Of a stretch of DNA of 64,000 bases, positions 1-64,000 are shown one piece after another (the stretch's first letter is position 1; each line of letters starts with the position of its first letter). The DNA is from Streptomyces sp. V3I7 (GTDB lineage Bacteria > Actinomycetota > Actinomycetes > Streptomycetales > Streptomycetaceae): positions 3,699,001 to 3,763,000 of the forward strand of contig NZ_JAUSZK010000001.1 of assembly GCF_030817495.1 (NCBI RefSeq). The letters run 5' to 3'. A program made the position numbers and the translations under genes. The notes below the pieces were generated by a model, which did not search any database, had not been told where the DNA came from, and saw only the letters and a program-made list of their open reading frames with translations.

Positions 1-272
1 TCGACAAGGGCCGGACGAAGCAGCAGGACGCCGTCAAGGAGCTCGACGGCATCTCGACGCAGTACGCCGCGCTGAAGAAGCAGGTCGACAAGCTCGACAC
101 CAAGGACCAGGCGAAGTTCGCCGCCGGCCTCAAGGACATCGCGACCCGGCTGGACAAGCTGAGCCAGACGGGCAACAACGCGCTGAAGAGCCTGGAGGAG
201 GGCGAGGTCGGCCAGGCGATGGCCAAGCAGGCGAGCTGCAAGTCGGCGAGCTCGGCGACGTCGTCCTCGTGA
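1..272 (+). CDS. Small secreted-type protein, 3' part only
   Basis: The frame enters at base 3 and ends at TGA 270-272, giving the last 89 residues. They are charged and helical (Lys/Asp/Gln-rich, about 60 residues with coiled-coil-like spacing), then a short tail with one Cys and a Ser/Ala-rich end. The start and any signal peptide lie outside the window. I recall small secreted proteins of this kind next to topA in Streptomyces, so that is the likely identity. A perfect hairpin 32 bases downstream marks the end of the transcript. Function unknown. Confidence 0.6.
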   Translation, partial: DKGRTKQQDAVKELDGISTQYAALKKQVDKLDTKDQAKFAAGLKDIATRLDKLSQTGNNALKSLEEGEVGQAMAKQASCKSASSATSSS

Positions 273-303
273 CCCGGCCCGACCGCACGCGGTCATGACC
301 GAC

Positions 304-348
304 GCGGCACGCGCGCGGGAGAGTCACGCTCTCCCGCGCGCGTGCCGC
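304..348 (+). terminator. Perfect 20-bp stem hairpin
   Basis: Arms 304-323 and 329-348 are exact reverse complements around the 5-base loop TCACG. It lies 32 bases after the stop of the first gene and 60 bases before the next start, so it most likely terminates the upstream transcript. There is no T-run, which is common for terminators in high-GC actinomycetes. Confidence 0.8.
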
Positions 349-407
349 GTTCGGTACCGCGTGCGGGGGTACGTGCGTTGTCGGTGCGAGCGGACACAAT
401 GGGAGGC

Positions 408-1928
408 GTGAGTAACGCCACCCGGTCCCCCCTGCCGTCCTCCGACCGCCCCGATGTCGCCGCCCGGCTGCGCGAGGCGCTGCTCGGCGCCTCCTTCACC
501 GCCGACGGGCTGCTCGAACTGCTCGGCGCCCCCGCCTACGCGGCGCTCGCCCGCAGCGAGACCGTGCCCGCGCTCCGGGCCACCCGCGGGGACACGCCGT
601 TGGAGGCGCTCGTACGGCTGTTTCTCCTCCAGCAGCCCGTCGCCCACGCGCGCGTGGCGGAGATCCTGCCCGTCGAGGAGTGCCTGGAGGCCGGCTGGCT
701 GGTGCGCGCCGACGGCGACGAGGTCGCCGCGACGGTGGACGTACGGCCGTACGGCGAGCCCGGCGGCGAGGACTGGTACATCGTGTCGGACCTCGGGTGC
801 GCGGTCGGCGGCGCGGGCGGCATCGGCCAGGACGACGAGGACGTCGTCCTCGGCGTCGGCGGAGCCTCCACCACTCTCGCGGGCGTCACCGTCCGCACCC
901 CCGTCGCCTCGGCGCTGGACCTCGGCGCCGGCTCCGGCATCCAGGCGCTGCACGCCACCCAGCACGCCACGCGCGTGACGGCCACCGACCTCAACCCGCG
1001 TGCGCTGCACATCACCGCCCTCACGCTCGCCCTGTCCGGCGCGCCCGCGGCCGAGCTGCGCGAGGGCTCGCTGTTCGAGCCCGTCAAGGACGACGAGACG
1101 TTCGACCTGATCGTGTCGAACCCGCCCTTCGTGATCTCCCCGCGCGCCCGTCTGACGTACCGCGACGGCGGCCTGGGCGGCGACGATCTGTGCCGCTCGC
1201 TCGTCCAGGAGGCGGGAGCCCGGCTGAACGAGGGCGGGTTCGCGCAGTTCCTCGCCAACTGGCAGCACGTGGAGGGCGAGGACTGGCAGGACAGGATCAG
1301 GTCCTGGATCCCCCGCGGGTGCGACGCCTGGGTCGTGCAGCGCGAGGTGCAGGACGTCACGCAGTACGCCGAGCTGTGGCTGCGCGACGCCGGTGACCAC
1401 CGGTCGGGCCGGACCGAGTACCAGGCGCGGTACGACGCGTGGCTCGACGAGTTCGAGGCGCGCAAGGTCAAGGCGGTGGGCTTCGGCTGGATCACGCTGC
1501 GCAGGACCGGCGCCGAGGAGCCGTCGATCACCGTGGAGGAGTGGCCGCATCCGATCGAACAGCCGCTTGGCGACACGGTCCGGGCGCACTTCGCCCGCCT
1601 CGACTACCTGCGTGAGCACGACGACGCGGCGCTGCTCGACGCCCACTTCAAGCTCGCCCCCGAGGTCGTCCAGGAGCAGGTCGGACTGCCCGGCGCCGAG
1701 GACCCGGAGCACGTCGTGCTGCGCCAGAACCGCGGGATGCGCCGCGCCACCCGGGTGGACACGGTCGGCGCCGGTTTCGCGGGTGTGTGCGACGGCACAC
1801 TGAGCGCGGGGCGGATCCTGGACGCCATCGCCCAGCTGGTGGGCGAGGACCCGGTGGTGCTGCGCGACCGTACGCCCGCGCAGATCCGGCTGCTGGTGGA
1901 GCAGGGCTTCCTGGAGCCGGTCGGCTGA
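408..1928 (+). CDS. Class I SAM-dependent methyltransferase (506 aa)
   Basis: A Rossmann-type methyltransferase core sits in the middle: SAM-binding motif LDLGAGSG near residue 170 and the catalytic NPPF motif at residue 238, which is typical of N- or O-methyltransferases acting on an sp2 nitrogen (HemK/RlmG-like). It is flanked by about 150 residues N-terminal and about 200 C-terminal of actinobacterial type. The substrate is unknown; rRNA, a protein glutamine or a small molecule are all possible. I chose GTG 408 because a -10-like CACAAT ends seven bases before it, suggesting a leaderless mRNA. The in-frame ATG at 399 overlaps that box. Confidence 0.8.
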   Translation: MSNATRSPLPSSDRPDVAARLREALLGASFTADGLLELLGAPAYAALARSETVPALRATRGDTPLEALVRLFLLQQPVAHARVAEILPVEECLEAGWLVRADGDEVAATVDVRPYGEPGGEDWYIVSDLGCAVGGAGGIGQDDEDVVLGVGGASTTLAGVTVRTPVASALDLGAGSGIQALHATQHATRVTATDLNPRALHITALTLALSGAPAAELREGSLFEPVKDDETFDLIVSNPPFVISPRARLTYRDGGLGGDDLCRSLVQEAGARLNEGGFAQFLANWQHVEGEDWQDRIRSWIPRGCDAWVVQREVQDVTQYAELWLRDAGDHRSGRTEYQARYDAWLDEFEARKVKAVGFGWITLRRTGAEEPSITVEEWPHPIEQPLGDTVRAHFARLDYLREHDDAALLDAHFKLAPEVVQEQVGLPGAEDPEHVVLRQNRGMRRATRVDTVGAGFAGVCDGTLSAGRILDAIAQLVGEDPVVLRDRTPAQIRLLVEQGFLEPVG

Positions 1929-2198
1929 GCGGAGCCGCGCCCACACTCCGCACGGTCACGGCGGACGCCGGACGCACGGACACGGCGAACGCCGGTCGCA
2001 GGGTCACGGAAGAGAAGCGGCCGAAAAAAATACGGCCGGAAAAGCACGGGCGTCCGGCGTGGTCCCGAGGCTGATCGACGAACCCCGCGAGAGGGCGGCG
2101 GGCTCATGTTCACCTCGGGTTCGCCCGCCCGCTTCCCGCCCGTGCGAGTCTCCCGGCGCTGGACACAGGCGGACGGTGGGAAAGGGGCGTGGGCGGCG

Positions 2199-2396
2199 AT
2201 GGAGAGCGGACCGGCGATCTTCGCGGGACTGGTGTTCGCCCTGTTCGGAGGCGCACTTCTGGTGTGGACCGGCGCACGGGTGCGGCTGGGTGAACCCGTG
2301 GCCCACGGTGTGAACCAGGCCGCGGCGGCCGGCCTCGCGGGCGTCGCCTCGGTGATCTCCCTGGGCCTGGGGACGTACTGCTTCGCCCACATCTGA
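2199..2396 (+). CDS. Small membrane protein (65 aa), function unknown
   Basis: Two hydrophobic segments (about residues 6-22 and 36-62) separated by a short polar loop suggest a two-pass membrane mini-protein. Start ATG 2199 is preceded by GGAAAGGGG about 11 bases upstream. A longer in-frame reading from 2106 has no ribosome site and reads as an Arg-rich non-coding extension. It stands alone between the methyltransferase and topA. No family was recognised; I recall a similar small gene beside topA in other streptomycetes. Confidence 0.65.
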   Translation: MESGPAIFAGLVFALFGGALLVWTGARVRLGEPVAHGVNQAAAAGLAGVASVISLGLGTYCFAHI

Positions 2397-2557
2397 GGGA
2401 GGCGGGACCGCTGCTCCACCGGAGACGGGTGTGCTGAGCCGCGCGTAAAGGGAGCGTCACTCTCCGGACAGGCCCGGAAAGCCGGGCGGGGACTCCGGGC
2501 GGCAGGAATGGCGGTAGTCGGGTTACCGTTCGAGTGGCCGTTGCGGGCTTTTCCCGT

Positions 2558-2588
2558 TTGACACGGGGGCGGGATGTACCGTCACACT
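2558..2588 (+). promoter_or_regulatory. Promoter-like sequence upstream of topA
   Basis: A consensus -35 hexamer TTGACA (2558-2563) is followed after 19 bases by CACACT (2583-2588). TACCGT lies between them with a spacing of only 13. The predicted leader to the topA start is about 70 bases. The spacing is not ideal, so this is a suggestion only. Confidence 0.4.
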
Positions 2589-2663
2589 CCGCAGCGTCAC
2601 CACCATCCGACCCCGGGGCGAAGGCCTGGGGAGGCCGAGCGTCGACCGGAGAGAAGAGCGAAG

Positions 2664-5513
2664 TTGTCCCCGACCAGCGACACCGCACACGGCGGCCGCC
2701 GACTCGTCATCGTCGAGTCGCCTGCCAAGGCGAAGACGATCAAGGGCTATCTGGGCCCCGGCTACGTCGTCGAAGCGAGCGTCGGGCACATCCGCGACCT
2801 CCCGAACGGTGCCGCGGAGGTGCCGGAGAAGTACACCGGTGAGGTTCGCCGTCTCGGTGTGGACGTCGAACACGACTTCCAGCCGATCTATGTGGTCAAC
2901 GCCGACAAGAAGGCTCAGGTCAAGAAGCTCAAGGACCTGCTGAAGGACTCCGACGAGCTCTTCCTCGCCACCGATGAGGACCGCGAGGGCGAGGCCATCG
3001 CCTGGCACCTCCAGGAGGTCCTCAAGCCGAAGATCCCCGTCAAGCGGATGGTCTTCCACGAGATCACCAAGGACGCGATCCGCGAGGCCGTCGCCAACCC
3101 GCGCCAGCTCAACAAGAAGCTCGTCGACGCCCAGGAGACCCGCCGCATCCTCGACCGCCTCTACGGCTACGAGGTCTCGCCGGTCCTGTGGAAGAAGGTC
3201 ATGCCGCGCCTGTCGGCCGGCCGTGTCCAGTCGGTCGCCACACGGCTCGTCGTGGAGCGGGAGCGCGAGCGCATCGCGTTCCGTTCCGCCGAGTACTGGG
3301 ACCTGACGGGCACCTTCTCGACCGGCCGCGCCGGTGACCCGAGCGACCCCTCGACCCTGGTCGCCCGCATCCAGACCGTCGACGGCAAGCGGGTCGCGCA
3401 GGGCCGCGACTTCGACTCCCTCGGACAGCTGAAGAGCGCGAACCTCCTTCACCTGGACGAGGTCGACGCCCGCGCGCTGGTCGCGGCGCTGGAGAGCACC
3501 CGGTTCGCGGTGCGCTCCGTCGAGTCCAAGCCGTACCGCCGCTCGCCGTACGCCCCGTTCCGTACGACGACGCTCCAGCAGGAGGCCAGCCGCAAGCTCG
3601 GTTTCGGCGCGAAGGCGACCATGCAGGTCGCCCAGAAGCTGTACGAGAACGGCTACATCACGTACATGCGTACGGACTCCACGACGCTGAGCGACACCGC
3701 CATCGCCGCGGCCCGTGCGCAGGTCACGCAGCTCTACGGCGGCCACTACCTGCCGGACCAGCCGCGTGCGTACGCCGGGAAGGTCAAGAACGCGCAGGAG
3801 GCGCACGAGGCGATCCGCCCCTCGGGTGATCGTTTCCGTACCCCGGCGGAGACCGGCCTGTCCGGCGACCAGTTCCGGCTCTACGAGCTGATCTGGAAGC
3901 GGACCGTCGCCTCCCAGATGAAGGACGCGACCGGCAACTCGGTCACCGTCAAGATCGGTGGCACGGCCGCCGACGGGCGCACCGTCGAGTTCAGCGCGTC
4001 CGGCAAGACGATCACCTTCCACGGCTTCCTGAAGGCCTACGTGGAGGGCGCCGACGACCCGAACGCCGAGCTGGACGACCGCGAGCGCCGGCTGCCGCAG
4101 GTCGCCGAGGGCGACCCGCTCTCCGCCCAGGAGATCAAGGCCGACGGCCACGCCACCAAGGCCCCGGCCCGCTACACCGAGGCCAGCCTGGTCAAGGAGC
4201 TCGAAGAGCGCGAGATCGGCCGCCCGTCGACGTACGCGTCGATCATCGGCACGATCCTCGACCGCGGCTACGTCTTCAAGAAGGGCACGGCCCTGGTGCC
4301 GTCCTTCCTGTCCTTCGCCGTGGTCAACCTCCTGGAGAAACACTTCGGGCGGCTCGTCGACTACGACTTCACCGCCAGGATGGAGGACGACCTCGACCGC
4401 ATCGCGCGCGGTGAGGCCAAGTCCGTGCCGTGGCTGAAGCGGTTCTACTTCGGGGAGGGCACGCACAAGGGCGGCGCCGCCGACGCCGGCAACGGTGACG
4501 GGGACCACCTCGGCGGCCTCAAGGAGCTGGTGACGGACCTGGGCGCGATCGACGCGCGCGAGGTGTCGTCGTTCCCCGTGGGCAAGGACATCGTGCTGCG
4601 GGTCGGCCGCTACGGCCCGTACATCGAGCGCGGCGAGAAGGACACCGAGCAGCACCAGCGCTCCGACATCCCCGAGGACCTGGCGCCCGACGAGCTGAGC
4701 GTCGAGCTGGCCGAGGAACTCCTGGCCAAGCCGAGCGGCGAGCGTCCGCTGGGCAACGACCCGGAGACCGGCCGCCCGGTCGTCGCCAAGGACGGCCGCT
4801 ACGGCCCGTACGTCACGGAGATCCTCCCCGAGGGCACCCCGAAGACGGGCAAGAACGCCGTGAAGCCGCGGACCGCCTCGCTGTTCAAGTCGATGTCGCT
4901 GGACACGGTGACCCTCGACGACGCGCTCCTGCTGATGTCGCTGCCGCGCGTCGTCGGCACCGACGCGGAGGGCGTGGAGATCACCGCGCAGAACGGGCGC
5001 TACGGGCCGTACCTGAAGAAGGGCACGGACTCGCGCTCGCTCACCTCCGAGGACCAGATCTTCTCGGTCACGCTGGAGGAGGCGCTGGCGATCTACGCCC
5101 AGCCCAAGCAGCGGGGCCGCGCAGCCGCCAAGCCGCCGCTGAAGGAGCTGGGCGAGGACCCGGTCTCCGGCAAGCCGGTCGTCGTCAAGGACGGGCGCTT
5201 CGGTCCGTACGTCACCGACGGCGAGACCAACGCGACCCTGCGCTCCGGCGACAGCGTCGAGGAGATCACCGCCGAGCGGGGCTTCGAACTGCTCGCCGAG
5301 AAGCGCGCCAAGGGGCCCGCCAAGAAGACGGCGAAGAAGGCGACGGCGAAGAAGACAGCCGCCAAGAAGGCTCCGGCCAAGAAGGCCGCCGCCAAGAAGA
5401 CGGCCGCGAAGAAGACCACCACGGCCACGAAGAAGACCGCCGCGAAGAAGACGACGGCTTCGAAGACGGCCGCGGCCACGAAGACGGCGACGGAGGAACA
5501 GCCTCCGTTCTGA
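2664..5513 (+). CDS. topA: DNA topoisomerase I (949 aa)
   Basis: Type IA topoisomerase that relaxes negative supercoils. Order: Toprim domain from about residue 14 ([10 protein letters not shown]), acidic DxDxE-like site within TDEDREGEA, then the catalytic core with active-site Tyr334 in YMRTDS. Several C-terminal repeats with the RYGPY/RFGPY signature follow, as in actinobacterial TopA, and then a tail of about 65 residues built from AKK/ATKK repeats. That tail resembles histone H1 and is known to help processivity in this group. Start TTG 2664 follows GGAGAG and matches the start I recall for Streptomyces TopA (SPTS...[13 protein letters not shown]). Essential housekeeping gene. An unusual tandem repeat begins at its stop codon. 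Confidence 0.97.
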
Positions 5514-5588
5514 GGCATGCATTGCTCCCCTCCGAGGCATGCATGCTCCCCGTCCCGAGGCATGCACGCTTCCCCTCTGAGGCACCCG
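5512..5588 (+). repeat. Tandem repeat GAGGCATGCA starting in the topA stop codon
   Basis: GAGGCATGCA occurs at 5512, 5534 and 5557, and a truncated fourth copy (GAGGCA) at 5579, giving periods of 22, 23 and 22 bases. C-rich fillers (ttgctcccctcc, tgctccccgtccc, cgcttcccctct) resemble each other. The first unit starts with the GA of the topA TGA. Each core contains GCATGC, a 6-base palindrome. Confidence 0.85.
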
Positions 5589-5617
5589 CGCCCCGGCATC
5601 ACCGCGATGCCGGGGCG
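5589..5617 (+). terminator. topA terminator hairpin
   Basis: Arms 5589-5600 and 5606-5617 are perfectly complementary (12 bp) with loop ACCGC. It lies just after the tandem repeat and before the next gene's promoter. Confidence 0.75.
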
Positions 5618-5674
5618 TGTGCGCGTTCGGGCAATCCGGGCGGGGGTGTCAGTGGCTCCCGATAGGCTGAACGC

Positions 5675-8600
5675 ATGACGCGAGCCGAGCAGCCAACGGC
5701 CCCCCACACCGCACCGGACGACGCACTGGTAGCGGACTCCCGTGAGCGGGCAGTCCGCGCCCTGCTGCGCCAGCCCCAGCTGAAGCGGCTGTGGAGCGCA
5801 CATCTCGTGAGCGGCGTCGGTGATGCCCTCGCGCTGCTGGTCCTGGTCGTCCTCGCCCTCCAGGCGGCGATCGACCAGACCGCCTTCGGCGGCGGCTACC
5901 GGGGCATGGCCCTCGCGGTGGCGGTCGTCTTCGGCGTGCGCGTCCTGGCGACCCTGCTCTTCGGGGCCGTCCTGCTCGGCCCGATCACGTCGCTGACCTC
6001 CCAGGGCGGCCCGCTGGACCGCCGCTGGAGCATGGTCGGCGCCGACGGTCTGCGCGCCGCGCTGCTGATCGTCGCCCCGCTGTGGATCGACTGGACACCG
6101 GACAACGCGCTGGCCCTCGTCCTGGTCACCGTCTTCGTCACCGGTGTCGCCGAGCGCCTGTGGACCGTGTGCCGCGAGAGCGCGGCCCCGGGACTGCTGC
6201 CCGCCCCGCCCCCGGAGGGCGCGACGGTACGGCCGCTGCCGGACCACCTGGACGCCCTGCGCCGCCTGTCGCTGCGCACGGGCTTCGTCGCGATCCCCCT
6301 CGCCGCCGCCGCCCTGGTCGTCGCGGCGCTGTTCAACAACCTGCTCGGCACCGGCATCCCCTGGTTCGCCCAGCACCAGGCCGCCCTCGGCTCGTACGTC
6401 GCGGCCGGACTCTTCGCCGCGTCCGTGTCCGTGGTGACCTTCCTCGAACTTCCCGGCGCCCGCGCCCCGCGCCCGCGGTCCCCGCTGGAGGGACTGCGCC
6501 GCCCGAAGGCCGCCGACGGCGTCGACAAGGGCCGTACGGGCGCTGCCCCGCTGCTGGTCCTGGCCTGCGCCGCCGTCGCCGGGGCGATCGCCGCCGCCGT
6601 CGCCGTGTCCGTGCTGCTCGCCACCGACCTGGGCGGCGGCCCGGTGCTCTACGGGCTGCTGGTGCTCGCGCTGACCGGCGGCGTCGCCGTCGGCGTCCGC
6701 ACCGCCCCCTCCGTGCTGCCGGCGCTCTCGCGCCGCCGCCTGCTGGCCCTGGTGCTCGCCTTCACCGGTATCGCGCTACTCGCCGCCGGACTGGACCCGG
6801 ACGTCACCAGCGTGCTGCTGCTCGTCGCCCTGGCCGGAGTCGGCGCGGGCATGGCCGCCAACACCGGGCACACCCTCCTCGACCAGGAGTCCGAGGACCA
6901 CCGCCGCGCGCGCGTGACCGAGCACCTGCACGCCGTCGTCCGCGTCTTCGTGGCGCTCGGCGCGCTGATCGCGCCCCTGGTCGCGGCCCTGATCGGGCCG
7001 CACCGCCTGGAGAACGGCAAGTTCGTCTTCGCGCACGGCGGTGCCGCGTTCACGCTGATGCTGGTCGGCGCGCTGCTGCTGCCGGTGGCCGCGCTGGTGC
7101 TGGCCAAGGTCGACGACCGCTCCGGCGTGCCGCTGCGTCACGACCTGCGTGACGCGCTCCTCGGCGGCGACGACCCGGCGCAGATCCTCGCGACGAACGG
7201 TTTCTTCATCGCCCTGGAGGGCGGCGACGGCGCCGGAAAGTCCACCCAGGCCGAGGCGCTCGCCGAGTGGATCCGCGGCAAGGGACACGAGGTCGTGCTC
7301 ACCCGCGAGCCGGGCGCCACTCCGGTCGGCAAGCGGCTGCGGTCGATCCTGCTCGACGTGTCCTCGGCGGGACTGTCGCACCGCGCGGAGGCGCTGCTGT
7401 ACGCCGCCGACCGCGCGGAGCACGTGGACACGGTCGTACGGCCCGCGCTGGAGCGGGGCGCCGTCGTCATCACCGACCGGTACATCGACTCGTCGGTGGC
7501 CTACCAGGGGGCGGGCCGTGACCTGTCCCCGACCGAGATCGCGCGGATCAACCGCTGGGCGACCGACGGACTCGTCCCGCACCTGACCGTCCTGCTGGAC
7601 GTCGCGCCCGAGGCCGCCCGCGAGCGGTTCACCGAGGCGCCGGACCGCCTGGAGTCGGAGCCCGCCGAGTTCCACGCGCGCGTGCGGGCCGGTTTCCTCA
7701 CGCTGGCCGCGTCCGACCCCGGCCGCTACCTGGTCGTGGACGCCGCCCAGGCGCCCGAGGCCGTCACGTCCGTGATCCGGCACCGGCTCGACACCGTGCT
7801 GCCGCTGTCCGAGGCCGAGGTGAAGGCCCAGGAGGAGGCGCGCCGGGCGGCCGAGGAGGAGGCCCGCCGCAAGGCCGAGGAAGAGGCCGCCCGCAAGGCC
7901 GAGGAGGAGCGCCTGGAGCGCGAGCGCCAGGAGCAGCTCGCCCGGCTGCGCGCCGAGGAGGAGGAGCGCCAGCGGCGCGAGCTGGAGGAGGCGCAGCGGC
8001 GGGAGGCCGAGCGGCAGGCGGAGGAGGCCCGGCAGCGGGCCGAGGAAGCGCGCCGCCGCGCCGAGGAGGAGCGCGTCCGGCTGCTCGCCGAGGAAGAGGC
8101 CCGGGCCGCCGAGGATGCCCGCCGCCGCAAGCAGGCCGAGGAGGAGGCGCGCCTGCGTGCCGAGGCCGAGGCGCGCCGCCAGGAGAAGCAGCGCAAGGCC
8201 GAGGAGGCCCTGCTGCGGGCCGAGGAGGCGCGTCGTCAGGCGGCCGAGGCGGCCGGCGCGGCCGACGCCGTGGCCCGGCGGTCGTCGGGGCCCCAGCCGA
8301 CGGCGCCCGGTGTGACGCCGGAGGCGACCACCATGCCCACGCCCGTCGTGCGGCCGGGCTCCGCGGACGAGACCGCGGTGCTGCCGCAGGTGCGCGAGGA
8401 GCGTGGCGGCCAGAGCCGTCCGCACCGCGAGTCCGAGTCCGAGGTGACGACCGAGCTGCCGCAGTCGCCGGCCCCGCAGGGCGCGGTGGACGAGACGGCC
8501 GTGCTGCCGCAGGTGCCATCGGACGCCGCCGAGGAGACCGCCGTACTGCCGCCGGTCTCCTTCGAGAAGACGGCCCCGCTGCCCCGGGTCCGGGACGACA

Positions 8601-8836
8601 GGCCGGCGGACCGGGTGCGGCCGGACTACTTCCGCAAGGAGCCGCACGACGCCGGCGGCGAGGACCGCACGCGCGAGATGCCGCGCATCGACGCGGACGG
8701 CGCGCCCCGGCGGCCGCGGCCCGACTGGGCCGAGGAGACGCCGCTGGACGATCTGCCGTCGCTGGCGGACGAGCTGCTGGGCTCCTATGACGAGCAGGAG
8801 TACGGCGACGGCGAGGGCCGCGGCCGCCGGGGCTGA
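5675..8836 (+). CDS. tmk: Membrane domain - thymidylate kinase - coiled-coil fusion (1053 aa)
   Basis: Three parts. Residues ~30-490: a hydrophobic domain with about 12 transmembrane segments resembling a major-facilitator fold. Residues ~508-705: thymidylate kinase (dTMP to dTDP) with P-loop GGDGAGKST at 516, the DR(Y/W) motif in ITDRYIDSSVAYQG, and a lid region. Residues ~716-866: an almost uninterrupted Glu/Ala/Arg coiled coil. An acidic tail follows with repeats of the type ETAVLPQV. It is by far longer than a normal Tmk (~210 aa), but I recall the same fusion beside topA in S. coelicolor. It is followed by holB, so it probably supplies the dTMP kinase activity at the membrane. TAGGCT six bases upstream of ATG suggests a leaderless mRNA. 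Confidence 0.9.
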   Translation: MTRAEQPTAPHTAPDDALVADSRERAVRALLRQPQLKRLWSAHLVSGVGDALALLVLVVLALQAAIDQTAFGGGYRGMALAVAVVFGVRVLATLLFGAVLLGPITSLTSQGGPLDRRWSMVGADGLRAALLIVAPLWIDWTPDNALALVLVTVFVTGVAERLWTVCRESAAPGLLPAPPPEGATVRPLPDHLDALRRLSLRTGFVAIPLAAAALVVAALFNNLLGTGIPWFAQHQAALGSYVAAGLFAASVSVVTFLELPGARAPRPRSPLEGLRRPKAADGVDKGRTGAAPLLVLACAAVAGAIAAAVAVSVLLATDLGGGPVLYGLLVLALTGGVAVGVRTAPSVLPALSRRRLLALVLAFTGIALLAAGLDPDVTSVLLLVALAGVGAGMAANTGHTLLDQESEDHRRARVTEHLHAVVRVFVALGALIAPLVAALIGPHRLENGKFVFAHGGAAFTLMLVGALLLPVAALVLAKVDDRSGVPLRHDLRDALLGGDDPAQILATNGFFIALEGGDGAGKSTQAEALAEWIRGKGHEVVLTREPGATPVGKRLRSILLDVSSAGLSHRAEALLYAADRAEHVDTVVRPALERGAVVITDRYIDSSVAYQGAGRDLSPTEIARINRWATDGLVPHLTVLLDVAPEAARERFTEAPDRLESEPAEFHARVRAGFLTLAASDPGRYLVVDAAQAPEAVTSVIRHRLDTVLPLSEAEVKAQEEARRAAEEEARRKAEEEAARKAEEERLERERQEQLARLRAEEEERQRRELEEAQRREAERQAEEARQRAEEARRRAEEERVRLLAEEEARAAEDARRRKQAEEEARLRAEAEARRQEKQRKAEEALLRAEEARRQAAEAAGAADAVARRSSGPQPTAPGVTPEATTMPTPVVRPGSADETAVLPQVREERGGQSRPHRESESEVTTELPQSPAPQGAVDETAVLPQVPSDAAEETAVLPPVSFEKTAPLPRVRDDRPADRVRPDYFRKEPHDAGGEDRTREMPRIDADGAPRRPRPDWAEETPLDDLPSLADELLGSYDEQEYGDGEGRGRRG

Positions 8837-8917
8837 CCCCGGCCGGTCGGGAATGTCGGTGGTCACCCGCACAATGGATTCCGCAACGCGACATGTGACG
8901 GAAGGGCGGCGTGACCC

Positions 8918-10123
8918 ATGACCGTGTGGGACGACCTCGTCGGGCAGGAGAAGGTGAGCGAGCTGCTCGCCGCGGCCGCTCGGGACGCCGACGCGCTCGT
9001 CACCGCGGCCTCCGCGAACGAGCCGCCGCCGGAGACGTCGAAGATGACGCACGCCTGGCTGTTCACCGGCCCGCCCGGCGCGGGCCGGAACCAGACGGCG
9101 CGCGCCTTCGCCGCCGCGCTGCAGTGCGTGAGCCCCGACCGCGCGCTCAGCGGGACGCCGGGCTGCGGCTTCTGCGACGGCTGCCACACGGCGCTGATCG
9201 GCACCCACGCGGACGTCAGCACGGTCGCCGCCGTCGGCTCCGAGATCCTCGTCAGGGACATGCGGGACACCGTCCGCAAGTCGTTCACCGCCCCGGCGAC
9301 CGGGCGCTGGCAGGTCATCCTCGTCGAGGACGCCGAGCGGCTGAACGAGAAGTCGGCCAACGCCGTCCTCAAGGCCGTGGAGGAGCCCGCGCCCCGCACG
9401 GTGTGGCTGCTGTGCGCCCCGTCGATCGAGGACGTGCTGCCCACGATCCGCTCCCGCTGCCGCCACCTGAACCTGTGTACGCCCTCGGTCGACGCCGTCG
9501 CCGACATGCTCGTACGGCGCGAGGGCATCGAACCCGCCGTGGCGACGGCCGCCGCGCGCGCCACCCAGGGGCACGTCGACCGGGCCCGCCGCCTGGCCAC
9601 CGATCCGGCCGCCCGCGAGCGCCGCGCGGCCGTGCTGAAGCTGCCGCTGCGCCTGGACGAGGTCGGCGCCTGCCTCAAGGCGGCCCAGCAGCTCGTCGAC
9701 GCGGCCGCGGAGGATGCCAAGCAGCTCGCCGAGGAGATGGACGGCAAGGAGTCCGAGGAACTGAAGGCGGCGCTCGGCGCGGCCCAGGGTGGACGGCTGC
9801 CGCGGGGCACGGCGGGCGTGATGAAGGACCTGGAGGACATGCAGAAGCGCCGCAGGACGCGGACGCAGCGCGACAGCCTCGACGTGGCCCTCGGCGATCT
9901 CACCGGCTTCTACCGCGACGTCCTCGCTCTCCAGCTCGGCTCGCGCGTGGCCCTCGCCAACGCGGACGCCGAGGAGGCGCTGCAGCGGCTGGCGCGTGGC
10001 AGCTCCCCGGAGTCGACGCTGCGCCGTATCGAGGCCATCGCCGCCTGCCGCGAGGCCCTCGACCGCAACGTGGCGCCGCTGCTGGCGGTGGAGGCGATGA
10101 CGATGGCGCTGCGGGCCGGGTGA
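8918..10123 (+). CDS. holB: DNA polymerase III delta' subunit (401 aa)
   Basis: Clamp-loader subunit of the AAA+ family, part of the replisome. The N-terminal ATPase-like domain keeps a P-loop-shaped GPPGAGRNQT (residues ~49-58) in which the usual Lys is Arg, as expected for a non-hydrolysing delta'. A four-Cys zinc site is present: Cys70, Cys83, Cys86 and Cys89. The following DnaX-like helices include LVEDAERLNEKSANAVLK and the conserved IRSRC sensor segment. GGAAGG upstream supports ATG 8918. The pairing with tmk is conserved in many bacteria. Confidence 0.93.
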   Translation: MTVWDDLVGQEKVSELLAAAARDADALVTAASANEPPPETSKMTHAWLFTGPPGAGRNQTARAFAAALQCVSPDRALSGTPGCGFCDGCHTALIGTHADVSTVAAVGSEILVRDMRDTVRKSFTAPATGRWQVILVEDAERLNEKSANAVLKAVEEPAPRTVWLLCAPSIEDVLPTIRSRCRHLNLCTPSVDAVADMLVRREGIEPAVATAAARATQGHVDRARRLATDPAARERRAAVLKLPLRLDEVGACLKAAQQLVDAAAEDAKQLAEEMDGKESEELKAALGAAQGGRLPRGTAGVMKDLEDMQKRRRTRTQRDSLDVALGDLTGFYRDVLALQLGSRVALANADAEEALQRLARGSSPESTLRRIEAIAACREALDRNVAPLLAVEAMTMALRAG

Positions 10124-10238
10124 CCGGGCGCCAGGGCAGGGTGACCTGATCAGGGCCGGTTGACGGCGTGCGTCACCCGTACGAGCCACAATATGCACGC
10201 AGAGCTTCCGCGTGGATGCGCAGCGTTACGCTCGCGTG

Positions 10239-11849
10239 ATGCACACCAGGCGAACCCCCCGCCATGCCCGGGCCGCGGCACGTTCCAAGGTCACCCTGCT
10301 CGCGGCCGTCGCCGCCCTGCTCGCGTCCGCCTGTTCCGCCGGGACCTCGACGACGGCGGCAGGCAATGCGGCGCAGGCGGTGCTGGCCGCGCTGCCCCGA
10401 GCGACACCGTCCGCGCTCGCGCCGTACTACACGCAGAAACTCCGCTGGCGCGGCTGCGGAGCCCCCGGCTTCGAGTGCACGACCATGAAGGCGCCGCTGG
10501 ACTACGCCGACCCCGCCGCGGGCGACGTGAAGCTCGCCGTGGCCCGCAAGAAGGCCGCGGCCTCGGAGTCGGCCGGCGCCAGGGGCAAGCCGTACGGTTC
10601 GCTGCTGGTCAACCCGGGCGGTCCGGGCGGCTCCGCGATCGGCTACCTCCAGAGCTACGCCGGCGTCGGCTACCCGGCCGAGGTCCGCTCGCACTACGAC
10701 ATGGTGGCGATGGACCCGCGCGGCGTGGCCCGCAGCGAGCCCGTCGAGTGCCTCAGCGGGCCGCAGATGGACACGTACACGCAGGTCGACACGACGCCCG
10801 ACGACCACGCGGAGACGGACGCGCTGGCCGGGGCGTACCGGAAGTTCGCGGAGGGCTGCGGGGCGCACGCGGCGGGGCTGCTGCGCCATGTCTCCACCGT
10901 CGAGGCGGCCCGTGACATGGACATCCTGCGCGCGGCCCTGGGGGATCCGAAGCTGAACTACGTGGGGGCGTCCTACGGGACCTTCCTCGGGGCGACGTAC
11001 GCCGGGTTGTTCCCGGACCGGGTGGGCCGCGTGGTCCTGGACGGCGCGATGGACCCGACCCTGACCGCCCGCAAGCTGAACCTGGAGCAGGCCGCGGGCT
11101 TCGAGACCGCGTTCCAGGCCTTCGCGGAGGACTGCGTACGGCAGCCCGACTGCCCTCTCGGCGGCAAGGGCGCGACGCCCGCCCGGGTCCGCGACCGCCT
11201 CGCGGCCTTCTTCCGCAAGCTCGACGCGCATCCGATCCCCGCCGGTGACGCGGACGGCCGCAAGGTCGGCGAGGCCCTCGCCACCACCGGGGTGATCACG
11301 GCGATGTACGACGAGTCGTCCTGGCCGCGGCTGCGCGAGGCGCTGACCTCGGCCATGAAGGAGAACGACGGCGCCGGACTGCTCACCCTCGCCGACAGCT
11401 ACTACGAGCGCGACGCCGAGGGCCACTACGCGAACCTGATGTTCGCCAACGCCGCCGTGAACTGCCTGGACCTCCCGCCCGCCTTCGACACCCCGGAGCA
11501 GGTCGAGAAGGCGCTGCCCGAATTCAAGCGGGCCTCCCCGGTCTTCGGCGAAGGCTTGGCGTGGGCGTCGCTGAGCTGCGCGTACTGGCCGGTGAAGCCC
11601 ACGGGCGCACCCCACCGGATCGAGGCGAGGGGTGCGGCGCCGATCGTGGTCGTGGGCACCACCCGCGACCCGGCGACCCCGTACCGCTGGGCTCAGTCCC
11701 TGGCCCGCCAGCTCTCATCGGCCCGCCTGCTCACCTACGATGGCGACGGCCACACCGCCTACGTCCGCGGCAGCCGCTGTATCGACTCCGCGATCGACGC
11801 CTACCTGCTCAAGGGCACCCCGCCGGCCGACGGAAAGCGCTGCTCGTAA
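10239..11849 (+). CDS. Secreted alpha/beta-hydrolase, tripeptidyl aminopeptidase-like (536 aa)
   Basis: Exported serine peptidase of the S33 / Streptomyces SlpD-SlpE type. An Arg-rich N-terminus and a hydrophobic stretch lead to ALLASAC, with Cys32 a possible lipobox Cys. The hydrolase fold carries nucleophile Ser245 in GASYG, an oxyanion HG-like segment NPGGPGGSA, Asp477 in TTRDPAT and His505 in DGDGHTAY, so the triad looks complete. Start ATG 10239 has TACGCT exactly six bases upstream (leaderless). The longer reading from 10212 would only add nine residues before the signal sequence. Likely role: trimming N-terminal tripeptides from exported proteins or peptides. I recall the S. coelicolor orthologue in the same place. 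Confidence 0.88.
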   Translation: MHTRRTPRHARAAARSKVTLLAAVAALLASACSAGTSTTAAGNAAQAVLAALPRATPSALAPYYTQKLRWRGCGAPGFECTTMKAPLDYADPAAGDVKLAVARKKAAASESAGARGKPYGSLLVNPGGPGGSAIGYLQSYAGVGYPAEVRSHYDMVAMDPRGVARSEPVECLSGPQMDTYTQVDTTPDDHAETDALAGAYRKFAEGCGAHAAGLLRHVSTVEAARDMDILRAALGDPKLNYVGASYGTFLGATYAGLFPDRVGRVVLDGAMDPTLTARKLNLEQAAGFETAFQAFAEDCVRQPDCPLGGKGATPARVRDRLAAFFRKLDAHPIPAGDADGRKVGEALATTGVITAMYDESSWPRLREALTSAMKENDGAGLLTLADSYYERDAEGHYANLMFANAAVNCLDLPPAFDTPEQVEKALPEFKRASPVFGEGLAWASLSCAYWPVKPTGAPHRIEARGAAPIVVVGTTRDPATPYRWAQSLARQLSSARLLTYDGDGHTAYVRGSRCIDSAIDAYLLKGTPPADGKRCS

Positions 11850-11888
11850 CCCCGCCCCACACCCCGGGAGCCCGCCTTCCGGAGCGTG

Positions 11889-11918
11889 TTCGGAGCACCC
11901 CCGGAAACTGTGTAGACT
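11889..11918 (+). promoter_or_regulatory. Probable promoter of tRNA-Thr
   Basis: TTCGGA (11889-11894) and TAGACT (11913-11918) are 18 bases apart, placing transcription start about 32-35 bases before the mature tRNA. Confidence 0.5.
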
Positions 11919-11956
11919 TACCGACGTTGCCGATCGCACCATAGTGCGGACGGCGC

Positions 11957-12030
11957 GCCGCCTTAGCTCAGATGGCCAGAGCAACGCACTCGTAATGCGT
12001 AGGTCTCGGGTTCGAATCCCGAAGGCGGCT
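11957..12030 (+). tRNA. tRNA-Thr, anticodon CGT
   Basis: All four arms pair. Acceptor GCCGCCT/AGGCGGC (11957-11963 and 12023-12029), D stem GCTC/GAGC, anticodon stem ACGCA/TGCGT with loop CTCGTAA (anticodon CGT at 11991-11993), a 5-base variable loop, and T stem TCGGG/CCCGA with loop TTCGAAT. The discriminator is T12030. CCA is not encoded. It reads ACG codons. A strong terminator follows. Confidence 0.97.
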
Positions 12031-12035
12031 CAGCG

Positions 12036-12073
12036 AAAGGGCCAGGTCACGGCAATCCGTGACCTGGCCCTTT
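12036..12073 (+). terminator. Strong hairpin after tRNA-Thr
   Basis: Perfect 17-bp stem (12036-12052 with 12057-12073) around the loop CAAT, rich in A on the left and T on the right, so it can work in both directions. It ends the tRNA transcript. The convergent phosphatidyltransferase gene ends 90 bases further on. Confidence 0.9.
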
Positions 12074-12162
12074 GGTTTGTGTCGGGACCGGAGGTCCGGG
12101 ATCGTGCGCGGCGGCAGGCCGGAGGGTGGCTCCGGCCTGCCGGGGTCGTGGGGGAGGGGGCG

Positions 12163-13188
12163 TCAGGACGCCGTGGCCATGTCCTCGCGGCTCAGGGAGT
12201 CGAGGGTGCGGCCGAAGTCGCGGGTCGAGAGCAACAGCTTGTAGATGATGGCGAGTTCGAAGACCAGGAGCAGGGCGCCGGAGGCGATCGTCACGGTGGG
12301 TATCGCGTTGAAGAGCGGGCCGACGATGAAGACGCCCATCTGGAACTCGATGCCGCTGATCACGTGGGTGCGGATGCGGTGGCGCAGCAGGAAGGACCGG
12401 GCCCGCAGGTAGAGCGGGAAGCGGTGGCGGAACTCCTGGTGCAGGTCGATGACGTTGGCCCGGCCCGGCTTGGCGGCGGTGGAGCCGTTGTCGGAGGTGA
12501 CCGGCTGGGTGGTGTCGAGAATCTCCCCGGACGTCGCTTCCAGCGTCTCGCCGGAGGCGGCGGCCTTGCCGAGGTCCTGCTCGATGTCCGCCTCGGGGTT
12601 CTCGCGGAGCAGATCCTCCATGAAGGCCACGCGCGAGGCGTTCTCCGCGCGGCGGGCGGCGCGGATGCGGGCCTTGATCTGGCGGCGCATGGTGTGCCGC
12701 GTCTTGAAGATCTCCAGCGAGTTGATGTAGCGGAGGCCGTCGAGGAAGACGACGACGGTCGCCAGCCACACGTAGATGATCTCGCCGGTCTGGTGGTACT
12801 GACCGGCCATCAGCGCGACCGCGCAGGCCATCACGCGGATGCGGTCGAAGATGTAGTCCAGCCACGCGCCGAAGACGGAGCCCTGGCCCGTCAGGCGGGC
12901 CACCTTGCCGTCCATGCAGTCGAGGATGAAGCTCAGGTGGTAGACGAGCGCGCCGGCGATCAGCCAGCGCCAGTCCCCCATGGCGAAGCAGCCGGCGGCC
13001 CCCAGGCCGAGCAGGAGCGCTCCCCAGGTGATCTGGTTCGGCGTGATCCTCGTGCGCATCGCGGTGAGGCGCACCAGGGGGGTGGCGACGGGGTCGACGA
13101 GCAGCACCGTCCACCACGCGTCACGCTTCTTCTGCGTGATGCGCCGGACCTCGGCGAGGGGTGGAATGTCCCGGCGGGGGGTTGACAT
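12163..13188 (-). CDS. CDP-alcohol phosphatidyltransferase family protein (341 aa)
   Basis: Integral membrane enzyme that joins a CDP-activated lipid (or CDP-alcohol) to an alcohol. The full family signature D-x2-DG-x2-AR-x8-G-x3-D-x3-D is visible around residues 90-113 (starting DCMDGKVAR), so the metal site is intact. Several hydrophobic segments flank it. A ~90-residue polar insertion rich in charged residues lies between the catalytic half and the last helices. AGGA nine bases upstream supports ATG 13188; an in-frame ATG at 13221 has no ribosome site. The acceptor alcohol cannot be told from sequence; inositol phosphate or another polyol are options. Confidence 0.8.
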   Translation of the reverse strand: MSTPRRDIPPLAEVRRITQKKRDAWWTVLLVDPVATPLVRLTAMRTRITPNQITWGALLLGLGAAGCFAMGDWRWLIAGALVYHLSFILDCMDGKVARLTGQGSVFGAWLDYIFDRIRVMACAVALMAGQYHQTGEIIYVWLATVVVFLDGLRYINSLEIFKTRHTMRRQIKARIRAARRAENASRVAFMEDLLRENPEADIEQDLGKAAASGETLEATSGEILDTTQPVTSDNGSTAAKPGRANVIDLHQEFRHRFPLYLRARSFLLRHRIRTHVISGIEFQMGVFIVGPLFNAIPTVTIASGALLLVFELAIIYKLLLSTRDFGRTLDSLSREDMATAS

Positions 13189-13336
13189 GCTGCAGCGTCC
13201 TAACGTTCGAATGAGGTTCAAGTCACGTTAGGGAGGCCTTTACGCGAAGTACAAGATCCTGGTTGTGCAACCTTGTGGGGAGGGTAAGAGTCGTACTCCA
13301 TGCCCCGGTCCATGGGTGTCCTGGATCCCGGACGCG

Positions 13337-15025
13337 TCATTTGGCGTCCGCGTAGCACTCCACCACGGCCGTCGTGAACGGAAAGTGCACCGGCGTCGGT
13401 CCGAACGTCAGCCGGCCCGCCAGATCGGCCGCCTCCCGGATGGCCGCGGCCACAGTGGCGGCCTCCTCCTCGGGACAGTGCACGATCACCTCGTCGTGCT
13501 GGAAGAAGACCAGTTCGGCCGCCAGGTCCGCGCAGGTGCGCCGCAGGGCGGCGAGCATCAGCAGGGCCCAGTCGGCGGCGCTGCCCTGGACGACGAAGTT
13601 GCGGGCGAAGCGGCCGCGGGCGCGCGCGTTGGTCGAGGCGTAGCCCGGCACCCAGCCGTCCGCGGCCGGTTCCTCCGGATCGCCCTGGGGAAGGCCCGCC
13701 TCCTCGGCCGCGTCCCCGCCCGCGCCTGCCGCCGGCGGGCAGGTCCGGCCCAGCCAGGTGCGCACCAGCCGGCCCTCCTCACCGGCCCGGGCCGCGTCGT
13801 CGACGTACGCCACCGCCTGGGGGAAGCGGCGTCTGAGGGCGGCGAGGTTCTTCAGGCCGTCGCCGGAGGTCTGGCCGTAGACCGCGCCGAGCACCGCGAT
13901 TTTGGCCTGGTCGCGGTCGCCGGAGAAGGCGCGGTCGGAGACGGACTGGTAGAGGTCGCTCTCGCGGCCGGCCACCTCCATCAGGCCGGGGTCGCGGGAG
14001 ATCGCCGCCAGGACGCGCGGTTCCATCTGGTCGGCGTCGGCCACGACCAGCCGCCAGCCCGGGTCGGCGACCACGGCCCGCCGGATCACCTTGGGGATCT
14101 GCAGCGCGCCCCCGCCGTTGGTCACCCAGCGCCCGGTGACCGTCCCGCCCGCGAGGAACTCCGGCCGGAACCGCCCCTCGCGCACCCAGTTGTGGAGCCA
14201 GGACCAGCCGTGCGCCACCCAGATCCGGTACAGCTTCTTGTACTCCAGCAGCGGCTTCACCGCCGGATGGCCGAGGGACTCGATCTCCCAGCGGCGGGTG
14301 GATCCGACCTTGATCCCGGCCTGGGCGAAGGCCTTGACCACGTCGGCGGGCAGATCGGGGCGCACCCGGCGCCCGAACGCGGCCGACACCTCGTCCGCCA
14401 GCTCGGTGAGGCGGCGCGGCTCGCCCCCGCCCGCGTACCGCTCGCCGAGCAGATCGCGCAGCACCTCCCGGTGCACGTCCGCGCTCCAGGGCAGGCCCGA
14501 GCGGTTCATCTCGGCGGCCACCAGCATCCCCGCCGACTCGGCGGCGGTCAGCAGCCGCATACGGTCGGGGTGTTCGGCCTGATCGTGCCGCCGCTGCTGC
14601 TCGGCGTGGACCGCGGCGAGGTCTTCGAGCGGCAGATGGACACCCTGCGGCTCGAACAGCGAGGACTGCGCGCCCGGTTCGGCCGCGCGCTGCGGAGGAT
14701 CGGGTGGTACGGGGGCGCCGCGCAGCCGGGCCAGAGCGGCGGCCGCCGAGCGTGGCTCGCCGTACCGCCCCTCGTGGCCCAGCAGGAGTGTCTCGGCGTC
14801 CTCGACGTCGTAGCACCGCTCCACTCGCACCCCCGTGGCGAGCAGGCGCGGGTAGACCTCGGCGGTCGACCGCCACACCCAGCGCGTCACCTCCGGCCGC
14901 TCCCGTACCGCCCCGGCGAGATCGCTCTCCCGCCGGACCGGGCCGGCGAGCAGCCCGTCCCGGCCGAGGGGGGCGAGTTCCGCGCCACCGTCCTCGGCCG
15001 GGGCGAGCACCCACCGTTCGGCCAT
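13337..15025 (-). CDS. Family-A DNA polymerase-like protein, annotated elsewhere as bifunctional 3'-5' exonuclease/polymerase (562 aa)
   Basis: The C-terminal half has the three polymerase motifs: A (DADQMEPRVLA, near residue 328), B (RDQAKIAVLGAVYG) and C (QHDEVIV, near residue 509). In motif B the position of E. coli Phe762, which shapes dNTP choice, is Leu. The N-terminal ~190 residues occupy the place of a 3'-5' exonuclease, but I cannot find the usual Asp-x-Glu motif, so proofreading is doubtful. There is no 5' nuclease domain. This is not the main PolA, which should be elsewhere; a repair or translesion role is likely. CAGACT seven bases before ATG 15025 suggests a leaderless start. Confidence 0.8.
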   Translation of the reverse strand: MAERWVLAPAEDGGAELAPLGRDGLLAGPVRRESDLAGAVRERPEVTRWVWRSTAEVYPRLLATGVRVERCYDVEDAETLLLGHEGRYGEPRSAAAALARLRGAPVPPDPPQRAAEPGAQSSLFEPQGVHLPLEDLAAVHAEQQRRHDQAEHPDRMRLLTAAESAGMLVAAEMNRSGLPWSADVHREVLRDLLGERYAGGGEPRRLTELADEVSAAFGRRVRPDLPADVVKAFAQAGIKVGSTRRWEIESLGHPAVKPLLEYKKLYRIWVAHGWSWLHNWVREGRFRPEFLAGGTVTGRWVTNGGGALQIPKVIRRAVVADPGWRLVVADADQMEPRVLAAISRDPGLMEVAGRESDLYQSVSDRAFSGDRDQAKIAVLGAVYGQTSGDGLKNLAALRRRFPQAVAYVDDAARAGEEGRLVRTWLGRTCPPAAGAGGDAAEEAGLPQGDPEEPAADGWVPGYASTNARARGRFARNFVVQGSAADWALLMLAALRRTCADLAAELVFFQHDEVIVHCPEEEAATVAAAIREAADLAGRLTFGPTPVHFPFTTAVVECYADAK

Positions 15026-15074
15026 GGACGAGAGTCTGTCAGGAGGGTCTGACAATCGCCTCTGACCTGCGGTT

Positions 15075-15819
15075 TCAGTCCTTCTGAGGCGCCTCGTCCC
15101 GCTGCTCCGTCAGCAGGGCGAGCACCCTGCCGATGTACTCCTCGGTCGCCGCCTTGGTGATGCCGAGGCCGCTGAGGACGCCCTGGCCGTTCTCGTGCTC
15201 CAGCAGGGCCAGCAGGAGGTGCTCGGTGCCGATGTAGTTGTGGCCGAGGCGGAGGGCCTCGCGGAAGGTGAGTTCCAGGACCTTCTTGGCGTCCGGGCCG
15301 TACGGGATCAGCTCCGGGACGTCGTCCGCTGCGGGCGGGAGCGCCGCGGTGGCCGCCTGCCGTACGACGTCCAGGAGCACTCCCTGTGCGGTGATCGCCT
15401 TCGCGGCCAGGCCCTCCGGCTCGGCGAGCAGGCCGAGGACCAGGTGCTCGGGGCGGCCCTCGGGGTTGCGGGTGGCCACGGCCTCGTTGTGCGCGGCCAT
15501 GACCACGTTCCGCGCCCGCGGGGGTGTAGCGGCTGAAGCCCTGGCTGGGGTCGAGGTCGGCCGACTCCTTGGGCACGAACCGCTTCTGCACTGCCTGCCG
15601 GGTCACGCCCATGCTCTTGCCGATCTCGGTCCAGGATGCGCCCGAGCGGCGAGCCTGGTCGACGAAGTGACCGATCAGGTGGTCGGCCACGTCGCCGAGG
15701 TGGTCCGCGGCGATGACCGCGTCCTGGAGCTGGTCGAGCGGTTCGGGGTGGACCTTCTTGATCGCCTCGATGAGGTCGTCCAGGCGCACGGATGCGGTGA
15801 TCTTCGAGTTGGTCGCCAT
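15075..15819 (-). pseudogene. HTH / Clp-N domain protein, split by a +1 frameshift
   Basis: From ATG 15819 the frame encodes about 98 residues with a helix-turn-helix (WTEIGKSMGVTRQAVQKRF). The Clp N-terminal-like part (NPEGRPEHLVLGLL and [16 protein letters not shown]) continues to 15075 in another frame. The join falls in a run of five G at 15520-15524 (plus strand); removing one restores ...SRYTPRARNVVMAAHNEA..., the sequence I expect from relatives. It is therefore either a recent mutation or a base-calling error in a homopolymer. The family pairs DNA binding with a ClpC-type peptide-binding domain but has no ATPase, so a regulator sensing unfolded protein or a Clp adaptor is plausible. 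It has a strong promoter with operator repeats. Confidence 0.8.
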
Positions 15820-15820
15820 G

Positions 15821-15867
15821 TGTCAACCGTAGGTTGCCTCTAGGGGGGTGTCAACGGCTGGTTGACA
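15821..15867 (-). promoter_or_regulatory. Promoter with twin operators for the HTH/Clp-N gene
   Basis: On the minus strand TTGACA (15854-15849), a 17-base spacer and TACGGT (15831-15826) form a near-consensus housekeeping promoter. TACGGT ends six bases before ATG 15819 (leaderless). A perfect inverted repeat TGTCAAC-N5-GTTGACA at 15849-15867 covers the -35. A second, degenerate copy (TGTCAAC-N5-GTTGCCT) at 15821-15839 covers the -10 and start. The centres are 28 bases apart. This looks like repression, probably by the gene's own HTH protein. Confidence 0.75.
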
Positions 15868-15989
15868 GTCCATTCAGGGGCCGGCGGTGTCCGGTTGACC
15901 GCGGGTCAGACAGTTAGTGCCGGGCCTTTATCCACAGGCTGTGGACAGCGCACGGCCCGCTGTCCGTGCGGCGTGGCACGATCGAGGAC

Positions 15990-17105
15990 GTGACCAGCAC
16001 TGCCAGCACCGTCGAGCGGGCCTTCCGCGTCTCCCTCTACGACGACACCGACACCGGGCTCGACACGGGCGCCTCCCTGCTCGCGGCCGACCCCGCCGCG
16101 GACGCCGAACTCACGCGGCGTGGCGAGGACTTCGTGGCGGCGGCCTGGCAGCGCGGCTGGCAGCCCGCCGACGTCGTACGCCTGGTGCGGCGGGAGCTGA
16201 CGGACCCGCATGTGCTGCTGGCCGCCGGGCTGATCCGGACGCAGGCCGGCCGTGACCGGCCGCGCGGGCGGCGCTGGGCGGCCCAGTTGGAGGACCTGCC
16301 CGAGCACTCGATACCTGGCGTCGACCGGTTCACGCACGCCACCACCGTCCTGGAGCTGTACCGCCTGCTGCTGCGCCTGCCCGCCCTGGAGCCTCTTGAC
16401 GAGGCCCCGCCCCGTCAAGGGCGGCGGGACCAGCCCGCCTCCCGCATGCTCACCCGTGTCCGGGCGCTGCTCGCCAAGGCGGAGGCGACCGGGTTCCCGG
16501 AGGAGGCGGAGGCGCTGAGCGCCAAGGCGCAGGAACTCATGGCGCGGCACAGCATCGACGAGGCCCTGCTCGCCGCGCAGGCGCCCGCGCCGGACGCGCC
16601 GGGTGCCTGCCGGGTCGGGGTCGAGCCGCCGTACGAGCAGGCCAAGGCCGTGCTGCTGGACGCGGTGGCCCGCGCGAACCACTGCCGCGCGGTGTGGAAC
16701 GAGCCGTTCGCCTTCTCCGCGGTCGTCGGCTTCGAGGCCGACCTGGAGGCGGTCGAACTCCTCTACACCTCGCTCCTCGTGCAGGCCACGCGCGCGATGG
16801 CGAAGGCGGAGGCGGCGCAACGGGCGGGCGGCAGGAAGCGGACCAAGACCTTCCGGCAGTCCTTCCTGGCGGCCTACGCCCATCGCGTCGGCGACCGGCT
16901 CGCGGCCGCCGCCGAGACCCAGGTCACCCAGGACCTGCTCCCGGTGCTGGCGACCCGCGAGGTCGCCGTCACCGGGCGCATGGAGCGCATGTTCCCGGAG
17001 ACCACCACGACCCGCCTGCGCGGCGTGAGCGACGAGGCGGGCTGGGAGGAGGGTGTGCGCGCCGCCGACCAGGCCCAGGTGCGGGCCCGGCCGCGACTCG
17101 GCTGA
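15990..17105 (+). CDS. DUF2786-containing protein (371 aa)
   Basis: A DUF2786 segment (VRALLAKAEATGFPEEAEAL... ARHSIDEALL) lies around residues 150-185. This short domain is found in actinobacterial and phage proteins of unknown role. The N-terminal part is alpha-helical; the C-terminal ~170 residues are also helical with an Arg/Lys-rich stretch (RAGGRKRTKTFRQSF) that might bind nucleic acid. CACGAT seven bases before GTG 15990 suggests a leaderless start. It is divergent from the HTH/Clp-N gene, with 170 bases between them. Confidence 0.75.
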   Translation: MTSTASTVERAFRVSLYDDTDTGLDTGASLLAADPAADAELTRRGEDFVAAAWQRGWQPADVVRLVRRELTDPHVLLAAGLIRTQAGRDRPRGRRWAAQLEDLPEHSIPGVDRFTHATTVLELYRLLLRLPALEPLDEAPPRQGRRDQPASRMLTRVRALLAKAEATGFPEEAEALSAKAQELMARHSIDEALLAAQAPAPDAPGACRVGVEPPYEQAKAVLLDAVARANHCRAVWNEPFAFSAVVGFEADLEAVELLYTSLLVQATRAMAKAEAAQRAGGRKRTKTFRQSFLAAYAHRVGDRLAAAAETQVTQDLLPVLATREVAVTGRMERMFPETTTTRLRGVSDEAGWEEGVRAADQAQVRARPRLG

Positions 17106-17153
17106 GCCGCGCCCGGTCGGCACCGATCTTCGGTCGCCGGGGCTGAACGCTCG

Positions 17154-17687
17154 TCAGTCGCCGGGCTGCTGGAAGGCGCTCACGGAGGCGTCGGGGGTGT
17201 TCTCGGCGGCCGTGCCGGCGACCGGGCCGTACTTCCACGGGAAGCTCTGCGTGGAGTCGGAGCCGGGCAGGGAGACCTTCACGGACTCGGCCGCCAGGCT
17301 CGTCTCGCCGCCGTCCTTGCCGCGGACGTAGGAGATGGCGAACGACGCGGAGTCGCCCTTGGCGAGCTTCAGCTTCTGCGGCTTCGCGCCCTTCAGGGCG
17401 TGGACGGCCGCCGAGGTGTCGCCCTGCTGGAGGGTGACACCGGGGAAGTGGTCCAGGGTGCAGGGGGCGCTCTGGTTGGTGATGCTGACGGGCACCTCGC
17501 CGGTGTCGCCCGCGGCCGGCGCCATGCTCGCCGGCCCGATCTCCACGGAGACCGAGCCGATCTGGCAGGCGGACTTGTCCGCACTGCCGCCGTTGCTGCC
17601 ACCGGCGGCGGTGTCGCCGCCGTCGGTGCAGGCGGTCAGGGCGAGGGCGGCGGCGACGGCGGTGACGGTGAGCGGAATGGCGCGCAT
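17154..17687 (-). CDS. DUF4232-type lipoprotein (177 aa)
   Basis: Typical lipoprotein signal: MRAIPLT, a hydrophobic stretch and the lipobox LTAC with Cys20, followed by a Gly/Ser/Asp linker. The rest is a beta-rich DUF4232-like domain with two Cys (CQIGSVSVEIG and APCTLDHFPGV) that could form a disulfide. Extracytoplasmic, membrane-anchored; function not known. ATG 17687 begins exactly at the signal peptide, while longer readings upstream are non-coding. Confidence 0.75.
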   Translation of the reverse strand: MRAIPLTVTAVAAALALTACTDGGDTAAGGSNGGSADKSACQIGSVSVEIGPASMAPAAGDTGEVPVSITNQSAPCTLDHFPGVTLQQGDTSAAVHALKGAKPQKLKLAKGDSASFAISYVRGKDGGETSLAAESVKVSLPGSDSTQSFPWKYGPVAGTAAENTPDASVSAFQQPGD

Positions 17688-18008
17688 GAGAGTCGGTTCC
17701 TGTCGAGGTCGTGAGGGTGTCCAAGCATCATCACGCCTCGCACCCGCACCTGGTTGCGCGCCCCACCCGTAAACGCCCGGACGTTGGAACACCAGGGCCG
17801 TGCCGTGCGTCTGTCCTAGTGCCAGGAGTGGTCCGATCCGGACGATCCGGCGCGCGGACGAGCCATCGAAGAGCCCACCGGAGCCCACCGAAGAGCCCAC
17901 CGAAGATCACGAACGGGATCGGCGGCGGCATGTCCTCCGAGGTCCGGGGCACACGGTGGGACGGACGCGGTGACGGGCCACCGAAGCTGTAATCGCAGCA
18001 ACACTCGT

Positions 18009-18056
18009 CGTGCACGTGCATCTGCCCATGCACCTGCACGTGAACGAGGCTATGAT
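18009..18056 (+). promoter_or_regulatory. Inverted repeat and -10 box of the DUF397 gene
   Basis: CGTGCACGTGCA (18009-18020) and TGCACCTGCACG (18029-18040) form 12-base arms with one mismatch around an 8-base spacer. TATGAT (18051-18056) lies 10 bases beyond, so the right arm overlaps the -35 position. A 28-base stretch (18009-18036) recurs 26/28 identical upstream of the ATPase gene at 19161-19188. This is probably the binding site of a shared regulator, with the nearby XRE protein the best candidate. Confidence 0.7.
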
Positions 18057-18067
18057 CCGGCTCGGTC

Positions 18068-18153
18068 GACCGCAGTGACCACAGCACTATGACCACGGCA
18101 CATCGACCGCAGAACCACAGCACCATTGACCACAGCCGAAATGGCCACCACAG
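18068..18153 (+). repeat. Iterated GACCRCAG units in the DUF397 leader
   Basis: Units GACCGCAG or GACCACAG (or one base off) start at 18068, 18077, 18091, 18105, 18113, 18128 and 18146. They lie between the predicted transcription start (about 18063) and the GTG at 18179, so they would be transcribed. Confidence 0.65.
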
Positions 18154-18178
18154 CCAGTGCACCACCGGGGAGCGACCT

Positions 18179-18448
18179 GTGAACCGCGACGTCGACGGCG
18201 TAAACGGGGGGTACGAGGTGTACAACGGCATGGCCGCCACGCAACTGGTCGGCGTGGCCTGGCAGAAGAGCAGGCACAGCAACTCGCAGGGTTCCTGCGT
18301 GGAGTTCGCCCGGCTTCCCGGCGGGGACGTGGCCGTGCGCAACTCGCGCTTCCCGGAGGGCCCTGCGCTCGTCTACACGCGCGCGGAGATCGAGGCGATG
18401 CTGGCGGGCGTCAAGGACGGCGAGTTCGACCACCTCATCGCCGGCTGA
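18179..18448 (+). CDS. DUF397 (BldB/WhiJ-partner type) regulatory protein (89 aa)
   Basis: Carries the DUF397 signature: WQKSRHSNSQGSCVEFARL, then VAVRNSRFPEGPALVYTRAEIEAML. In Streptomyces such small proteins act with XRE/DUF5753 regulators and often an anti-sigma-like ATPase (whiJ and abaA-like loci, Scr1/Scr2) to control development and antibiotics. Both partner types lie next to it here. GTG 18179 follows GGGGAG with seven bases of spacing. The stop codon lies in the first unit of a tandem repeat. It is convergent with the ATPase gene. Confidence 0.85.
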   Translation: MNRDVDGVNGGYEVYNGMAATQLVGVAWQKSRHSNSQGSCVEFARLPGGDVAVRNSRFPEGPALVYTRAEIEAMLAGVKDGEFDHLIAG

Positions 18449-18519
18449 CGTCGTTCCTCATGGCCGACTGACGTCGTCGCTCATCGCCGGCTGACGTCGC
18501 TCATGGCGGGCCGACAGCG
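18434..18519. repeat. Tandem repeat spanning the DUF397 stop codon
   Basis: Units beginning CTCAT(C/G)GCCG(G/A)CTGACGTCG start at 18434, 18457, 18480 and 18500 (periods 23, 23, 20). The first is the last codons and TGA of the DUF397 gene; the others are non-coding copies, the last one degraded. They look like duplications of the gene's 3' end. Confidence 0.8.
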
Positions 18520-18579
18520 CCCGCGGAAGCGCCGCCGCCCCGCACGCGCGTAGAAACGCGATGACGGACGGCGCCGCCC

Positions 18580-19086
18580 CTAAAGACCGGCCTGCCCCTC
18601 GGGGAGCCGGAACAGCGCCCAGACCGCCTTGCCGTTGAGAGTGCCCGCGAGCGGGTACCAGCCCCAGCTGTCGCTGAAGGCGTCGACGAGGAACAGCCCG
18701 CGGCCCGACTCCGCCGAGCAGTCGTCCGGCGTGCGCGCGACCGGGGAGTCGTGACTGGGGTCGCGGACCGCGCAGACCAGCCGGTCGTTCCAGCGCATCA
18801 GATGCAGACGTACGGGCGCGGTCCCGTCGGTGCGGCAGTCGGCGTCGCCCGGCAGCGCGTGCCGCAGGGCGTTGGTGACCAGTTCGGAGACGACCAGGCA
18901 GATGTCGTCGAAGCGGTCCCCGACGTCCCACTGGCCGAGCATGCCGCGGGTGAACGCCCTTGCCTCGCGCACCGCTTCGTACCGGGCGGGGAGGGCGCAG
19001 GACGCGGCGCTCGACGCGGCCGAGGGGTCCAGCGGCGGAAGGCCCTGCCGTAACGGCTCGAGCATGGTCGATCCATTCGTCCCCAT
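18580..19086 (-). CDS. Anti-sigma-factor-like ATP-binding protein, RsbW/SpoIIAB type (168 aa)
   Basis: GHKL ATPase fold: N box SELVTNALRHA (about residues 75-85), G1 box-like VRDPSHDSP and G2 box SGRGLFLVDAFSDSWG. In Streptomyces these single-domain kinases can bind sigma factors or DUF397 partners. The N-terminus is poorly conserved and has no sensor domain. ATG 19086 is preceded by GGGAG eight bases upstream; a GTG at 19158 in frame lacks a ribosome site and lies near the regulatory element, so I rejected it. It converges on the DUF397 gene and diverges from the XRE gene. Confidence 0.83.
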   Translation of the reverse strand: MGTNGSTMLEPLRQGLPPLDPSAASSAASCALPARYEAVREARAFTRGMLGQWDVGDRFDDICLVVSELVTNALRHALPGDADCRTDGTAPVRLHLMRWNDRLVCAVRDPSHDSPVARTPDDCSAESGRGLFLVDAFSDSWGWYPLAGTLNGKAVWALFRLPEGQAGL

Positions 19087-19160
19087 GCGAGGCACTCCCG
19101 GGAATTCGCGGTCGTTGCGATGCAGCGGTGGCGCGGGACCATGGTTTCGGATGCTCACAG

Positions 19161-19188
19161 CAGATGCAAGGGCAGATGCACGTGCACG
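19161..19188 (-). promoter_or_regulatory. Copy of the 28-base element upstream of the ATPase gene
   Basis: Read on the minus strand it matches 26 of 28 bases of the element at 18009-18036 and has the same orientation relative to its gene. Here the right arm of the inverted repeat is degraded. AACCAT, about 14 bases downstream, is a possible -10. The segment 19190-19350 beyond it is unusually AT-rich for this DNA and probably also holds the XRE promoter. Confidence 0.65.
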
Positions 19189-19382
19189 CGGCCGAATTGG
19201 GCCTCCCGTACCGCTTGTTGGTTATTTTTTCCGCCACCTTCGTGTACTTGTCCGGCCTTCCCCTTGCGTCTTGCCGCGGGAAGCCTTTGATGTTTCTCCG
19301 TTTCTGTAATCGAGCGAGTACTGCTCGGAGTGTTTTAGTGGCAGACTGCGCCCTCTGAAGACGGTTGGGGAGGCTGGCGGAC

Positions 19383-20243
19383 GTGAGTGCGGGAGAGCCC
19401 GGATCGGTGGTGCGGCGGATGCTGCTCGGCTCGCAACTCAGGCGGCTGCGGGAGGCGCGTGGCATCACGCGCGAGGCGGCGGGGTACTCGATCCGTGCTT
19501 CCGAGTCGAAGATCAGCCGGATGGAGCTGGGCCGGGTGAGCTTCAAGACGCGTGATGTGGAAGACCTGTTGACGCTGTACGGCATCGCGGACGGAGCGGA
19601 GCGCACCTCGCTCCTCTCCCTCGCGCGCGAGGCCAACGTCGCGGGCTGGTGGCACAGTTACTCGGACGTCCTGCCGAGCTGGTTCCCCACCTACGTCGGC
19701 CTGGAGGGCGCGGCCGCCCTCATCCGTACGTACGAAGTCCAGTTCGTGCACGGGCTGTTGCAGACCGAGGAGTACGCGCGCGCGGTCGTGCGGCGCGGCA
19801 TGAAGGGCGCGAGCGACGCGGACGTGGAGCGGCGTGTGGCACTGCGCCTGGAGCGGCAGCGCTTTCTCGCCTCCGAGAACGGACCCGAGTTCCACATCGT
19901 CCTGGACGAGGCCGCGTTGCGCCGGCCGTACGGCGACCGCGAGGTGATGCGCGGCCAGCTCCAGCACCTGATCGACGTCTCCGAGCGGCCCAACGTCCGT
20001 CTCCAGATCATGCCGTTCGGCTTCGGCGGCCACTCCGGCGAGTCCGGCGCCTTCACGATTCTCAGCTTCCCGGAGTCCGACCTCTCGGACGTCGTCTACC
20101 TCGAGCAGCTCACCAGCGCGCTGTACCTGGACAAGTCCGAGGACGTCGCCCAGTACGAGAAGGCGATGAAGGAGCTCCAGCAGGACAGCCCGGGGCCGGG
20201 GGAGAGCCGCGATCTTCTGCGCGGACTCCTTCAACTCTCCTGA
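19383..20243 (+). CDS. XRE-family regulator with DUF5753 domain (286 aa)
   Basis: An HTH lies at about residues 12-66 (LGSQLRRLREARGITREAAG... SESKISRMELGR), followed by the DUF5753 ligand-like domain with hallmark segments such as IRTYEVQFVHGLLQTEEYARAV and LDEAALRRP. This is the WhiJ/AbaA-type partner of DUF397 proteins. GGGGAGG nine bases before GTG 19383 fixes the start. It is divergent from the ATPase gene across 296 bases that hold one copy of the shared 28-base element, so it may control both neighbours. No membrane segment. Confidence 0.88.
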   Translation: MSAGEPGSVVRRMLLGSQLRRLREARGITREAAGYSIRASESKISRMELGRVSFKTRDVEDLLTLYGIADGAERTSLLSLAREANVAGWWHSYSDVLPSWFPTYVGLEGAAALIRTYEVQFVHGLLQTEEYARAVVRRGMKGASDADVERRVALRLERQRFLASENGPEFHIVLDEAALRRPYGDREVMRGQLQHLIDVSERPNVRLQIMPFGFGGHSGESGAFTILSFPESDLSDVVYLEQLTSALYLDKSEDVAQYEKAMKELQQDSPGPGESRDLLRGLLQLS

Positions 20244-20300
20244 ATCACAAGTAGCATGACGGCCAATCAGACCAAGGTGTCGATCTGGTTTGTTCAGGTT

Positions 20301-20316
20301 CGATCAGTGTTGATCG
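20301..20316. promoter_or_regulatory. Short inverted repeat upstream of the aldehyde dehydrogenase
   Basis: CGATCA-gtgt-TGATCG, perfect 6-base arms, 28 bases before the ATG. It could be a small operator, but it is too short to be sure. Confidence 0.35.
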
Positions 20317-20343
20317 GGTGTCTGCTAGGGATTGAGGGATCAC

Positions 20344-21807
20344 ATGTCGTCGTCCTACTTCACCGACCTGGCTCAGCAGTACATCGACGGTGAGTGGCGC
20401 CCGGGCACCGGCTCCTGGGACATCATCGACTTCAACCCGTACGATGGTGAGAAGCTGGCGTCGATCACCATAGCCACGGTCGACGAGGTGGATCAGGCCT
20501 ATTCCGCGGCCGCCCGCGCGCAGAAGCAGTGGGCCGCGACCAATCCGTACGCCCGCCGCTCCGTGTTCGAGAAGGCGCTGCGCCTGGTCGAGGAGCGCGA
20601 GGAGGAGATCGCCGAGGCGATCGTCGCCGAGCTCGGCGGCACCCGCCTGAAGGCCGCGTTCGAGCTGCACCTCGCCAAGGAGTTCCTGCGCGAGGCGATC
20701 CACCTGGCGCTCAGCCCCGAGGGGAAGATCGTCCCGTCGCCGGTGGACGGCAAGGAGAACCGCGTCTACCGCGTCCCGGTCGGCGTCGTCGGCGTCATCA
20801 GTCCCTTCAACTTCCCCTTCCTGCTCTCGATCAAGTCGGTCGCCCCGGCCCTCGCGCTCGGCAACGGCGTGGTCCTCAAGCCGCACCAGAACACCCCGAT
20901 CACCGGTGGCTCCCTGGTCGGGAGGATCTTCGAGGACGCGGGCCTGCCGGCCGGACTGCTCAACGTCGTCATCACGGACATCGCGGAGATCGGCGACGCC
21001 TTCATCGAGCACCCGGTCCCGAAGGTCATCTCCTTCACCGGCTCCGACCAGGTCGGCCGCCACGTCGCCACCGTCTGCGCCCAGCACTTCAAGCGCTCGG
21101 TCCTCGAACTCGGCGGCAACAACGCGCTGGTGGTCCTCGACGACGCCGACGTCGACTACGCGGTCGACGCCGCGGTCTTCAGCCGGTTCGTGCACCAGGG
21201 TCAGGCCTGCATGGCGGCCAACCGCGTCCTCGTGCACCGCTCGGTGGCGGACGAGTTCACCGAGAAGTTCACCGCCAAGGTGCGCGGGCTGAAGACGGGC
21301 GACCCGAGCGACCCGGCGACCGTGATCGGCCCGGTCATCAACTCCTCGCAGGCGGACGCCCTGTCCGGCGTCGTCCAGCAGGCCCTCGCCGAGGGCGCGA
21401 CGGCCCTGGTGCACGGCACGACCACCGACAACCTGGTCGAGCCGTCGGTCCTGACGGACGTCCCCGCGGACTCGGAGCTGCTGCGCCAGGAGGTCTTCGG
21501 CCCGGTCGTCTTCCTCCTCACCTTCGACGACGAGGACGAGGCCGTCCGCATCGTCAACGACAGCCCCTACGGCCTGAGCGGCGCCGTCCACACCGCCGAC
21601 ATCGAGCGCGGCGTGAACTTCGCCAAGCAGATCGACACCGGCATGTTCCACGTGAACGACGGCACCGTCCACGACGAGCCGATCGTCCCCTTCGGCGGCG
21701 AGAAGCACTCGGGCGTCGGCCGGCTGAACGGCGAGACGATGCTGGACGCGTTCACCACGACCAAGTGGATCTCGGTGCAGCACGGGCGCAGCGCGTTCCC
21801 CTTCTAG
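20344..21807 (+). CDS. Aldehyde dehydrogenase, benzaldehyde/vanillin type (487 aa)
   Basis: NAD(P)-dependent oxidation of aldehydes to acids. Motifs in order: the conserved NFPF (GVISPFNFPF), the cofactor-fold FTGSDQVGR, the catalytic Glu in LELGGNNALVVLDDAD, the catalytic Cys in FVHQGQACMAANR, and EVFGPVVFLLTF near the C-terminus. The GGNNALVV variant and the GQACMA active site resemble the benzaldehyde / vanillin / salicylaldehyde dehydrogenase group. GAGGGAT six bases upstream fixes ATG 20344. It stands alone; the substrate cannot be told from context. Confidence 0.9.
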   Translation: MSSSYFTDLAQQYIDGEWRPGTGSWDIIDFNPYDGEKLASITIATVDEVDQAYSAAARAQKQWAATNPYARRSVFEKALRLVEEREEEIAEAIVAELGGTRLKAAFELHLAKEFLREAIHLALSPEGKIVPSPVDGKENRVYRVPVGVVGVISPFNFPFLLSIKSVAPALALGNGVVLKPHQNTPITGGSLVGRIFEDAGLPAGLLNVVITDIAEIGDAFIEHPVPKVISFTGSDQVGRHVATVCAQHFKRSVLELGGNNALVVLDDADVDYAVDAAVFSRFVHQGQACMAANRVLVHRSVADEFTEKFTAKVRGLKTGDPSDPATVIGPVINSSQADALSGVVQQALAEGATALVHGTTTDNLVEPSVLTDVPADSELLRQEVFGPVVFLLTFDDEDEAVRIVNDSPYGLSGAVHTADIERGVNFAKQIDTGMFHVNDGTVHDEPIVPFGGEKHSGVGRLNGETMLDAFTTTKWISVQHGRSAFPF

Positions 21808-21939
21808 AAGTTCCCTCGCCGCTGCGGAAGTTCCTCAGCCGAGCCTGGCCCTCGCGGACAGCCGTTGTCAGTGGGGGCCCGTACCGTTTTCGACATCGGG
21901 CACGACGACCGTCATGCCCCGGGGGACAAGGAGCCGATC

Positions 21940-22479
21940 ATGGTCACTCATGTGCGAGCCGAGGCGCAAGGCGACGAGCGCGGAGCGCTGCTGGCCTTCC
22001 TCGAGGAACAGCGCGGCGGCATCCGGCGGGCCGTGCTGGGGCTGACGGACGAGCAGGCCGCGAGCCGGCCCACCGCCAGTGAGCTGTCGCTCGGCGGTCT
22101 GGTCAAGCACGTCGCCGAGGTCGAGCAGCACTGGGTGGCCCTCGCCAAGGACGAGCCGCCGGCCGTGCAGCGCGACCAGTCCGACTGGCACGAGGGCTTC
22201 GTGCTGGGCGAGGGGGAGACGGTCGCCGCGCAGCTGGCGTTCTGGGAGAAGACCGCCGCCGAGACGGAGGCGTTCATCCGCGCCGCGCCCAGCCTCGAAG
22301 ACACCTTCGCGCTGCCCGAGGCGCCCTGGTTCCCGCCGGGCGAGCGCGTCTCCCTGCGCTGGGTGCTCCTGCACCTGATCCGCGAGACGGCCCGGCACGC
22401 CGGCCACGCCGACATCCTCCGCGAGTCGCTGGACGGGAAGACGGCGTTCGAGCTGGTGGCCCTGGAGCAGGAGGGCTGA
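21940..22479 (+). CDS. DinB-family protein (179 aa)
   Basis: Four-helix DinB/YfiT-like fold with the three metal-site His spread as usual: LVKHVAEVEQHW near residue 50 and RETARHAGHADILRE near residue 150. In actinomycetes these are often thiol-dependent (mycothiol or bacillithiol) transferases or detoxification proteins. AAGGAG six bases upstream supports ATG 21940. The reading upstream from 21865 has no ribosome site. It is followed by a MITE-like element. Confidence 0.83.
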   Translation: MVTHVRAEAQGDERGALLAFLEEQRGGIRRAVLGLTDEQAASRPTASELSLGGLVKHVAEVEQHWVALAKDEPPAVQRDQSDWHEGFVLGEGETVAAQLAFWEKTAAETEAFIRAAPSLEDTFALPEAPWFPPGERVSLRWVLLHLIRETARHAGHADILRESLDGKTAFELVALEQEG

Positions 22480-22500
22480 GCCGCCCGCGCGGCGCCCACC

Positions 22501-22725
22501 AGGGGGTGTCTCGTCGATCAGGCCGGGCTCGCGACGCCGGCACCTCCCCCAAGCTCTTCGAGCAGGGGGCGCCCCCAGCCGCGTTGTCGTCGGTCTCCCC
22601 CAAGCTCTCGGCTTCGCTCGAGCAGGGGGCACCCCCATAGCTCCGCATCGACGCCCTCCTCCGCCTTGCGATGCACGGCACCAGACGCCGCTCCCTGATC
22701 CGGCCTGACCGACGAGACACCCCCT
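22501..22725. mobile_element. MITE-like element of 225 bp
   Basis: Terminal inverted repeats of 26 bases with one mismatch: 22501-22526, starting AGGGGGTGTCTCGTCG, and the reverse complement of 22700-22725. Inside are two copies of a GC-rich hairpin unit (22544-22577 short form, 22595-22637 long form; core CTCCCCCAAGCTC...GAGCAGGGGGC) separated by a sequence containing GTTGTCGTCGG. There is no coding sequence, so it would need a transposase from elsewhere. The right end overlaps the stop codon of the glutamate decarboxylase (TAG, minus strand 22726-22724). No clear target duplication. Related pieces occur in dacB (30618) and at 31610. Confidence 0.75.
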
Positions 22726-24133
22726 AGTGATGGAAGCCGGTCGCCGCGCCCTTGTCCCGGGTCAGCGGGTGCGGCTGGCGGCGCAGGTCCGGCAGGGTGC
22801 GGCGCAGGTCGTCGGCGAAGAGTTCGGCGAGGTCGGAGGAGAAGCCGTTGCGGCACACGATCCGCGCCACGGACAGGTCCTCCCGGTCCGGCGGGAAGGT
22901 GTACGCGGGCACCAGCCACCCGTACTCGCGCATCCGCCGGGCGACATCGAAGACGTCGTACGACGTCACGTCGTCGGCGGTGGTGAAGGCGAACACCGGC
23001 AGCTGGTCGCCGCGGGTCAGCAGCCGGAAGTCGCCCATCTCCGCCACGTGTCCGGCGAGCGTGCGGGCCACGTCGCGGGTGGACTGCTGCACGGCGCGGA
23101 AGCCCTCGCGGCCCAGCCGCAGGAACGTGTAGTACTGCGCGACCACCTGGGCGCCGGGCCGGGAGAAGTTGAGCGCGAACGTCGGCATGTCGCCGCCCAG
23201 GTAGTTCACGCGGAAGACGAGCTCCTCGGGCAGCGCCTCCTTGTCCCGCCACAACGCCCAGCCGACGCCGGGGTAGACCAGGCCGTACTTGTGCCCCGAG
23301 GTGTTGATCGAGGCCACCCGCGGCAGCCGGAAGTCCCACACCAGATCCTCGTCGAGGAACGGCGCGACCATGGCGCCTGAGGCGCCGTCCACGTGCACGG
23401 GGATGGCGAGGCCGGTCCGTTCCTGGAGGGCGTCCAGGGCGGCGCACAGGCCGGCGATGGGCTCGTAGGAGCCGTCGTAGGTCGAGCCGAGGACGCCGAC
23501 CACACCGATGGTGTTCTCGTCGCACAGCTCGGCGGCGGCCTCGGGGTCCAGGTGGTAGCGGTCGCCCTCCATGGGGACCTGACGCGCCTCCACCTCCCAG
23601 AAGTTGCAGAACTTCTCCCAGCACACCTGGACGTTGATGCCCATCACCAGATTGGGGCGGGCGTCACGGCTCGGATAGCGGTCGGTGTTGCGGTGGATCC
23701 AGCGCCGCTTGAGCGCCATCCCGGCGAGCATGCAGGCCTCGCTGGAGCCGGTCGTCGAGCAGCCGACGGTGGCCGCCGGGTCCGGCGCGTTCCACAGGTC
23801 GGCGAGCATCGCCACACAGCGCCGCTCCAGCTCGGCGGTGCGCGGGTACTCGTCCTTGTCGATCATGTTCTTGTCCCGGCACTCCGCCATCAGCACCCCG
23901 GCCTGCGGCTCCATCCAGGTGGTGACGAACGTGGCCAGGTTCAGCCGGGCGTTGCCGTCCAGCATCAGCTCGTCGTGCACCACCTGGGCGGCCGTCGTCG
24001 GCGCCGTCGGGCCGTCCGGGAGGCGGTGCGTGGGCGGGTCCTCGGTCATGCCGGCGACCGGGTCGGCCTCCCCGAAGAACGGGTTCACGGAAGGGCGTTC
24101 GCCGTGCTTCCCGGAGCCTTTGTGGAGCGGCAT
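22724..24133 (-). CDS. gad: Glutamate decarboxylase (469 aa)
   Basis: PLP enzyme turning glutamate into GABA and CO2, consuming a proton. The length and motifs fit GadA/B: substrate region TTGSSEACMLAGMA, HVDGASG in the PLP-binding half, and Schiff-base Lys282 in SGHKYG. The C-terminus ends GFHH as in other bacterial Gad. GGAGA eight bases before ATG 24133 supports the start. The next gene upstream on the same strand is a ClC-type channel, a pairing that recalls acid-resistance systems. The mobile element's end provides or abuts the stop codon. Confidence 0.94.
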   Translation of the reverse strand: MPLHKGSGKHGERPSVNPFFGEADPVAGMTEDPPTHRLPDGPTAPTTAAQVVHDELMLDGNARLNLATFVTTWMEPQAGVLMAECRDKNMIDKDEYPRTAELERRCVAMLADLWNAPDPAATVGCSTTGSSEACMLAGMALKRRWIHRNTDRYPSRDARPNLVMGINVQVCWEKFCNFWEVEARQVPMEGDRYHLDPEAAAELCDENTIGVVGVLGSTYDGSYEPIAGLCAALDALQERTGLAIPVHVDGASGAMVAPFLDEDLVWDFRLPRVASINTSGHKYGLVYPGVGWALWRDKEALPEELVFRVNYLGGDMPTFALNFSRPGAQVVAQYYTFLRLGREGFRAVQQSTRDVARTLAGHVAEMGDFRLLTRGDQLPVFAFTTADDVTSYDVFDVARRMREYGWLVPAYTFPPDREDLSVARIVCRNGFSSDLAELFADDLRRTLPDLRRQPHPLTRDKGAATGFHH

Positions 24134-24203
24134 CGACGTGTCTCCTGGATCGAGAGCGGACAGGCGGTCAACGGATCGGCGCCCCGTCGGGACGCAGTTG
24201 CAT

Positions 24204-25450
24204 CTACGGACGGCCCGTCACCAGCAGCCAGGCCGGCAGCGAGGCGATGCACAGCAGGGCCAGGACCGTGGGCGAGGCGACGAGCACCGCGGCGGTGAAC
24301 AGGCTCACCCAGCCCTGCCGGGTGATGGCCAGCAGCATGCCCAGCACCCCCGCCGCCACGCCGACCGCCGGAGGGACGCCGGGCGCGAGGGCGTGGGCGC
24401 ACAGGCCGAGGGCGGCGCCGATGAAGACGGACGGGAAGATGCGCCCGCCGCGGAAGCCGCAGGACGCGGCGACCACCAGCGCGGCCAGCTTCACGACCGC
24501 CATCAGGGCGAACTGCCCGGCCGTCCAGCCGTCGGGGTCGCGGGCCAGCACCCCGACCTCCTCCAGGCCCTTGAACAGCGTGAGGTGGCCGCCCAGGGCG
24601 CCGAGCGCCGCGAGGACGACTCCGCCCGCCGGGAGCATCAGCATCGGGTGGCGCAGCCGGCCGAAGGCGGCGTGGACGTAGGGGAAGGCGCGGACGGCGC
24701 ACATGCCGAGCAGCGCGGCGGCCGAGGCGACGACGATCCCGGCCAGCAGGTCGCCCCCGTCGGGGCGGCCGATCGGGGCAGGCCGAGGTCGAAGGTCGGA
24801 CGGGACACGAGGGTGGTCGTGAGGGCGCCGGCCGCGCCCGCGGCGAGCGGTGCGAAGAGGTTGTCCCACAGGTGCCCCCGCATCGGGTGTCCGGCCAGCG
24901 CCTCGGAGACGACCAGCGCCGCCGCCACGGGCGTACCGAACAGGGCGCCGATCGTGGCGGCCTCCGCCAGCACCGGCCACAGCGCGTCCGGCATCCGGGG
25001 GAGGAACCGGGTGCCCAGCCACACCGCCAGCCCCCCGTTCACGGTGATGATGGGGTTCTCCGGGCCGAGGCTCGGACCGCCCGCGAGCATCAGCACGGCC
25101 GCCAGCAGCACGCCCGGCAGCACCACGGGTGGGAGCGCGGGCGCCTCCAGGCCCAGCGTCGCCGGGTCGGGCCCGGCGTGCCCGGGCGCCTTCCACACCA
25201 CCAGCCCGACCGCGATGCCGGTCGCGGGGAGCACCACGAACATCCACGCCACCGAGAAGCGGCCGATGCCGAGCGCGTCCGGCAGGTTCTGCCACAGCAC
25301 GCGCTGGAGCAGCTCGGCGCCCTCGCTGACGCCGATGAAGAGCAGGCTGGCCGCCACCCCGACGACCAGGGCGGGCAGGATCAGAGGCAGCAGGGCCCGC
25401 GCCGGCGTCGCCGTCGCGGTGGGCGCCTGCGGCGCGGTCTCCTGGGCCAC
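24204..25450 (-). pseudogene. ClC-type chloride channel/antiporter, frameshifted
   Basis: From GTG 25450 the frame runs through four or five membrane segments, including the gating-glutamate region GGPSLGPENP, to about 24785. It then goes out of frame. The other frame resumes at RPDGGDLLAGIVVASAAALLGMCAV and ends at TAG 24204 after the second-half motif GGRIFPSVFIGAALG. The break lies near 24765-24785, in a run of G/C, and one base is missing there (or two are extra). Apart from that the protein (~415 aa) is complete, so this may be a sequencing error or a recent mutation. TATCGT six bases before GTG 25450 indicates a leaderless mRNA. Confidence 0.78.
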
Positions 25451-25502
25451 GGGCTCACGATAAGCGGGCAAAACGGGCCGAACATCTTGAGAGGCTCGGG
25501 AC

Positions 25503-25533
25503 TTGCACCTCACGTGGCGTGAGGGGGCAGCGT
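25503..25533 (+). promoter_or_regulatory. tipA promoter and operator
   Basis: TTGCAC (25503-25508) and CAGCGT (25528-25533) are separated by 19 bases, the long spacing expected of a MerR-family promoter. The perfect inverted repeat CCTCACG-TGG-CGTGAGG (25508-25524) fills the spacer. It closely resembles the S. lividans/S. coelicolor ptipA that I recall. TipA with bound thiopeptide should untwist and activate it. Confidence 0.85.
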
Positions 25534-25562
25534 GGAGGCGTACCGAGAAGGGAGCGGACGAA

Positions 25563-26333
25563 GTGAGCTACTCCGTGGGACAGGTCGCCGGGTTCGCCGG
25601 GGTGACGGTGCGCACGCTTCACCACTACGACGACATCGGTCTGCTCACCCCGGGCGGGCGCAGCCACGCGGGCCACCGGCGTTACAGCGACGCCGACCTC
25701 GACCGGCTGCAGCAGATCCTGTTCTACCGGGAGCTCGGCTTTCCGCTCGAGGAGGTCGCGGCCCTGCTCGACGATCAGGCCACCGGAAAAGCAGACCCGC
25801 GCGCGCATCTGCGCCGCCAGCACGAGCTGCTGACCGCCCGGATCGAGAAGCTGCAGAAGATGGCCGCGGCCGTGGAGCACGCCATGGAGGCACGCAGGAT
25901 GGGCATCAACCTCACGCCCGAGGAGAAGTTCGAGGTCTTCGGGGAGTACGACCCCGACAGTTACGAGGAGGAGTCGCTGCGCCGCTGGGGCGACACCGAG
26001 CCCTACCGGCAGTCGCGGCGCAGGGTCGCCTCGTACACGAAGGAGGACTGGCTGCGGATCAAGGCGGAGGGCGCGGGCAACACCAACGCCTTCGTCGCCC
26101 TGATGGACGCACAGGTCGCCCCCGACTCCGAGTCCGCGACGGAGCTGGCCGAGCAGCACCGGCAGCAGATCAGCCGGAACTTCTACGACTGCACGTACGA
26201 GATCCACCGGGGCCTCGCCGAGATGTACGTGGCGGACGAGCGGTTCGCCGCCACGTACGAGCAGATCAGGCCGGGTCTGGCGGCCTATCTGAAGGCGGCG
26301 ATCCTGGCGAACGCGGCCCGCCGCACGCCGTAG
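25563..26333 (+). CDS. tipA: Thiostrepton-induced MerR regulator TipAL (256 aa)
   Basis: N-terminal MerR HTH (SYSVGQVAGFAGVTVRTLHHYDDIGLL) with a dimer coiled coil to about residue 110, then the all-alpha TipAS ligand domain. Cys210 in YDCTYEIH corresponds to the Cys that forms a covalent bond with thiopeptides in TipA. GGGAG nine bases upstream of GTG 25563 fixes the start. It activates its own promoter when it binds thiostrepton-like antibiotics. An internal start also makes the ligand domain alone. Close match to the known TipA in both length and sequence. Confidence 0.96.
   Translation: MSYSVGQVAGFAGVTVRTLHHYDDIGLLTPGGRSHAGHRRYSDADLDRLQQILFYRELGFPLEEVAALLDDQATGKADPRAHLRRQHELLTARIEKLQKMAAAVEHAMEARRMGINLTPEEKFEVFGEYDPDSYEEESLRRWGDTEPYRQSRRRVASYTKEDWLRIKAEGAGNTNAFVALMDAQVAPDSESATELAEQHRQQISRNFYDCTYEIHRGLAEMYVADERFAATYEQIRPGLAAYLKAAILANAARRTP
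25899..26333 (+). CDS. tipA: TipAS, internally initiated ligand-binding form (144 aa)
   Basis: In-frame ATG 25899 (MGINLTPEEKF) is preceded by GGAGG nine bases upstream. The product of 144 residues equals the length known for TipAS, which is made in excess and sequesters thiopeptides without binding DNA. Confidence 0.8.
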   Translation: MGINLTPEEKFEVFGEYDPDSYEEESLRRWGDTEPYRQSRRRVASYTKEDWLRIKAEGAGNTNAFVALMDAQVAPDSESATELAEQHRQQISRNFYDCTYEIHRGLAEMYVADERFAATYEQIRPGLAAYLKAAILANAARRTP

Positions 26334-26443
26334 CCCGCCGGCCCGCCTGGCCGGGGGAACCCGGGGCCGTCACAATGCGTTGGTAGCTTTGTGCGGCCCA
26401 CCAGGCCACCGCAGTCGCCTTCACCCCTCAGGAGCCCGGAACC

Positions 26444-27505
26444 GTGACGACGCTCGCCCTCGGCCCGAGCTGGCTGGACCCCAACTATCTGCTGGACGTG
26501 TACGGGATCTGGGGCCTGCTCCTCATCGTCTTCGCCGAGTCCGGCCTGCTCATCGGCTTCTTCCTGCCGGGTGACTCGCTGCTGTTCACCTGTGGTCTGC
26601 TGATCACCTCCCACCAGCTGAACTTCCCGCTGTGGGGCGCGATCGCGCTGATCTGCCTCGCCGCGGTCCTCGGCGACCAGGCGGGCTACATGTTCGGCAA
26701 GAAGGTCGGCCCGAGCCTGTTCAACCGGCCCGACTCGCGCCTGTTCAAGCAGGAGAACGTCACCAAGGCGCACGAGTTCTTCGAGAAGTACGGCCCCAAG
26801 TCCCTGGTCCTGGCCCGCTTCGTGCCCGTCGTGCGCACGTTCACGCCGATCATCGCCGGCGTCAGCGGCATGAAGTACCGCTCGTTCCTGGTCTTCAACC
26901 TCATCGGCGGGGTCCTGTGGGGCGCCGGTGTGACCCTGCTCGGCTCGTGGCTCGGCAACATCGACGTCGTGAAGAAGAACATCGAGGCGATCCTCATCCT
27001 GATCGTCCTCGTCTCGGTGGTCCCGATCATCATCGAGTTCCTGCGGGCCCGCTCCAAGGAGAAGAAGAACCCCTCCGCCGGCGCCCCGGCTGAGCACCAG
27101 GCCATGGACGACGCCACGACCCAGCTGCGCCGCGTCGAGCCCGCGTACGAGCAGCCGCAGCACCACGGCCGCCCGCAGCAGCACCCGTACGGCAACCCGC
27201 AGGACCAGCCGCAGCAGCGGCCGCAGCAGCCGTACGGCTCCGAGCAGGGCTACGACCAGTACTACGGCCGGCCCCAGCAGCAGCGGCCCTACCAGCAGCC
27301 GCAGCACCCCCAGCGCCCGCAGCGCCCGCAGCAGTCGTACGGTCAGCACCAGCAGCCCCAGGCACACCAGTACCCGCAGCAGCAGCCGCAGGCGCAGCCC
27401 CAGCAGTACCCCGACGGCTACGACCAGCAGCCGTACGGATCGCCGCAGCAGGAGCGGCAGGAGCAGCAGGACTGGCAGCAGCAGTACCCGTACGGCCGCC
27501 GGTAG
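26444..27505 (+). CDS. DedA-family membrane protein with Gln-rich tail (353 aa)
   Basis: Residues ~15-205 are a DedA/VTT domain: FFLPGDSLLF near the N-terminus and the RFVPVVRTFTPIIAGVSGMKY core. DedA proteins act in membrane-lipid recycling (some are undecaprenyl-phosphate or phosphatidylethanolamine flippases) and envelope stress. The last ~135 residues are a low-complexity tail of Gln, Pro, Tyr and Gly with repeats such as PQQ and QPYGS, facing the cytoplasm if topology is typical. AGGAG nine bases before GTG 26444. Downstream is a convergent exporter gene. Confidence 0.88.
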   Translation: MTTLALGPSWLDPNYLLDVYGIWGLLLIVFAESGLLIGFFLPGDSLLFTCGLLITSHQLNFPLWGAIALICLAAVLGDQAGYMFGKKVGPSLFNRPDSRLFKQENVTKAHEFFEKYGPKSLVLARFVPVVRTFTPIIAGVSGMKYRSFLVFNLIGGVLWGAGVTLLGSWLGNIDVVKKNIEAILILIVLVSVVPIIIEFLRARSKEKKNPSAGAPAEHQAMDDATTQLRRVEPAYEQPQHHGRPQQHPYGNPQDQPQQRPQQPYGSEQGYDQYYGRPQQQRPYQQPQHPQRPQRPQQSYGQHQQPQAHQYPQQQPQAQPQQYPDGYDQQPYGSPQQERQEQQDWQQQYPYGRR

Positions 27506-27530
27506 CCGCCCGGGTCCCCACGCCCCGGGG

Positions 27531-29198
27531 TCAGAAGCCCCTCGTCCGTTTCGCGGCCTTGCGGCCCGCCGCCCGCTGGGCGCCGGGCACGCGCAGGAAC
27601 AGCCGCGAGATCTCCGACCCGAGGTTCACGCCGATCGCGATGGCCATGGCGAGCGAGGCCGCCGTGGCCAGGGACACCAGCCCCTCGTCGATCCTGTTCT
27701 GCGCGATGGACAGCAGCCCGAAGTAGGTCGCCGAACCGGGCAGCAGCGGCCCGATCGCGGCCGTCGTGTACGGCAGCGCGGACGCGAACTGGTACCGCGA
27801 CAGCAGCTGTCCGAACAGCCCGACCAGTCCCGCCGCCACCGCGGTGGACGGCACCGGCGAGATGTTGGCGACGAAGTGCATCGCGCCGTACACCGACCAC
27901 GCGACCCCGCCGCCGAGGGCGACGGGCAGCACCGTGGACCGCTCCTGCTGGAGCAGCACGGCGAACGCCAGCGACAGCAGGATCGACGCCGCGATCTGCA
28001 GCAGCGGCCGCTCGGCGATGTCGAGGGCGGCGTCCGGGTCGAGCGAGCTGCCCACCTTCACGCCGAGGTACAGCACGAGCAGCACGCCGACGACGATGCC
28101 GACGAAGAAGTACATGACCTCCAGCAGCCGCGCCGCCGCGGTGATGTAGAAGCCCGTCAGACCGTCCTGCACGCCCGCCACCAGGGCCCGCCCGGGCAGC
28201 AGCGCGAACAGTCCACCGGTGATGACCGCGGACGCCTTCACGTCGACGTGGGCGAGCGTGAGCGCGACCCCGATCGCGGCCGGCGGCATCGCGGCCACCG
28301 TGAACTGGTAGAACTCCGGCATCCCGCGCCCGGCGAACAGCCAGGCGAGGCGGTCGCCGAGCATCGCGCCCAGCGCGGCCGCGACGAACACGAGCACGTC
28401 ACCGCCGACGAGGATGGAGGCCGAACCGGCCAGCAGACCGGTCGCCCCGGTCAGCGCCCAGCCGGGGTAGGGGTGCCGGTTACGCCGTATCTCCGCGAGC
28501 CTGCGGTAGGCCTCCTCCAGGGAGACGTGCGTCTCGGGGTCGGTGAGGTCGTCGACCAGATGGAAGACGGCCGCGAGCCGTGTGTAGTCCGTGCCGCGCC
28601 GGCGCACCGTGCGCGACGCCGTCACCGGGTCCTCCACCAGGGACGGCTGGTACGAGATCGACAGCAGCGTGAAGGTGGCGTTCGGCTCGACGCGGTCCAG
28701 CCCGTAGGACCGGCACACCGCGAACATCGCGGTCTCCACGTCCTCGGCGCCCTCGCCGCCCGCCAGCAGCAACTCCCCGATACGCAGCGTCAGGTCGAGC
28801 ACGCGCGGGATCGCCGGCCCGCCCTCCTCGGCCTTCTGCAGCGGCTCCGGCGCCGGACGCTCCGCCACCGGCATCCGCAGCATCGTGCGCATCCGGTCCT
28901 GCCAGGGCGCGTCCTTGGTCAGGCTGATGGCGACGATGCTGGTCGTCTGGGTGAAAGTGGCCGGCGACTCCTGGGCGCTGTAGGTGCTCGGCATGCTGAA
29001 CGCCGACACCTCGTCGCTGCTCGGCGTCTGAGGCACGTCGAGCCCCTCGGGCACGGCGAACTCGGACGTCGTCTCGGGTTCGCCGCTCGTCTTCGGGACG
29101 ATCAGCCCCTCCGGGACGGCGAACTCCGATGTGATCTCCGGGTCGTACGTGCCTCTGGCCTCGTCCGACCGAGGCTTGTTGTCGTCCGCCTCCGTCAC
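27531..29198 (-). CDS. Threonine/serine exporter family protein, ThrE type (555 aa)
   Basis: Two-domain exporter. A polar N-terminal region (~110 residues with the near-repeat PEITSEFAVPEGLIVP / PETTSEFAVPEGLDVP) is followed by a DUF1212-like domain (LDLTLRIGELLLAGGEGAEDVE) that includes a possible peptidase-like site, then about ten membrane segments in two blocks. It probably exports threonine, serine or small peptides. I chose GTG 29198 because GGGAG lies ten bases upstream; an ATG at 29234 sits directly after the ppa terminator hairpin. Both are possible. Confidence 0.8.
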   Translation of the reverse strand: MTEADDNKPRSDEARGTYDPEITSEFAVPEGLIVPKTSGEPETTSEFAVPEGLDVPQTPSSDEVSAFSMPSTYSAQESPATFTQTTSIVAISLTKDAPWQDRMRTMLRMPVAERPAPEPLQKAEEGGPAIPRVLDLTLRIGELLLAGGEGAEDVETAMFAVCRSYGLDRVEPNATFTLLSISYQPSLVEDPVTASRTVRRRGTDYTRLAAVFHLVDDLTDPETHVSLEEAYRRLAEIRRNRHPYPGWALTGATGLLAGSASILVGGDVLVFVAAALGAMLGDRLAWLFAGRGMPEFYQFTVAAMPPAAIGVALTLAHVDVKASAVITGGLFALLPGRALVAGVQDGLTGFYITAAARLLEVMYFFVGIVVGVLLVLYLGVKVGSSLDPDAALDIAERPLLQIAASILLSLAFAVLLQQERSTVLPVALGGGVAWSVYGAMHFVANISPVPSTAVAAGLVGLFGQLLSRYQFASALPYTTAAIGPLLPGSATYFGLLSIAQNRIDEGLVSLATAASLAMAIAIGVNLGSEISRLFLRVPGAQRAAGRKAAKRTRGF

Positions 29199-29263
29199 TT
29201 CCGCAACGCTCCCTGAACGAACCTGCTGTGGCATCAGTATGCGCGTGCCGTGCGCACGAACAC

Positions 29264-29309
29264 GCAAACGGGCCGCGCTCCCCCTTTCCGAGGAGCGCGG
29301 CCCGTTTGC
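29264..29309 (-). terminator. ppa terminator
   Basis: Perfect 18-bp stem (29264-29281 with 29292-29309), 10-base loop, 16 bases after the ppa stop codon. It insulates ppa from the exporter gene on the same strand. Confidence 0.85.
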
Positions 29310-29324
29310 AAAAGGGTTCTGCGG

Positions 29325-29816
29325 TCAGTGACCGCCCTGCTCCTTGAAGCGCTTGTAGGACCGCTCGATCTCCGCCTCGGCGTCCGTGCGGCCGACCCAG
29401 TTGGCGCCCTCGACCGACTTGCCCGGCTCCAGGTCCTTGTAGACCTCGAAGAAGTGCTGGATCTCCAGGCGGTCGAACTCCGACACGTGGTGGATGTCCC
29501 GCAGGTGCTCCACACGCGGGTCGGTGGCCGGGACGCACAGCAGCTTGTCGTCGCCGCCGGCCTCGTCCGTCATCCGGAACATGCCGATCGCGCGGCACTT
29601 GATCAGGCAGCCCGGGAAGGTCGGCTCGTCAAGGATGACCAGCGCGTCCAGCGGGTCGCCGTCCTCGCCGAGGGTGTTCTCGACGAAGCCGTAGTCGGTC
29701 GGGTAGGCGGTCGAGGTGAAGAGGCGACGGTCCAGGCGGATCCGACCGGTCTCGTGGTCCACCTCGTACTTGTTCCGCGAACCCTTCGGAATCTCGATCG
29801 TGACGTCGAACTCCAC
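29325..29816 (-). CDS. ppa: Inorganic pyrophosphatase (163 aa)
   Basis: Family I soluble pyrophosphatase, PPi + H2O to 2 Pi. Conserved residues: [13 protein letters not shown] near the N-terminus, [23 protein letters not shown] containing the acidic metal-site signature, and the later [14 protein letters not shown] 29816 has an excellent GGAGGAG six bases upstream, and the length (163 aa) equals that known for Streptomyces. It is divergent from dacB. Confidence 0.96.
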
Positions 29817-29895
29817 CGGTGGCTCCTCCATGATCAACACATAGTTCTGGTGGTTAAGTGTCCCTCACGCAGGTGTGTGATCGCGAAAGGGGCTG

Positions 29896-31530
29896 GTGGT
29901 CGTGCCGGAGCTGAGGCCTTGGCGGGCCGCGGGACCGCGTGTGGCGCGGTTCGCGGATGCCGTACGACCGCGTCTGGCACAGGCTGCGGCGACCGCGAAA
30001 CCGCAGGTCGCACGGCTCGCAGGAGCCCTGGGGCCCGAACTGGCGCGCCGCCTTGCGGCCAGGCCCGCGAAGACCTGGCCGTACACCGCGGGGGCCGCCG
30101 CCGCCGGACTGGCACTGGCCGTCGTGGTGGTGAGCTCCGTCGGTCCCTGGGACGCTTCCGGCCAGCGTACGGCGGAGCGGGACTGGGCCGCCGCCCTGGA
30201 GCGGGTGGGTGGCGTAGATCACGGCGGGGATCCGGGTACGTCGCCCGAGGACCCGCAGACCGCTCCGAGCGCGGCGTCCGTCCTGGCCGGCCTCGGCGGC
30301 ACCGCGGGCCCCGTGAAGTCCGCGCCCGGCGCCAAGGGCCTCACGGCCGCCCTGGAGCCCCTCCTGAACGCCCCGGCGCTCGGCGGCACCCACACCGCGG
30401 CCGTCGTCGACGTGGCGACCGGCAGGCGGCTGTACGACGCGGACGGCGACAAGGCCCTCACGCCCGCCTCCACCACGAAGATCGCCACGGCCGTCGCCGC
30501 GCTCTCCGCGATGGGTGCCGACCACCGCCTCATCACCCGCACCGCCCTCGAAGCCGGCACCAAGGAACTCGTCCTGGTCGGCGGCGGCGACCCCACCCTC
30601 ACCGCCCATGAGAAGGATGGGGGCACCTCCCTGCTCGAGCGAAGCCGAGAGCTCGGGGGAGGCTGGGCGAGCCTGCGCACGCTGGCCGACGGCACGGCCA
30701 AGGCGCTCAAGCGACGCGGCATCCGCGCGGTCACGCTCTCGTACGACACCACCCGCTACGCCGGTCCCGCCCTGCACCCCATCGGCGTCAACGACAACCT
30801 CGCCCCCGTCAGCGCCCTCACGGCCGACGAGGGCCGCACCGACCAGTCCTCCAGCGGCCCGGTGACCCGGGTGGCCGATCCGGCGGTGGACGCGGCCCGC
30901 AAGTTCGCCGGCTTCCTGAAGGACGAGGGCATCAAGGCGTCGTCGCCCGGCCCCTCCAAGGCCACCCGGCGCGCCGCCACCCTCTCCGCCGTCTCCTCGC
31001 CCCCGCTGTCCGCCCTGGTCGAGCGCATGCTGACCAACAGCGACAACGACATCGCCGAGGCCCTGGCCCGCCAGACCGCCATCGCGACCGGCCGCCCGGC
31101 GAGCTTCGACGGCGGGGCCCGGGCCATCGCCGCCCAGCTGACGAAGCTTCACCTGCCCGTCGCCGGGGCCCGTTTCCACGACGGCAGCGGCCTCAACCGC
31201 GACGACCGGCTGACGGCGAACCTCCTCACCGCCCTCCTCGCCAAGGCGGGCGACCCGCAGCACCCGGCCCTGCGCACCGTCCTCACCGGCCTGCCCGTCG
31301 CGGGCTTCACCGGCACCCTCGCCACCCGCTACGCGGACGGCGCGTCCGGACTCGTCCGGGCGAAGACCGGCACGCTCACGGGCGTCAACACCCTGGCCGG
31401 CACGGTCGTCGACAAGGACGGCCACCTGCTGGCCTTCGCCTTCCTGGCCTCCGGCACGACCAACCCGCCGGCGGCCCAGGCCGCCCTGGACCGGACGGCG
31501 ACGGCACTGGCGGGATGCGGCTGCGGGTAG
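29896..31530 (+). CDS. dacB: D-alanyl-D-alanine carboxypeptidase/endopeptidase, PBP4 type (544 aa)
   Basis: Peptidoglycan-trimming enzyme outside the membrane. After ~55 Arg/Pro-rich residues there is one membrane anchor (AAGLALAVVVVSSVG). Active-site motifs: Ser192-x-x-Lys195 (ASTTK), SDN in TNSDNDIAEAL, and KTG in RAKTGTLTG, so it is intact. A 44-base copy of the local GC-rich hairpin repeat is inserted in frame at 30618-30661 and encodes about 17 extra residues (GGTSLLERSRELGGGW) after DPTLTAHEKD. AAAGGGG precedes GTG 29896; GTG 29902 is an alternative start. Confidence 0.9.
   Translation: MVVPELRPWRAAGPRVARFADAVRPRLAQAAATAKPQVARLAGALGPELARRLAARPAKTWPYTAGAAAAGLALAVVVVSSVGPWDASGQRTAERDWAAALERVGGVDHGGDPGTSPEDPQTAPSAASVLAGLGGTAGPVKSAPGAKGLTAALEPLLNAPALGGTHTAAVVDVATGRRLYDADGDKALTPASTTKIATAVAALSAMGADHRLITRTALEAGTKELVLVGGGDPTLTAHEKDGGTSLLERSRELGGGWASLRTLADGTAKALKRRGIRAVTLSYDTTRYAGPALHPIGVNDNLAPVSALTADEGRTDQSSSGPVTRVADPAVDAARKFAGFLKDEGIKASSPGPSKATRRAATLSAVSSPPLSALVERMLTNSDNDIAEALARQTAIATGRPASFDGGARAIAAQLTKLHLPVAGARFHDGSGLNRDDRLTANLLTALLAKAGDPQHPALRTVLTGLPVAGFTGTLATRYADGASGLVRAKTGTLTGVNTLAGTVVDKDGHLLAFAFLASGTTNPPAAQAALDRTATALAGCGCG
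30618..30661 (+). repeat. Hairpin repeat inserted in the dacB reading frame
   Basis: The segment TGGGGGCACCTCC-CTGCTCGAGCGAAGCCGAGAG-CTCGGGGGAG is the reverse complement, with few changes, of the long hairpin unit at 22595-22637. It keeps the frame of dacB open and forms a stem with a GAAG-type loop. Confidence 0.8.
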
Positions 31531-31906
31531 GGCCTGTACGGCGGTTCAGATCGCGGGAAAGCTGCGGCGCCTGATCAGCGCGGGTGAGTGGGGTCTGGTG
31601 AGTCCGTCGTGGGGGAGTCGGCAACCGACGACAACGCCGCGGGTGGGCGTGCCAGGTCCCGCGTCTACGGCATGATCCGCCGGACACCCCCAAGGCGCGG
31701 GGGCCGGTGTCCGGGGGGCGGCGCAGGTGCCGTCATGCGTCCGGGTCGACGGCGGGCCGGTGCCGTGCGCCTCGTCCGGGCGAAGACGGGCGCACCGCCG
31801 ACCGGGACGGGCCGGCTTCCGGTGCCTTCCTTCCGGTGCCTTCCGCCCCGGTGTCGTCGGGGCCGACGGTCTGCCCCGAGCGGGAGCGCTCACGTACGGT
31901 TGACGC
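31531..31906. other. 376-bp intergenic region between dacB and the metalloprotease gene
   Basis: Holds a decayed relative of the MITE-like element at about 31610-31691 (TGGGGGAG, then CCGACGACAACGC, then ATCCGCCGGACACCCCC). It also holds a 9-bp stem CCGGACACC/GGTGTCCGG (31680-31688 and 31706-31714) that may end the dacB transcript, and the promoter of the next gene. No coding sequence supported. Confidence 0.55.
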
Positions 31907-33031
31907 ATGACGAGCATCGGTGGCACCGAGATGGTCGACTGGAATCTCGCGGTGGCGACCGCGACCCGGCTCGTACGGCCGGGCCCCGAGGTGAGCCGCG
32001 ACGAGGCCCGGGCCGTCGTCGCCGAGCTGCGCCGGCACGCCAAGACCTCGGAGGAGCACGTCCGGGCGTTCACCCGGATGGGTGCCGACGACATCCACGA
32101 CACCCCCGTCCTCGTCGTCGACCGCCCCGGCTGGGTGCGCGCGAACGTCGCCGGCTTCCGCGAGATCCTCCGGCCGCTGCTCGACAAGATGCAGGAGCGG
32201 CGCGGCGACGGCGCGGGCAACGCGGTCCTCGGCGCCGTCGGCGGCAAGGTCACCGGCGTCGAACTCGGCATGCTGCTCTCGTTCCTGTCCTCCCGGGTCC
32301 TCGGCCAGTACGAGACCTTCGCCCCCGCCGCCCGCGACCTCCCGGCCAGCGGCAACGGCGGCGGCCGGCTGCTGCTCGTCGCGCCGAACATCGTCCACGT
32401 GGAGCGCGAACTCGACGTCGAGCCCCACGACTTCCGCCTGTGGGTGTGCCTGCACGAGGAGACGCACCGTACGCAGTTCAGCGCGGTGCCCTGGCTGCGC
32501 GACCACCTGGAGGGCGAGATCCAGGCGTTCCTGGCGGAGACGGACGTCGATCCGATGACCGTCCTGGAGCGCATCCGCGAGGCCGCCCAGTCCCTCGCCG
32601 GCGGCCGCCCCGAGGGCGAGGAGCACAACGGCGGACGCTCGCTCGTCGAACTCGTGCAGACCCCGGCCCAGCGCGAGATCCTCGGCCGCCTCACCGCCGT
32701 GATGTCCCTCCTGGAGGGGCACGCCGACTTCGTGATGGACGGCGTGGGCCCGCAGGTCGTGCCGAGCGTCGCGGAGATCCGCGAGAAGTTCCAGCAGCGC
32801 CGCGCCAAGGGTGCCTCCCGCCTCGACCTGGCCCTGCGCAAGCTCCTCGGGCTGGATGCCAAACTCAGGCAGTACCGGGACGGCGAACGGTTCGTCCGCG
32901 CGGTCGTCGACGAGGTCGGCATGGAGGGCTTCAACCGCGTGTGGACCTCGCCGAACACCCTGCCCACCAAGGCGGAGATCGCCAAACCGGCGGACTGGAT
33001 CGCGCGGGTGCACCGGCGGACGGAGTCGTGA
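31907..33031 (+). CDS. Zinc-dependent metalloprotease family protein, DUF2342 (374 aa)
   Basis: HExxH motif H183EETH187 in a helix (LWVCLHEETHRTQF) with a downstream Glu/His-rich segment (SLLEGHADFVMDGVG) that could supply the third ligand. It belongs to an actinobacterial family that has also been called coenzyme F420 biosynthesis-associated, mainly by gene neighbourhood. Predicted cytoplasmic. TACGGT exactly six bases before ATG 31907 indicates a leaderless mRNA. It precedes tilS-hpt-ftsH as in other streptomycetes. Substrate unknown. Confidence 0.85.
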   Translation: MTSIGGTEMVDWNLAVATATRLVRPGPEVSRDEARAVVAELRRHAKTSEEHVRAFTRMGADDIHDTPVLVVDRPGWVRANVAGFREILRPLLDKMQERRGDGAGNAVLGAVGGKVTGVELGMLLSFLSSRVLGQYETFAPAARDLPASGNGGGRLLLVAPNIVHVERELDVEPHDFRLWVCLHEETHRTQFSAVPWLRDHLEGEIQAFLAETDVDPMTVLERIREAAQSLAGGRPEGEEHNGGRSLVELVQTPAQREILGRLTAVMSLLEGHADFVMDGVGPQVVPSVAEIREKFQQRRAKGASRLDLALRKLLGLDAKLRQYRDGERFVRAVVDEVGMEGFNRVWTSPNTLPTKAEIAKPADWIARVHRRTES

Positions 33032-33223
33032 ACGGTACGCGGACGTCGTGAGCCGAATCCTGCCGACGGCAGGCGAACGCCCCTTCAATCACCCGTCCGA
33101 GGGACCGTGAGCCTGGGACAGGCGTGCAATGCTCGGGGAACGGCCCGCTTCTGTCACCATCGACACACTCTGAGTGACCGACCTCGGGCTCAGCTCCCGA
33201 AAACTTCATGAAGGGAACCGGAC

Positions 33224-34318
33224 ATGGGTCCCCATCCTGCGGTCGCGGCGATACGCCTGGCGGTCCGCCGCGTCCTCCACGACATCCTCAGCGAACACAG
33301 CAGCCCAGACGTCCCCGACACCGGGCCCCGGCTCGACGCCCGGCGCGGCGCGCTGCGCGAGGCCGTACGCACCGGCACCCGGCTGACGACGTACCAGCGC
33401 AGGCCCGAACCGCTCGTCCTCGTGGCGTGCTCCGGCGGCGCCGACTCCATGGCGCTCGCCTCGGCACTCGCCTTCGAAGCCCCCAAGCTCGGCGTCCGCG
33501 CCGGCGGCATCACCGTCGACCACGGCCTCCAGGCCGGTTCCGACCTGCGCGCCGAGGAGGTCGTCCTGCGGCTGCGCGAGCTCGGTCTCGACCCGGTGGA
33601 GTCCACCACCGTGACGGTCGGCCGTGAGGGCGGCCCCGAAGCCGCCGCCCGCGACGCCCGCTACGCCGCGCTCGACGCCGCCGCCGAGCGCCACGGTGCC
33701 GACGCGATCCTCCTCGGGCACACCAGGGACGACCAGGCCGAAACCGTCCTGCTCGGCCTCGCCCGTGGCTCCGGCATCCGCTCCCTGTCCGGGATGGCCG
33801 CGGTCTCGGGGGCCGCCGGCCGTTACCGGCGCCCGTTCCTTCACCTCGACCGGCAGACCGCGCGGACGGCCTGCATGGCCCAGTCCCTGCCGGTGTGGGA
33901 CGACCCGCACAACGCCGACCCGGCCTACACCCGTTCCCGACTGCGCCACGAAGGGCTGCCGGCCCTGGAGAAGGCCCTCGGCAAGGGTGTCGTGGAGGCT
34001 CTCGCCCGTACGGCCCAGCTCTCCCGTGACGACGCGGACGCCCTCGACGCCTGGGCCAGCCAGGCCGAGGCCGGCGTGCGCGACGCCACCGGACTGCTGG
34101 AGTGCGCCAAACTCCGCGCCCTGCCGCCCGCCGTGCGCCGCCGGATCCTGCGGCGCGCCGCCATCGAGGCGGGCGCTCCGGCCGGCTCGCTGTTCGCCCG
34201 GCACATCGAGGAAGTCGACCGGCTGATCACCGGTTGGCGCGGTCAGGGGGCCATCAATCTCCCCGGCAAAGTCGTCGCCGCGCGTCAGGGTGGCAGACTG
34301 GTGATTCGGCAAGGCTGA
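33224..34318 (+). CDS. tilS: tRNA(Ile)-lysidine synthase (364 aa)
   Basis: ATP-PPi synthase that puts lysine on C34 of tRNA-Ile(CAU), so that it reads AUA. The PP-loop S70GGADS75 is followed by the N-type ATPase half with [14 protein letters not shown], and the TilS-specific [14 protein letters not shown]. The C-terminal recognition domain is short. AAGGGA nine bases upstream. Eighteen bases separate its stop from hpt, so the two are co-transcribed. Confidence 0.95.
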
Positions 34319-34336
34319 ATCACCGGACCGAAAGTG

Positions 34337-34897
34337 ATGCGGGTGGACGCGAAAGACATGGGTGCCGACCTCCAGCAGGTGCTCATCACCAAAGAAGAGA
34401 TCGACGCGAAGCTGGCTGAGCTGGCCGCGAAGATCGACGCGGAGTACGAGGGCAAGGACCTGCTGATCGTCGGCGTGCTCAAGGGTGCGGTCATGGTCAT
34501 GGCCGACCTCGCCCGGGCACTGTCCACCCCGCTCACCATGGACTGGATGGCCGTGTCGTCCTACGGCGCGGGCACCCAGTCCTCCGGTGTGGTGCGGATC
34601 CTCAAGGACCTCGACACCGACATCAAGGGCAGGCACGTCCTGATCGTCGAGGACATCATCGACTCCGGCCTGACCCTGTCCTGGCTGATCTCGAACCTCG
34701 GCTCGCGCGAGCCCGCCTCCCTCAAGGTGTGCACGCTGCTGCGCAAGCCCGAGGCCGCCAAGGTCGCCATCGACGTCGAGTGGGTCGGTTTCGACATCCC
34801 CAACGAGTTCGTCGTCGGCTACGGCCTCGACTACGCCGAGAAATACCGCAACCTGCCGTTCGTCGGTACGCTCGCGCCTCACGTCTACGGCGGCTGA
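34337..34897 (+). CDS. hpt: Hypoxanthine phosphoribosyltransferase (186 aa)
   Basis: Purine salvage: hypoxanthine or guanine plus PRPP to IMP or GMP. The PRPP-binding motif [14 protein letters not shown] is complete, and the [17 protein letters not shown]-terminal signature is present. ATG 34337 (MRVDAKDMG) is the start conserved in Streptomyces; a GTG directly before it is an alternative. It sits in the tilS-hpt-ftsH order that is conserved widely in Gram-positive bacteria. Confidence 0.95.
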
Positions 34898-35050
34898 GTC
34901 CCACAAGAGGGACCAAGGCCACACGACGCTCGGGAACCCCAGCGGGTCCTGCGCCGTTGAAGCAGGCAGAGGCGGGAACGCCAGGAATCAGTGCCGCTTC
35001 GGGCAACGATGCTGGGGTACCGTCAGAAGAACTGTCTTATCAAACTCACT

Positions 35051-37126
35051 ATGGCAGGAGGGACGGGGCGAAACCGCTCCGTATGGATGGACGTGAAGCG
35101 ATACTTCCGTGGGCCGGTCATGTGGATCGTGCTGGCCGTCCTTGCCGTGGTCGTGTTGATGCAGGTCGTCGGCTCGTCCGGCGGCTACAAGACGGTAGAC
35201 ACCGGCCAGGTCATTGCAGCTATCAACGACAACAAGGTCGAGTCGGCCAAGCTGACCACCGGTGACGAGCAGACCATCAAGGTCACGCTCAAGAACGGTC
35301 AGAAGGTCGACGGCAGCTCGAAGATCCAGGCGAGCTACATCGGCGACCAGGGCGTGACCATCGCCGGCACGCTGCAGACCAAGTACCAGGACAAGCAGAT
35401 TTCCGACGGCTACACCGTGTCGCCGTCCAAGCAGAGCCCGTTCGTCGGCGTTCTGCTCTCGCTGCTGCCCTTCGTCCTCATCGTGGTCGTCTTCCTGTTC
35501 CTGATGAATCAGATGCAGGGCGGCGGCTCCCGGGTCATGAACTTCGGCAAGTCCAAGGCCAAGCTCATCACCAAGGACACCCCCAAGACGACCTTCACGG
35601 ACGTCGCGGGTGCGGACGAGGCCGTCGAGGAACTCCACGAGATCAAGGAGTTCCTGCAGGAGCCGGCGAAGTTCCAGGCCGTGGGCGCCAAGATCCCCAA
35701 GGGTGTGCTGCTCTACGGCCCGCCCGGTACCGGTAAGACGCTGCTCGCCCGTGCGGTGGCCGGCGAGGCCGGGGTGCCGTTCTACTCGATCTCCGGTTCC
35801 GACTTCGTCGAGATGTTCGTCGGTGTCGGTGCCTCCCGGGTCCGTGACCTGTTCGAGCAGGCCAAGGCGAACGCTCCGGCGATCGTCTTCGTCGACGAGA
35901 TCGACGCGGTCGGCCGTCACCGCGGCGCCGGCCTCGGCGGCGGTCACGACGAGCGCGAGCAGACGCTGAACCAGCTGCTCGTCGAGATGGACGGTTTCGA
36001 CGTCAAGGGCGGCGTGATCCTCATCGCCGCGACGAACCGCCCGGACATCCTCGACCCGGCGCTGCTGCGTCCCGGTCGCTTCGACCGCCAGATCGCGGTC
36101 GACCGCCCGGACATGCAGGGCCGTCTGGAGATCCTCAAGGTCCACCAGAAGGGCAAGCCGGTCGCCCCGGACGTCGACCTGTCCGCGGTCGCCCGTCGCA
36201 CGCCGGGCTTCACCGGTGCCGACCTGTCGAACGTGCTCAACGAGGCGGCGCTGCTCACGGCCCGCAGCGACAGGAAGCTGATCGACAACCAGATGCTGGA
36301 CGAGGCGATCGACCGTGTGGTCGCGGGCCCGCAGAAGCGGACCCGGATCATGTCGGACAAGGAGAAGAAGATCACCGCGTACCACGAGGGCGGTCACGCC
36401 CTGGTCGCGGCGGCTTCCCCCAACTCCGACCCGGTCCACAAGATCACGATCCTGTCCCGCGGCCGCGCCCTCGGCTACACGATGGTGCTGCCGGACGAGG
36501 ACAAGTACTCCACGACCCGCAACGAGATGCTGGACCAGCTGGCCTACATGCTGGGCGGCCGCGCGGCCGAGGAGCTGGTCTTCCACGACCCGACCACGGG
36601 CGCCGCGAACGACATCGAGAAGGCCACCACCACGGCCCGCGCGATGGTCACCCAGTACGGCATGACCGAGCGCCTGGGTGCGATCAAGTTCGGCGGCGAC
36701 AACACCGAGCCGTTCCTCGGACGTGAGATGGCTCACCAGCGCGACTACTCGGAAGAGGTCGCCGCGCTGGTGGACGAGGAAGTCAAGAAGCTCATCGAGA
36801 ACGCGCACAACGAGGCCTGGGAGATCCTGGTCGAGAACCGCGACGTCCTCGACAACCTCGTCCTGGCCCTCCTGGAGAAGGAGACCCTGGGCAAGGAGGA
36901 GATCGCCGAGATCTTCGCCCCGATCGTCAAGCGGCCGCCGCGGCCCGCGTGGACCGGTTCCTCGCGCCGCACGCCGTCCACCCGCCCGCCGGTGCTCTCC
37001 CCGAAGGAGCTGGCACTGACCAACGGTGCGAACGGTGCGACGCCGGCGATCAGCACGGTCAAGTCCACGGCGACCGAGGCCACCCCGCTGACGGAGCAGT
37101 CCCCCGAGGACCGCACCGACGGCTGA
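35051..37126 (+). CDS. ftsH: ATP-dependent zinc metalloprotease FtsH (691 aa)
   Basis: Membrane AAA+ protease for membrane and short-lived proteins. Two transmembrane segments ([35 protein letters not shown]) flank an extracytoplasmic domain. The AAA domain has Walker A G223PPGTGKT, Walker [12 protein letters not shown] and the SRH with RPGRFDRQ. The zinc site is H445EGGH with the later acidic ligand. The C-terminal tail is low complexity. The start is uncertain: ATG 35051 has TATCAA seven bases upstream (leaderless) and keeps NRSVW before [13 protein letters not shown] 35087 would begin at MDVKRY. Neither has a good ribosome site. Confidence 0.94.
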
Positions 37127-37163
37127 CCTTCGAGCCGGGTGCCGCGCACCTGGTCCGGAATGT

Positions 37164-37203
37164 ATGCCGCGCCCCCCGGGTTCTAGCCTGGGGGGCGCGG
37201 CAT
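37164..37203 (+). terminator. Hairpin between ftsH and folE
   Basis: Arms 37164-37177 and 37190-37203 pair perfectly (14 bp, loop 12). It lies 38 bases after ftsH and 49 before folE, so it either ends ftsH or attenuates read-through into folE. Confidence 0.75.
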
Positions 37204-37251
37204 TTCCGCATACCCGCACGTGAGAGACCCAGGAACGGAACGAGGCATCAC

Positions 37252-37857
37252 ATGACCGACCCGGTGACGCTGGCCTGCGAGGGCGCTATCGGCGAGTTCG
37301 ACGAGAAGCGCGCCGAGAACGCCGTACGCGAACTCCTGATCGCGGTCGGGGAGGACCCGGACCGTGAGGGCCTCAAGGAAACGCCGGCGCGGGTCGCACG
37401 GGCGTACCGGGAGCTGCTGGCGGGGCTGCGTCAGCAGCCGGAGGACGTGCTGACGACGACGTTCGACCTGGGGCACGACGAAATGGTCCTGGTGAAGGAC
37501 ATCGAGATCGTCTCCCTCTGCGAGCATCACCTGCTGCCGTTCCACGGCGTGGCGCACGTCGGGTACATCCCGGCCGAGACCGGCAAGATCACGGGCCTGT
37601 CGAAGCTGGCGCGGCTCGTGGACGTCTTCGCCCGCCGTCCGCAGGTGCAGGAGCGGCTCACCACGCAGATCGCCGACTCCCTCATGGACATCCTGGAGGC
37701 CCGGGGCGCGATCGTCGTGATCGAGGCCGAGCACATGTGCATGTCCGTGCGGGGCATCCGTAAGCCCGGTGCCAAGACCACGACGTCGGCGGTGCGCGGC
37801 CAGCTGCGGGACGCCACGACCCGCGCCGAGGCGATGAGCCTGATACTGGCGCGCTGA
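37252..37857 (+). CDS. folE: GTP cyclohydrolase I (201 aa)
   Basis: First step of folate synthesis, GTP to dihydroneopterin triphosphate. Zinc motif C90EHH and the later Cys in [11 protein letters not shown] are present, with [12 protein letters not shown] and the KTTTSAVRG phosphate-binding region. GAGG seven bases before ATG 37252. It is transcribed towards the convergent folK-folB-folP block, so the pathway genes are split over both strands. Confidence 0.96.
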
Positions 37858-37879
37858 CGCGCCGGTCCCGACCGGGGGG

Positions 37880-38368
37880 TCAGGCCGTGGGTTCGGCCCC
37901 CGGGCGGTCGTCTTCCTCGTCCTCCGGGAGGCGGCAGACGCGTTCCAGGAAGAGGGCGGCCGCTATGACGGCGATGCCGCCCAGGACCGAGAACGCGGAG
38001 TAGATGGCCTGGTCGCGGCGGGCGGGCAGGTCGAGCAGCTCCAGGAGGAAGACGCCCACCCCGGCGTACAGGCCGGAGACGAGGGCGGCGACCAGGGCGC
38101 TCGCCTGGCCGAAGACGACCGCGCGGGCGGCCATCATCGGATCGACGCCCTTGGCGCCGGGGCGCCGCTCCCGCTGGGCCTTCAGCCGGGCGCGCAGTGA
38201 GAGCGCCGTGGCGAACAGGACCACGGCGATCAGGGCGAGGACGATGGGGGCGGCCAGCGGGACGCTGGGGAGGGACCCCACCGAGTTCCAGAGGCGGGCG
38301 GCCGCCCAGGACAGCACTCCGGCCACGACGAACACGCCGGCCAGCAGCCTGATGCGCAGCTCTCTCAC
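37880..38368 (-). CDS. DUF3180 membrane protein (162 aa)
   Basis: Four hydrophobic segments of 18-22 residues and a short acidic C-terminus (PEDEEDD). Matches the DUF3180 family, which in actinobacteria regularly follows folK, hence a role near folate or cell envelope is sometimes guessed but not shown. AAGGA five bases before GTG 38368. Confidence 0.8.
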   Translation of the reverse strand: MRELRIRLLAGVFVVAGVLSWAAARLWNSVGSLPSVPLAAPIVLALIAVVLFATALSLRARLKAQRERRPGAKGVDPMMAARAVVFGQASALVAALVSGLYAGVGVFLLELLDLPARRDQAIYSAFSVLGGIAVIAAALFLERVCRLPEDEEDDRPGAEPTA

Positions 38369-38465
38369 GGTGTTCCTTCAGCTCCCCCGGACTGTGGTCG
38401 TGAAGGGCCCACCTCGGTGTGCCCGTCCTGTCGTCGTCTCGTAGTGGTCGTGTCGACCTTAACGA

Positions 38466-39077
38466 CTACTCGGGCAGTCGGAGTTCCAGGTCCCCGCGGG
38501 CGGCCACGCCGGAGCGGGTGACGGCGGTGAGCAGATCGGCCACCGGGCCCCGGCCGACGAGCTGGGCCTGCGGGTCGATGTCGAACCAGGGGGCCAGCAC
38601 GAAGGCGCGCTCGTGGGCGCGCGGGTGGGGGAGCGTGAGCTGCGGGTCGTCGGAGACGACGTCGGCGTACGCGACGATGTCGACGTCGAGGGTGCGCGGG
38701 CCCCAGCGCTCGTCCCGGACGCGGTTGAAGGCCTCCTCGACGGCGTGCGCGCGCTCCAGGAGGGAGGACGGGGGGAGCGTGGTCTTCAGGACCACGACGG
38801 CGTTGTAGTACGAGGGCTGGCTGCCCGGGTCCACGCCCCACGGCTCCGTCTCGTACACCGGCGAGACGGCCTTGATGCGCACGCCCGGGGTGTCCTCCAG
38901 GGCGTCGATGGCGCCCTGCAGCGTCTCCAGGCGGTTGCCGAGGTTGGAGCCGAGGGAGATGACGGCCCGTTTCGGGTTCTGCAGCGTGGTGTCCGCGGCG
39001 TCGACCCTCTCCACGACGGAGGCGGGCACCGGCTGTACGGTCGGGTCGCTGTGACCCTCGGTGAACGAGGCACTCAT
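38466..39077 (-). CDS. folK: 2-amino-4-hydroxy-6-hydroxymethyldihydropteridine diphosphokinase (203 aa)
   Basis: Adds pyrophosphate to the pterin before condensation with pABA. Signature motifs: SLGSNLGNRLETLQGAID and the HPPK block RWGPRTLDVDIVAYADV, followed by LPHPRAHERAFVL. About 38 extra N-terminal residues precede the HPPK fold. ATG 39077 overlaps the folB stop codon by four bases (ATGA), so the two are translationally coupled. Confidence 0.94.
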   Translation of the reverse strand: MSASFTEGHSDPTVQPVPASVVERVDAADTTLQNPKRAVISLGSNLGNRLETLQGAIDALEDTPGVRIKAVSPVYETEPWGVDPGSQPSYYNAVVVLKTTLPPSSLLERAHAVEEAFNRVRDERWGPRTLDVDIVAYADVVSDDPQLTLPHPRAHERAFVLAPWFDIDPQAQLVGRGPVADLLTAVTRSGVAARGDLELRLPE

Positions 39078-39433
39078 ACTCGGCTCCGGGTGATGGTGAC
39101 GGTCACGTCGTCGAAGGGGACCGTGATCGGCGCGTTCGGCTTGTGGACGCAGACCTCGACCTCCTGGACGCCCTCGTGCTTCAGGCAGGTGGCGGCGATG
39201 CGCTCGGCGAGGGTCTCGATGAGGTTCACCGGCTCGCCCTCGACGACGGCCACGACCTCCTCGGCCACGATGCCGTAGTGCACGGTCCTGGTCAGGTCGT
39301 CGTCGGCCGCGGCGGGCCGGGTGTCCAGGCCGAGGACGAGGTCCACGACGAAGGTCTGGCCCTCTGCGCGTTCCTCGGGGAACACACCGTGGTACCCGCG
39401 GGCCTTGAGGCCGCGCAGCGCGACACGATCCAC
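39074..39433 (-). CDS. folB: Dihydroneopterin aldolase (119 aa)
   Basis: Cleaves dihydroneopterin to the hydroxymethyl pterin. Recognised by GYHGVFPEERAEGQTF, the catalytic Glu in VNLIETLAERIA, and the C-terminal HKPNAPI. GGAG eight bases before GTG 39433 gives the usual length of 119; a GTG at 39442 directly abuts that site and is less likely. It overlaps folK by four bases. Confidence 0.94.
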   Translation of the reverse strand: MDRVALRGLKARGYHGVFPEERAEGQTFVVDLVLGLDTRPAAADDDLTRTVHYGIVAEEVVAVVEGEPVNLIETLAERIAATCLKHEGVQEVEVCVHKPNAPITVPFDDVTVTITRSRV

Positions 39434-39686
39434 GCGAATCACTCCTGCAATCGTCGATGAGGGCCGGGTTGGTGTGGCCCGCGTGCGGTGGCACGCCGGC
39501 CTCCCACGAATCTACCTGCGGGCACTGACGGAGAGGGGCCACGGGGACGTGGTCCGGGTCCGGGGACGGGAAGGGTTCACCACGTGTTTCCCCTGGCGAA
39601 CCCGGCGGCGCACGGGTCCTCGGCCGCGCGGGTCCCCCGGGTCGTGATTCCAGCCACTTCCCGGTCCCTGCGGGCCGTTTACCCGC

Positions 39687-40193
39687 TCAGACCGGGTTCT
39701 CGTCGTTGTCGTCCTCGTCGGTTTCGGTCATCACCGGGGAGGCGTGGTGCGACCAGATCTTCCAGCCCAGGGGTGTGCGCTGGAACACATTGGTGGCGAC
39801 GACGAGTTGGCCGATGAGGGGGCCGAGTTCCTGGCCGCCCTCGGGGGCGGGGCCGCCGCTGAGGATGTTCTCGGTGCAGGTCACCAGGGCGGTGTCGCCG
39901 GTGACGGAGACGTGCACGTCGGTGAGGAAGAACTGGATGTAGTCGGTGTTGGCCATGATCAGCGCGTACGACCGCAGGACCTCGCCGCGGCCGGTGAGCG
40001 CGGGCCAGCCCGGGTGCACGCAGGAGACCACCCCGACGTCGGCCGGGTCGTGGTATTCCTCGTCGACGCCCAGGTCGGACGGGTTGAGCCAGAGCGAGGC
40101 CAGTTCCTCGAAGTCGCCCTGCTCCATCGCCTCGTAGAAGGCCCGGTTGGCGAGCTCGACCTGCTCGACGTCGGTGTCGGGTGTGCTGCTCAC
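39687..40193 (-). CDS. NTF2-like (SnoaL-like) protein (168 aa)
   Basis: Cone-shaped NTF2 fold of the SnoaL/limonene-epoxide type: an initial helix FYEAMEQGDFEELASLW, then HPGWPALTGRGEVLRSYALIM and four C-terminal strands ending TPLGWKIWSHHASPV. It has an acidic C-terminus. Its GTG overlaps the folP stop (GTGA), so it is coupled to folP. No enzymatic residues are obvious; a role tied to pterin metabolism is inferred from position only. Confidence 0.82.
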   Translation of the reverse strand: MSSTPDTDVEQVELANRAFYEAMEQGDFEELASLWLNPSDLGVDEEYHDPADVGVVSCVHPGWPALTGRGEVLRSYALIMANTDYIQFFLTDVHVSVTGDTALVTCTENILSGGPAPEGGQELGPLIGQLVVATNVFQRTPLGWKIWSHHASPVMTETDEDDNDENPV

Positions 40194-41095
40194 CGGGCTC
40201 CCTCGGCGGAGTCGGCGTCCGGGGTGCGCCCCGGTGCGCGTGCCTCCTCCACCGCGCGCGCGACCCGCACCGCGTCCGCGGTGGCGCGCACCTCGTGCAC
40301 GCGTACGGCCCATGCGCCGGCGTGCGCCGCGAGCGCGGAGACCGCGGCCGTGGCGGCGTCGCGCTCCCGGGCCGGCGGGGGCGCGCCCTCCGGTCCGGCC
40401 AGGACCCGGCCGAGGAACCGTTTGCGCGAGGCGGCGACGAGCAGTGGGTGGCCCAGGGCGTGCAGCCGGTCGAGGTGGGCCAGCAGGGCCAGGTCGTGCT
40501 CGGCCTCCTTGGAGAAGCCGAGGCCCGGGTCGACGACGATGCGGTCGGGGGCGACGCCGCCCTCCAGGACGGCCTCGATACGCGCGCGCAGCTCGTCGGC
40601 GACCTCGCCGACGACGTCCTCGTACTGGCCCGGGACGTTGCCGCCCTGGAGGAAGCCGCGCCAGTGCATGACCACGAAGGGGGCGCCCGCGGCCGCGACG
40701 ACGGGGATCATCGCGGGGTCGGCAAGGCCGCCGCTGACGTCGTTGACGAGGGCGGCGCCAGCGGCGAGGGCCCGCTCGGCGACCGAGGCGCGCATGGTGT
40801 CGACGGAGACGGTGATGCCCTCGGAGGCGAGGCCGCGGACGACGGGGATGACGCGGCGGAGCTCCTCGGCCTCGTCGACGCGGGTGGCGCCGGGCCGGGT
40901 CGACTCGCCGCCCACGTCGATCAGATCGGCGCCCTCGGCGACCAGTTCGAGGCCGTGCTTGCAGGCGGCCGTCGTGTCGAACCAGCGGCCGCCGTCGGAG
41001 AAGGAGTCCGGGGTGACGTTCACAACCCCCATGACCGCGCAGCGGTCCCATGCCGGAAGGCCCGCCACTCGGCCGCGCACGCTCTTGTTGCTCAT
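40190..41095 (-). CDS. folP: Dihydropteroate synthase (301 aa)
   Basis: Joins pABA with the pterin pyrophosphate; the target of sulfonamides. TIM-barrel motifs: MGVVNVTPDSFSDGGRW, IDVGGESTRPGATRV, LVNDVSGG and DPGLGFSK with the RKRFLG strand. TACGCT exactly six bases before ATG 41095 predicts a leaderless mRNA. It heads the minus-strand folP - NTF2 - folB - folK - DUF3180 series. Confidence 0.95.
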   Translation of the reverse strand: MSNKSVRGRVAGLPAWDRCAVMGVVNVTPDSFSDGGRWFDTTAACKHGLELVAEGADLIDVGGESTRPGATRVDEAEELRRVIPVVRGLASEGITVSVDTMRASVAERALAAGAALVNDVSGGLADPAMIPVVAAAGAPFVVMHWRGFLQGGNVPGQYEDVVGEVADELRARIEAVLEGGVAPDRIVVDPGLGFSKEAEHDLALLAHLDRLHALGHPLLVAASRKRFLGRVLAGPEGAPPPARERDAATAAVSALAAHAGAWAVRVHEVRATADAVRVARAVEEARAPGRTPDADSAEGAR

Positions 41096-41354
41096 ATGGT
41101 CAGCGTAGGCCCCGCCCCCGGCCCCCCGAGCGCGCGGCCCGCGCGCGGACCGGATCGGATGGCGCTGCTCGGAGGTTGTTTTCCGCCGCGGGAGTGCTCT
41201 GGGGGGCGGGCATGCGGACGGGGCGCGCGGCGATGAAAACAGAGCCGGCCGTCCCCGACCCGCCCGAGTGCGCGTCCCGCGCGCGGGAGGACGGTCCCGC
41301 ATGGCGATGCCGGCGCGCGGAGGCGGGGGCCCCATACGCCCCGGGAGGCCCCCG

Positions 41355-43211
41355 CTACGCCGTCCGTACGTCGCTTCCCTCCGGGCGTCCCGTGTCCCGT
41401 TCCGTTCTGTCGTGGGCGCAGGGGCGGCGGGGGAGGCGGCGGCGGAGGGCGGGGGGCAGGGGGAGGGCCAGGTGGACGAAGCCTTCGGCCTGCATGGCGG
41501 CGAGGCCGATGCGGGGGAGGTCGCCGGAGGCGCGGTAGACGACGAAGCGGGGTTCCCAGCGGGGCTGGAACTTGGCGTTGAACTTGTACAGCGACTCGAT
41601 CTGGAACCAGCGGGAGAGGAACACCAGGAGCCCGCGCCACGCCCGCAGCACCGGGCCCGCGCCGAGCTTCTCACCGCGGGCCAGGGCCGAGCGGAACATC
41701 GCGAAGTTGAGCGAGACCCGGGTGATGCCGAGCTTCGGGGCGGCCTGGAGGGCGGCGACGATCAGCAGCTCGTTCATGCCCGGGTCCGCCGAGCGGTCGC
41801 GGCGCATCAGGTCCAGGGAGACGCCGTCCTCGCCCCAGGGCACGAAGTGCAGGATCGCCTTCAGGTCGCCGTACGGGCCGGGCTGCTCGCCGGGGCGGTG
41901 GGCCGTCGCGACGAGGCAGTCGCCGTCCGCCGGGTCGCCGATGCGGCCAAGCGCCATGGAGAAACCGCGCTCGGTGTCGGTGCCCCGCCAGTCCTCCGCG
42001 GCGCGCCGGATGCGGTCCAGCTCGGCCTCGCCGAGGTCACGCACGCGCCGTACCCGGGTCTCGTAGCCGGCCCGCTCGATGCGCCGGACCATCTGGCGCA
42101 CGTTGCGCATCGCACGTCCGGCGAGTGAGAAATCCGCGACGTCGACCACCGCCTCGTCGCCGAGTTCGAGGGCGTCCAGACCGGTCTCGCGGGTCCACAC
42201 CTCGCCGCCGGTCTCGGAGCAGCCCATGACGGCGGGCGTCCATGAATGGGCCTTGGCCTCGTCCATGAACCGCTCGATGGCCCCGGGCCACGCCTCGACG
42301 TCGCCGATCGGGTCCCCGCTGGCGAGCATCACGCCGGAGACGACGCGGTAGGTGACGGCGGCCTTGCCGCTGGGGGAGAAGACCACCGCCTTGTCGCGGC
42401 GCAGCGCGAAGTGGCCGAGGGAGTCGCGGCCGCCGTGCTTACGCAGCAGGGCGCGCAGCCGGGACTCGTCCTCCTCGGTGAGGCGGGCGGCCGGGTGCTC
42501 GGGGCGGAAGGCCAGGTAGACGGTGGTGACGGCGGTGAGCAGGCCGAGGGCGCCGAGGGAGAAGGCGACCGTCCAGGAGGTGTCGCCCCGGTAGGCCACC
42601 GGACCCTCGAAGCCGAACAGGCCGTACATCACGTGGGTCAGACGCTCGGCCACGCTGGGGTCGCCGACGGTGCGTTCGGGGTGGGCGCTGACGATGACCA
42701 GCCCGAGGGCGAGGGAACCGGCTCCCATGAGGACGAAGTTGGCCAGCGCCCGCCACCGGCTGCGTGGGTCGGGCAGCGCGGCGAACTCGGTGCGGTGGCG
42801 CAGCAGGGGCACGAGGAGCGCCACGGACACCAGGACGCCCAGGATCGAGTGCCGGTACACGAACTGCCCCACGGCGCCGGCCGGCAGCAGGACCGCCGCG
42901 GCCCGCCACGCCCGGCGCTTGCGCCGCTTGAGCCCGTGCGCGAGCAGCAGCAACAGCACTCCGGTGCTGAGCGAGAGCGCCGCGGCGAACGGGCCGAGCG
43001 CGCCGGGCAGCACCTCGGCGATGGCGTGCATCCGACTGTGGCGGAAGCGCGGGAAGACGCCCGCGGCGATGTCCACGAGGCCCACGAGGGCACAGGACCG
43101 GCCGATCAGGGCGGGGACGGACTCGGGGCGCGGACCGCGCGCCAGGCGCCGCGCCGCACTCGATCGGCCCGGAACCTCGCCCGACAATTCCCCATCTATC
43201 CTGACAGACAT
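41355..43211 (-). CDS. MprF/LysX-like phosphatidylglycerol lysyltransferase-domain membrane protein (618 aa)
   Basis: The N-terminal third has six or seven membrane segments. The C-terminal ~330 residues are a DUF2156 / aminoacyl-phosphatidylglycerol transferase-like GNAT domain (SPSGKAAVTYRVVSGVMLASGDPIGD; FSMALGRIGD; GMNELLIVAALQAAPKLGITRVSLNFA; YKFNAKFQPRWEPRFVVY). Such proteins move Lys or Ala onto phosphatidylglycerol, lowering the charge of the membrane and giving resistance to cationic peptides. There is no lysyl-tRNA synthetase domain as in mycobacterial LysX. A weak -10 (TACGGG) lies about five bases before ATG 43211. Confidence 0.85.
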   Translation of the reverse strand: MSVRIDGELSGEVPGRSSAARRLARGPRPESVPALIGRSCALVGLVDIAAGVFPRFRHSRMHAIAEVLPGALGPFAAALSLSTGVLLLLLAHGLKRRKRRAWRAAAVLLPAGAVGQFVYRHSILGVLVSVALLVPLLRHRTEFAALPDPRSRWRALANFVLMGAGSLALGLVIVSAHPERTVGDPSVAERLTHVMYGLFGFEGPVAYRGDTSWTVAFSLGALGLLTAVTTVYLAFRPEHPAARLTEEDESRLRALLRKHGGRDSLGHFALRRDKAVVFSPSGKAAVTYRVVSGVMLASGDPIGDVEAWPGAIERFMDEAKAHSWTPAVMGCSETGGEVWTRETGLDALELGDEAVVDVADFSLAGRAMRNVRQMVRRIERAGYETRVRRVRDLGEAELDRIRRAAEDWRGTDTERGFSMALGRIGDPADGDCLVATAHRPGEQPGPYGDLKAILHFVPWGEDGVSLDLMRRDRSADPGMNELLIVAALQAAPKLGITRVSLNFAMFRSALARGEKLGAGPVLRAWRGLLVFLSRWFQIESLYKFNAKFQPRWEPRFVVYRASGDLPRIGLAAMQAEGFVHLALPLPPALRRRLPRRPCAHDRTERDTGRPEGSDVRTA

Positions 43212-43414
43212 CGCATCCCGTAGTTCCGCGAGAGACCTTGAACCCGGTGCCGATTCGGGCAACCGGCGACATTGCGCCCTCTAGGACGGTGTCTTGGGGG
43301 GAGAGGTTCACTCCCCATCGGAAAGCCGGTTCAAAGGGCAGGGAAAGTCCCGGGCAAGTCCTCGCTACGAAGCGTCGGAGGCCACGGGCGGAAAGTGCAG
43401 GCAGGAAGCAGTCC

Positions 43415-44563
43415 ATGGGTCTCACGAGCAACAAAGTGCTGGTGCTGGCGGTCGTCTCCGCCTGTCTGCTGTTCGTCGGCACGGTATGGCTGTGGCCGCG
43501 CCTGGCTCGCAGGAGCTGGCGCGCCGTCAGCGGACGCGTCGGCCTGCTCCTCGCCACCCAGCTGGCGCTCTTCGCCTCCCTGGGGTTCGCCGCCAACCAG
43601 GCGTTCGGCTTCTACGCGAGCTGGGCCGACCTCCTGGGCAAGGAGACCGACCAGGGCGTCGTCGTGGACCACTCCGTCCAGCGCGACGCAGGCAGCGGCG
43701 CCGGCAGCGGCGGCGGCCCGCTCCAGGTGCTCTCCGTCGCGCGCGTGCGCGGCGCGAGCGGTCCGCCGCCGCAGACGGCCGGGCAGGTCCAGAAGGTGGA
43801 CATCGTGGGCCTCGCGACGCGCATCGCCGCGCCCGCGTACGTCTATCTGCCGCCGGAGTACTTCCAGCCCCAGTACCGCACGCGCACGTTCCCGGCGGCC
43901 GTCGTCCTCACCGGATATCCGGGCACCGCGCAGGCCCTGGTGAACAAACTGCACTACCCGCGCACGGCTCACCGGCTCGCCAAGGACGGGCGGATGCAGC
44001 CGATGATCCTGGTGATGCTGCGGCCGACCGTGGCGCCGCCGCGTGACACGGAATGCGTGGACGTCCCCGGCGGCCCGCAGGCCGAGACGTTCTTCGCGAA
44101 GGATCTGCCCGACGCCGTACTCGCCCACTACCGGGTGGGCAGAAAACCGGGGAGCTGGGGCATCATCGGCGATTCCACGGGAGGTTACTGCGCGCTGAAG
44201 CTCGCCATGCGCCATCCCGGTGTGTACGCGGCGGCCGCCGGGCTCTCGGCTTACTACAAGGCGCCGATCGACCCCACCACCGGTGATCTCTTCCACGGCG
44301 ACAGCAATCTGCGGAACCGTTCCGACCTGCGGTGGCTGCTCGACAACGCACCCGCGCCGAACACCTCACTGCTCGTCAGTACCAGCAGGATCGGCGAATC
44401 CAACTACCGGGACACACTGGAATTCATCAAGCGGGTACGGGCCACGAACCGGACCCGGATCGCGTCGATCATCCTGGCGAGCGGCGGGCACAACTTCAAC
44501 ACCTGGCGGCGGGAGATCCCGGCGGCGCTGCAGTGGATGAGCGGTCGTCTCGGCGGCCAGTGA
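43415..44563 (+). CDS. Membrane-anchored esterase / Esterase-PHB-like hydrolase (382 aa)
   Basis: Two N-terminal hydrophobic segments anchor an extracytoplasmic alpha/beta-hydrolase of the esterase D / antigen 85-like type. Nucleophile Ser254 is in GDSTGGY; the catalytic His is likely that in SGGHNFNTW near the C-terminus. GGAAG six bases upstream of ATG 43415. The 203-base gap to the divergent MprF-like gene should hold both promoters. Substrate unknown; an acyl ester on the outer surface is inferred. Confidence 0.85.
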   Translation: MGLTSNKVLVLAVVSACLLFVGTVWLWPRLARRSWRAVSGRVGLLLATQLALFASLGFAANQAFGFYASWADLLGKETDQGVVVDHSVQRDAGSGAGSGGGPLQVLSVARVRGASGPPPQTAGQVQKVDIVGLATRIAAPAYVYLPPEYFQPQYRTRTFPAAVVLTGYPGTAQALVNKLHYPRTAHRLAKDGRMQPMILVMLRPTVAPPRDTECVDVPGGPQAETFFAKDLPDAVLAHYRVGRKPGSWGIIGDSTGGYCALKLAMRHPGVYAAAAGLSAYYKAPIDPTTGDLFHGDSNLRNRSDLRWLLDNAPAPNTSLLVSTSRIGESNYRDTLEFIKRVRATNRTRIASIILASGGHNFNTWRREIPAALQWMSGRLGGQ

Positions 44564-44695
44564 AAATGATCTTGCACAATTCGATGGCGCCTGACCGGTC
44601 ATGTCGTTCCTGATGCCCAGTGAAGTCCTTGGTATGGCTGTCTTTTTCCGGGGCAGCGCACCCATGAATCCCCTACGCGCGGTAAGTTTCTGGCC

Positions 44696-45886
44696 ATGCC
44701 ACGTGGACGTCACCGCCATTCCCCCCCATTGCACAGGATGTTGCCCCCGTCGGCGATAGCAGGCGTTTCCCTCGTCTGTGCGCTGAGTCCCTGGGTTTTC
44801 TCGCAGACCATGGTGCTGCGGTCCCTCGCCGCGGCCGCCGCGATGACGGCGGTCGTCGGCGCGGTCGTCATGCGCCGCTGGGACATCCAGGCGGGCAAGC
44901 AGGTCGCCGACCTCACGCGCGCGCGTGCCAGCGACGAGTGGCAGCACGAGGAACGCGTCGCCGAACTGGAGGCCGACCTCGAGGAGTCGCGCGAGGTACG
45001 CGCCAAGCTCGAACAGCGGCTGCGGGCGAAGCGCACCGAGCTGTCGGGGCTGCGCAACGAGCACGCCTCCCTGCTGCGCCGGTACGCCCAGGCGGAGACC
45101 GACCGCGCCAGCGCCCTGGAGGGCCGCCGGCTGCTGGAGATCGAGACGGCCGCCCCCACGCGCGCGCTGCCGCCCGGGCCGTCCGTGACGGCGACGACGA
45201 CCACGGCGACGGCGAACGAGGAGGCCTCCGACGCGGAGGAGTCCGCGACGCCCGCCGCGTCCCCGGAGCAGGAGCAGGAGCAGGAGCAGCACGAGCACGA
45301 GCCGGCGTCTCCCGCGGTGTTCTCCCCGGAGGGTTCCCGGCTCTTCCTGCGGGCCAAGGCGGCGCTGTCCAGGCTCGACGCGGGCGACGACGCCGCGGCG
45401 GAGACGAAGGGCGCCGCCTTCGAGGCGGCCGTGGCGCCGGCGACGCCCGCCCGGTCCGTCCAGGAGGACGAGGAACAGGGGCAGCCCGAGGCGGTCGACG
45501 AGCACGAGCGCGCGACCGCCGCCACCACGACGGCGCAGGATCGTTCCGGTCAGCCGGTGCAGCCGCCCGAGGGCCACTTCACGGTGCCGACCGCGGTGGC
45601 CGTCGTACCGGCGTCCGCTCCCGTGCGGCGCCCGGTGGACGGCAGCAGCTTCGACTTCTTCGGTACGAAGGCGGAGGGCGCCTCGGACGACGCGGACTCC
45701 GTGCGCAACGAGGACCCCGCCGACGTCGTCGGCGACGAGACGCGCGCCGTGCACAAGGCCGAGTCCGAGGCCGCGTACAAGCCCGCCGGCGCGTCGCCCC
45801 GCGGCGTCGGTCAGGTCATCGACCTGACGGTCCACGACGAGACCGAGGCGATCGACGTGCAGGGACTGCACAGCGCGGCCTCCTGA
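44696..45886 (+). CDS. Membrane-anchored coiled-coil protein, Glu/Ala-rich (396 aa)
   Basis: Two membrane segments (about residues 16-60) are followed by a coiled coil ([20 protein letters not shown]..., residues ~80-145). The last 230 residues are low complexity, rich in Glu, Ala, Thr and Asp, with Glu-Gln repeats ([12 protein letters not shown]). It ends with a conserved-looking [20 protein letters not shown]. No enzyme motif. TAAGTT seven bases before ATG 44696 suggests a leaderless start. I recall a similar gene before nuoD2 in other streptomycetes; function not known. Confidence 0.78.
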
Positions 45887-45944
45887 GGCCCGGCGGACGA
45901 CGCCCGTTTCCCAGGGGGCGCCGCGCGTAGGGGAGACTGGGGGC

Positions 45945-47096
45945 ATGACGCCCACGACGGAGACCACGGTCGGGATCGGCGGTGCCGCGGAGAGCACCGA
46001 CATGGTGCTCAACATCGGCCCCCAGCACCCGTCCACGCACGGTGTGCTGCGGCTGCGGCTCGTGCTGGACGGCGAGCGCATCGTGCACGCCGAGCCGGTG
46101 ATCGGCTACATGCACCGCGGCGCGGAGAAGCTCTTCGAGGCGCGGGACTACCGCCAGATCATCATGCTCGCCAACCGCCACGACTGGCTGTCGGCCTTCG
46201 CCAACGAGCTGGGCGTCGTCCTCGCCGTCGAGCGGATGCTCGGCATGGAGGTCCCCGCGCGCGCGGTGTGGACGCGCACCCTGCTCGCGGAGCTGAACCG
46301 GGTGCTGAACCACCTGATGTTCCTGGGCTCGTATCCGCTGGAGCTGGGCGGCATCACCCCGGTCTTCTACGCGTTCCGCGAGCGCGAGGTCCTCCAGAAC
46401 GTCATGGAGGAGGTCTCCGGCGGGCGCATGCACTACATGTTCAACCGTGTCGGCGGCCTCAAGGAGGACCTCCCGGCCGGATGGGCCTCCCGCGCGCGGG
46501 CGGCCGTCGCCGCCGTGCGCTCGCGCATGGACGTCTTCGACGACCTGGTCCTCGGCAACGAGATCTTCCGCGGCCGCACGCGGGGCGTGGGGAAGCTCTC
46601 GCCCGAGACCGTGCACGCGTACGGCGTGAGCGGACCCATCGCGCGCGCCTCCGGCGTCGACTTCGACCTGCGGCGCGACGAGCCGTATCTGGCGTACGGC
46701 GAACTCCAGGACACCCTGAAGGTGGTGACCCGGCAGGAGGGCGACTGCCTCGCCCGCTTCGAGTGCCTCCTGGAGCAGACGCACAACGCGCTGGACCTGG
46801 CCGACGCCTGCCTCGACCGGCTCGCCGAGCTGCCGCCGGGGCCGATCAACCAGCGGCTGCCGAAGGTCCTGAAGGCGCCCGAGGGCCATACCTACGCCTG
46901 GACCGAGAACCCGCTCGGCATCAACGGCTACTACCTGGTCAGCAAGGGCGAGAAGACGCCGTACCGGATGAAGCTGCGCTCCGCGTCGTACAACAACATC
47001 CAGGCGCTGACCGAACTGCTGCCGGGGACGCTGGTGGCGGACATGGTGGCGATCCTGGGCTCGATGTTCTTCGTGGTCGGGGACATCGACAAGTAG
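45945..47096 (+). CDS. nuoD: NADH-quinone oxidoreductase subunit D paralogue, NuoD2 (383 aa)
   Basis: 49-kDa subunit of complex I / NiFe-hydrogenase-like family. Motifs: [52 protein letters not shown], and the C-terminal VVGDIDK, where standard NuoD ends GEVDR. It stands alone without other nuo genes, so it is a second, orphan copy. Its neighbour, tail to tail, is a MidA/NDUFAF7-type methyltransferase; in mitochondria that enzyme methylates an Arg of this very subunit. GAGACT six bases before the ATG hints at a leaderless start. The stop codon lies in a 17-base tandem repeat. Confidence 0.92.
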
Positions 47097-47160
47097 GGCC
47101 CATCGACAAGTAGGGCCCATCGACATGTTGGGCCCACCGACCTGTTGGGCCCATCGCCGC
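47084..47160. repeat. 17-base tandem repeat spanning the nuoD2 stop codon
   Basis: Units catcgacaagtagggcc: 47084-47100 (contains the stop TAG 47094-47096), 47101-47117 (identical), 47118-47134 (2 changes), 47135-47151 (4 changes), then a partial fifth unit. Each junction contains GGGCCC. The divergence increases away from the gene, as if the end of nuoD2 was duplicated repeatedly. Confidence 0.92.
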
Positions 47161-47167
47161 CCGGTCG

Positions 47168-48211
47168 CTACAGGAGCGCGAGCGCGTCCGGGACGCCGAC
47201 GGGCTGGAGCAGCCAGCCGAAGTCCCCGAGGCCGCCCGGTGCCGTGAGCTCGGCGGCCTCGCCCGCGCTCGCGAGGGCGCGGACGTACGCCGCCGGGTTG
47301 GCCGAGGCGAGCGTGAGCGGGGGGCGGCCGGAGACGACGTCCAGGGCGCGCAGCGCCTCGCGCTGGGTCAGCAGGCGCGCGCCGGGCAGGCCGGGCGCCG
47401 CGCACGCGTCGAGCGCGACGTGCGCCGTGATGTCGCACGACCCGTCCGGCACGGGCAGCGTCTCGCGCCCCTCCCGGAAGCCGCTCAGCGTCCCGAACGG
47501 CGGGCGCGTGTCCGCCGTGTGCGCGTAGTCCACGGCCACCGCCAGCCCCCGCTCGATCCGGGAGACCGCGGACGCCCACGCGGCGTCCCTCGGCAGCCCG
47601 ATCTCGGCGCGCAGCCCCTCCTCGGGCGGCAGCGGCCACCACCGCGCGAGCCAGTCCGCCTCTGCTCCCGCGACGGGCTCCCCGAGGCGTTCGCCCCCGT
47701 CCTCGTCGACGAGGACCAGACGTGCCACGCCCTCGGCGTCGACCTCGGCGACCTCCACCGGTACGTTGTCCAGCCACTCGTTGGCGAACAACAGCCCGGT
47801 GATCCCCTGGGGCAGCTCGCTCAGCCACGTCACGCGGGGGTCGAGGCCCGCGGGGCGTTCGGCGACCTCGACGGCGTACCCGCGCGCGCGGGCGGCCACG
47901 TCGGCGGGCAGCGCGGCGAGCACACCGGCGACCAGTTCGCCGCGCCCGGCGCCCATGTCGACGAAGTCCAGCGTCGCGGGCCGCCCGAGGGCCTCGTCGA
48001 CCCGGCACAGCAGCAGGGCCACGGCCCGGGCGAACAGCGGCGACGCGTGGACGGACGTACGGAAGTGGGCCGCAGGTCCCTCGGCGCGCCGGTAGAAGCC
48101 GCCCGGACCGTACAGGGCGGTCTCGGTGGCCGCCCGCCAGCCGCGCCACACGCGCGCGGGACCGTCGGTCCGGTTTCCGTCCGCCGACCCGCCTGCCGTC
48201 ATCTCCGTCAC
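47168..48211 (-). CDS. SAM-dependent methyltransferase, MidA/NDUFAF7-like (347 aa)
   Basis: Matches the DUF185/Methyltransf_28 family: [17 protein letters not shown] near residue 48, SAM motif [17 protein letters not shown], and [16 protein letters not shown] near residue 160. In humans NDUFAF7 dimethylates an Arg of NDUFS2, the NuoD homologue, during complex I assembly. The adjacent orphan NuoD2 makes an analogous pair plausible here. TACGCT exactly six bases before GTG 48211 predicts a leaderless mRNA; ATG 48202 is an alternative. Confidence 0.86.
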
Positions 48212-48328
48212 CGGGCCAGCGTAGGCGCACGCGCGATCCCGTCCTCCACCTTGCGGAGTACGTGCGCCGGTCCGGATCGGTCCTCCGGTTGACCCCTCGA
48301 ACACACGCGGCTGCCTACTCTGGGTCAC

Positions 48329-49531
48329 GTGCAGCGCCTCTATGACTTCCTCCGCAGGCACCCGACGTGGGTGGACGGCTTCTGGGCCGTCGTCCTGTTC
48401 GGGCTCTCCTGCCCGAGTGTCGTGAACCTGTACGGGGCGCGGGGCCACGGGGCGCTCGCCGTGGTCCTGGTCGTGACCGCCGCGCTGGGCGTCGTCATCG
48501 CCCTGCGCCGCCGGCTGCCGGAGCCGATGCTGCTGCTCGCCACCGCGGCCGGGCTGGCCCAGGTGACCCTCGACATCAAGCCGACCCCCGCCGACTTCGC
48601 GCTGCTGGTGATCCTCTGCACGGTCGCCGCGATCGGCTCCCGCTGGGCCTCCCGGTTCGGCCTGGCCGCCGGGATGTGCGCGGCCGCCCTGGCGCAGCTG
48701 CGCTGGCCGGTCGAGGAGGCGAGCCCCCTCGGCCATGTGGCGATGGGCGTGTTCCAGGCGGTGCCGTTCGCCCTGGCCTGGGTGCTCGGCGACTCGATGC
48801 GCACCCGCCGCGCCTACCTCGCGCAGCTGGAGGAGCGCGCCGCGCGTCTGGAGAAGGAGCGTGAGGCGCAGTCCAAGGTCGCGGTCGCGGCCGAGCGCGC
48901 CCGGATCGCGCGCGAGCTGCACGACGTCGTCGCGCACAACGTGTCCGTGATGGTGGTGCAGGCCGACGGCGCCGCCTACGTCCTCGACACCGCGCCCGAC
49001 CAGGCCAGGGCGGCCCTGGAGACGATCTCCACCACCGGCCGCCAGGCCCTCGCCGAGATGCGCCGCCTGCTGGGCGTGCTGCGCACCGGCGAGCACCAGG
49101 AGACCGGGGAGTACGTCCCCCAGCCCGGCGTAGGGCAGATCGACGAGCTCATCGAGCAGTGCCGCACCGCCGGGCTGCCCGTCGACTTCAAGGTCGAGGG
49201 CACCCCGCGCCCGCTGCCGAGCGGCGTCGAGCTCACCGCGTACCGCATCGTGCAGGAGGCGCTGACCAACACCCGCAAGCACGGCGGCCCTCACGCCGGG
49301 GCGAGCGTGCGGCTGGTCTACTTCGACGACGGGCTCGGGCTGCTCGTCGAGGACGACGGCAAGGGCGCCCCGCACGAGCTGTACGAGGACGGCGGCGCCG
49401 ACGGCCGGGGCCACGGCCTGATCGGCATGCGCGAGCGGGTCGGCATGGTCGGCGGCACCCTCGACGCGGGCCCTCGCCCGGGCGGAGGATTCCGCATCAG
49501 CGCCCTGCTCCCGCTCAAACCGGCGCACTGA
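48329..49531 (+). CDS. NarL-type sensor histidine kinase (400 aa)
   Basis: Four to six membrane segments (residues ~18-160), then a dimerisation helix with phospho-acceptor His198 in [12 protein letters not shown] (HisKA_3) and a C-terminal ATPase with [13 protein letters not shown] (N box), VEDDGKG (G1) and [12 protein letters not shown] (G2). There is no separate sensor domain, so the signal is likely read in or at the membrane. TACTCT seven bases before GTG 48329 indicates a leaderless start. It precedes its response regulator by 41 bases. Stimulus unknown. Confidence 0.93.
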
Positions 49532-49572
49532 CGCCACCGCGACCGCAGAGAGAACGGAAGAAGAGGACCCCG

Positions 49573-50244
49573 ATGACGATCCGTGTGATGCTCGTCGACG
49601 ACCAGGTGCTGCTGCGCACCGGATTCCGGATGGTGCTCGCCGCCCAGCCGGACATGGAGGTCGTCGCGGAGGCGGGCGACGGCGTCGAGGCCCTCGACGT
49701 GCTGCGCTCCACCGCCGTCGACGTGGTCCTGATGGACGTCCGCATGCCGAAACTGGACGGGGTGGAGACCACCCGGCGCGTGTGCGCGCAGCCCGAGCCG
49801 CCGAAGGTGCTGATCCTGACCACCTTCGACCTCGACGAGTACGCGTTCTCCGCGCTGAAGGCGGGCGCCTGCGGGTTCATGCTCAAGGACGTGCCGCCGG
49901 GCGATCTGCTCGCCGCCATCCGCGCCGTGCACAGCGGGGACGCCGTCGTCGCACCGTCCACCACCCGCCGCCTCCTCGACCGGTTCGCGCCGATGCTGCC
50001 CACCGGCGCCAGGGAACCCCGGCACCGGGAGCTGGAGCGGCTCACCGACCGGGAGCGCGAGGTGATGGTGCTGGTCGCCCAGGGGCTGTCCAACGGCGAG
50101 ATCGCGGCCACGCTGGTGCTGTCCGAGGCGACCGTGAAGACACATGTGGGGCGGATCCTGACCAAGCTCGGGCTGCGGGACCGGGTGCAGGTCGTGGTCC
50201 TGGCGTACGAGACGGGTCTGGTGCGGGCCGGCGGGCACGGCTGA
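49573..50244 (+). CDS. LuxR/NarL-family response regulator (223 aa)
   Basis: Receiver domain with phosphorylated Asp55 (VVLMDVRMP), the DD pair in MLVDDQ, Thr of LTTF and the switch Lys in [10 protein letters not shown]-terminal LuxR HTH follows ([36 protein letters not shown]). AGGA six bases upstream of ATG. Partner of the preceding kinase; target genes not known, though the TmrB-like gene 40 bases downstream on the same strand is close enough to be affected. Confidence 0.93.
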
Positions 50245-50284
50245 ACGGGCTGACCCGGGCGGGCCGCGCCGGTAGGGTCTGCGC

Positions 50285-50917
50285 ATGCTCCTGTGGATCA
50301 ACGGCCCTTTCGGGGGCGGCAAGACACAGACCGCACACGAGATACAGCGACGCCTGCCGGGCAGCGTGATCTGCGATCCCGAGCACCCCGGCTTCGGTCT
50401 GCGCCGTATGCTCCCGCCAGAACTGCGCGGCGACTTCCAGGACTTGACCGCCTGGCGGCAGGGCGTCGTCGAGGTCCTCGACCTGGCCCTGACCAAGCAC
50501 GACGGCGTGGTGATCGCCCCCATGACGGTCACCGACTCCGGGTACTTCGCGGAGACCGTCGGGCGCCTGCGCGAACGCGGCCATGACGTACGGCACTTCA
50601 CGCTCCTCGCGCAGCGCGAGACGGTCGCCGCGCGGCTGCGCGAGCGCGGCCCGGGGCACCTGTTGCAGTACGTCGTCGGCAAGAACGCCGGTCTGCGCCG
50701 GGAGACCTGGGCGCTCCAGCAGCTCGACCACTGTCTGGAGCGGCTGCGGGAACCGGAGTTCGCCGAGCATCTGTGGACGGACCAGGCGACGGTCCCGAAG
50801 ACGGCGGACCGGATCGCCGTCCTCGCCGGGCTGACGCTGCGGCCCAACCGCGAGGGCGCGCTGCGCACGCGGCTGCGGCAGGCGCGGGTCGCCGCCCGGC
50901 ACATCCGCTTCGACTGA
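50285..50917 (+). CDS. TmrB-like P-loop ATPase (210 aa)
   Basis: The N-terminal P-loop WINGPFGGGKTQTAHEI and the following pattern (DPEHPGFGLRRMLPPEL, DFQDLTAWR, VIAPMTVT..YF, ETVGRLRERGHDVRHFTLLA, LQQLDHCLERL) strongly resemble Bacillus subtilis TmrB, an ATP-binding protein that gives resistance to tunicamycin. It could therefore be an antibiotic-resistance or nucleoside-kinase-like protein. TAGGGT six bases before ATG 50285 (leaderless) means it has its own promoter although it follows a two-component system. Confidence 0.85.
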   Translation: MLLWINGPFGGGKTQTAHEIQRRLPGSVICDPEHPGFGLRRMLPPELRGDFQDLTAWRQGVVEVLDLALTKHDGVVIAPMTVTDSGYFAETVGRLRERGHDVRHFTLLAQRETVAARLRERGPGHLLQYVVGKNAGLRRETWALQQLDHCLERLREPEFAEHLWTDQATVPKTADRIAVLAGLTLRPNREGALRTRLRQARVAARHIRFD

Positions 50918-50945
50918 GACCTGAGCTGGGCTTTCTCTGCCGCCG

Positions 50946-52049
50946 TCAGCGCAGGACGCCCTCGATGAAGTCGCTGCCCAGGCGGGCCACCGTGGACAGA
51001 TCCAGCTGGTGCTGGACGTACCGGCCGCGGCGGCTGCTGGTGATCAGGCCCGCCTTTCTCAGCACCGCCAGGTGCCGGGATATCTCCGGCGCCGACATGC
51101 CGTGCGCGTCGGCCAGTTCACCGGTGCTGTGCGGGGCGCGGGCCAGATGGCGGCACAGCCGCAGGCGGGCCGGGTGGGCGAGCGCCTCCAGGCGGCGGGT
51201 GAGCTGCTCGACCGTCGGCGCCTGCGGGCGCGAGGCCTGGACGGGGTAGGTGATCGCGGGCTGCCAGCCGTACCGGTGCAGGACCATCAGGTGCGGCCAG
51301 CCGATGCTGGTCGGCACCAGCACCAGGCCGCCGTCCCCAGTGGCGGCGCGGCCCACCAGGAGCTTGTCGACGGTGACGAGACCGGCCTCCTCGTCCAGCG
51401 AGACGGCGCCGGAGAGCGACGCGAGGGCCTCGCCGAGACCCTTGCGGCGCAGCAGCTCGGTCTTGTGGCGGGCGTCCGCGGCCAGTTGGGGCTGCACCCG
51501 CGCCCAGGTGTCGGCGAAGAAGGCCTCGTCGCAGTCGAGGACCAGCCGCCGGAACCAGGCGCGCACGGCCGGCAGGTCGTCCAGCAGCCGGTGGGTGAAC
51601 CGCTCCTGGACGGCGCCCCGCGCGGCCGCCAGCTCCAGGGAGCGGCGGCGCAGGTCCGGATCGTCGAGCGGACCGGCCTCGCGCACGTCGTACCGGAGCT
51701 GGCAGGTGAACTCCAGTGCCGCGTGCACGAACTGCTCGTCGGTCAGCTTGTCGAGCAGGTCCAGCTCCTCGGCGAGCGTGGCGCCGGGCAGCGCGCGGCG
51801 GCCCGGTATCCCGGCGAACGGGGCGAAGACGTCCGAGAACGTCGTGCGCCACAGGAACTCCGCCTCGCACAGCCGGTCGGCCAGGCACGGGTCCAGCCGG
51901 CTGGAGACGGCCGTGGCCCAGCCCTGGACCTCCGGGTGATGGCCGGGCTCGCTGAGCGCGTGCAGCGCCATCCCCAGTTCCGCCAGGGGCGAGGGCACGA
52001 CCGAAATCCGCTCCGGCGGCAGCCCGTTGATGTCGATGACCACGCTCAT
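50946..52049 (-). CDS. ArsR-type regulator with DUF5937-like N-terminal domain (367 aa)
   Basis: The first ~270 residues are a helical DUF5937-like domain (PPERISVVPSPLAELGMALHAL...), then a winged HTH of ArsR type (LEALAHPARLRLCRHLARAPHSTGELADAHGMSAPEISRHLAVLRKAGLI). No metal-binding Cys motif (ELCVCDL) is present, so it probably senses something other than arsenite. CACCAT six bases before ATG 52049 suggests a leaderless start. A perfect 11-bp inverted repeat lies 36 bases upstream. Confidence 0.87.
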   Translation of the reverse strand: MSVVIDINGLPPERISVVPSPLAELGMALHALSEPGHHPEVQGWATAVSSRLDPCLADRLCEAEFLWRTTFSDVFAPFAGIPGRRALPGATLAEELDLLDKLTDEQFVHAALEFTCQLRYDVREAGPLDDPDLRRRSLELAAARGAVQERFTHRLLDDLPAVRAWFRRLVLDCDEAFFADTWARVQPQLAADARHKTELLRRKGLGEALASLSGAVSLDEEAGLVTVDKLLVGRAATGDGGLVLVPTSIGWPHLMVLHRYGWQPAITYPVQASRPQAPTVEQLTRRLEALAHPARLRLCRHLARAPHSTGELADAHGMSAPEISRHLAVLRKAGLITSSRRGRYVQHQLDLSTVARLGSDFIEGVLR

Positions 52050-52084
52050 GCCCCCATGGTGCACCCGGCCACTGACAGTGCCCG

Positions 52085-52113
52085 CGTCGATTGACTGCTG
52101 CCGTCAATCGACG
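52085..52113. promoter_or_regulatory. Putative operator of the ArsR regulator
   Basis: CGTCGATTGAC (52085-52095) and GTCAATCGACG (52103-52113) are exact reverse complements with a 7-base spacer. It lies between the ArsR gene (minus strand, 36 bases away) and the small plus-strand gene at 52248, so it can act on both. Such dyads are typical binding sites of ArsR dimers. Confidence 0.75.
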
Positions 52114-52247
52114 GGACTTGGCCGGTGGGCGGGCGCAGGCTGACGGGGCCGGGGCCGCCGCGGAGCCTTCCGGATCCCGTTCACCCGTCATCGCGCCGAC
52201 GCCCGTGCGTCGGCCGGCCGACCGTGTCCCGAAGAGGCGATCCCGTC

Positions 52248-52463
52248 ATGAGCATCACCCAGCAGTACCTCCTCGACAGCCACCGCGCCCACCGGCACGG
52301 CGAGACCCCACCGCCCGCGCCCGGCACCCACGACTGGCAGGTCGTACGGGAACTGCGCGACTCCTGGGAGCTGCGCACCGACCTGACCGGCCGGCCGGAA
52401 CGCGGTCGGCTGCGGCGCGCCGTGCGTCGGTGGCTAGGGCCGATGCGGCGCCCTATCGGCTGA
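52248..52463 (+). CDS. Small Arg-rich protein (71 aa), function unknown
   Basis: Begins MSITQQYLLDSHRAHRHGE and ends in an Arg-rich stretch (RRAVRRWLGPMRRP). An AGAGG about ten bases before ATG 52248 supports it. It is divergent from the ArsR gene, with the dyad operator between them, so it is the obvious candidate for its target. No known domain was recognised. Possibly nucleic-acid- or membrane-binding by its charge. Confidence 0.6.
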   Translation: MSITQQYLLDSHRAHRHGETPPPAPGTHDWQVVRELRDSWELRTDLTGRPERGRLRRAVRRWLGPMRRPIG

Positions 52464-52508
52464 GCTCTTCGCCGTCCGTCCAGGCCGGCCGGTCAGCCGG
52501 TCGGTTGG

Positions 52509-53738
52509 TCAGCCGTTCAGCCGGGCCACGAAGTCGGCGACCGCCGTCCGTACGTCGTCCGCCGTCCACTCCAGGCCGGCGGAGCGCACGGTGACCTCGG
52601 TGGCGGCCACGTCTGGACCGCGGGCCACCCACGCGTCGGCGAAGAGCAGCGTCCCCGTCTCCTCGGCCTGGCGCACCGCCGCCTCCGCGAGGACGTCGGG
52701 GTCGTACGGCAGCCAGACCTGGAACTCGTGGGTGTGCGGCTCCTCGGGGTGCACGCGGGCCCACGGCAGGCCGGCCGCGGCGAACCCCTCGCGCAGCGCG
52801 GCGGCGACCACGCGCGCGTGGCGCACGTACTCCGGGAGGCGGGGCAGTTCCCGTTCCAGTCCGACGAGCGCGGACAGCGCGGCGGGGAACTGCTGGAAGA
52901 CCATGCCGCCGTACCGGTGCCGCCAGGTCCTCGCCTCCTCCACCAGGGTGCTGGGGCCGGCGAGCGCGGCGCCGGAGAAGCCGTCCAGGGACTTGTAGAA
53001 CGAGACGTAGACGCTGTCCGCGAGGGCCGCGATCTCGTCCAGGGGGCGGCCGAAGTGCTCGGTGGTCTCCCACAGGCGCGCCCCGTCGAAGTGCACCACC
53101 GCGTCGCGCCCCCGCGCGGCCTCGACGGTCTCCGTCAGCTCCTGCCAGGTGGGCAGCACGAAACCGCCGTCCCTGAGGGGCAGTTCCAGCATCAGCGCTC
53201 CGAAGGGCTCCTCGAAGTCGCGTACCTCCGCTGCCGTGGGCAGCCGGGGCTCGCTGGTCACGCGGACCGGACGCAGGCCGCTGACCTGGCTGAACGCGTT
53301 CCGCTCGTGCAGCTCGGGGTGGGCGAGGGCGTGCAGGGCGACCGTGGGGTCACCGGTGCGGGCCGCCCAGCAGCGCAGGGCGACCTGCTGGGCCATCGTG
53401 CCCGTCGGGAAGAACGCCGCGGCCTCCGTGCCGAGCAGTGCGGCGACCCGGTCCTCCAGCGCGGCCACGACCCGGTTGCCGTAGACGTCCCCGGGCTCGT
53501 CCAGGTCGTACACCTCGGGCGCCGCCTCCATGAGCCGCGTGAGCCGCTCGCGGAGGGTGCCGTGCCAGCCCGCGCGCGAAAGCGCGCGCGTCGCCGTCCG
53601 GTGGGCGGCCCTGCGGCGCGTTCTTATCTGCTCGCGCGTCTGTTCCTGTGCCTGTTCCCGGGGCGGCTGTTCTTGTGCCTGTTCTTGTGCCTGTTCCTGG
53701 TTCGGCTGTTCTTGTCCGTGTACTGCCGTATCGCTCAT
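52509..53738 (-). CDS. Threonine-aldolase-like PLP enzyme (409 aa)
   Basis: Beta-eliminating lyase fold: NRVVAALEDRVAALLGTEAAAFFPTGTMAQ (cofactor region), HFDGARLWE (Asp for PLP nitrogen), and Schiff-base Lys249 in SFYKSLDG. It probably splits L-threonine or related beta-hydroxy amino acids. The first ~35 residues are a Gln/Glu repeat (QEQAQEQAQEQ...), encoded by a GC-poor hexanucleotide-like repeat and unlikely to be part of the fold. CATCAT seven bases before ATG 53738 suggests a leaderless start. Confidence 0.85.
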   Translation of the reverse strand: MSDTAVHGQEQPNQEQAQEQAQEQPPREQAQEQTREQIRTRRRAAHRTATRALSRAGWHGTLRERLTRLMEAAPEVYDLDEPGDVYGNRVVAALEDRVAALLGTEAAAFFPTGTMAQQVALRCWAARTGDPTVALHALAHPELHERNAFSQVSGLRPVRVTSEPRLPTAAEVRDFEEPFGALMLELPLRDGGFVLPTWQELTETVEAARGRDAVVHFDGARLWETTEHFGRPLDEIAALADSVYVSFYKSLDGFSGAALAGPSTLVEEARTWRHRYGGMVFQQFPAALSALVGLERELPRLPEYVRHARVVAAALREGFAAAGLPWARVHPEEPHTHEFQVWLPYDPDVLAEAAVRQAEETGTLLFADAWVARGPDVAATEVTVRSAGLEWTADDVRTAVADFVARLNG

Positions 53739-53932
53739 GCGGGGGATGATGCCGTGCCCTTTGCGTGCGGGCAGCCGGTTTATCGTGCCGCGACCCGCAA
53801 ACCCGTCCGTGGTGGCGGCCCGTGGAAACCCACAGCCTGTGGACAACCGGTCGGCCCCGGACCCGATCGCGTTAACATGACGAGAAATCGTCCGGTACCC
53901 AGAGCGGACTGGAACGGGAAGGCCACCGTCGC

Positions 53933-54865
53933 GTGAGTACAGACCAACAGCCAGACCCCAAGGACCGCCCCGCGCGGCTCACCGTGGGCGTCGTCGGCGC
54001 CGGCCGGGTGGGCCCCGCGCTGGCCGCGTCCCTCCAGCTCGCCGGGCACCGCCCGGTGGCCGTCTCCGGGGTCTCCGACGCCTCCAGACGGCGCGCCGAG
54101 CAGCTGCTGCCCGGTGTGCCGCTGGTCCCGCCCGCCGAGGTGCTCCAGCGCGCCGAGCTGGTCCTGCTCACCGTCCCGGACGACGCCCTGCCCGGCCTCG
54201 TGTCGGGACTCGCCGAGACCGGCGCCGTACGGCCGGGACAGCTGATGGTGCACACCTCCGGGCGGTACGGCACGAAGGTCCTGGACCCCGCCCTGCGCGC
54301 GGGCGCGCTGCCGTTGGCCCTGCACCCCGCGATGACCTTCACCGGCACCCCGGTGGACGTCGAGCGGCTCGCCGGCTGCTCGTTCGGCGTCACCGCCCCC
54401 GAGGAGCTGCGGCTGGCCGCCGAGGCGCTCGTCATCGAGATGGGCGGCGAGCCCGAGTGGATCGCCGAGGAGAACCGCGCGCTCTACCACGCCGCCCTCG
54501 CCCTCGGCTCCAACCACCTGGTGACCCTGGTCGCCCAGTCCATGGAGCTGCTGCGCACGGCCGGTGTCGAGGCCCCCGACCGGATGCTCGGTCCGCTGCT
54601 CGGTGCCGCCCTGGACAACGCGCTGCGCTCCGGCGACGCGGCCCTGACCGGGCCCGTCTCGCGCGGGGACGCGGGCACCGTCGCCGCGCACGTCACCGAG
54701 CTCGGCAAGCACGCCCCGCAGACCCTCGCGAGTTATCTCGCGATGGCCCGCGCGACCGCCGACCGGGCGCTCGCGCACGGGCGGCTGAAGCCGGAACTCG
54801 CCGAGGACCTCCTCGGAGTGCTCGCCACGGGCACGGACCCGACACAGAACGAGGAAGACCGATGA
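53933..54865 (+). CDS. Rossmann-fold DUF2520 protein (310 aa)
   Basis: NAD(P)-binding N-terminus ([20 protein letters not shown]), HPAMTFTG, then the helical DUF2520 part. It resembles 6-phosphogluconate dehydrogenase/ketopantoate-reductase folds. In actinobacteria it almost always precedes panC, as here, and its ATG/TGA overlap with panC (4 bases) suggests a role in pantothenate synthesis, possibly as ketopantoate reductase, though this is not shown. GGGAAGG about 11 bases before GTG 53933. Confidence 0.85.
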
Positions 54866-55884
54866 GCCGCCGTCCCTTCGAACTCGCACCGACGGTCGAT
54901 GACCTGACGTACGTGCACGACCACTTCGCGGTGCCCGGTCGTACCGCCGTCGTCATGACGATGGGCGCCCTGCACGAAGGCCACGCCAGCCTGATCAGGG
55001 CCGCGCGCGAGCGGGTCGGCCACAAGGGCTTCGTGATCGTCACGGTCTTCGTCAACCCGCTCCAGTTCGGTGCGGGCGAGGACCTCGACCGCTACCCGCG
55101 CACCCTCGAGGCCGACCTGAAGATCGCCGAACAGGCCGGTGCCGACGTCGTGTTCGCGCCCTCCGCCGACGAGGTCTACCCCGGCGGGCAGCCCCAGGTG
55201 CGCCTGACCGCGGGTCCCATGGGCGAGCGCCTGGAGGGTGCCTCGCGTCCCGGGCACTTCGACGGCATGCTCACCGTCGTCGCCAAGCTGCTCCACCTCA
55301 CGCGCCCCGACGTGGCCCTGTTCGGGCAGAAGGACGCCCAGCAGCTCGCCGTGATCCGGCGCATGGTGCGGGACCTGAACTTCGGCGTCGAGATCGTCGG
55401 CGTCCCGACCGTGCGCGAGGAGGACGGCCTGGCCCTGTCCAGCCGCAACCGCTACCTCACGCCCGACGAGCGCCACACCGCCCTCGCCCTGTCCCGGGCG
55501 CTGTTCGCGGGCCGCGACCGGCACGCCGCCCAGGAGGCGCTGCGCGCGCGGGCCCTCGAAGTGCCCGCCACGCGCGCGCGGGCCGAGGCGCTCAGCGCCA
55601 TAGGGGAGTCCCGCGCCGCCGCCGACGCGCACGCCGTCGCCAAGGCCGCGCCCGGCGGCCCGGCCGCCGTCCGCGCCGCCGCCCGGCTCGTCCTGGACGA
55701 CGCGGCCCGCCTCGACCCGCCGCTCGAACTGGACTACCTCGCACTCGTCGACCCGTCCGACTTCACCGAGATCGACGACGACTTCACCGGCGAGGCCGTC
55801 CTCGCCGTCGCCGCGCGGGTCGGCACCACCCGGCTGATCGACAACCTCCCGCTGACCTTCGGAACCCTGGGGGACGCCTCGTGA
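54862..55884 (+). CDS. panC: Pantoate-beta-alanine ligase (340 aa)
   Basis: Makes pantothenate from pantoate, beta-alanine and ATP. The nucleotidyl-transferase fold has [14 protein letters not shown] (HxGH), [27 protein letters not shown] and the KMSKS-like LSSRNRYL. It is somewhat longer than E. coli PanC due to a C-terminal extension (~50 residues, Ala-rich). GAGGAAG upstream. It overlaps the preceding gene and the nadB start (GTGA) by four bases each, so translation is coupled. Confidence 0.95.
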
Positions 55885-57599
55885 CCGGCACCGGCATACG
55901 GCTGCACGCGCCCGACCCCGGGTGGGCCATCGACGCGGACGTGGTGGTCGTCGGTTCCGGCGTCGCCGGCCTGACCGCCGCCCTGCGCTGCGAGGCCGCC
56001 GGTCTGCGGACGGTCGTCGTCACCAAGGCGCGCCTGGACGACGGCTCCACCCGCTGGGCGCAGGGCGGCATCGCGGCCGCCCTCGGCGAGGGCGACACCC
56101 CCGAGCAGCACCTGGACGACACCCTGGTCGCCGGCGTCGGCCTGTGCGACGAGGAGGCCGTACGCATCCTCGTCACCGAGGGCCCCGACGCCGTACGCCG
56201 CCTCATCGCCACCGGCGCGCACTTCGACGAGTCCTCCGAAGGGGAACTGGAGCTCACCCGCGAGGGCGGCCACCACCGCCGCCGTATCGCGCACGCGGGC
56301 GGTGACGCCACCGGCGCGGAGATCTCCCGGGCGCTCGTCGAGGCCGTCCGCGCGCGGGGGCTGCGCACGATCGAGAACGCGCTCGTGCTCGACCTTCTGA
56401 CGGACGCCGAGGGCCGCACGGCGGGCGTCACCCTGCACGTCATGGGCGAGGGGCAGCACGACGGCGTGGGCGCCGTGCACGCCCCCGCGGTCGTCCTCGC
56501 GACCGGCGGCATGGGTCAGGTCTTCTCCGCGACCACCAACCCCTCGGTGTCGACCGGCGACGGCGTGGCGCTCGCCCTTCGCGCGGGCGCCGAGGTCTCC
56601 GACCTGGAGTTCGTGCAGTTCCACCCGACCGTGCTGTTCCTCGGCCCCGACGCCGAGGGCCAGCAGCCGCTGGTCTCCGAGGCGGTGCGCGGCGAGGGGG
56701 CCCACCTGGTCGACGCCGACGGAGTGCGCTTCATGGCCGGGCAGCACGAACTGGCCGAACTCGCGCCCCGGGACATCGTCGCCAAGGGCATCACGCGCCG
56801 CATGGGGGAGCAGGACGCCGCCCACATGTTCCTCGACGCCCGGCACTTCGGCGCCGAGATGTGGGAGCACCGCTTCCCGACGATCCTGGCCGCCTGCCGC
56901 GCGAACGGCATCGACCCGGTCACCGAGCCCATCCCGGTCGCCCCGGCCGCCCACTACGCCTCCGGCGGCGTCCGCACCGACGCCCACGGCCGGACGACCG
57001 TCCCCGGGCTGTACGCGTGCGGCGAGGTCGCCTGCACCGGCGTGCACGGCGCCAACCGGCTCGCCTCCAACTCCCTGCTGGAGGGCCTGGTCTACGCCGA
57101 GCGCATCGCCGCCGACATCGCCGCGCTCAAGGCGGACGGCCGCCTGCACGCGCGCGTGCCCGCGCCGGTCGCCCGGCCCGAGAAGCCCGCGCACCCCCTG
57201 CTCGGCGCCGAGGCCCGGTTCGCCATCCAGCGGATCATGACCCGGGGCGCGGGCGTGCTGCGCTCGGACGAGTCCCTCGCCAAGGCCGCCGACCAGCTGT
57301 CGCGGCTGCACACCGAGGCCCGCGAGGTCCTCGACGAGACCGGCCGGACCGCCGAGCCCGGCGTCGACACCTGGGAGGCCACCAACCTCCTGTGCGTGGC
57401 CCGCGTCCTGGTCGCCGCCGCCCGGCGGCGCGAGGAGACCCGCGGCTGCCACTGGCGCGAGGACCGGCCCGACCGCGACGACGCCCGCTGGCGGCGCCAC
57501 ATCGTCGTACGGCTGAATCCGGACCGGACACCCACCCTGCACACCACCGGCACCGCAGACTTTCCCCCCATCCGGCAGCACCGTCCCCAGGAGCAGTGA
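55881..57599 (+). CDS. nadB: L-aspartate oxidase (572 aa)
   Basis: FAD enzyme turning aspartate into iminoaspartate, first step of de novo NAD synthesis. FAD-binding [28 protein letters not shown], catalytic HPTV in VQFHPTVLF, and [29 protein letters not shown]. The C-terminal helical domain is complete. There is no nadA in the window; the quinolinate synthase must be elsewhere. Overlaps panC by four bases. Confidence 0.95.
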
Positions 57600-57604
57600 C
57601 AGCA

Positions 57605-58582
57605 GTGAGCACCCCCGACCTTCCCCTTGCCGACACCGGTGGCTGCGGCGACGGCTGCGCCTGCGGCGCGGACGCCGAGGACGCGTACATGGAGTGCGGG
57701 CTCGACCCCGCGCTCGCCGAGCTCCTGGCCGACGCCGGACTCGACCCCCTGGAGGTCGAGGACATCGCCAACGTCGCCGTCCAGGAGGACCTCGCGGGCG
57801 GTGTGGACGTGACGACCGTCGCGACCATCCCCGAGGACGCCGTGGCCACCGCCGACTTCACCGCGCGCGAGGCGGGCGTCGTCGCGGGCCTGCGCGTCGC
57901 CGAGGCCGTGCTCTCCGTGGTGTGCACCGACGAGTTCGAGGTCGAGCGGCACGTGGAGGACGGCGACCGGGTGGAGGCCGGCCAGAAGCTCCTGTCGGTC
58001 ACCACGCGCACCCGCGACCTGCTGACCGCCGAGCGCAGCGCCCTCAACATCCTGGGCCGCCTGTCCGGCATCGCGACGGCCACGCGCGCGTGGGCCGACG
58101 TGCTGGAGGGCACCGACGCCGACGTGCGCGACACCCGCAAGACGACGCCGGGCCTCAGGTCTCTGGAGAAGTACGCCGTGCGCTGCGGCGGCGGCGTCAA
58201 CCACCGCATGTCCCTGTCGGACGCGGCTCTGGTGAAGGACAACCACGTGCTCGCAGCGGGCGGCGTCGAGCAGGCCTTCAAGGCCGTCCGTGAGGCCTTC
58301 CCGGACCTGCCCGTCGAGGTCGAGGTCGACACCCTGCACCAGCTGCGCGAGGCCGTCGACGCCGGCGCCGACCTGATCCTGCTGGACAACTTCACGCCCG
58401 GCGAGTGCGAGGAGGCCGTGGCCATCGTCCACGGGCGCGCCCAGCTGGAGGCCTCCGGCCGGCTCACGCTCGACAACGCGCGCGCGTACGCGGAGACCGG
58501 CGTCGACTTCCTGGCCGTCGGCGCCCTCACCCACTCCGCCCCGGTCCTGGACATCGGCCTGGACCTGCGCGAGGCGGAGTAA
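57605..58582 (+). CDS. nadC: Nicotinate-nucleotide pyrophosphorylase (325 aa)
   Basis: Quinolinate phosphoribosyltransferase. Motifs: EDLAGGVDVTT, LNILGRLSGIAT, RDTRKTTPGLRSLEKYAV, NHRMSLSDAALVKDNH, and GVDFLAVGALTHSAPVLDIGLD. About 30 extra N-terminal residues carry a Cys-rich stretch (GGCGDGCACGAD...ECG), which the core enzyme does not need and which could bind metal. AGGAG twelve bases before GTG 57605. Six bases after nadB, so one operon. Confidence 0.94.
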   Translation: MSTPDLPLADTGGCGDGCACGADAEDAYMECGLDPALAELLADAGLDPLEVEDIANVAVQEDLAGGVDVTTVATIPEDAVATADFTAREAGVVAGLRVAEAVLSVVCTDEFEVERHVEDGDRVEAGQKLLSVTTRTRDLLTAERSALNILGRLSGIATATRAWADVLEGTDADVRDTRKTTPGLRSLEKYAVRCGGGVNHRMSLSDAALVKDNHVLAAGGVEQAFKAVREAFPDLPVEVEVDTLHQLREAVDAGADLILLDNFTPGECEEAVAIVHGRAQLEASGRLTLDNARAYAETGVDFLAVGALTHSAPVLDIGLDLREAE

Positions 58583-58587
58583 CGGCC

Positions 58588-59385
58588 ATGCTCCTGACGA
58601 TCGACGTAGGCAACACGCACACCGTCCTCGGCCTGTTCGACGGCGACACCATCGTCGAGCACTGGCGCATCTCCACGGACGCCCGCCGCACGGCCGACGA
58701 ACTGGCCGTCCTGCTCCAGGGCCTGATGGGCATGCACCCGCTGCTCGGCGAGGAGCTCGGCGACGGCATCGACGGGATCGCGATCTGCGCGACCGTGCCC
58801 TCGGTCCTCCACGAGCTGCGCGAGGTGACGCGGCGGTACTACGGGGACGTCCCCGCGGTGCTGGTGGAGCCCGGCGTGAAGACGGGCGTGCCGATCCTGA
58901 CGGACAACCCCAAGGAGGTCGGCGCCGACCGCATCATCAACGCGGTGGCGGCCGTCGAGCTGTACGGGGGCCCGGCGATCGTCGTCGACTTCGGTACGGC
59001 GACGACCTTCGACGCGGTGTCCGCGCGCGGGGAGTATGTCGGCGGCGTCATCGCGCCGGGCATCGAGATCTCGGTCGACGCCCTCGGCGTCAAGGGCGCG
59101 CAGCTGCGGAAGATCGAGATGGCCCGCCCGCGCAGCGTGATCGGCAAGAACACGGTCGAGGCGATGCAGGCGGGCATCGTGTACGGCTTCGCCGGACAGG
59201 TCGACGGGGTCGTGAACCGGATGGCCCGCGAGCTGGCCGACGACCCGGACGACGTGACGGTGATCGCCACGGGCGGGCTCGCGCCGATAGTGCTGAGCGA
59301 GTCGTCGGTCATCGACGAGCACGAGCCGTGGCTGACCCTGATCGGCCTGCGCCTGGTGTACGAGCGGAACGTCGCCCGCGCGTGA
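58588..59385 (+). CDS. coaX: Type III pantothenate kinase (265 aa)
   Basis: First step from pantothenate to CoA. ASKHA-fold motifs: IDVGNTHTVLGLF, GADRIINAVAA, VVDFGTATTFD and the C-terminal ATGGLAPI. Start ATG 58588, five bases after nadC. With panC in the same operon it links pantothenate synthesis directly to its use, next to the NAD genes. Confidence 0.95.
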   Translation: MLLTIDVGNTHTVLGLFDGDTIVEHWRISTDARRTADELAVLLQGLMGMHPLLGEELGDGIDGIAICATVPSVLHELREVTRRYYGDVPAVLVEPGVKTGVPILTDNPKEVGADRIINAVAAVELYGGPAIVVDFGTATTFDAVSARGEYVGGVIAPGIEISVDALGVKGAQLRKIEMARPRSVIGKNTVEAMQAGIVYGFAGQVDGVVNRMARELADDPDDVTVIATGGLAPIVLSESSVIDEHEPWLTLIGLRLVYERNVARA

Positions 59386-59503
59386 GCGGTGGGCCGGCGC
59401 CCCGCGGCGCCGGCCCGGGCCCATCGCCCCAGCTGAGGGAAACCGGGGAGCGACACGGCAGCCCGAGCCGTCTGTTTTGTCCGATTAGCGGTAGCGTCAC
59501 CGC

Positions 59504-60118
59504 ATGCCCACGCCATACGGATCCCGCGGCGGCATGGCGTTCGGTGCGGAGGAGCTGCCCGTGCTCCGCCGCGCTCTCGCCCTCGCCCTTCACCCCGGCC
59601 CCGCCTCGACCGAGGACGTCCAGGACTGTCTCCGCCTCGCCGAGTCGCTCGACGAGGCGATGCACGAGGGGGTCAGGCTGCGCGCCTTCCTCGTGGCCGA
59701 CCTCGGCCGGTACCGCGCCGCCCTCCCCGGCGCCGCGGCCGGCTATCTGGCACTCCTGGAGGAGGTGCTGGGCGCCGGATACCGCCCCCTCGCCGACGAC
59801 CTGGCCGCGCTCCGCGCCCTGCGCGGGAACCGCGCCGCGGCGGCCCTGCTCGACCGCCTGGACCGCCCCGGAGCTCACCCGGATGCCACCGCCACCGTGC
59901 CCGCCTCCCGTCGTCGCCCCCGGCTGCTGATGGCGCTGCCAGGAGGCGACAAGGGCGAGGAGCAGGGCAAGAAGCCCGCAGAGCGCCCGTCCCCGCAGCC
60001 CGCCGCGCCCAAGCCGTCGAGGCCCGTCCCCACCCCGGGCGAGGTCTTCCCCCGGCGCAAGCCCGCCCCGTCCCCCGGCACGCCCAACCCGCCCCACCAG
60101 CGGCTCGCCGCGGGCTGA
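59504..60118 (+). CDS. Hypothetical protein with helical domain and Pro/Lys-rich tail (204 aa)
   Basis: Residues ~15-125 are helical with Ala/Leu repeats (LPVLRRALALALHP; LRAFLVADLGRYRAALPGAAAGYLALLEEVL). The last ~70 residues are rich in Pro, Lys and Arg and likely disordered. TAGCGT six bases before ATG 59504 (leaderless). It follows coaX by 118 bases with its own promoter. Family not recognised; I recall a similar gene after coaX in Streptomyces. Confidence 0.75.
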   Translation: MPTPYGSRGGMAFGAEELPVLRRALALALHPGPASTEDVQDCLRLAESLDEAMHEGVRLRAFLVADLGRYRAALPGAAAGYLALLEEVLGAGYRPLADDLAALRALRGNRAAAALLDRLDRPGAHPDATATVPASRRRPRLLMALPGGDKGEEQGKKPAERPSPQPAAPKPSRPVPTPGEVFPRRKPAPSPGTPNPPHQRLAAG

Positions 60119-60197
60119 GACGGGCACCGCGACACGGGGCCGGGCGCCGGACCCACCCCGGTCCGTCCGCCGATGTCCCCCTGGCTACCCTGGGGGC

Positions 60198-60377
60198 ATG
60201 GACTATGTCTCCGCGCTCGTGCCCCCGGTCGTCATGGCCGCGTTGTTCATCGCTGTGGTCCGGGTGATCGTGAAGACCCAGGGCGGGGCCGCGAAGACCA
60301 AGGAGGACGCCGCCGTCGACGCGGCCCTCGCGCACGCGGACGGCGTGCGGCAGGCCTCCGCCGGCCCTGACGCCTGA
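60198..60377 (+). CDS. Small single-pass membrane protein (59 aa)
   Basis: MDYVSALVPPVVMAALFIAVV is a hydrophobic N-terminal segment, followed by an alternating charged/Ala tail (EDAAVDAALAHADGVRQ). G/C dominates third positions. TACCCT exactly six bases before ATG 60198 indicates a leaderless mRNA, and a strong terminator follows 31 bases after the stop. Function unknown. Confidence 0.72.
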   Translation: MDYVSALVPPVVMAALFIAVVRVIVKTQGGAAKTKEDAAVDAALAHADGVRQASAGPDA

Positions 60378-60408
60378 GAAGCCCCGCCCGGCCTCGCCCC
60401 ACACCTCT

Positions 60409-60457
60409 GGGCGTACGACTCGCGCACCTCGCGCTTTCCGAGTCGTACGCCCTTTTT
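60409..60457 (+). terminator. Rho-independent terminator after the 59-aa gene
   Basis: Arms 60409-60422 and 60439-60452 pair perfectly (14 bp, loop 16) and are followed by TTTTT (60453-60457), the classic form. Confidence 0.92.
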
Positions 60458-60528
60458 GTTCGCGTTTGTCGCGGAAGGCGCACGTCCGGGCCAGCATGGA
60501 CCGGGATCTCCCACTATTGTTCTGAACT

Positions 60529-60948
60529 GTGCCTCGCCCATTGGGAGAACTCGAAGACGCGGTCATGACGCGGGTGTGGAAGTGGAACCGCCCGGTGACC
60601 GTTCGGGAAGTCCTGGAAGACCTTCAGCGGGAGCGGTCCATCGCGTACACCACGGTGATGACCGTTTTGGACAATCTCCATCAGAAGGGCTGGGTGCGCC
60701 GCGAGGCGGAAGGGCGCGCCTATCGATATGAGGCCGTCTCCACGCGTGCCGCGTACGCCGCGGCCCTCATGAACGAGGCCTGGTCGCAGAGCGACAACGC
60801 GGCCGCCGCACTCGTCGCGTTCTTCGGGATGATGAGCGACGAACAGCGCCAGGCGCTGAGAGCCGCCATGCGTATCGTCCAGGTCCCGGAAACCCTGGAA
60901 GGCGAAGAGGAGAACCCCGCCGCCCCACAGGACGACGACGGGCGATAG
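60529..60948 (+). CDS. BlaI/MecI-family repressor (139 aa)
   Basis: Winged HTH of the BlaI/MecI/CopY type: LGELEDAVMTRVWKWNRPVTVREVLEDL and YTTVMTVLDNLHQKGWVRREAEGRAYRY, then a C-terminal dimer helix. BlaI-type repressors usually respond to a partner membrane protease (BlaR1), which is not next to this gene. TATTGT eight bases before GTG 60529. Target unknown. Its TAG stop codon forms part of the next gene's -10 box. Confidence 0.88.
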   Translation: MPRPLGELEDAVMTRVWKWNRPVTVREVLEDLQRERSIAYTTVMTVLDNLHQKGWVRREAEGRAYRYEAVSTRAAYAAALMNEAWSQSDNAAAALVAFFGMMSDEQRQALRAAMRIVQVPETLEGEEENPAAPQDDDGR

Positions 60949-60957
60949 CGTCCGCTC

Positions 60958-61491
60958 ATGTCAGCAGAGCGCCGCGAAGTCACCGCAAAAGCCGTCACCG
61001 TCCGGCGGGCCCGGACCAGCGATGTCCCGGCCGTGCGCGACCTCCTTGACTCCTACGCGCGCGAGCACATCCTGCTCGACAAAGCGACCGTGACCCTTTA
61101 CGAGGACATCCAGGAGTTCTGGGTCGCGGAACGCGACGACAACGCCGAGGTCGTCGGCTGCGGGGCACTGCACGTCATGTGGGAAGACCTCGCGGAAGTG
61201 CGCACGCTCGCGGTGAAGCCGGGCCTGAAGGGCTCCGGTGTCGGTCACCGCCTGCTGGAGAAGTTGCTGCACACCGCCCGCTGGCTCGGTGTGCGGCGCG
61301 TTTTCTGTCTCACCTTCGAAGTGGACTTCTTCACGAAGCACGGCTTCGTGGAGATCGGCGAGACGCCGGTGGACACCGATGTCTACGCCGAGCTCTTGCG
61401 TTCCTATGACGAGGGCGTCGCGGAGTTCCTCGGTCTCGAACGAGTGAAACCGAACACCTTGGGCAACAGCCGGATGCTTCTGCATCTGTGA
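60958..61491 (+). CDS. GNAT amino-acid N-acetyltransferase, ArgA-like (177 aa)
   Basis: GNAT fold with the acetyl-CoA loop VKPGLKGSGVGHRLLEKLL and the ArgA-type VRRARTSDVPAVRDLLDSYA start. It resembles the single-domain actinobacterial glutamate N-acetyltransferase (Rv2747-like) that begins arginine synthesis. TAGCGT six bases before ATG 60958 (leaderless); that box begins with the stop codon of the upstream repressor gene. Substrate glutamate is inferred from family. Confidence 0.85.
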   Translation: MSAERREVTAKAVTVRRARTSDVPAVRDLLDSYAREHILLDKATVTLYEDIQEFWVAERDDNAEVVGCGALHVMWEDLAEVRTLAVKPGLKGSGVGHRLLEKLLHTARWLGVRRVFCLTFEVDFFTKHGFVEIGETPVDTDVYAELLRSYDEGVAEFLGLERVKPNTLGNSRMLLHL

Positions 61492-61634
61492 TCGCCGGGT
61501 TCGCCCGCTATTCCCGCGGTCCGACGCTGCCCAGGTTCCCTATGTCCGAAACGCGCATCTTTCCGGACGGGGATGCTCCCCGGGTCTCTCCCAGGGGTTT
61601 GTGTTTTTCCGGCAAAAGCGGTTTGCTTTCCGGC

Positions 61635-61656
61635 GTACTGCAGTACTGCATATAAC
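61635..61656 (+). promoter_or_regulatory. Palindrome and -10 box upstream of lsr2
   Basis: GTACTGCAGTAC (61635-61646) is a perfect 12-base palindrome. TATAAC (61651-61656), a near-consensus -10, follows four bases on. The upstream 60 bases are poor in G+C for this genome. This may be the site of autoregulation or of another repressor of lsr2. Confidence 0.6.
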
Positions 61657-61722
61657 AGGGGGCGGTGAAACGGCGAGAGCCGCAGACCCCGGGCCCTCAC
61701 GTTATCGATGAAAGGAAAAGCC

Positions 61723-62058
61723 GTGGCACAGAAGGTTCAGGTCCTTCTTGTCGACGACCTCGACGGCGGCGAGGCCGACGAGACCGTTACGTTCGCGCTG
61801 GACGGCAAGACGTACGAGATCGATCTCACGACCACCAATGCGGACAAGCTGCGGGGACTTCTCGAGCCGTATGTGAAGGGTGGCCGTCGTACGGGAGGCC
61901 GCGCTTCCGGTGGACGTGGAAAGGCGCGTGCGGCTTCCGGTAGCAGCCAGGACACCGCGCAGATCCGCGCCTGGGCGAAGGAGAACGGTTACGAGGTCAA
62001 CGACCGCGGCCGTGTCCCCGCCAGCATCCGTGAGGCCTACGAGAAGGCCAACGGCTGA
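61723..62058 (+). CDS. lsr2: Lsr2 nucleoid-associated xenogeneic silencer (111 aa)
   Basis: N-terminal dimer domain (VQVLLVDDLDGGEADETVTFALDGKTYEIDL), a basic Gly/Arg linker, and the C-terminal DNA-binding domain with the AT-hook-like RGRVPASIREAY. It bridges AT-rich DNA and silences foreign genes in actinomycetes. AAAGGA six bases before GTG 61723. Its 3' end overlaps the convergent SCO3374-like gene by 22 bases. It lies next to clpC as in S. coelicolor. Confidence 0.97.
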   Translation: MAQKVQVLLVDDLDGGEADETVTFALDGKTYEIDLTTTNADKLRGLLEPYVKGGRRTGGRASGGRGKARAASGSSQDTAQIRAWAKENGYEVNDRGRVPASIREAYEKANG

Positions 62059-62672
62059 TACCTCGGCCCTCCGGCGCACGCGCGCCGCAGCCGGATCCGG
62101 TGGCACTGGGTGACCACCGTGTCCACGAGTCGTACGAGATCGGGGGCGCCTCCCACGCCCCCCATGGCCGACAGTGTCGGCAGCGAGGCCTCGACCTCGT
62201 ACCCCGGCTCGGGGGGCCGCAGCCATACGGCGGCCCCCTGTGCGGGACGCGAGGGCCCGGGCCATGGTGCCTCCACGCACCCGTCCGCACCGTGCGCCGC
62301 CAGATCGAGCGCCAGCGGCCCCCACTCGAGCCAGTCCAGCAGCCCGGGCAGCTCCTCCGCGCTTCCCGCGGCCACCAGGAGCAGCATCCGGTCGCCCCGC
62401 AGCGCCACCGGTGAGGCCGCCGCGAGGTGCCTGAGCGCCACCGCGCCCGCCTCGGCCGGGACCTCCAGGACGTCGAAGCGCACGCCTGTGACGAGTCGCA
62501 CCGGCTCACCGGGCACGGTCGCCCACCCCAGTTCGTTCTCGTACCAGTGCCGGATCCGGCCGACCGTACCGACCGGGCCGGCCGCACCGTCCTGACCGCC
62601 CGGACCCCCCGGGCCGGCGGGGCCCGACGACGGACGACGGGGAAGGGGAACCATGGGCACCGTACTGACCAT
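62037..62672 (-). CDS. SCO3374-family protein (211 aa)
   Basis: Matches the protein encoded between lsr2 and clpC in other Streptomyces: a Pro/Gly-rich N-terminus, then LGWATVPGEPVRLVTGVRFDVLEVPAEAGAVALRHL, which resembles the N-terminal part of bifunctional primase/polymerase (prim-pol-like) proteins, and VWLRPPEPGYEVEASLPTLSAM. No catalytic Asp pair is obvious. Start uncertain: ATG 62672 or ATG 62654; neither has a good ribosome site. The end overlaps lsr2. Confidence 0.75.
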   Translation of the reverse strand: MVSTVPMVPLPRRPSSGPAGPGGPGGQDGAAGPVGTVGRIRHWYENELGWATVPGEPVRLVTGVRFDVLEVPAEAGAVALRHLAAASPVALRGDRMLLLVAAGSAEELPGLLDWLEWGPLALDLAAHGADGCVEAPWPGPSRPAQGAAVWLRPPEPGYEVEASLPTLSAMGGVGGAPDLVRLVDTVVTQCHRIRLRRACAGGPRYQPLAFS

Positions 62673-63134
62673 GCAAGAGCAACCGTCGAAGAAGCCCGGA
62701 AGTTACGATGAGTGTTCCGGTAGTCGCTCAGCGTGTTCGCCGACGGGGCGTGCGGGGGTATGGAGCGGCGCAAGGTTGTTCGCCCGTAGCGGAGGGAACC
62801 GGCGCGCGCGGTATGGACTGTCAGTGCGTGCGGGTAAGACATCCCTAGTGGGAGGGGGCGACACGCAGGGTGGCCCGTCTCACGTTCGCCATCGGCGTAC
62901 TGAAGAGAGGGGTAACTGCCTGGCCTGCGGGAACATCGTCTCGCACCATCGGGTTGGAGCAGATGTCGGCGTTCGGGGTCAATGGAGGCAGGAACTCTGT
63001 CTTCGCGAGAGCGGAGGTGATCCGGACGGTGTCGGCAGTTGGAATGAGCGGTCCCCGCTTGCGGGACTAAGCTGCGGAAGGACAGTGAGGGGATCGTCCC
63101 CCCACCGCCTGACCGCTCTGAGGAGCGATTAACG
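62673..63134. other. 462-bp region upstream of clpC
   Basis: Holds the clpC promoter(s), a ClgR-like box (62777-62795) and a long leader of perhaps 300 bases. An open frame at 62870-63070 has poor third-position bias and no ribosome site, so I do not call it. Several GC-rich short hairpins are present but no clear terminator. Confidence 0.65.
62777..62795 (+). promoter_or_regulatory. Putative ClgR box of clpC
   Basis: GTTCGCCCGTAGCGGAG contains CGC-C-CGT-A-GCG (62781-62791), fitting the CGCY-NNN-RGCG core known for ClgR, the activator of clp genes in actinomycetes. One half has a mismatch (GCGGA for GCGAA). Confidence 0.6.
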
Positions 63135-64000
63135 ATGTTCGAGAGGTTCACCGACCGCGCGCGGCGGGTTGTCGTCCTGGCTCAGGAAGAAGCCCGGATG
63201 CTCAACCACAACTACATCGGCACCGAGCACATCCTCCTGGGCCTGATCCATGAGGGTGAGGGTGTCGCCGCCAAGGCCCTTGAGAGCCTCGGGATTTCGC
63301 TCGAGGCGGTCCGCCAGCAGGTGGAGGAGATCATCGGCCAGGGCCAGCAGGCCCCGTCCGGGCACATCCCCTTCACCCCCCGTGCCAAGAAGGTCCTGGA
63401 GCTGTCGCTCCGCGAGGCCCTTCAGCTGGGCCACAACTACATCGGCACGGAGCACATCCTGCTCGGCCTGATCCGTGAGGGCGAGGGCGTCGCCGCCCAG
63501 GTCCTGGTCAAGCTGGGTGCCGATCTCAACCGTGTCCGCCAGCAGGTCATCCAGCTGCTGTCGGGCTACCAGGGCAAGGAGACCGCCGCCGCCGGTGGTC
63601 CTGCCGAGGGCACGCCCTCCACGTCCCTGGTCCTCGACCAGTTCGGCCGGAACCTCACCCAGGCCGCTCGTGAGTCCAAGCTCGACCCGGTCATCGGGCG
63701 CGAGAAGGAGATCGAGCGGGTCATGCAGGTGCTGTCCCGCCGTACCAAGAACAACCCGGTCCTGATCGGTGAGCCCGGCGTCGGCAAGACCGCCGTCGTC
63801 GAGGGCCTCGCCCAGGCCATCGTCAAGGGCGAGGTGCCCGAGACGCTCAAGGACAAGCACCTCTACACGCTGGACCTCGGCGCCCTGGTCGCCGGCTCCC
63901 GCTACCGCGGTGACTTCGAGGAGCGCCTGAAGAAGGTGCTCAAGGAGATCCGCACCCGCGGCGACATCATCCTGTTCATCGACGAGCTGCACACGCTGGT
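63135..64000 (+). CDS. clpC: ATP-dependent Clp protease ATPase ClpC, 5' part (first 288 aa)
   Basis: Hsp100 unfoldase that feeds ClpP. Two Clp-N repeats are marked by [14 protein letters not shown] (residues ~27 and ~102). The linker is followed by the first AAA+ domain with [24 protein letters not shown], Walker [11 protein letters not shown] near residue 213, and [11 protein letters not shown] (Walker B) at the window edge. AGGAG nine bases before ATG 63135. The gene runs off the end of the window. A ClgR box lies upstream. Confidence 0.97.

Follow-up and report, generated by a model that had tools for sequence, protein, structure and literature searches.

The window analysed here is a stretch of 64,000 nucleotides from Streptomyces sp. 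V3I7 (contig NZ_JAUSZK010000001.1, positions 3,699,001 to 3,763,000), and all coordinates count from its first letter. The locus comprises three genes and two copies of a repeated element:

18009..18045, plus strand: element copy 1, 12-bp units GTGCACGTGCAT / CTGCCCATGCAC / CTGCACGTGAAC, upstream of the DUF397 gene
18051..18056, plus strand: -10-like hexamer TATGAT of the putative DUF397 gene promoter
18179..18448, plus strand: DUF397 (BldB-type) gene, GTG start, 89 aa, putative SCO3424 orthologue
18580..19086, minus strand: HATPase_c_2 (AbaA/RsbW-like, putative anti-sigma) gene, predicted ATG start at 19086, putative SCO3423 orthologue
19051..19053, minus strand: TTA (bldA-type) leucine codon in the N-terminal region of the ATPase
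19139..19148, minus strand: conserved block GAAACCATGG, downstream of copy 2 and roughly at the -10 position of copy 1
19160..19188, minus strand: element copy 2, GTGCACGTGCAT / CTGCCCTTGCAT / CTGC, upstream of the ATPase gene
19383..20243, plus strand: WhiJ-type XRE regulator gene, predicted GTG start, putative SCO3421 orthologue and proposed binder of both copies

The three genes and their orthologues

Pfam searches agreed with the gene identities given in a preliminary description of this DNA (DUF397 protein, RsbW-like ATPase, XRE/DUF5753 regulator). The DUF397 product matched PF04149 with 68.9 bits (scored on the longer ORF; the start listed above was placed by an RBS-like GGGGAG), the ATPase matched PF13581 (HATPase_c_2) with 49.8 bits, and the regulator contained HTH_31 (PF13560, 57.5 bits) and DUF5753 (PF19054, 205.1 bits). 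The locus thus has the composition of a whiJ-abaA-bldB trio, i.e. an XRE HTH joined to DUF5753 with a DUF397 protein and a HATPase_c-domain protein nearby. The regulator had been called WhiJ/AbaA type; it is of the WhiJ type, AbaA being the name of the ATPase member. The ATPase is not RsbW itself, as its score against the RsbW equivalog model (19.4 bits) falls far under the cut-off of 155 bits. Searches of solved structures by sequence returned no match for the XRE, ATPase or DUF397 protein.

In 98 of 101 orthologues the ATPase keeps the ATG start, and 100 of 101 have, three codons before it, a GTG that could serve instead. A TTA codon, absent from the preliminary description, was found in 95 of the 101 parsed ATPase orthologues, 94 of them at the same codon (L022 was left unparsed, and L039 and L061, duplicates of L002 and L006, were excluded from this count as well as from the spacing and column-identity counts below). 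The TTA codon in the AbaA-like gene and the placement beside SCO3419/3420 suggest orthology with S. coelicolor SCO3421-SCO3424, an assignment that draws on a passage of PMC4255298 and on the SCO3419 anchor. The published site assigned to sco3419 lies in the 3' end of the adjoining ALDH gene and was recovered exactly in two loci (L059 and L073) and at 25 of 29 positions in the window. The published sco3424 site had no match between 15001 and 22000, the best alignment containing 11 mismatches.

A conserved two-site element that stays with the partner genes

The two copies (18009-18037 on the plus strand and 19160-19188 on the minus strand) are complementary at 27 of 29 nucleotides (93%), which bears out and slightly extends the 28-base repeat with 26 identities noted earlier. 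The best opposite-strand 29-mer match within 17000-21000 scored 27, compared with 25 for the best among 60 first-order shuffles. With up to three mismatches, the 23-mer GTGCACGTGCATCTGCYCWTGCA matched twice in the window, never in 100 shuffles and at only two sites in the whole 6.55-Mb genome, so that in this genome the regulon looks self-contained, as had been suggested. Both copies lie upstream of the genes to which they had been assigned, at a distance described too loosely as similar (copy 1 is 141 bp away from the predicted DUF397 start, copy 2 only 73 bp away from the predicted ATPase start). The 12-base-arm inverted repeat seen in copy 1 is imperfect and one of several possible registers; the element is better described as an array of 12-bp direct-repeat units, each headed by the palindrome TGCACGTGCA. 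An Rfam search gave a single sub-threshold match, located off the element.

An exact 16-base core was present in 381 of 392 Streptomyces genomes, and the 11 genomes that lack it contain the XRE orthologue together with a copy 2 that differs at one position from the copy-2 consensus. Both copies were found in 103 of 104 loci, a set in which the locus of the window (L001) is counted; the regular expression behind this count failed to pick up L025-L030, which were handled separately, and the two collections may still have further genomes in common. Core positions 2-16 of copy 2 were 99-100% identical and the columns of the block GAAACCATGG 80-99% conserved (102 loci each). All 101 Streptomyces loci measured had TATGAT no more than 120 bp from the core, at a distance of 41 bp (83 loci), 42 bp (8), 43 bp (2), 53 bp (6) or 77 bp (2), and the larger length changes of copy 1 in these loci were multiples of 12 bp (+12 and +36 variants). 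Of the promoter proposed earlier, in which the element overlapped the -35, the TATGAT hexamer is retained, whereas a search for a sigma-70-like -35 partner found none.

Core-like sites upstream of the ATPase and DUF397 genes were also seen in other genera and families. We used eight core-like 10-mers, picked after the outgroup sites had been inspected, and found that 138 of 151 occurrences in 67 orthologous loci (54 of them non-Streptomyces) lay within 300 bp upstream of an ATPase or DUF397 gene. Across 76 paralogous loci (456 kb) only seven 10-mers occurred in total, and the number was again seven in 540 kb when all 90 were taken together, including the 14 left out for an XRE match shorter than 180 aa. 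Four of the 67 orthologues had no 10-mer near a trio gene (L313, L318, L319 and L326, the last deriving from the second-best XRE match of genome G584). Two XRE relatives in which no trio was detected (L026, L027) had none either; they were grouped as 'others', and 63 of 69 loci have sites if they are taken as orthologues. A 10-mer near a trio gene was also present in two of 20 'other' loci (L221, L290) and in two of the 76 paralogous loci (L116, L159). The preliminary description had tied the three genes together by the shared element and had named lack of conservation at orthologous loci as the result that would overturn this; the element proved to be conserved there, in Streptomyces and beyond.

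In rearranged loci the sites stayed with the ATPase and DUF397 genes and not with the XRE gene: in L253, L257, L258, L267, L310-L312, L321 and L322 no site was found within 300 bp upstream of the XRE gene. Autoregulation of the XRE gene was therefore rejected as the general role of the element.

Candidate binder, proposed control and alternatives

Since the element is kept at both spots in nearly all Streptomyces examined and in distant relatives, it is probably the binding site of the locus's own regulator, and we regard the XRE protein with good confidence as the candidate binder of both copies. In a tree of 163 XRE proteins the presence of the element took 10 changes, a figure obtained without a shuffled control, and the best clade held 53 proteins with the element and four without (support 94). 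Clade restriction alone cannot name the binder because the XRE, ATPase and DUF397 genes are inherited together. Glu-41 in the recognition helix of the XRE protein was found in 60 of 67 loci with the element compared with 15 of 96 others. WhiJ9, a related regulator that binds direct repeats (PMC10294661), provides a precedent for the XRE protein as binder. The HTH was better conserved than the C-terminal part in the 15 orthologues of A1 (0.66-0.93 versus 0.51-0.80), a difference that is not diagnostic because it was also seen in its six more distant rows (0.67-0.75 versus 0.41-0.58).

The best explanation, to which we assign a probability of about 0.7, is that the element is a private operator through which the SCO3421-type XRE/DUF5753 regulator co-controls its own two partner genes. 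The regulator would bind the tandem 12-bp TGCACGTGCA-led units at the DUF397 and ATPase promoters, cover the expected -35 position and thereby govern both genes jointly. Activation is the slightly favoured sign of control, because no good -35 hexamer was found, which suggests that the promoter needs help, and because WhiJ9 is required for activating its neighbour iosA. There is a somewhat better than even chance that the DUF397 protein restrains the XRE regulator, which would close a negative feedback loop. The ATPase would be the output and, given the TTA codon in its gene, would depend on the bldA tRNA; whether this output acts as an anti-sigma factor we rate as an even bet. We found no evidence of the direct opposition between DUF397 protein and ATPase that had been assumed when the two were called an antagonist pair, and the idea is not supported. 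In the best-studied relatives it is the WhiJ-type regulator with which BldB/DUF397 proteins are connected, and the AbaA genes form the output under regulation.

The closest competitor keeps the same operator and binder and reverses the sign: the XRE protein would repress both partners and the DUF397 protein would relieve them, so that DUF397 synthesis becomes self-reinforcing as in the WhiJ/SCO4542 model. Copy 1 overlaps the expected -35 and extends into the -35/-10 spacer, an arrangement suited to repression as well, several other genera have extra TGCACGTGCA sites downstream near the ATPase start, and in the whiJ genetics as described in PMC6262351 WhiJ represses and the DUF397 protein relieves. 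The lack of a consensus -35, pointing to a promoter in need of help, and the requirement for WhiJ9 in activating its neighbour (PMC10294661) weigh against repression, which we consider a serious possibility of clearly lower probability than the proposed operator as a whole. It is unlikely that an unrelated, unlinked regulator with only these two targets binds the element. The tie between XRE protein and DNA is deduced from sequence, and one incomplete assembly (G001, 79% complete, 630 contigs) has the exact core while its XRE orthologue was not found; against this, both genomic sites fall inside one trio, the element is concentrated in one XRE clade and goes with Glu-41, and the two genomes with no XRE orthologue at 1e-80 (G421 and G428, 20 first-look candidates scored per genome) also had no element by pattern.

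A Type II toxin-antitoxin module, with the DUF397 protein as toxin, the XRE protein as antitoxin and the element as autoregulatory operator, would fit published predictions for XRE/DUF397 pairs of the same protein families (cited in PMC10364602 and PMC6262351). It is nevertheless very improbable here: the 14 S. coelicolor pairs covered in PMC10364602, SCO3421 not among them, did not behave in this way, rearranged loci lack the element ahead of their XRE gene, and the ATPase gene belongs to the locus and separates the XRE from the DUF397 gene, so that the two form no bicistronic operon. Chance or mere descent, i.e. a recent functionless duplication, has nothing in its favour except the proximity of the two copies and is refuted almost beyond doubt by genus-wide retention, the near-invariant columns of the copy 2 core, the 12-bp steps and retention through rearrangement.

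Relation to other WhiJ-type systems

A close likeness is WhiJ9-BldB9-IosA of S. venezuelae (PMC10294661), in which a WhiJ-type XRE regulator adjoins a DUF397 gene and a divergent target and, as predicted here, the binding site consists of direct repeats between the divergent genes. Three such repeats are bound by WhiJ9; our locus likewise has direct repeats where the promoters of the partner genes are expected, with a 12-bp period and the spacing variants given above. The WhiJ9 repeats read CGXXCTCAAC and are located 113 bp ahead of the iosA start, one partner having been studied, whereas the repeats in the window are TGCACGTGCA-led, 12 bp apart and at promoter distance. The window also has one element copy each for the ATPase and DUF397 genes, while the bldB9 promoter lies inside whiJ9 (PMC10294661).

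SCO3421-SCO3423-SCO3424 is probably the same orthologous locus, sharing the TTA codon in the AbaA-like gene and the ALDH neighbour; the relevant passage of PMC4255298 presents the SCO3421 group as the most widely conserved WhiJ paralogue and describes gene conservation and the TTA codon, with no mention of an operator. The whiJ/SCO4542/SCO4544 locus has the same three gene families. In the pairs tabulated in PMC10364602 the XRE gene comes first and the DUF397 gene second, unlike the window, where it stands apart from the XRE gene, is convergent to the ATPase gene and has its own element copy. The window XRE protein passes NCBIfam NF058600 ('Sco1979 family transcriptional regulator', 387 versus 350 bits), but paralogues from the same genome score higher (L113, 454; L118, 432; L117, 406), so that we rejected the label as a sign of orthology: it lumps paralogues. 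SCO1979 is followed by its DUF397 gene, unlike the window XRE gene. None of the papers listed by a full-text search with the element sequence concerned Streptomyces by its title, and the passages retrieved on SCO3421/3423/3424 and SCO1979/1980 included no study of the element as an operator; the gene trio is thus already known, and we found no report of the operator in the literature searched.

Streptomyces has numerous copies of WhiJ/AbaA/BldB clusters, which influence both sporulation and the production of antibiotics. In the literature searched, DNA targets are mentioned for few WhiJ paralogues: WhiJ9 (iosA), the Scr1 orthologue Cpb1, reported to bind the chiA promoter, and SCO1979, reported to bind its own upstream region. 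The last two reports, of paralogues that bind elsewhere, count against the operator proposed here. For other AbaA genes, control by the adjacent WhiJ protein is no more than a speculation of the BldB authors (PMC10294661). We tentatively consider, as a doubtful generalisation, that a Streptomyces cell may equip every one of its paralogous trios, about twenty in number, with a private direct-repeat operator that has its own sequence and period and mainly serves the partners of that trio. The parallel switches would be insulated at the DNA level and joined only via BldB-type protein contacts, the SCO3421 trio being an ancient case whose operator was kept through rearrangements across several families of the class and adjusted by having more or fewer 12-bp units. 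The reported action of the Scr1 orthologue at the distant chiA promoter lowers these odds. Of 92 test windows at other whiJ paralogues, 11 reached p<=0.01 for direct repeats of 9-14 bp, as did 15 of the 368 windows used as controls (Mann-Whitney p=0.12), a weak enrichment that is only suggestive.

For the most widely conserved WhiJ paralogue, the operator is predicted here at base level, so that binding, sign and feedback become testable with short oligonucleotides, and a family of developmental switches that is still poorly understood is opened directly to experiment. Should the DUF397 gene be under the control of the operator as well, feedback on the restrainer would add a circuit logic absent from the current model. 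Natural variants are built in, in the form of the 12-bp length changes and the rearranged loci.

A repeated element ahead of two genes of a whiJ-type trio

The locus comprises three genes, whose start codons are inferred:
18179-18448, + strand, DUF397 (BldB-type) gene
18580-19086, - strand, HATPase_c_2 (AbaA-type ATPase) gene, convergent to the DUF397 gene
19383-20243, + strand, XRE/DUF5753 (WhiJ-type) gene, divergent from the ATPase gene

The trio and its family are already known; it is a whiJ-abaA-bldB cluster as such clusters are described in the accessible parts of PMC10294661 and PMC4255298. The preliminary description had reported a sequence common to opposite strands ahead of the DUF397 and ATPase genes (the partner genes), and this was confirmed: 29 bases at 18009-18037 (copy 1) and, on the opposite strand, at 19160-19188 (copy 2) are identical at 27 positions, whereas the best of 60 shuffles reached 25. 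A 23-mer of this element had 0 copies in 100 window shuffles and, with up to 3 mismatches, has two sites in the entire genome, copy 1 and copy 2. The gap to the inferred start is 141 bp for DUF397 and 73 bp for the ATPase. A 23-bp unit in three tandem copies (18434-18502) runs from the DUF397 C terminus through the stop codon.

Copy 1 is built of the 12-bp units GTGCACGTGCAT, CTGCCCATGCAC and CTGCACGTGAAC, the first two of which recur in copy 2. TATGAT was found in all 101 loci measured, at a distance from the 16-base core of the element of 41 bp in 83, 42 bp in 8, 43 bp in 2, 53 bp in 6 and 77 bp in 2; small changes in spacing are 1-2 bp, and the large ones, the classes at 53 and 77 relative to 41, are +12 and +36, i.e. 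whole repeat units. Since a search of 17700-19500 gave no sigma-70-like promoter that includes a -35, the repeat array sits at the expected place of the -35. A conserved GAAACCATGG lies by copy 2, at about the position matching the -10 of copy 1, and no clear -10 was identified around it. The arrangement points to WhiJ-type direct-repeat control that would differ from known control of this type in giving the ATPase and DUF397 genes one putative operator copy each. Full-text literature matched the element sequence in no Streptomyces paper, as judged by title, and this operator was not mentioned in the accessible part of the literature on SCO3421/3423/3424, SCO1979/1980, whiJ/bldB/abaA or DUF5753/DUF397. 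The XRE leader (19300-19383; GTAACCGG-ACGAGTACTGCTCG-AAGTGTTTTAGTGGCAGAC...GGTTGGGGAGG) is strongly conserved among 70 aligned Streptomyces loci, contains a terminator-like hairpin and may represent either the promoter of XRE or an RNA element.

Conservation within and beyond Streptomyces

The element also proved conserved at orthologous loci, a check that the preliminary description had proposed. An XRE gene was recognised in 104 loci (24 relatives, the window's own included, and 80 GTDB contigs), and both copies, with at most 3 mismatches in the core, are present in 103 of them; in the exception, L003, copy 1 is absent within the examined stretch. The exact 16-mer GTGCACGTGCATCNGC occurs in 381 of 392 Streptomyces genomes (one match per strand in about 269, a single match in about 107, other patterns in 5), and the two matches of a pair, among the pairs listed, mostly lie 1.0-1.3 kb from each other. 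As a control, the reversed pattern matched in about 33 genomes. The 11 genomes that lack the exact 16-mer all contain the XRE orthologue, and in each of them copy 2 differs once from its consensus; the stretches examined there reach only 1.5 kb upstream, and 5 of the 11 show copy 1. Core positions 2-16 of copy 2 show 99-100% identity over 102 loci. In G001, a genome 79% complete, the exact core is present and no XRE orthologue was found.

Sixty-seven orthologous loci were compared more widely: Streptomyces contributed 13, family f2 1, family f3 13, a further 15 genera of the family 20, and a further six families of the class 20. Core-like 10-mers, eight shorter variants chosen after the outgroup sites had been seen, lie no more than 300 bp ahead of a trio gene in 63 of the 67, the others being L313, L318, L319 and L326. 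Of 151 such 10-mers, 138 precede the ATPase or DUF397 gene (and many of these also precede a divergent XRE gene), 1 precedes XRE only and 12 are elsewhere; in five Streptomyces genomes, 76 whiJ loci of paralogous type yielded 7 in 456 kb. In rearranged loci the sites travel with the partner genes: the 300 bp ahead of XRE contain none in L253, L257, L258, L267, L310-L312, L321 and L322, the site is upstream of DUF397 in L310-L312, where no ATPase gene was detected, and in family f3, with its inverted DUF397 gene, it is still just upstream of that gene in most loci. A 23-mer pattern search was positive in 21 of 24 genomes, missing G421, G428 and G503. No XRE orthologue was found in G421 and G428 at 1e-80 among the 20 first-look candidates scored per genome, and in G503 each partner gene is preceded by core-like 10-mers; G470 has an XRE orthologue (L293).

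Several loci showed further features. In other genera (L254-L256, L264-L266, L269, L270), extra TGCACGTGCA-like sites lie downstream, near the ATPase start, and adjoin GACCATGG or similar sequence; L264 has two adjacent XRE genes of the present type. In L025, from another family, DUF397 is directly 3' of XRE with a single element copy. Outside the orthologous group, a core-like 10-mer occurs close to a trio gene in L116, L159, L221 and L290, which may reflect chance or cross-talk. In a different group of whiJ paralogues (L140, L166, L184, L200), the ATPase and XRE genes are separated by a stretch with a direct repeat of 11 bp around TGTCCGG, a candidate operator unlike the present element in sequence, and one more paralogue group (L158, L179) carries GGAACTCTCA repeats at 14 bp spacing.

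Candidate binding protein and direction of control

When 163 XRE proteins are placed on a tree, element presence requires 10 changes, and one clade (support 94) comprises 53 element-bearing and 4 element-free members; of the 14 element-bearing loci outside it, 10 are distant orthologues and the other 4 are not. In the recognition helix, Glu-41 is found at 60 of 67 element loci versus 15 of 96 others. Conservation of the HTH versus the C-terminal part is 0.66-0.93 versus 0.51-0.80 in 15 orthologues of alignment A1, and says little by itself about the binder because six distant rows show the same tendency (0.67-0.75 versus 0.41-0.58). The clade, Glu-41 and HTH patterns may in part follow from common ancestry of the three genes, so the XRE protein is proposed as the probable binder of the element, a reading backed by the binding of WhiJ9 to three direct repeats adjoining its target in S. 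venezuelae, as given in the accessible part of PMC10294661.

In the same source, mutation of bldB raises iosA about 750-fold at 14 h, an increase that needs WhiJ9, and BldB shows no DNA binding and contacts BldB9 in a two-hybrid assay. By analogy with WhiJ9-iosA, the most likely reading is that the XRE protein would activate the ATPase and DUF397 promoters via the repeat array and be restrained by the DUF397 protein. The rival reading, by analogy with the model proposed for WhiJ in the accessible part of PMC6262351, is that the XRE protein would repress and the DUF397 protein would relieve repression. The TTA codon carried by the ATPase gene in 95 of 101 parsed orthologues (at one shared position in 94) would tie ATPase synthesis to bldA.

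Probable correspondence to an S. coelicolor locus

The NCBIfam name of the XRE protein is 'Sco1979 family' (NF058600). We rejected this label as orthology because three paralogues of the same genome outscore the window protein on NF058600; the equivalog model passes 4 of 7 WhiJ paralogues tested from this single genome, so annotations based on it will mix paralogues. The S. venezuelae equivalent, going by gene numbering, may be the bldB7 locus.

The sigma-E site published for sco3419 (accessible part of PMC6767563) maps to the 3'-terminal part of the ALDH gene that adjoins XRE; the match is perfect in L059 and L073 and 25/29 in the window. From this placement the ALDH gene probably corresponds to SCO3420 and the XRE gene to SCO3421. 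A search for the site given for sco3424 in the accessible literature did not find it, the best match having 11 mismatches. In the accessible parts of the literature, SCO3424 has an entry in a sigma-E regulon table, and SCO3423 is among sigma-E sites detected only under ethanol stress and shows up-regulation when glucose conditions are compared; from these reports, the SCO3423/SCO3424 locus may receive stress and carbon inputs.
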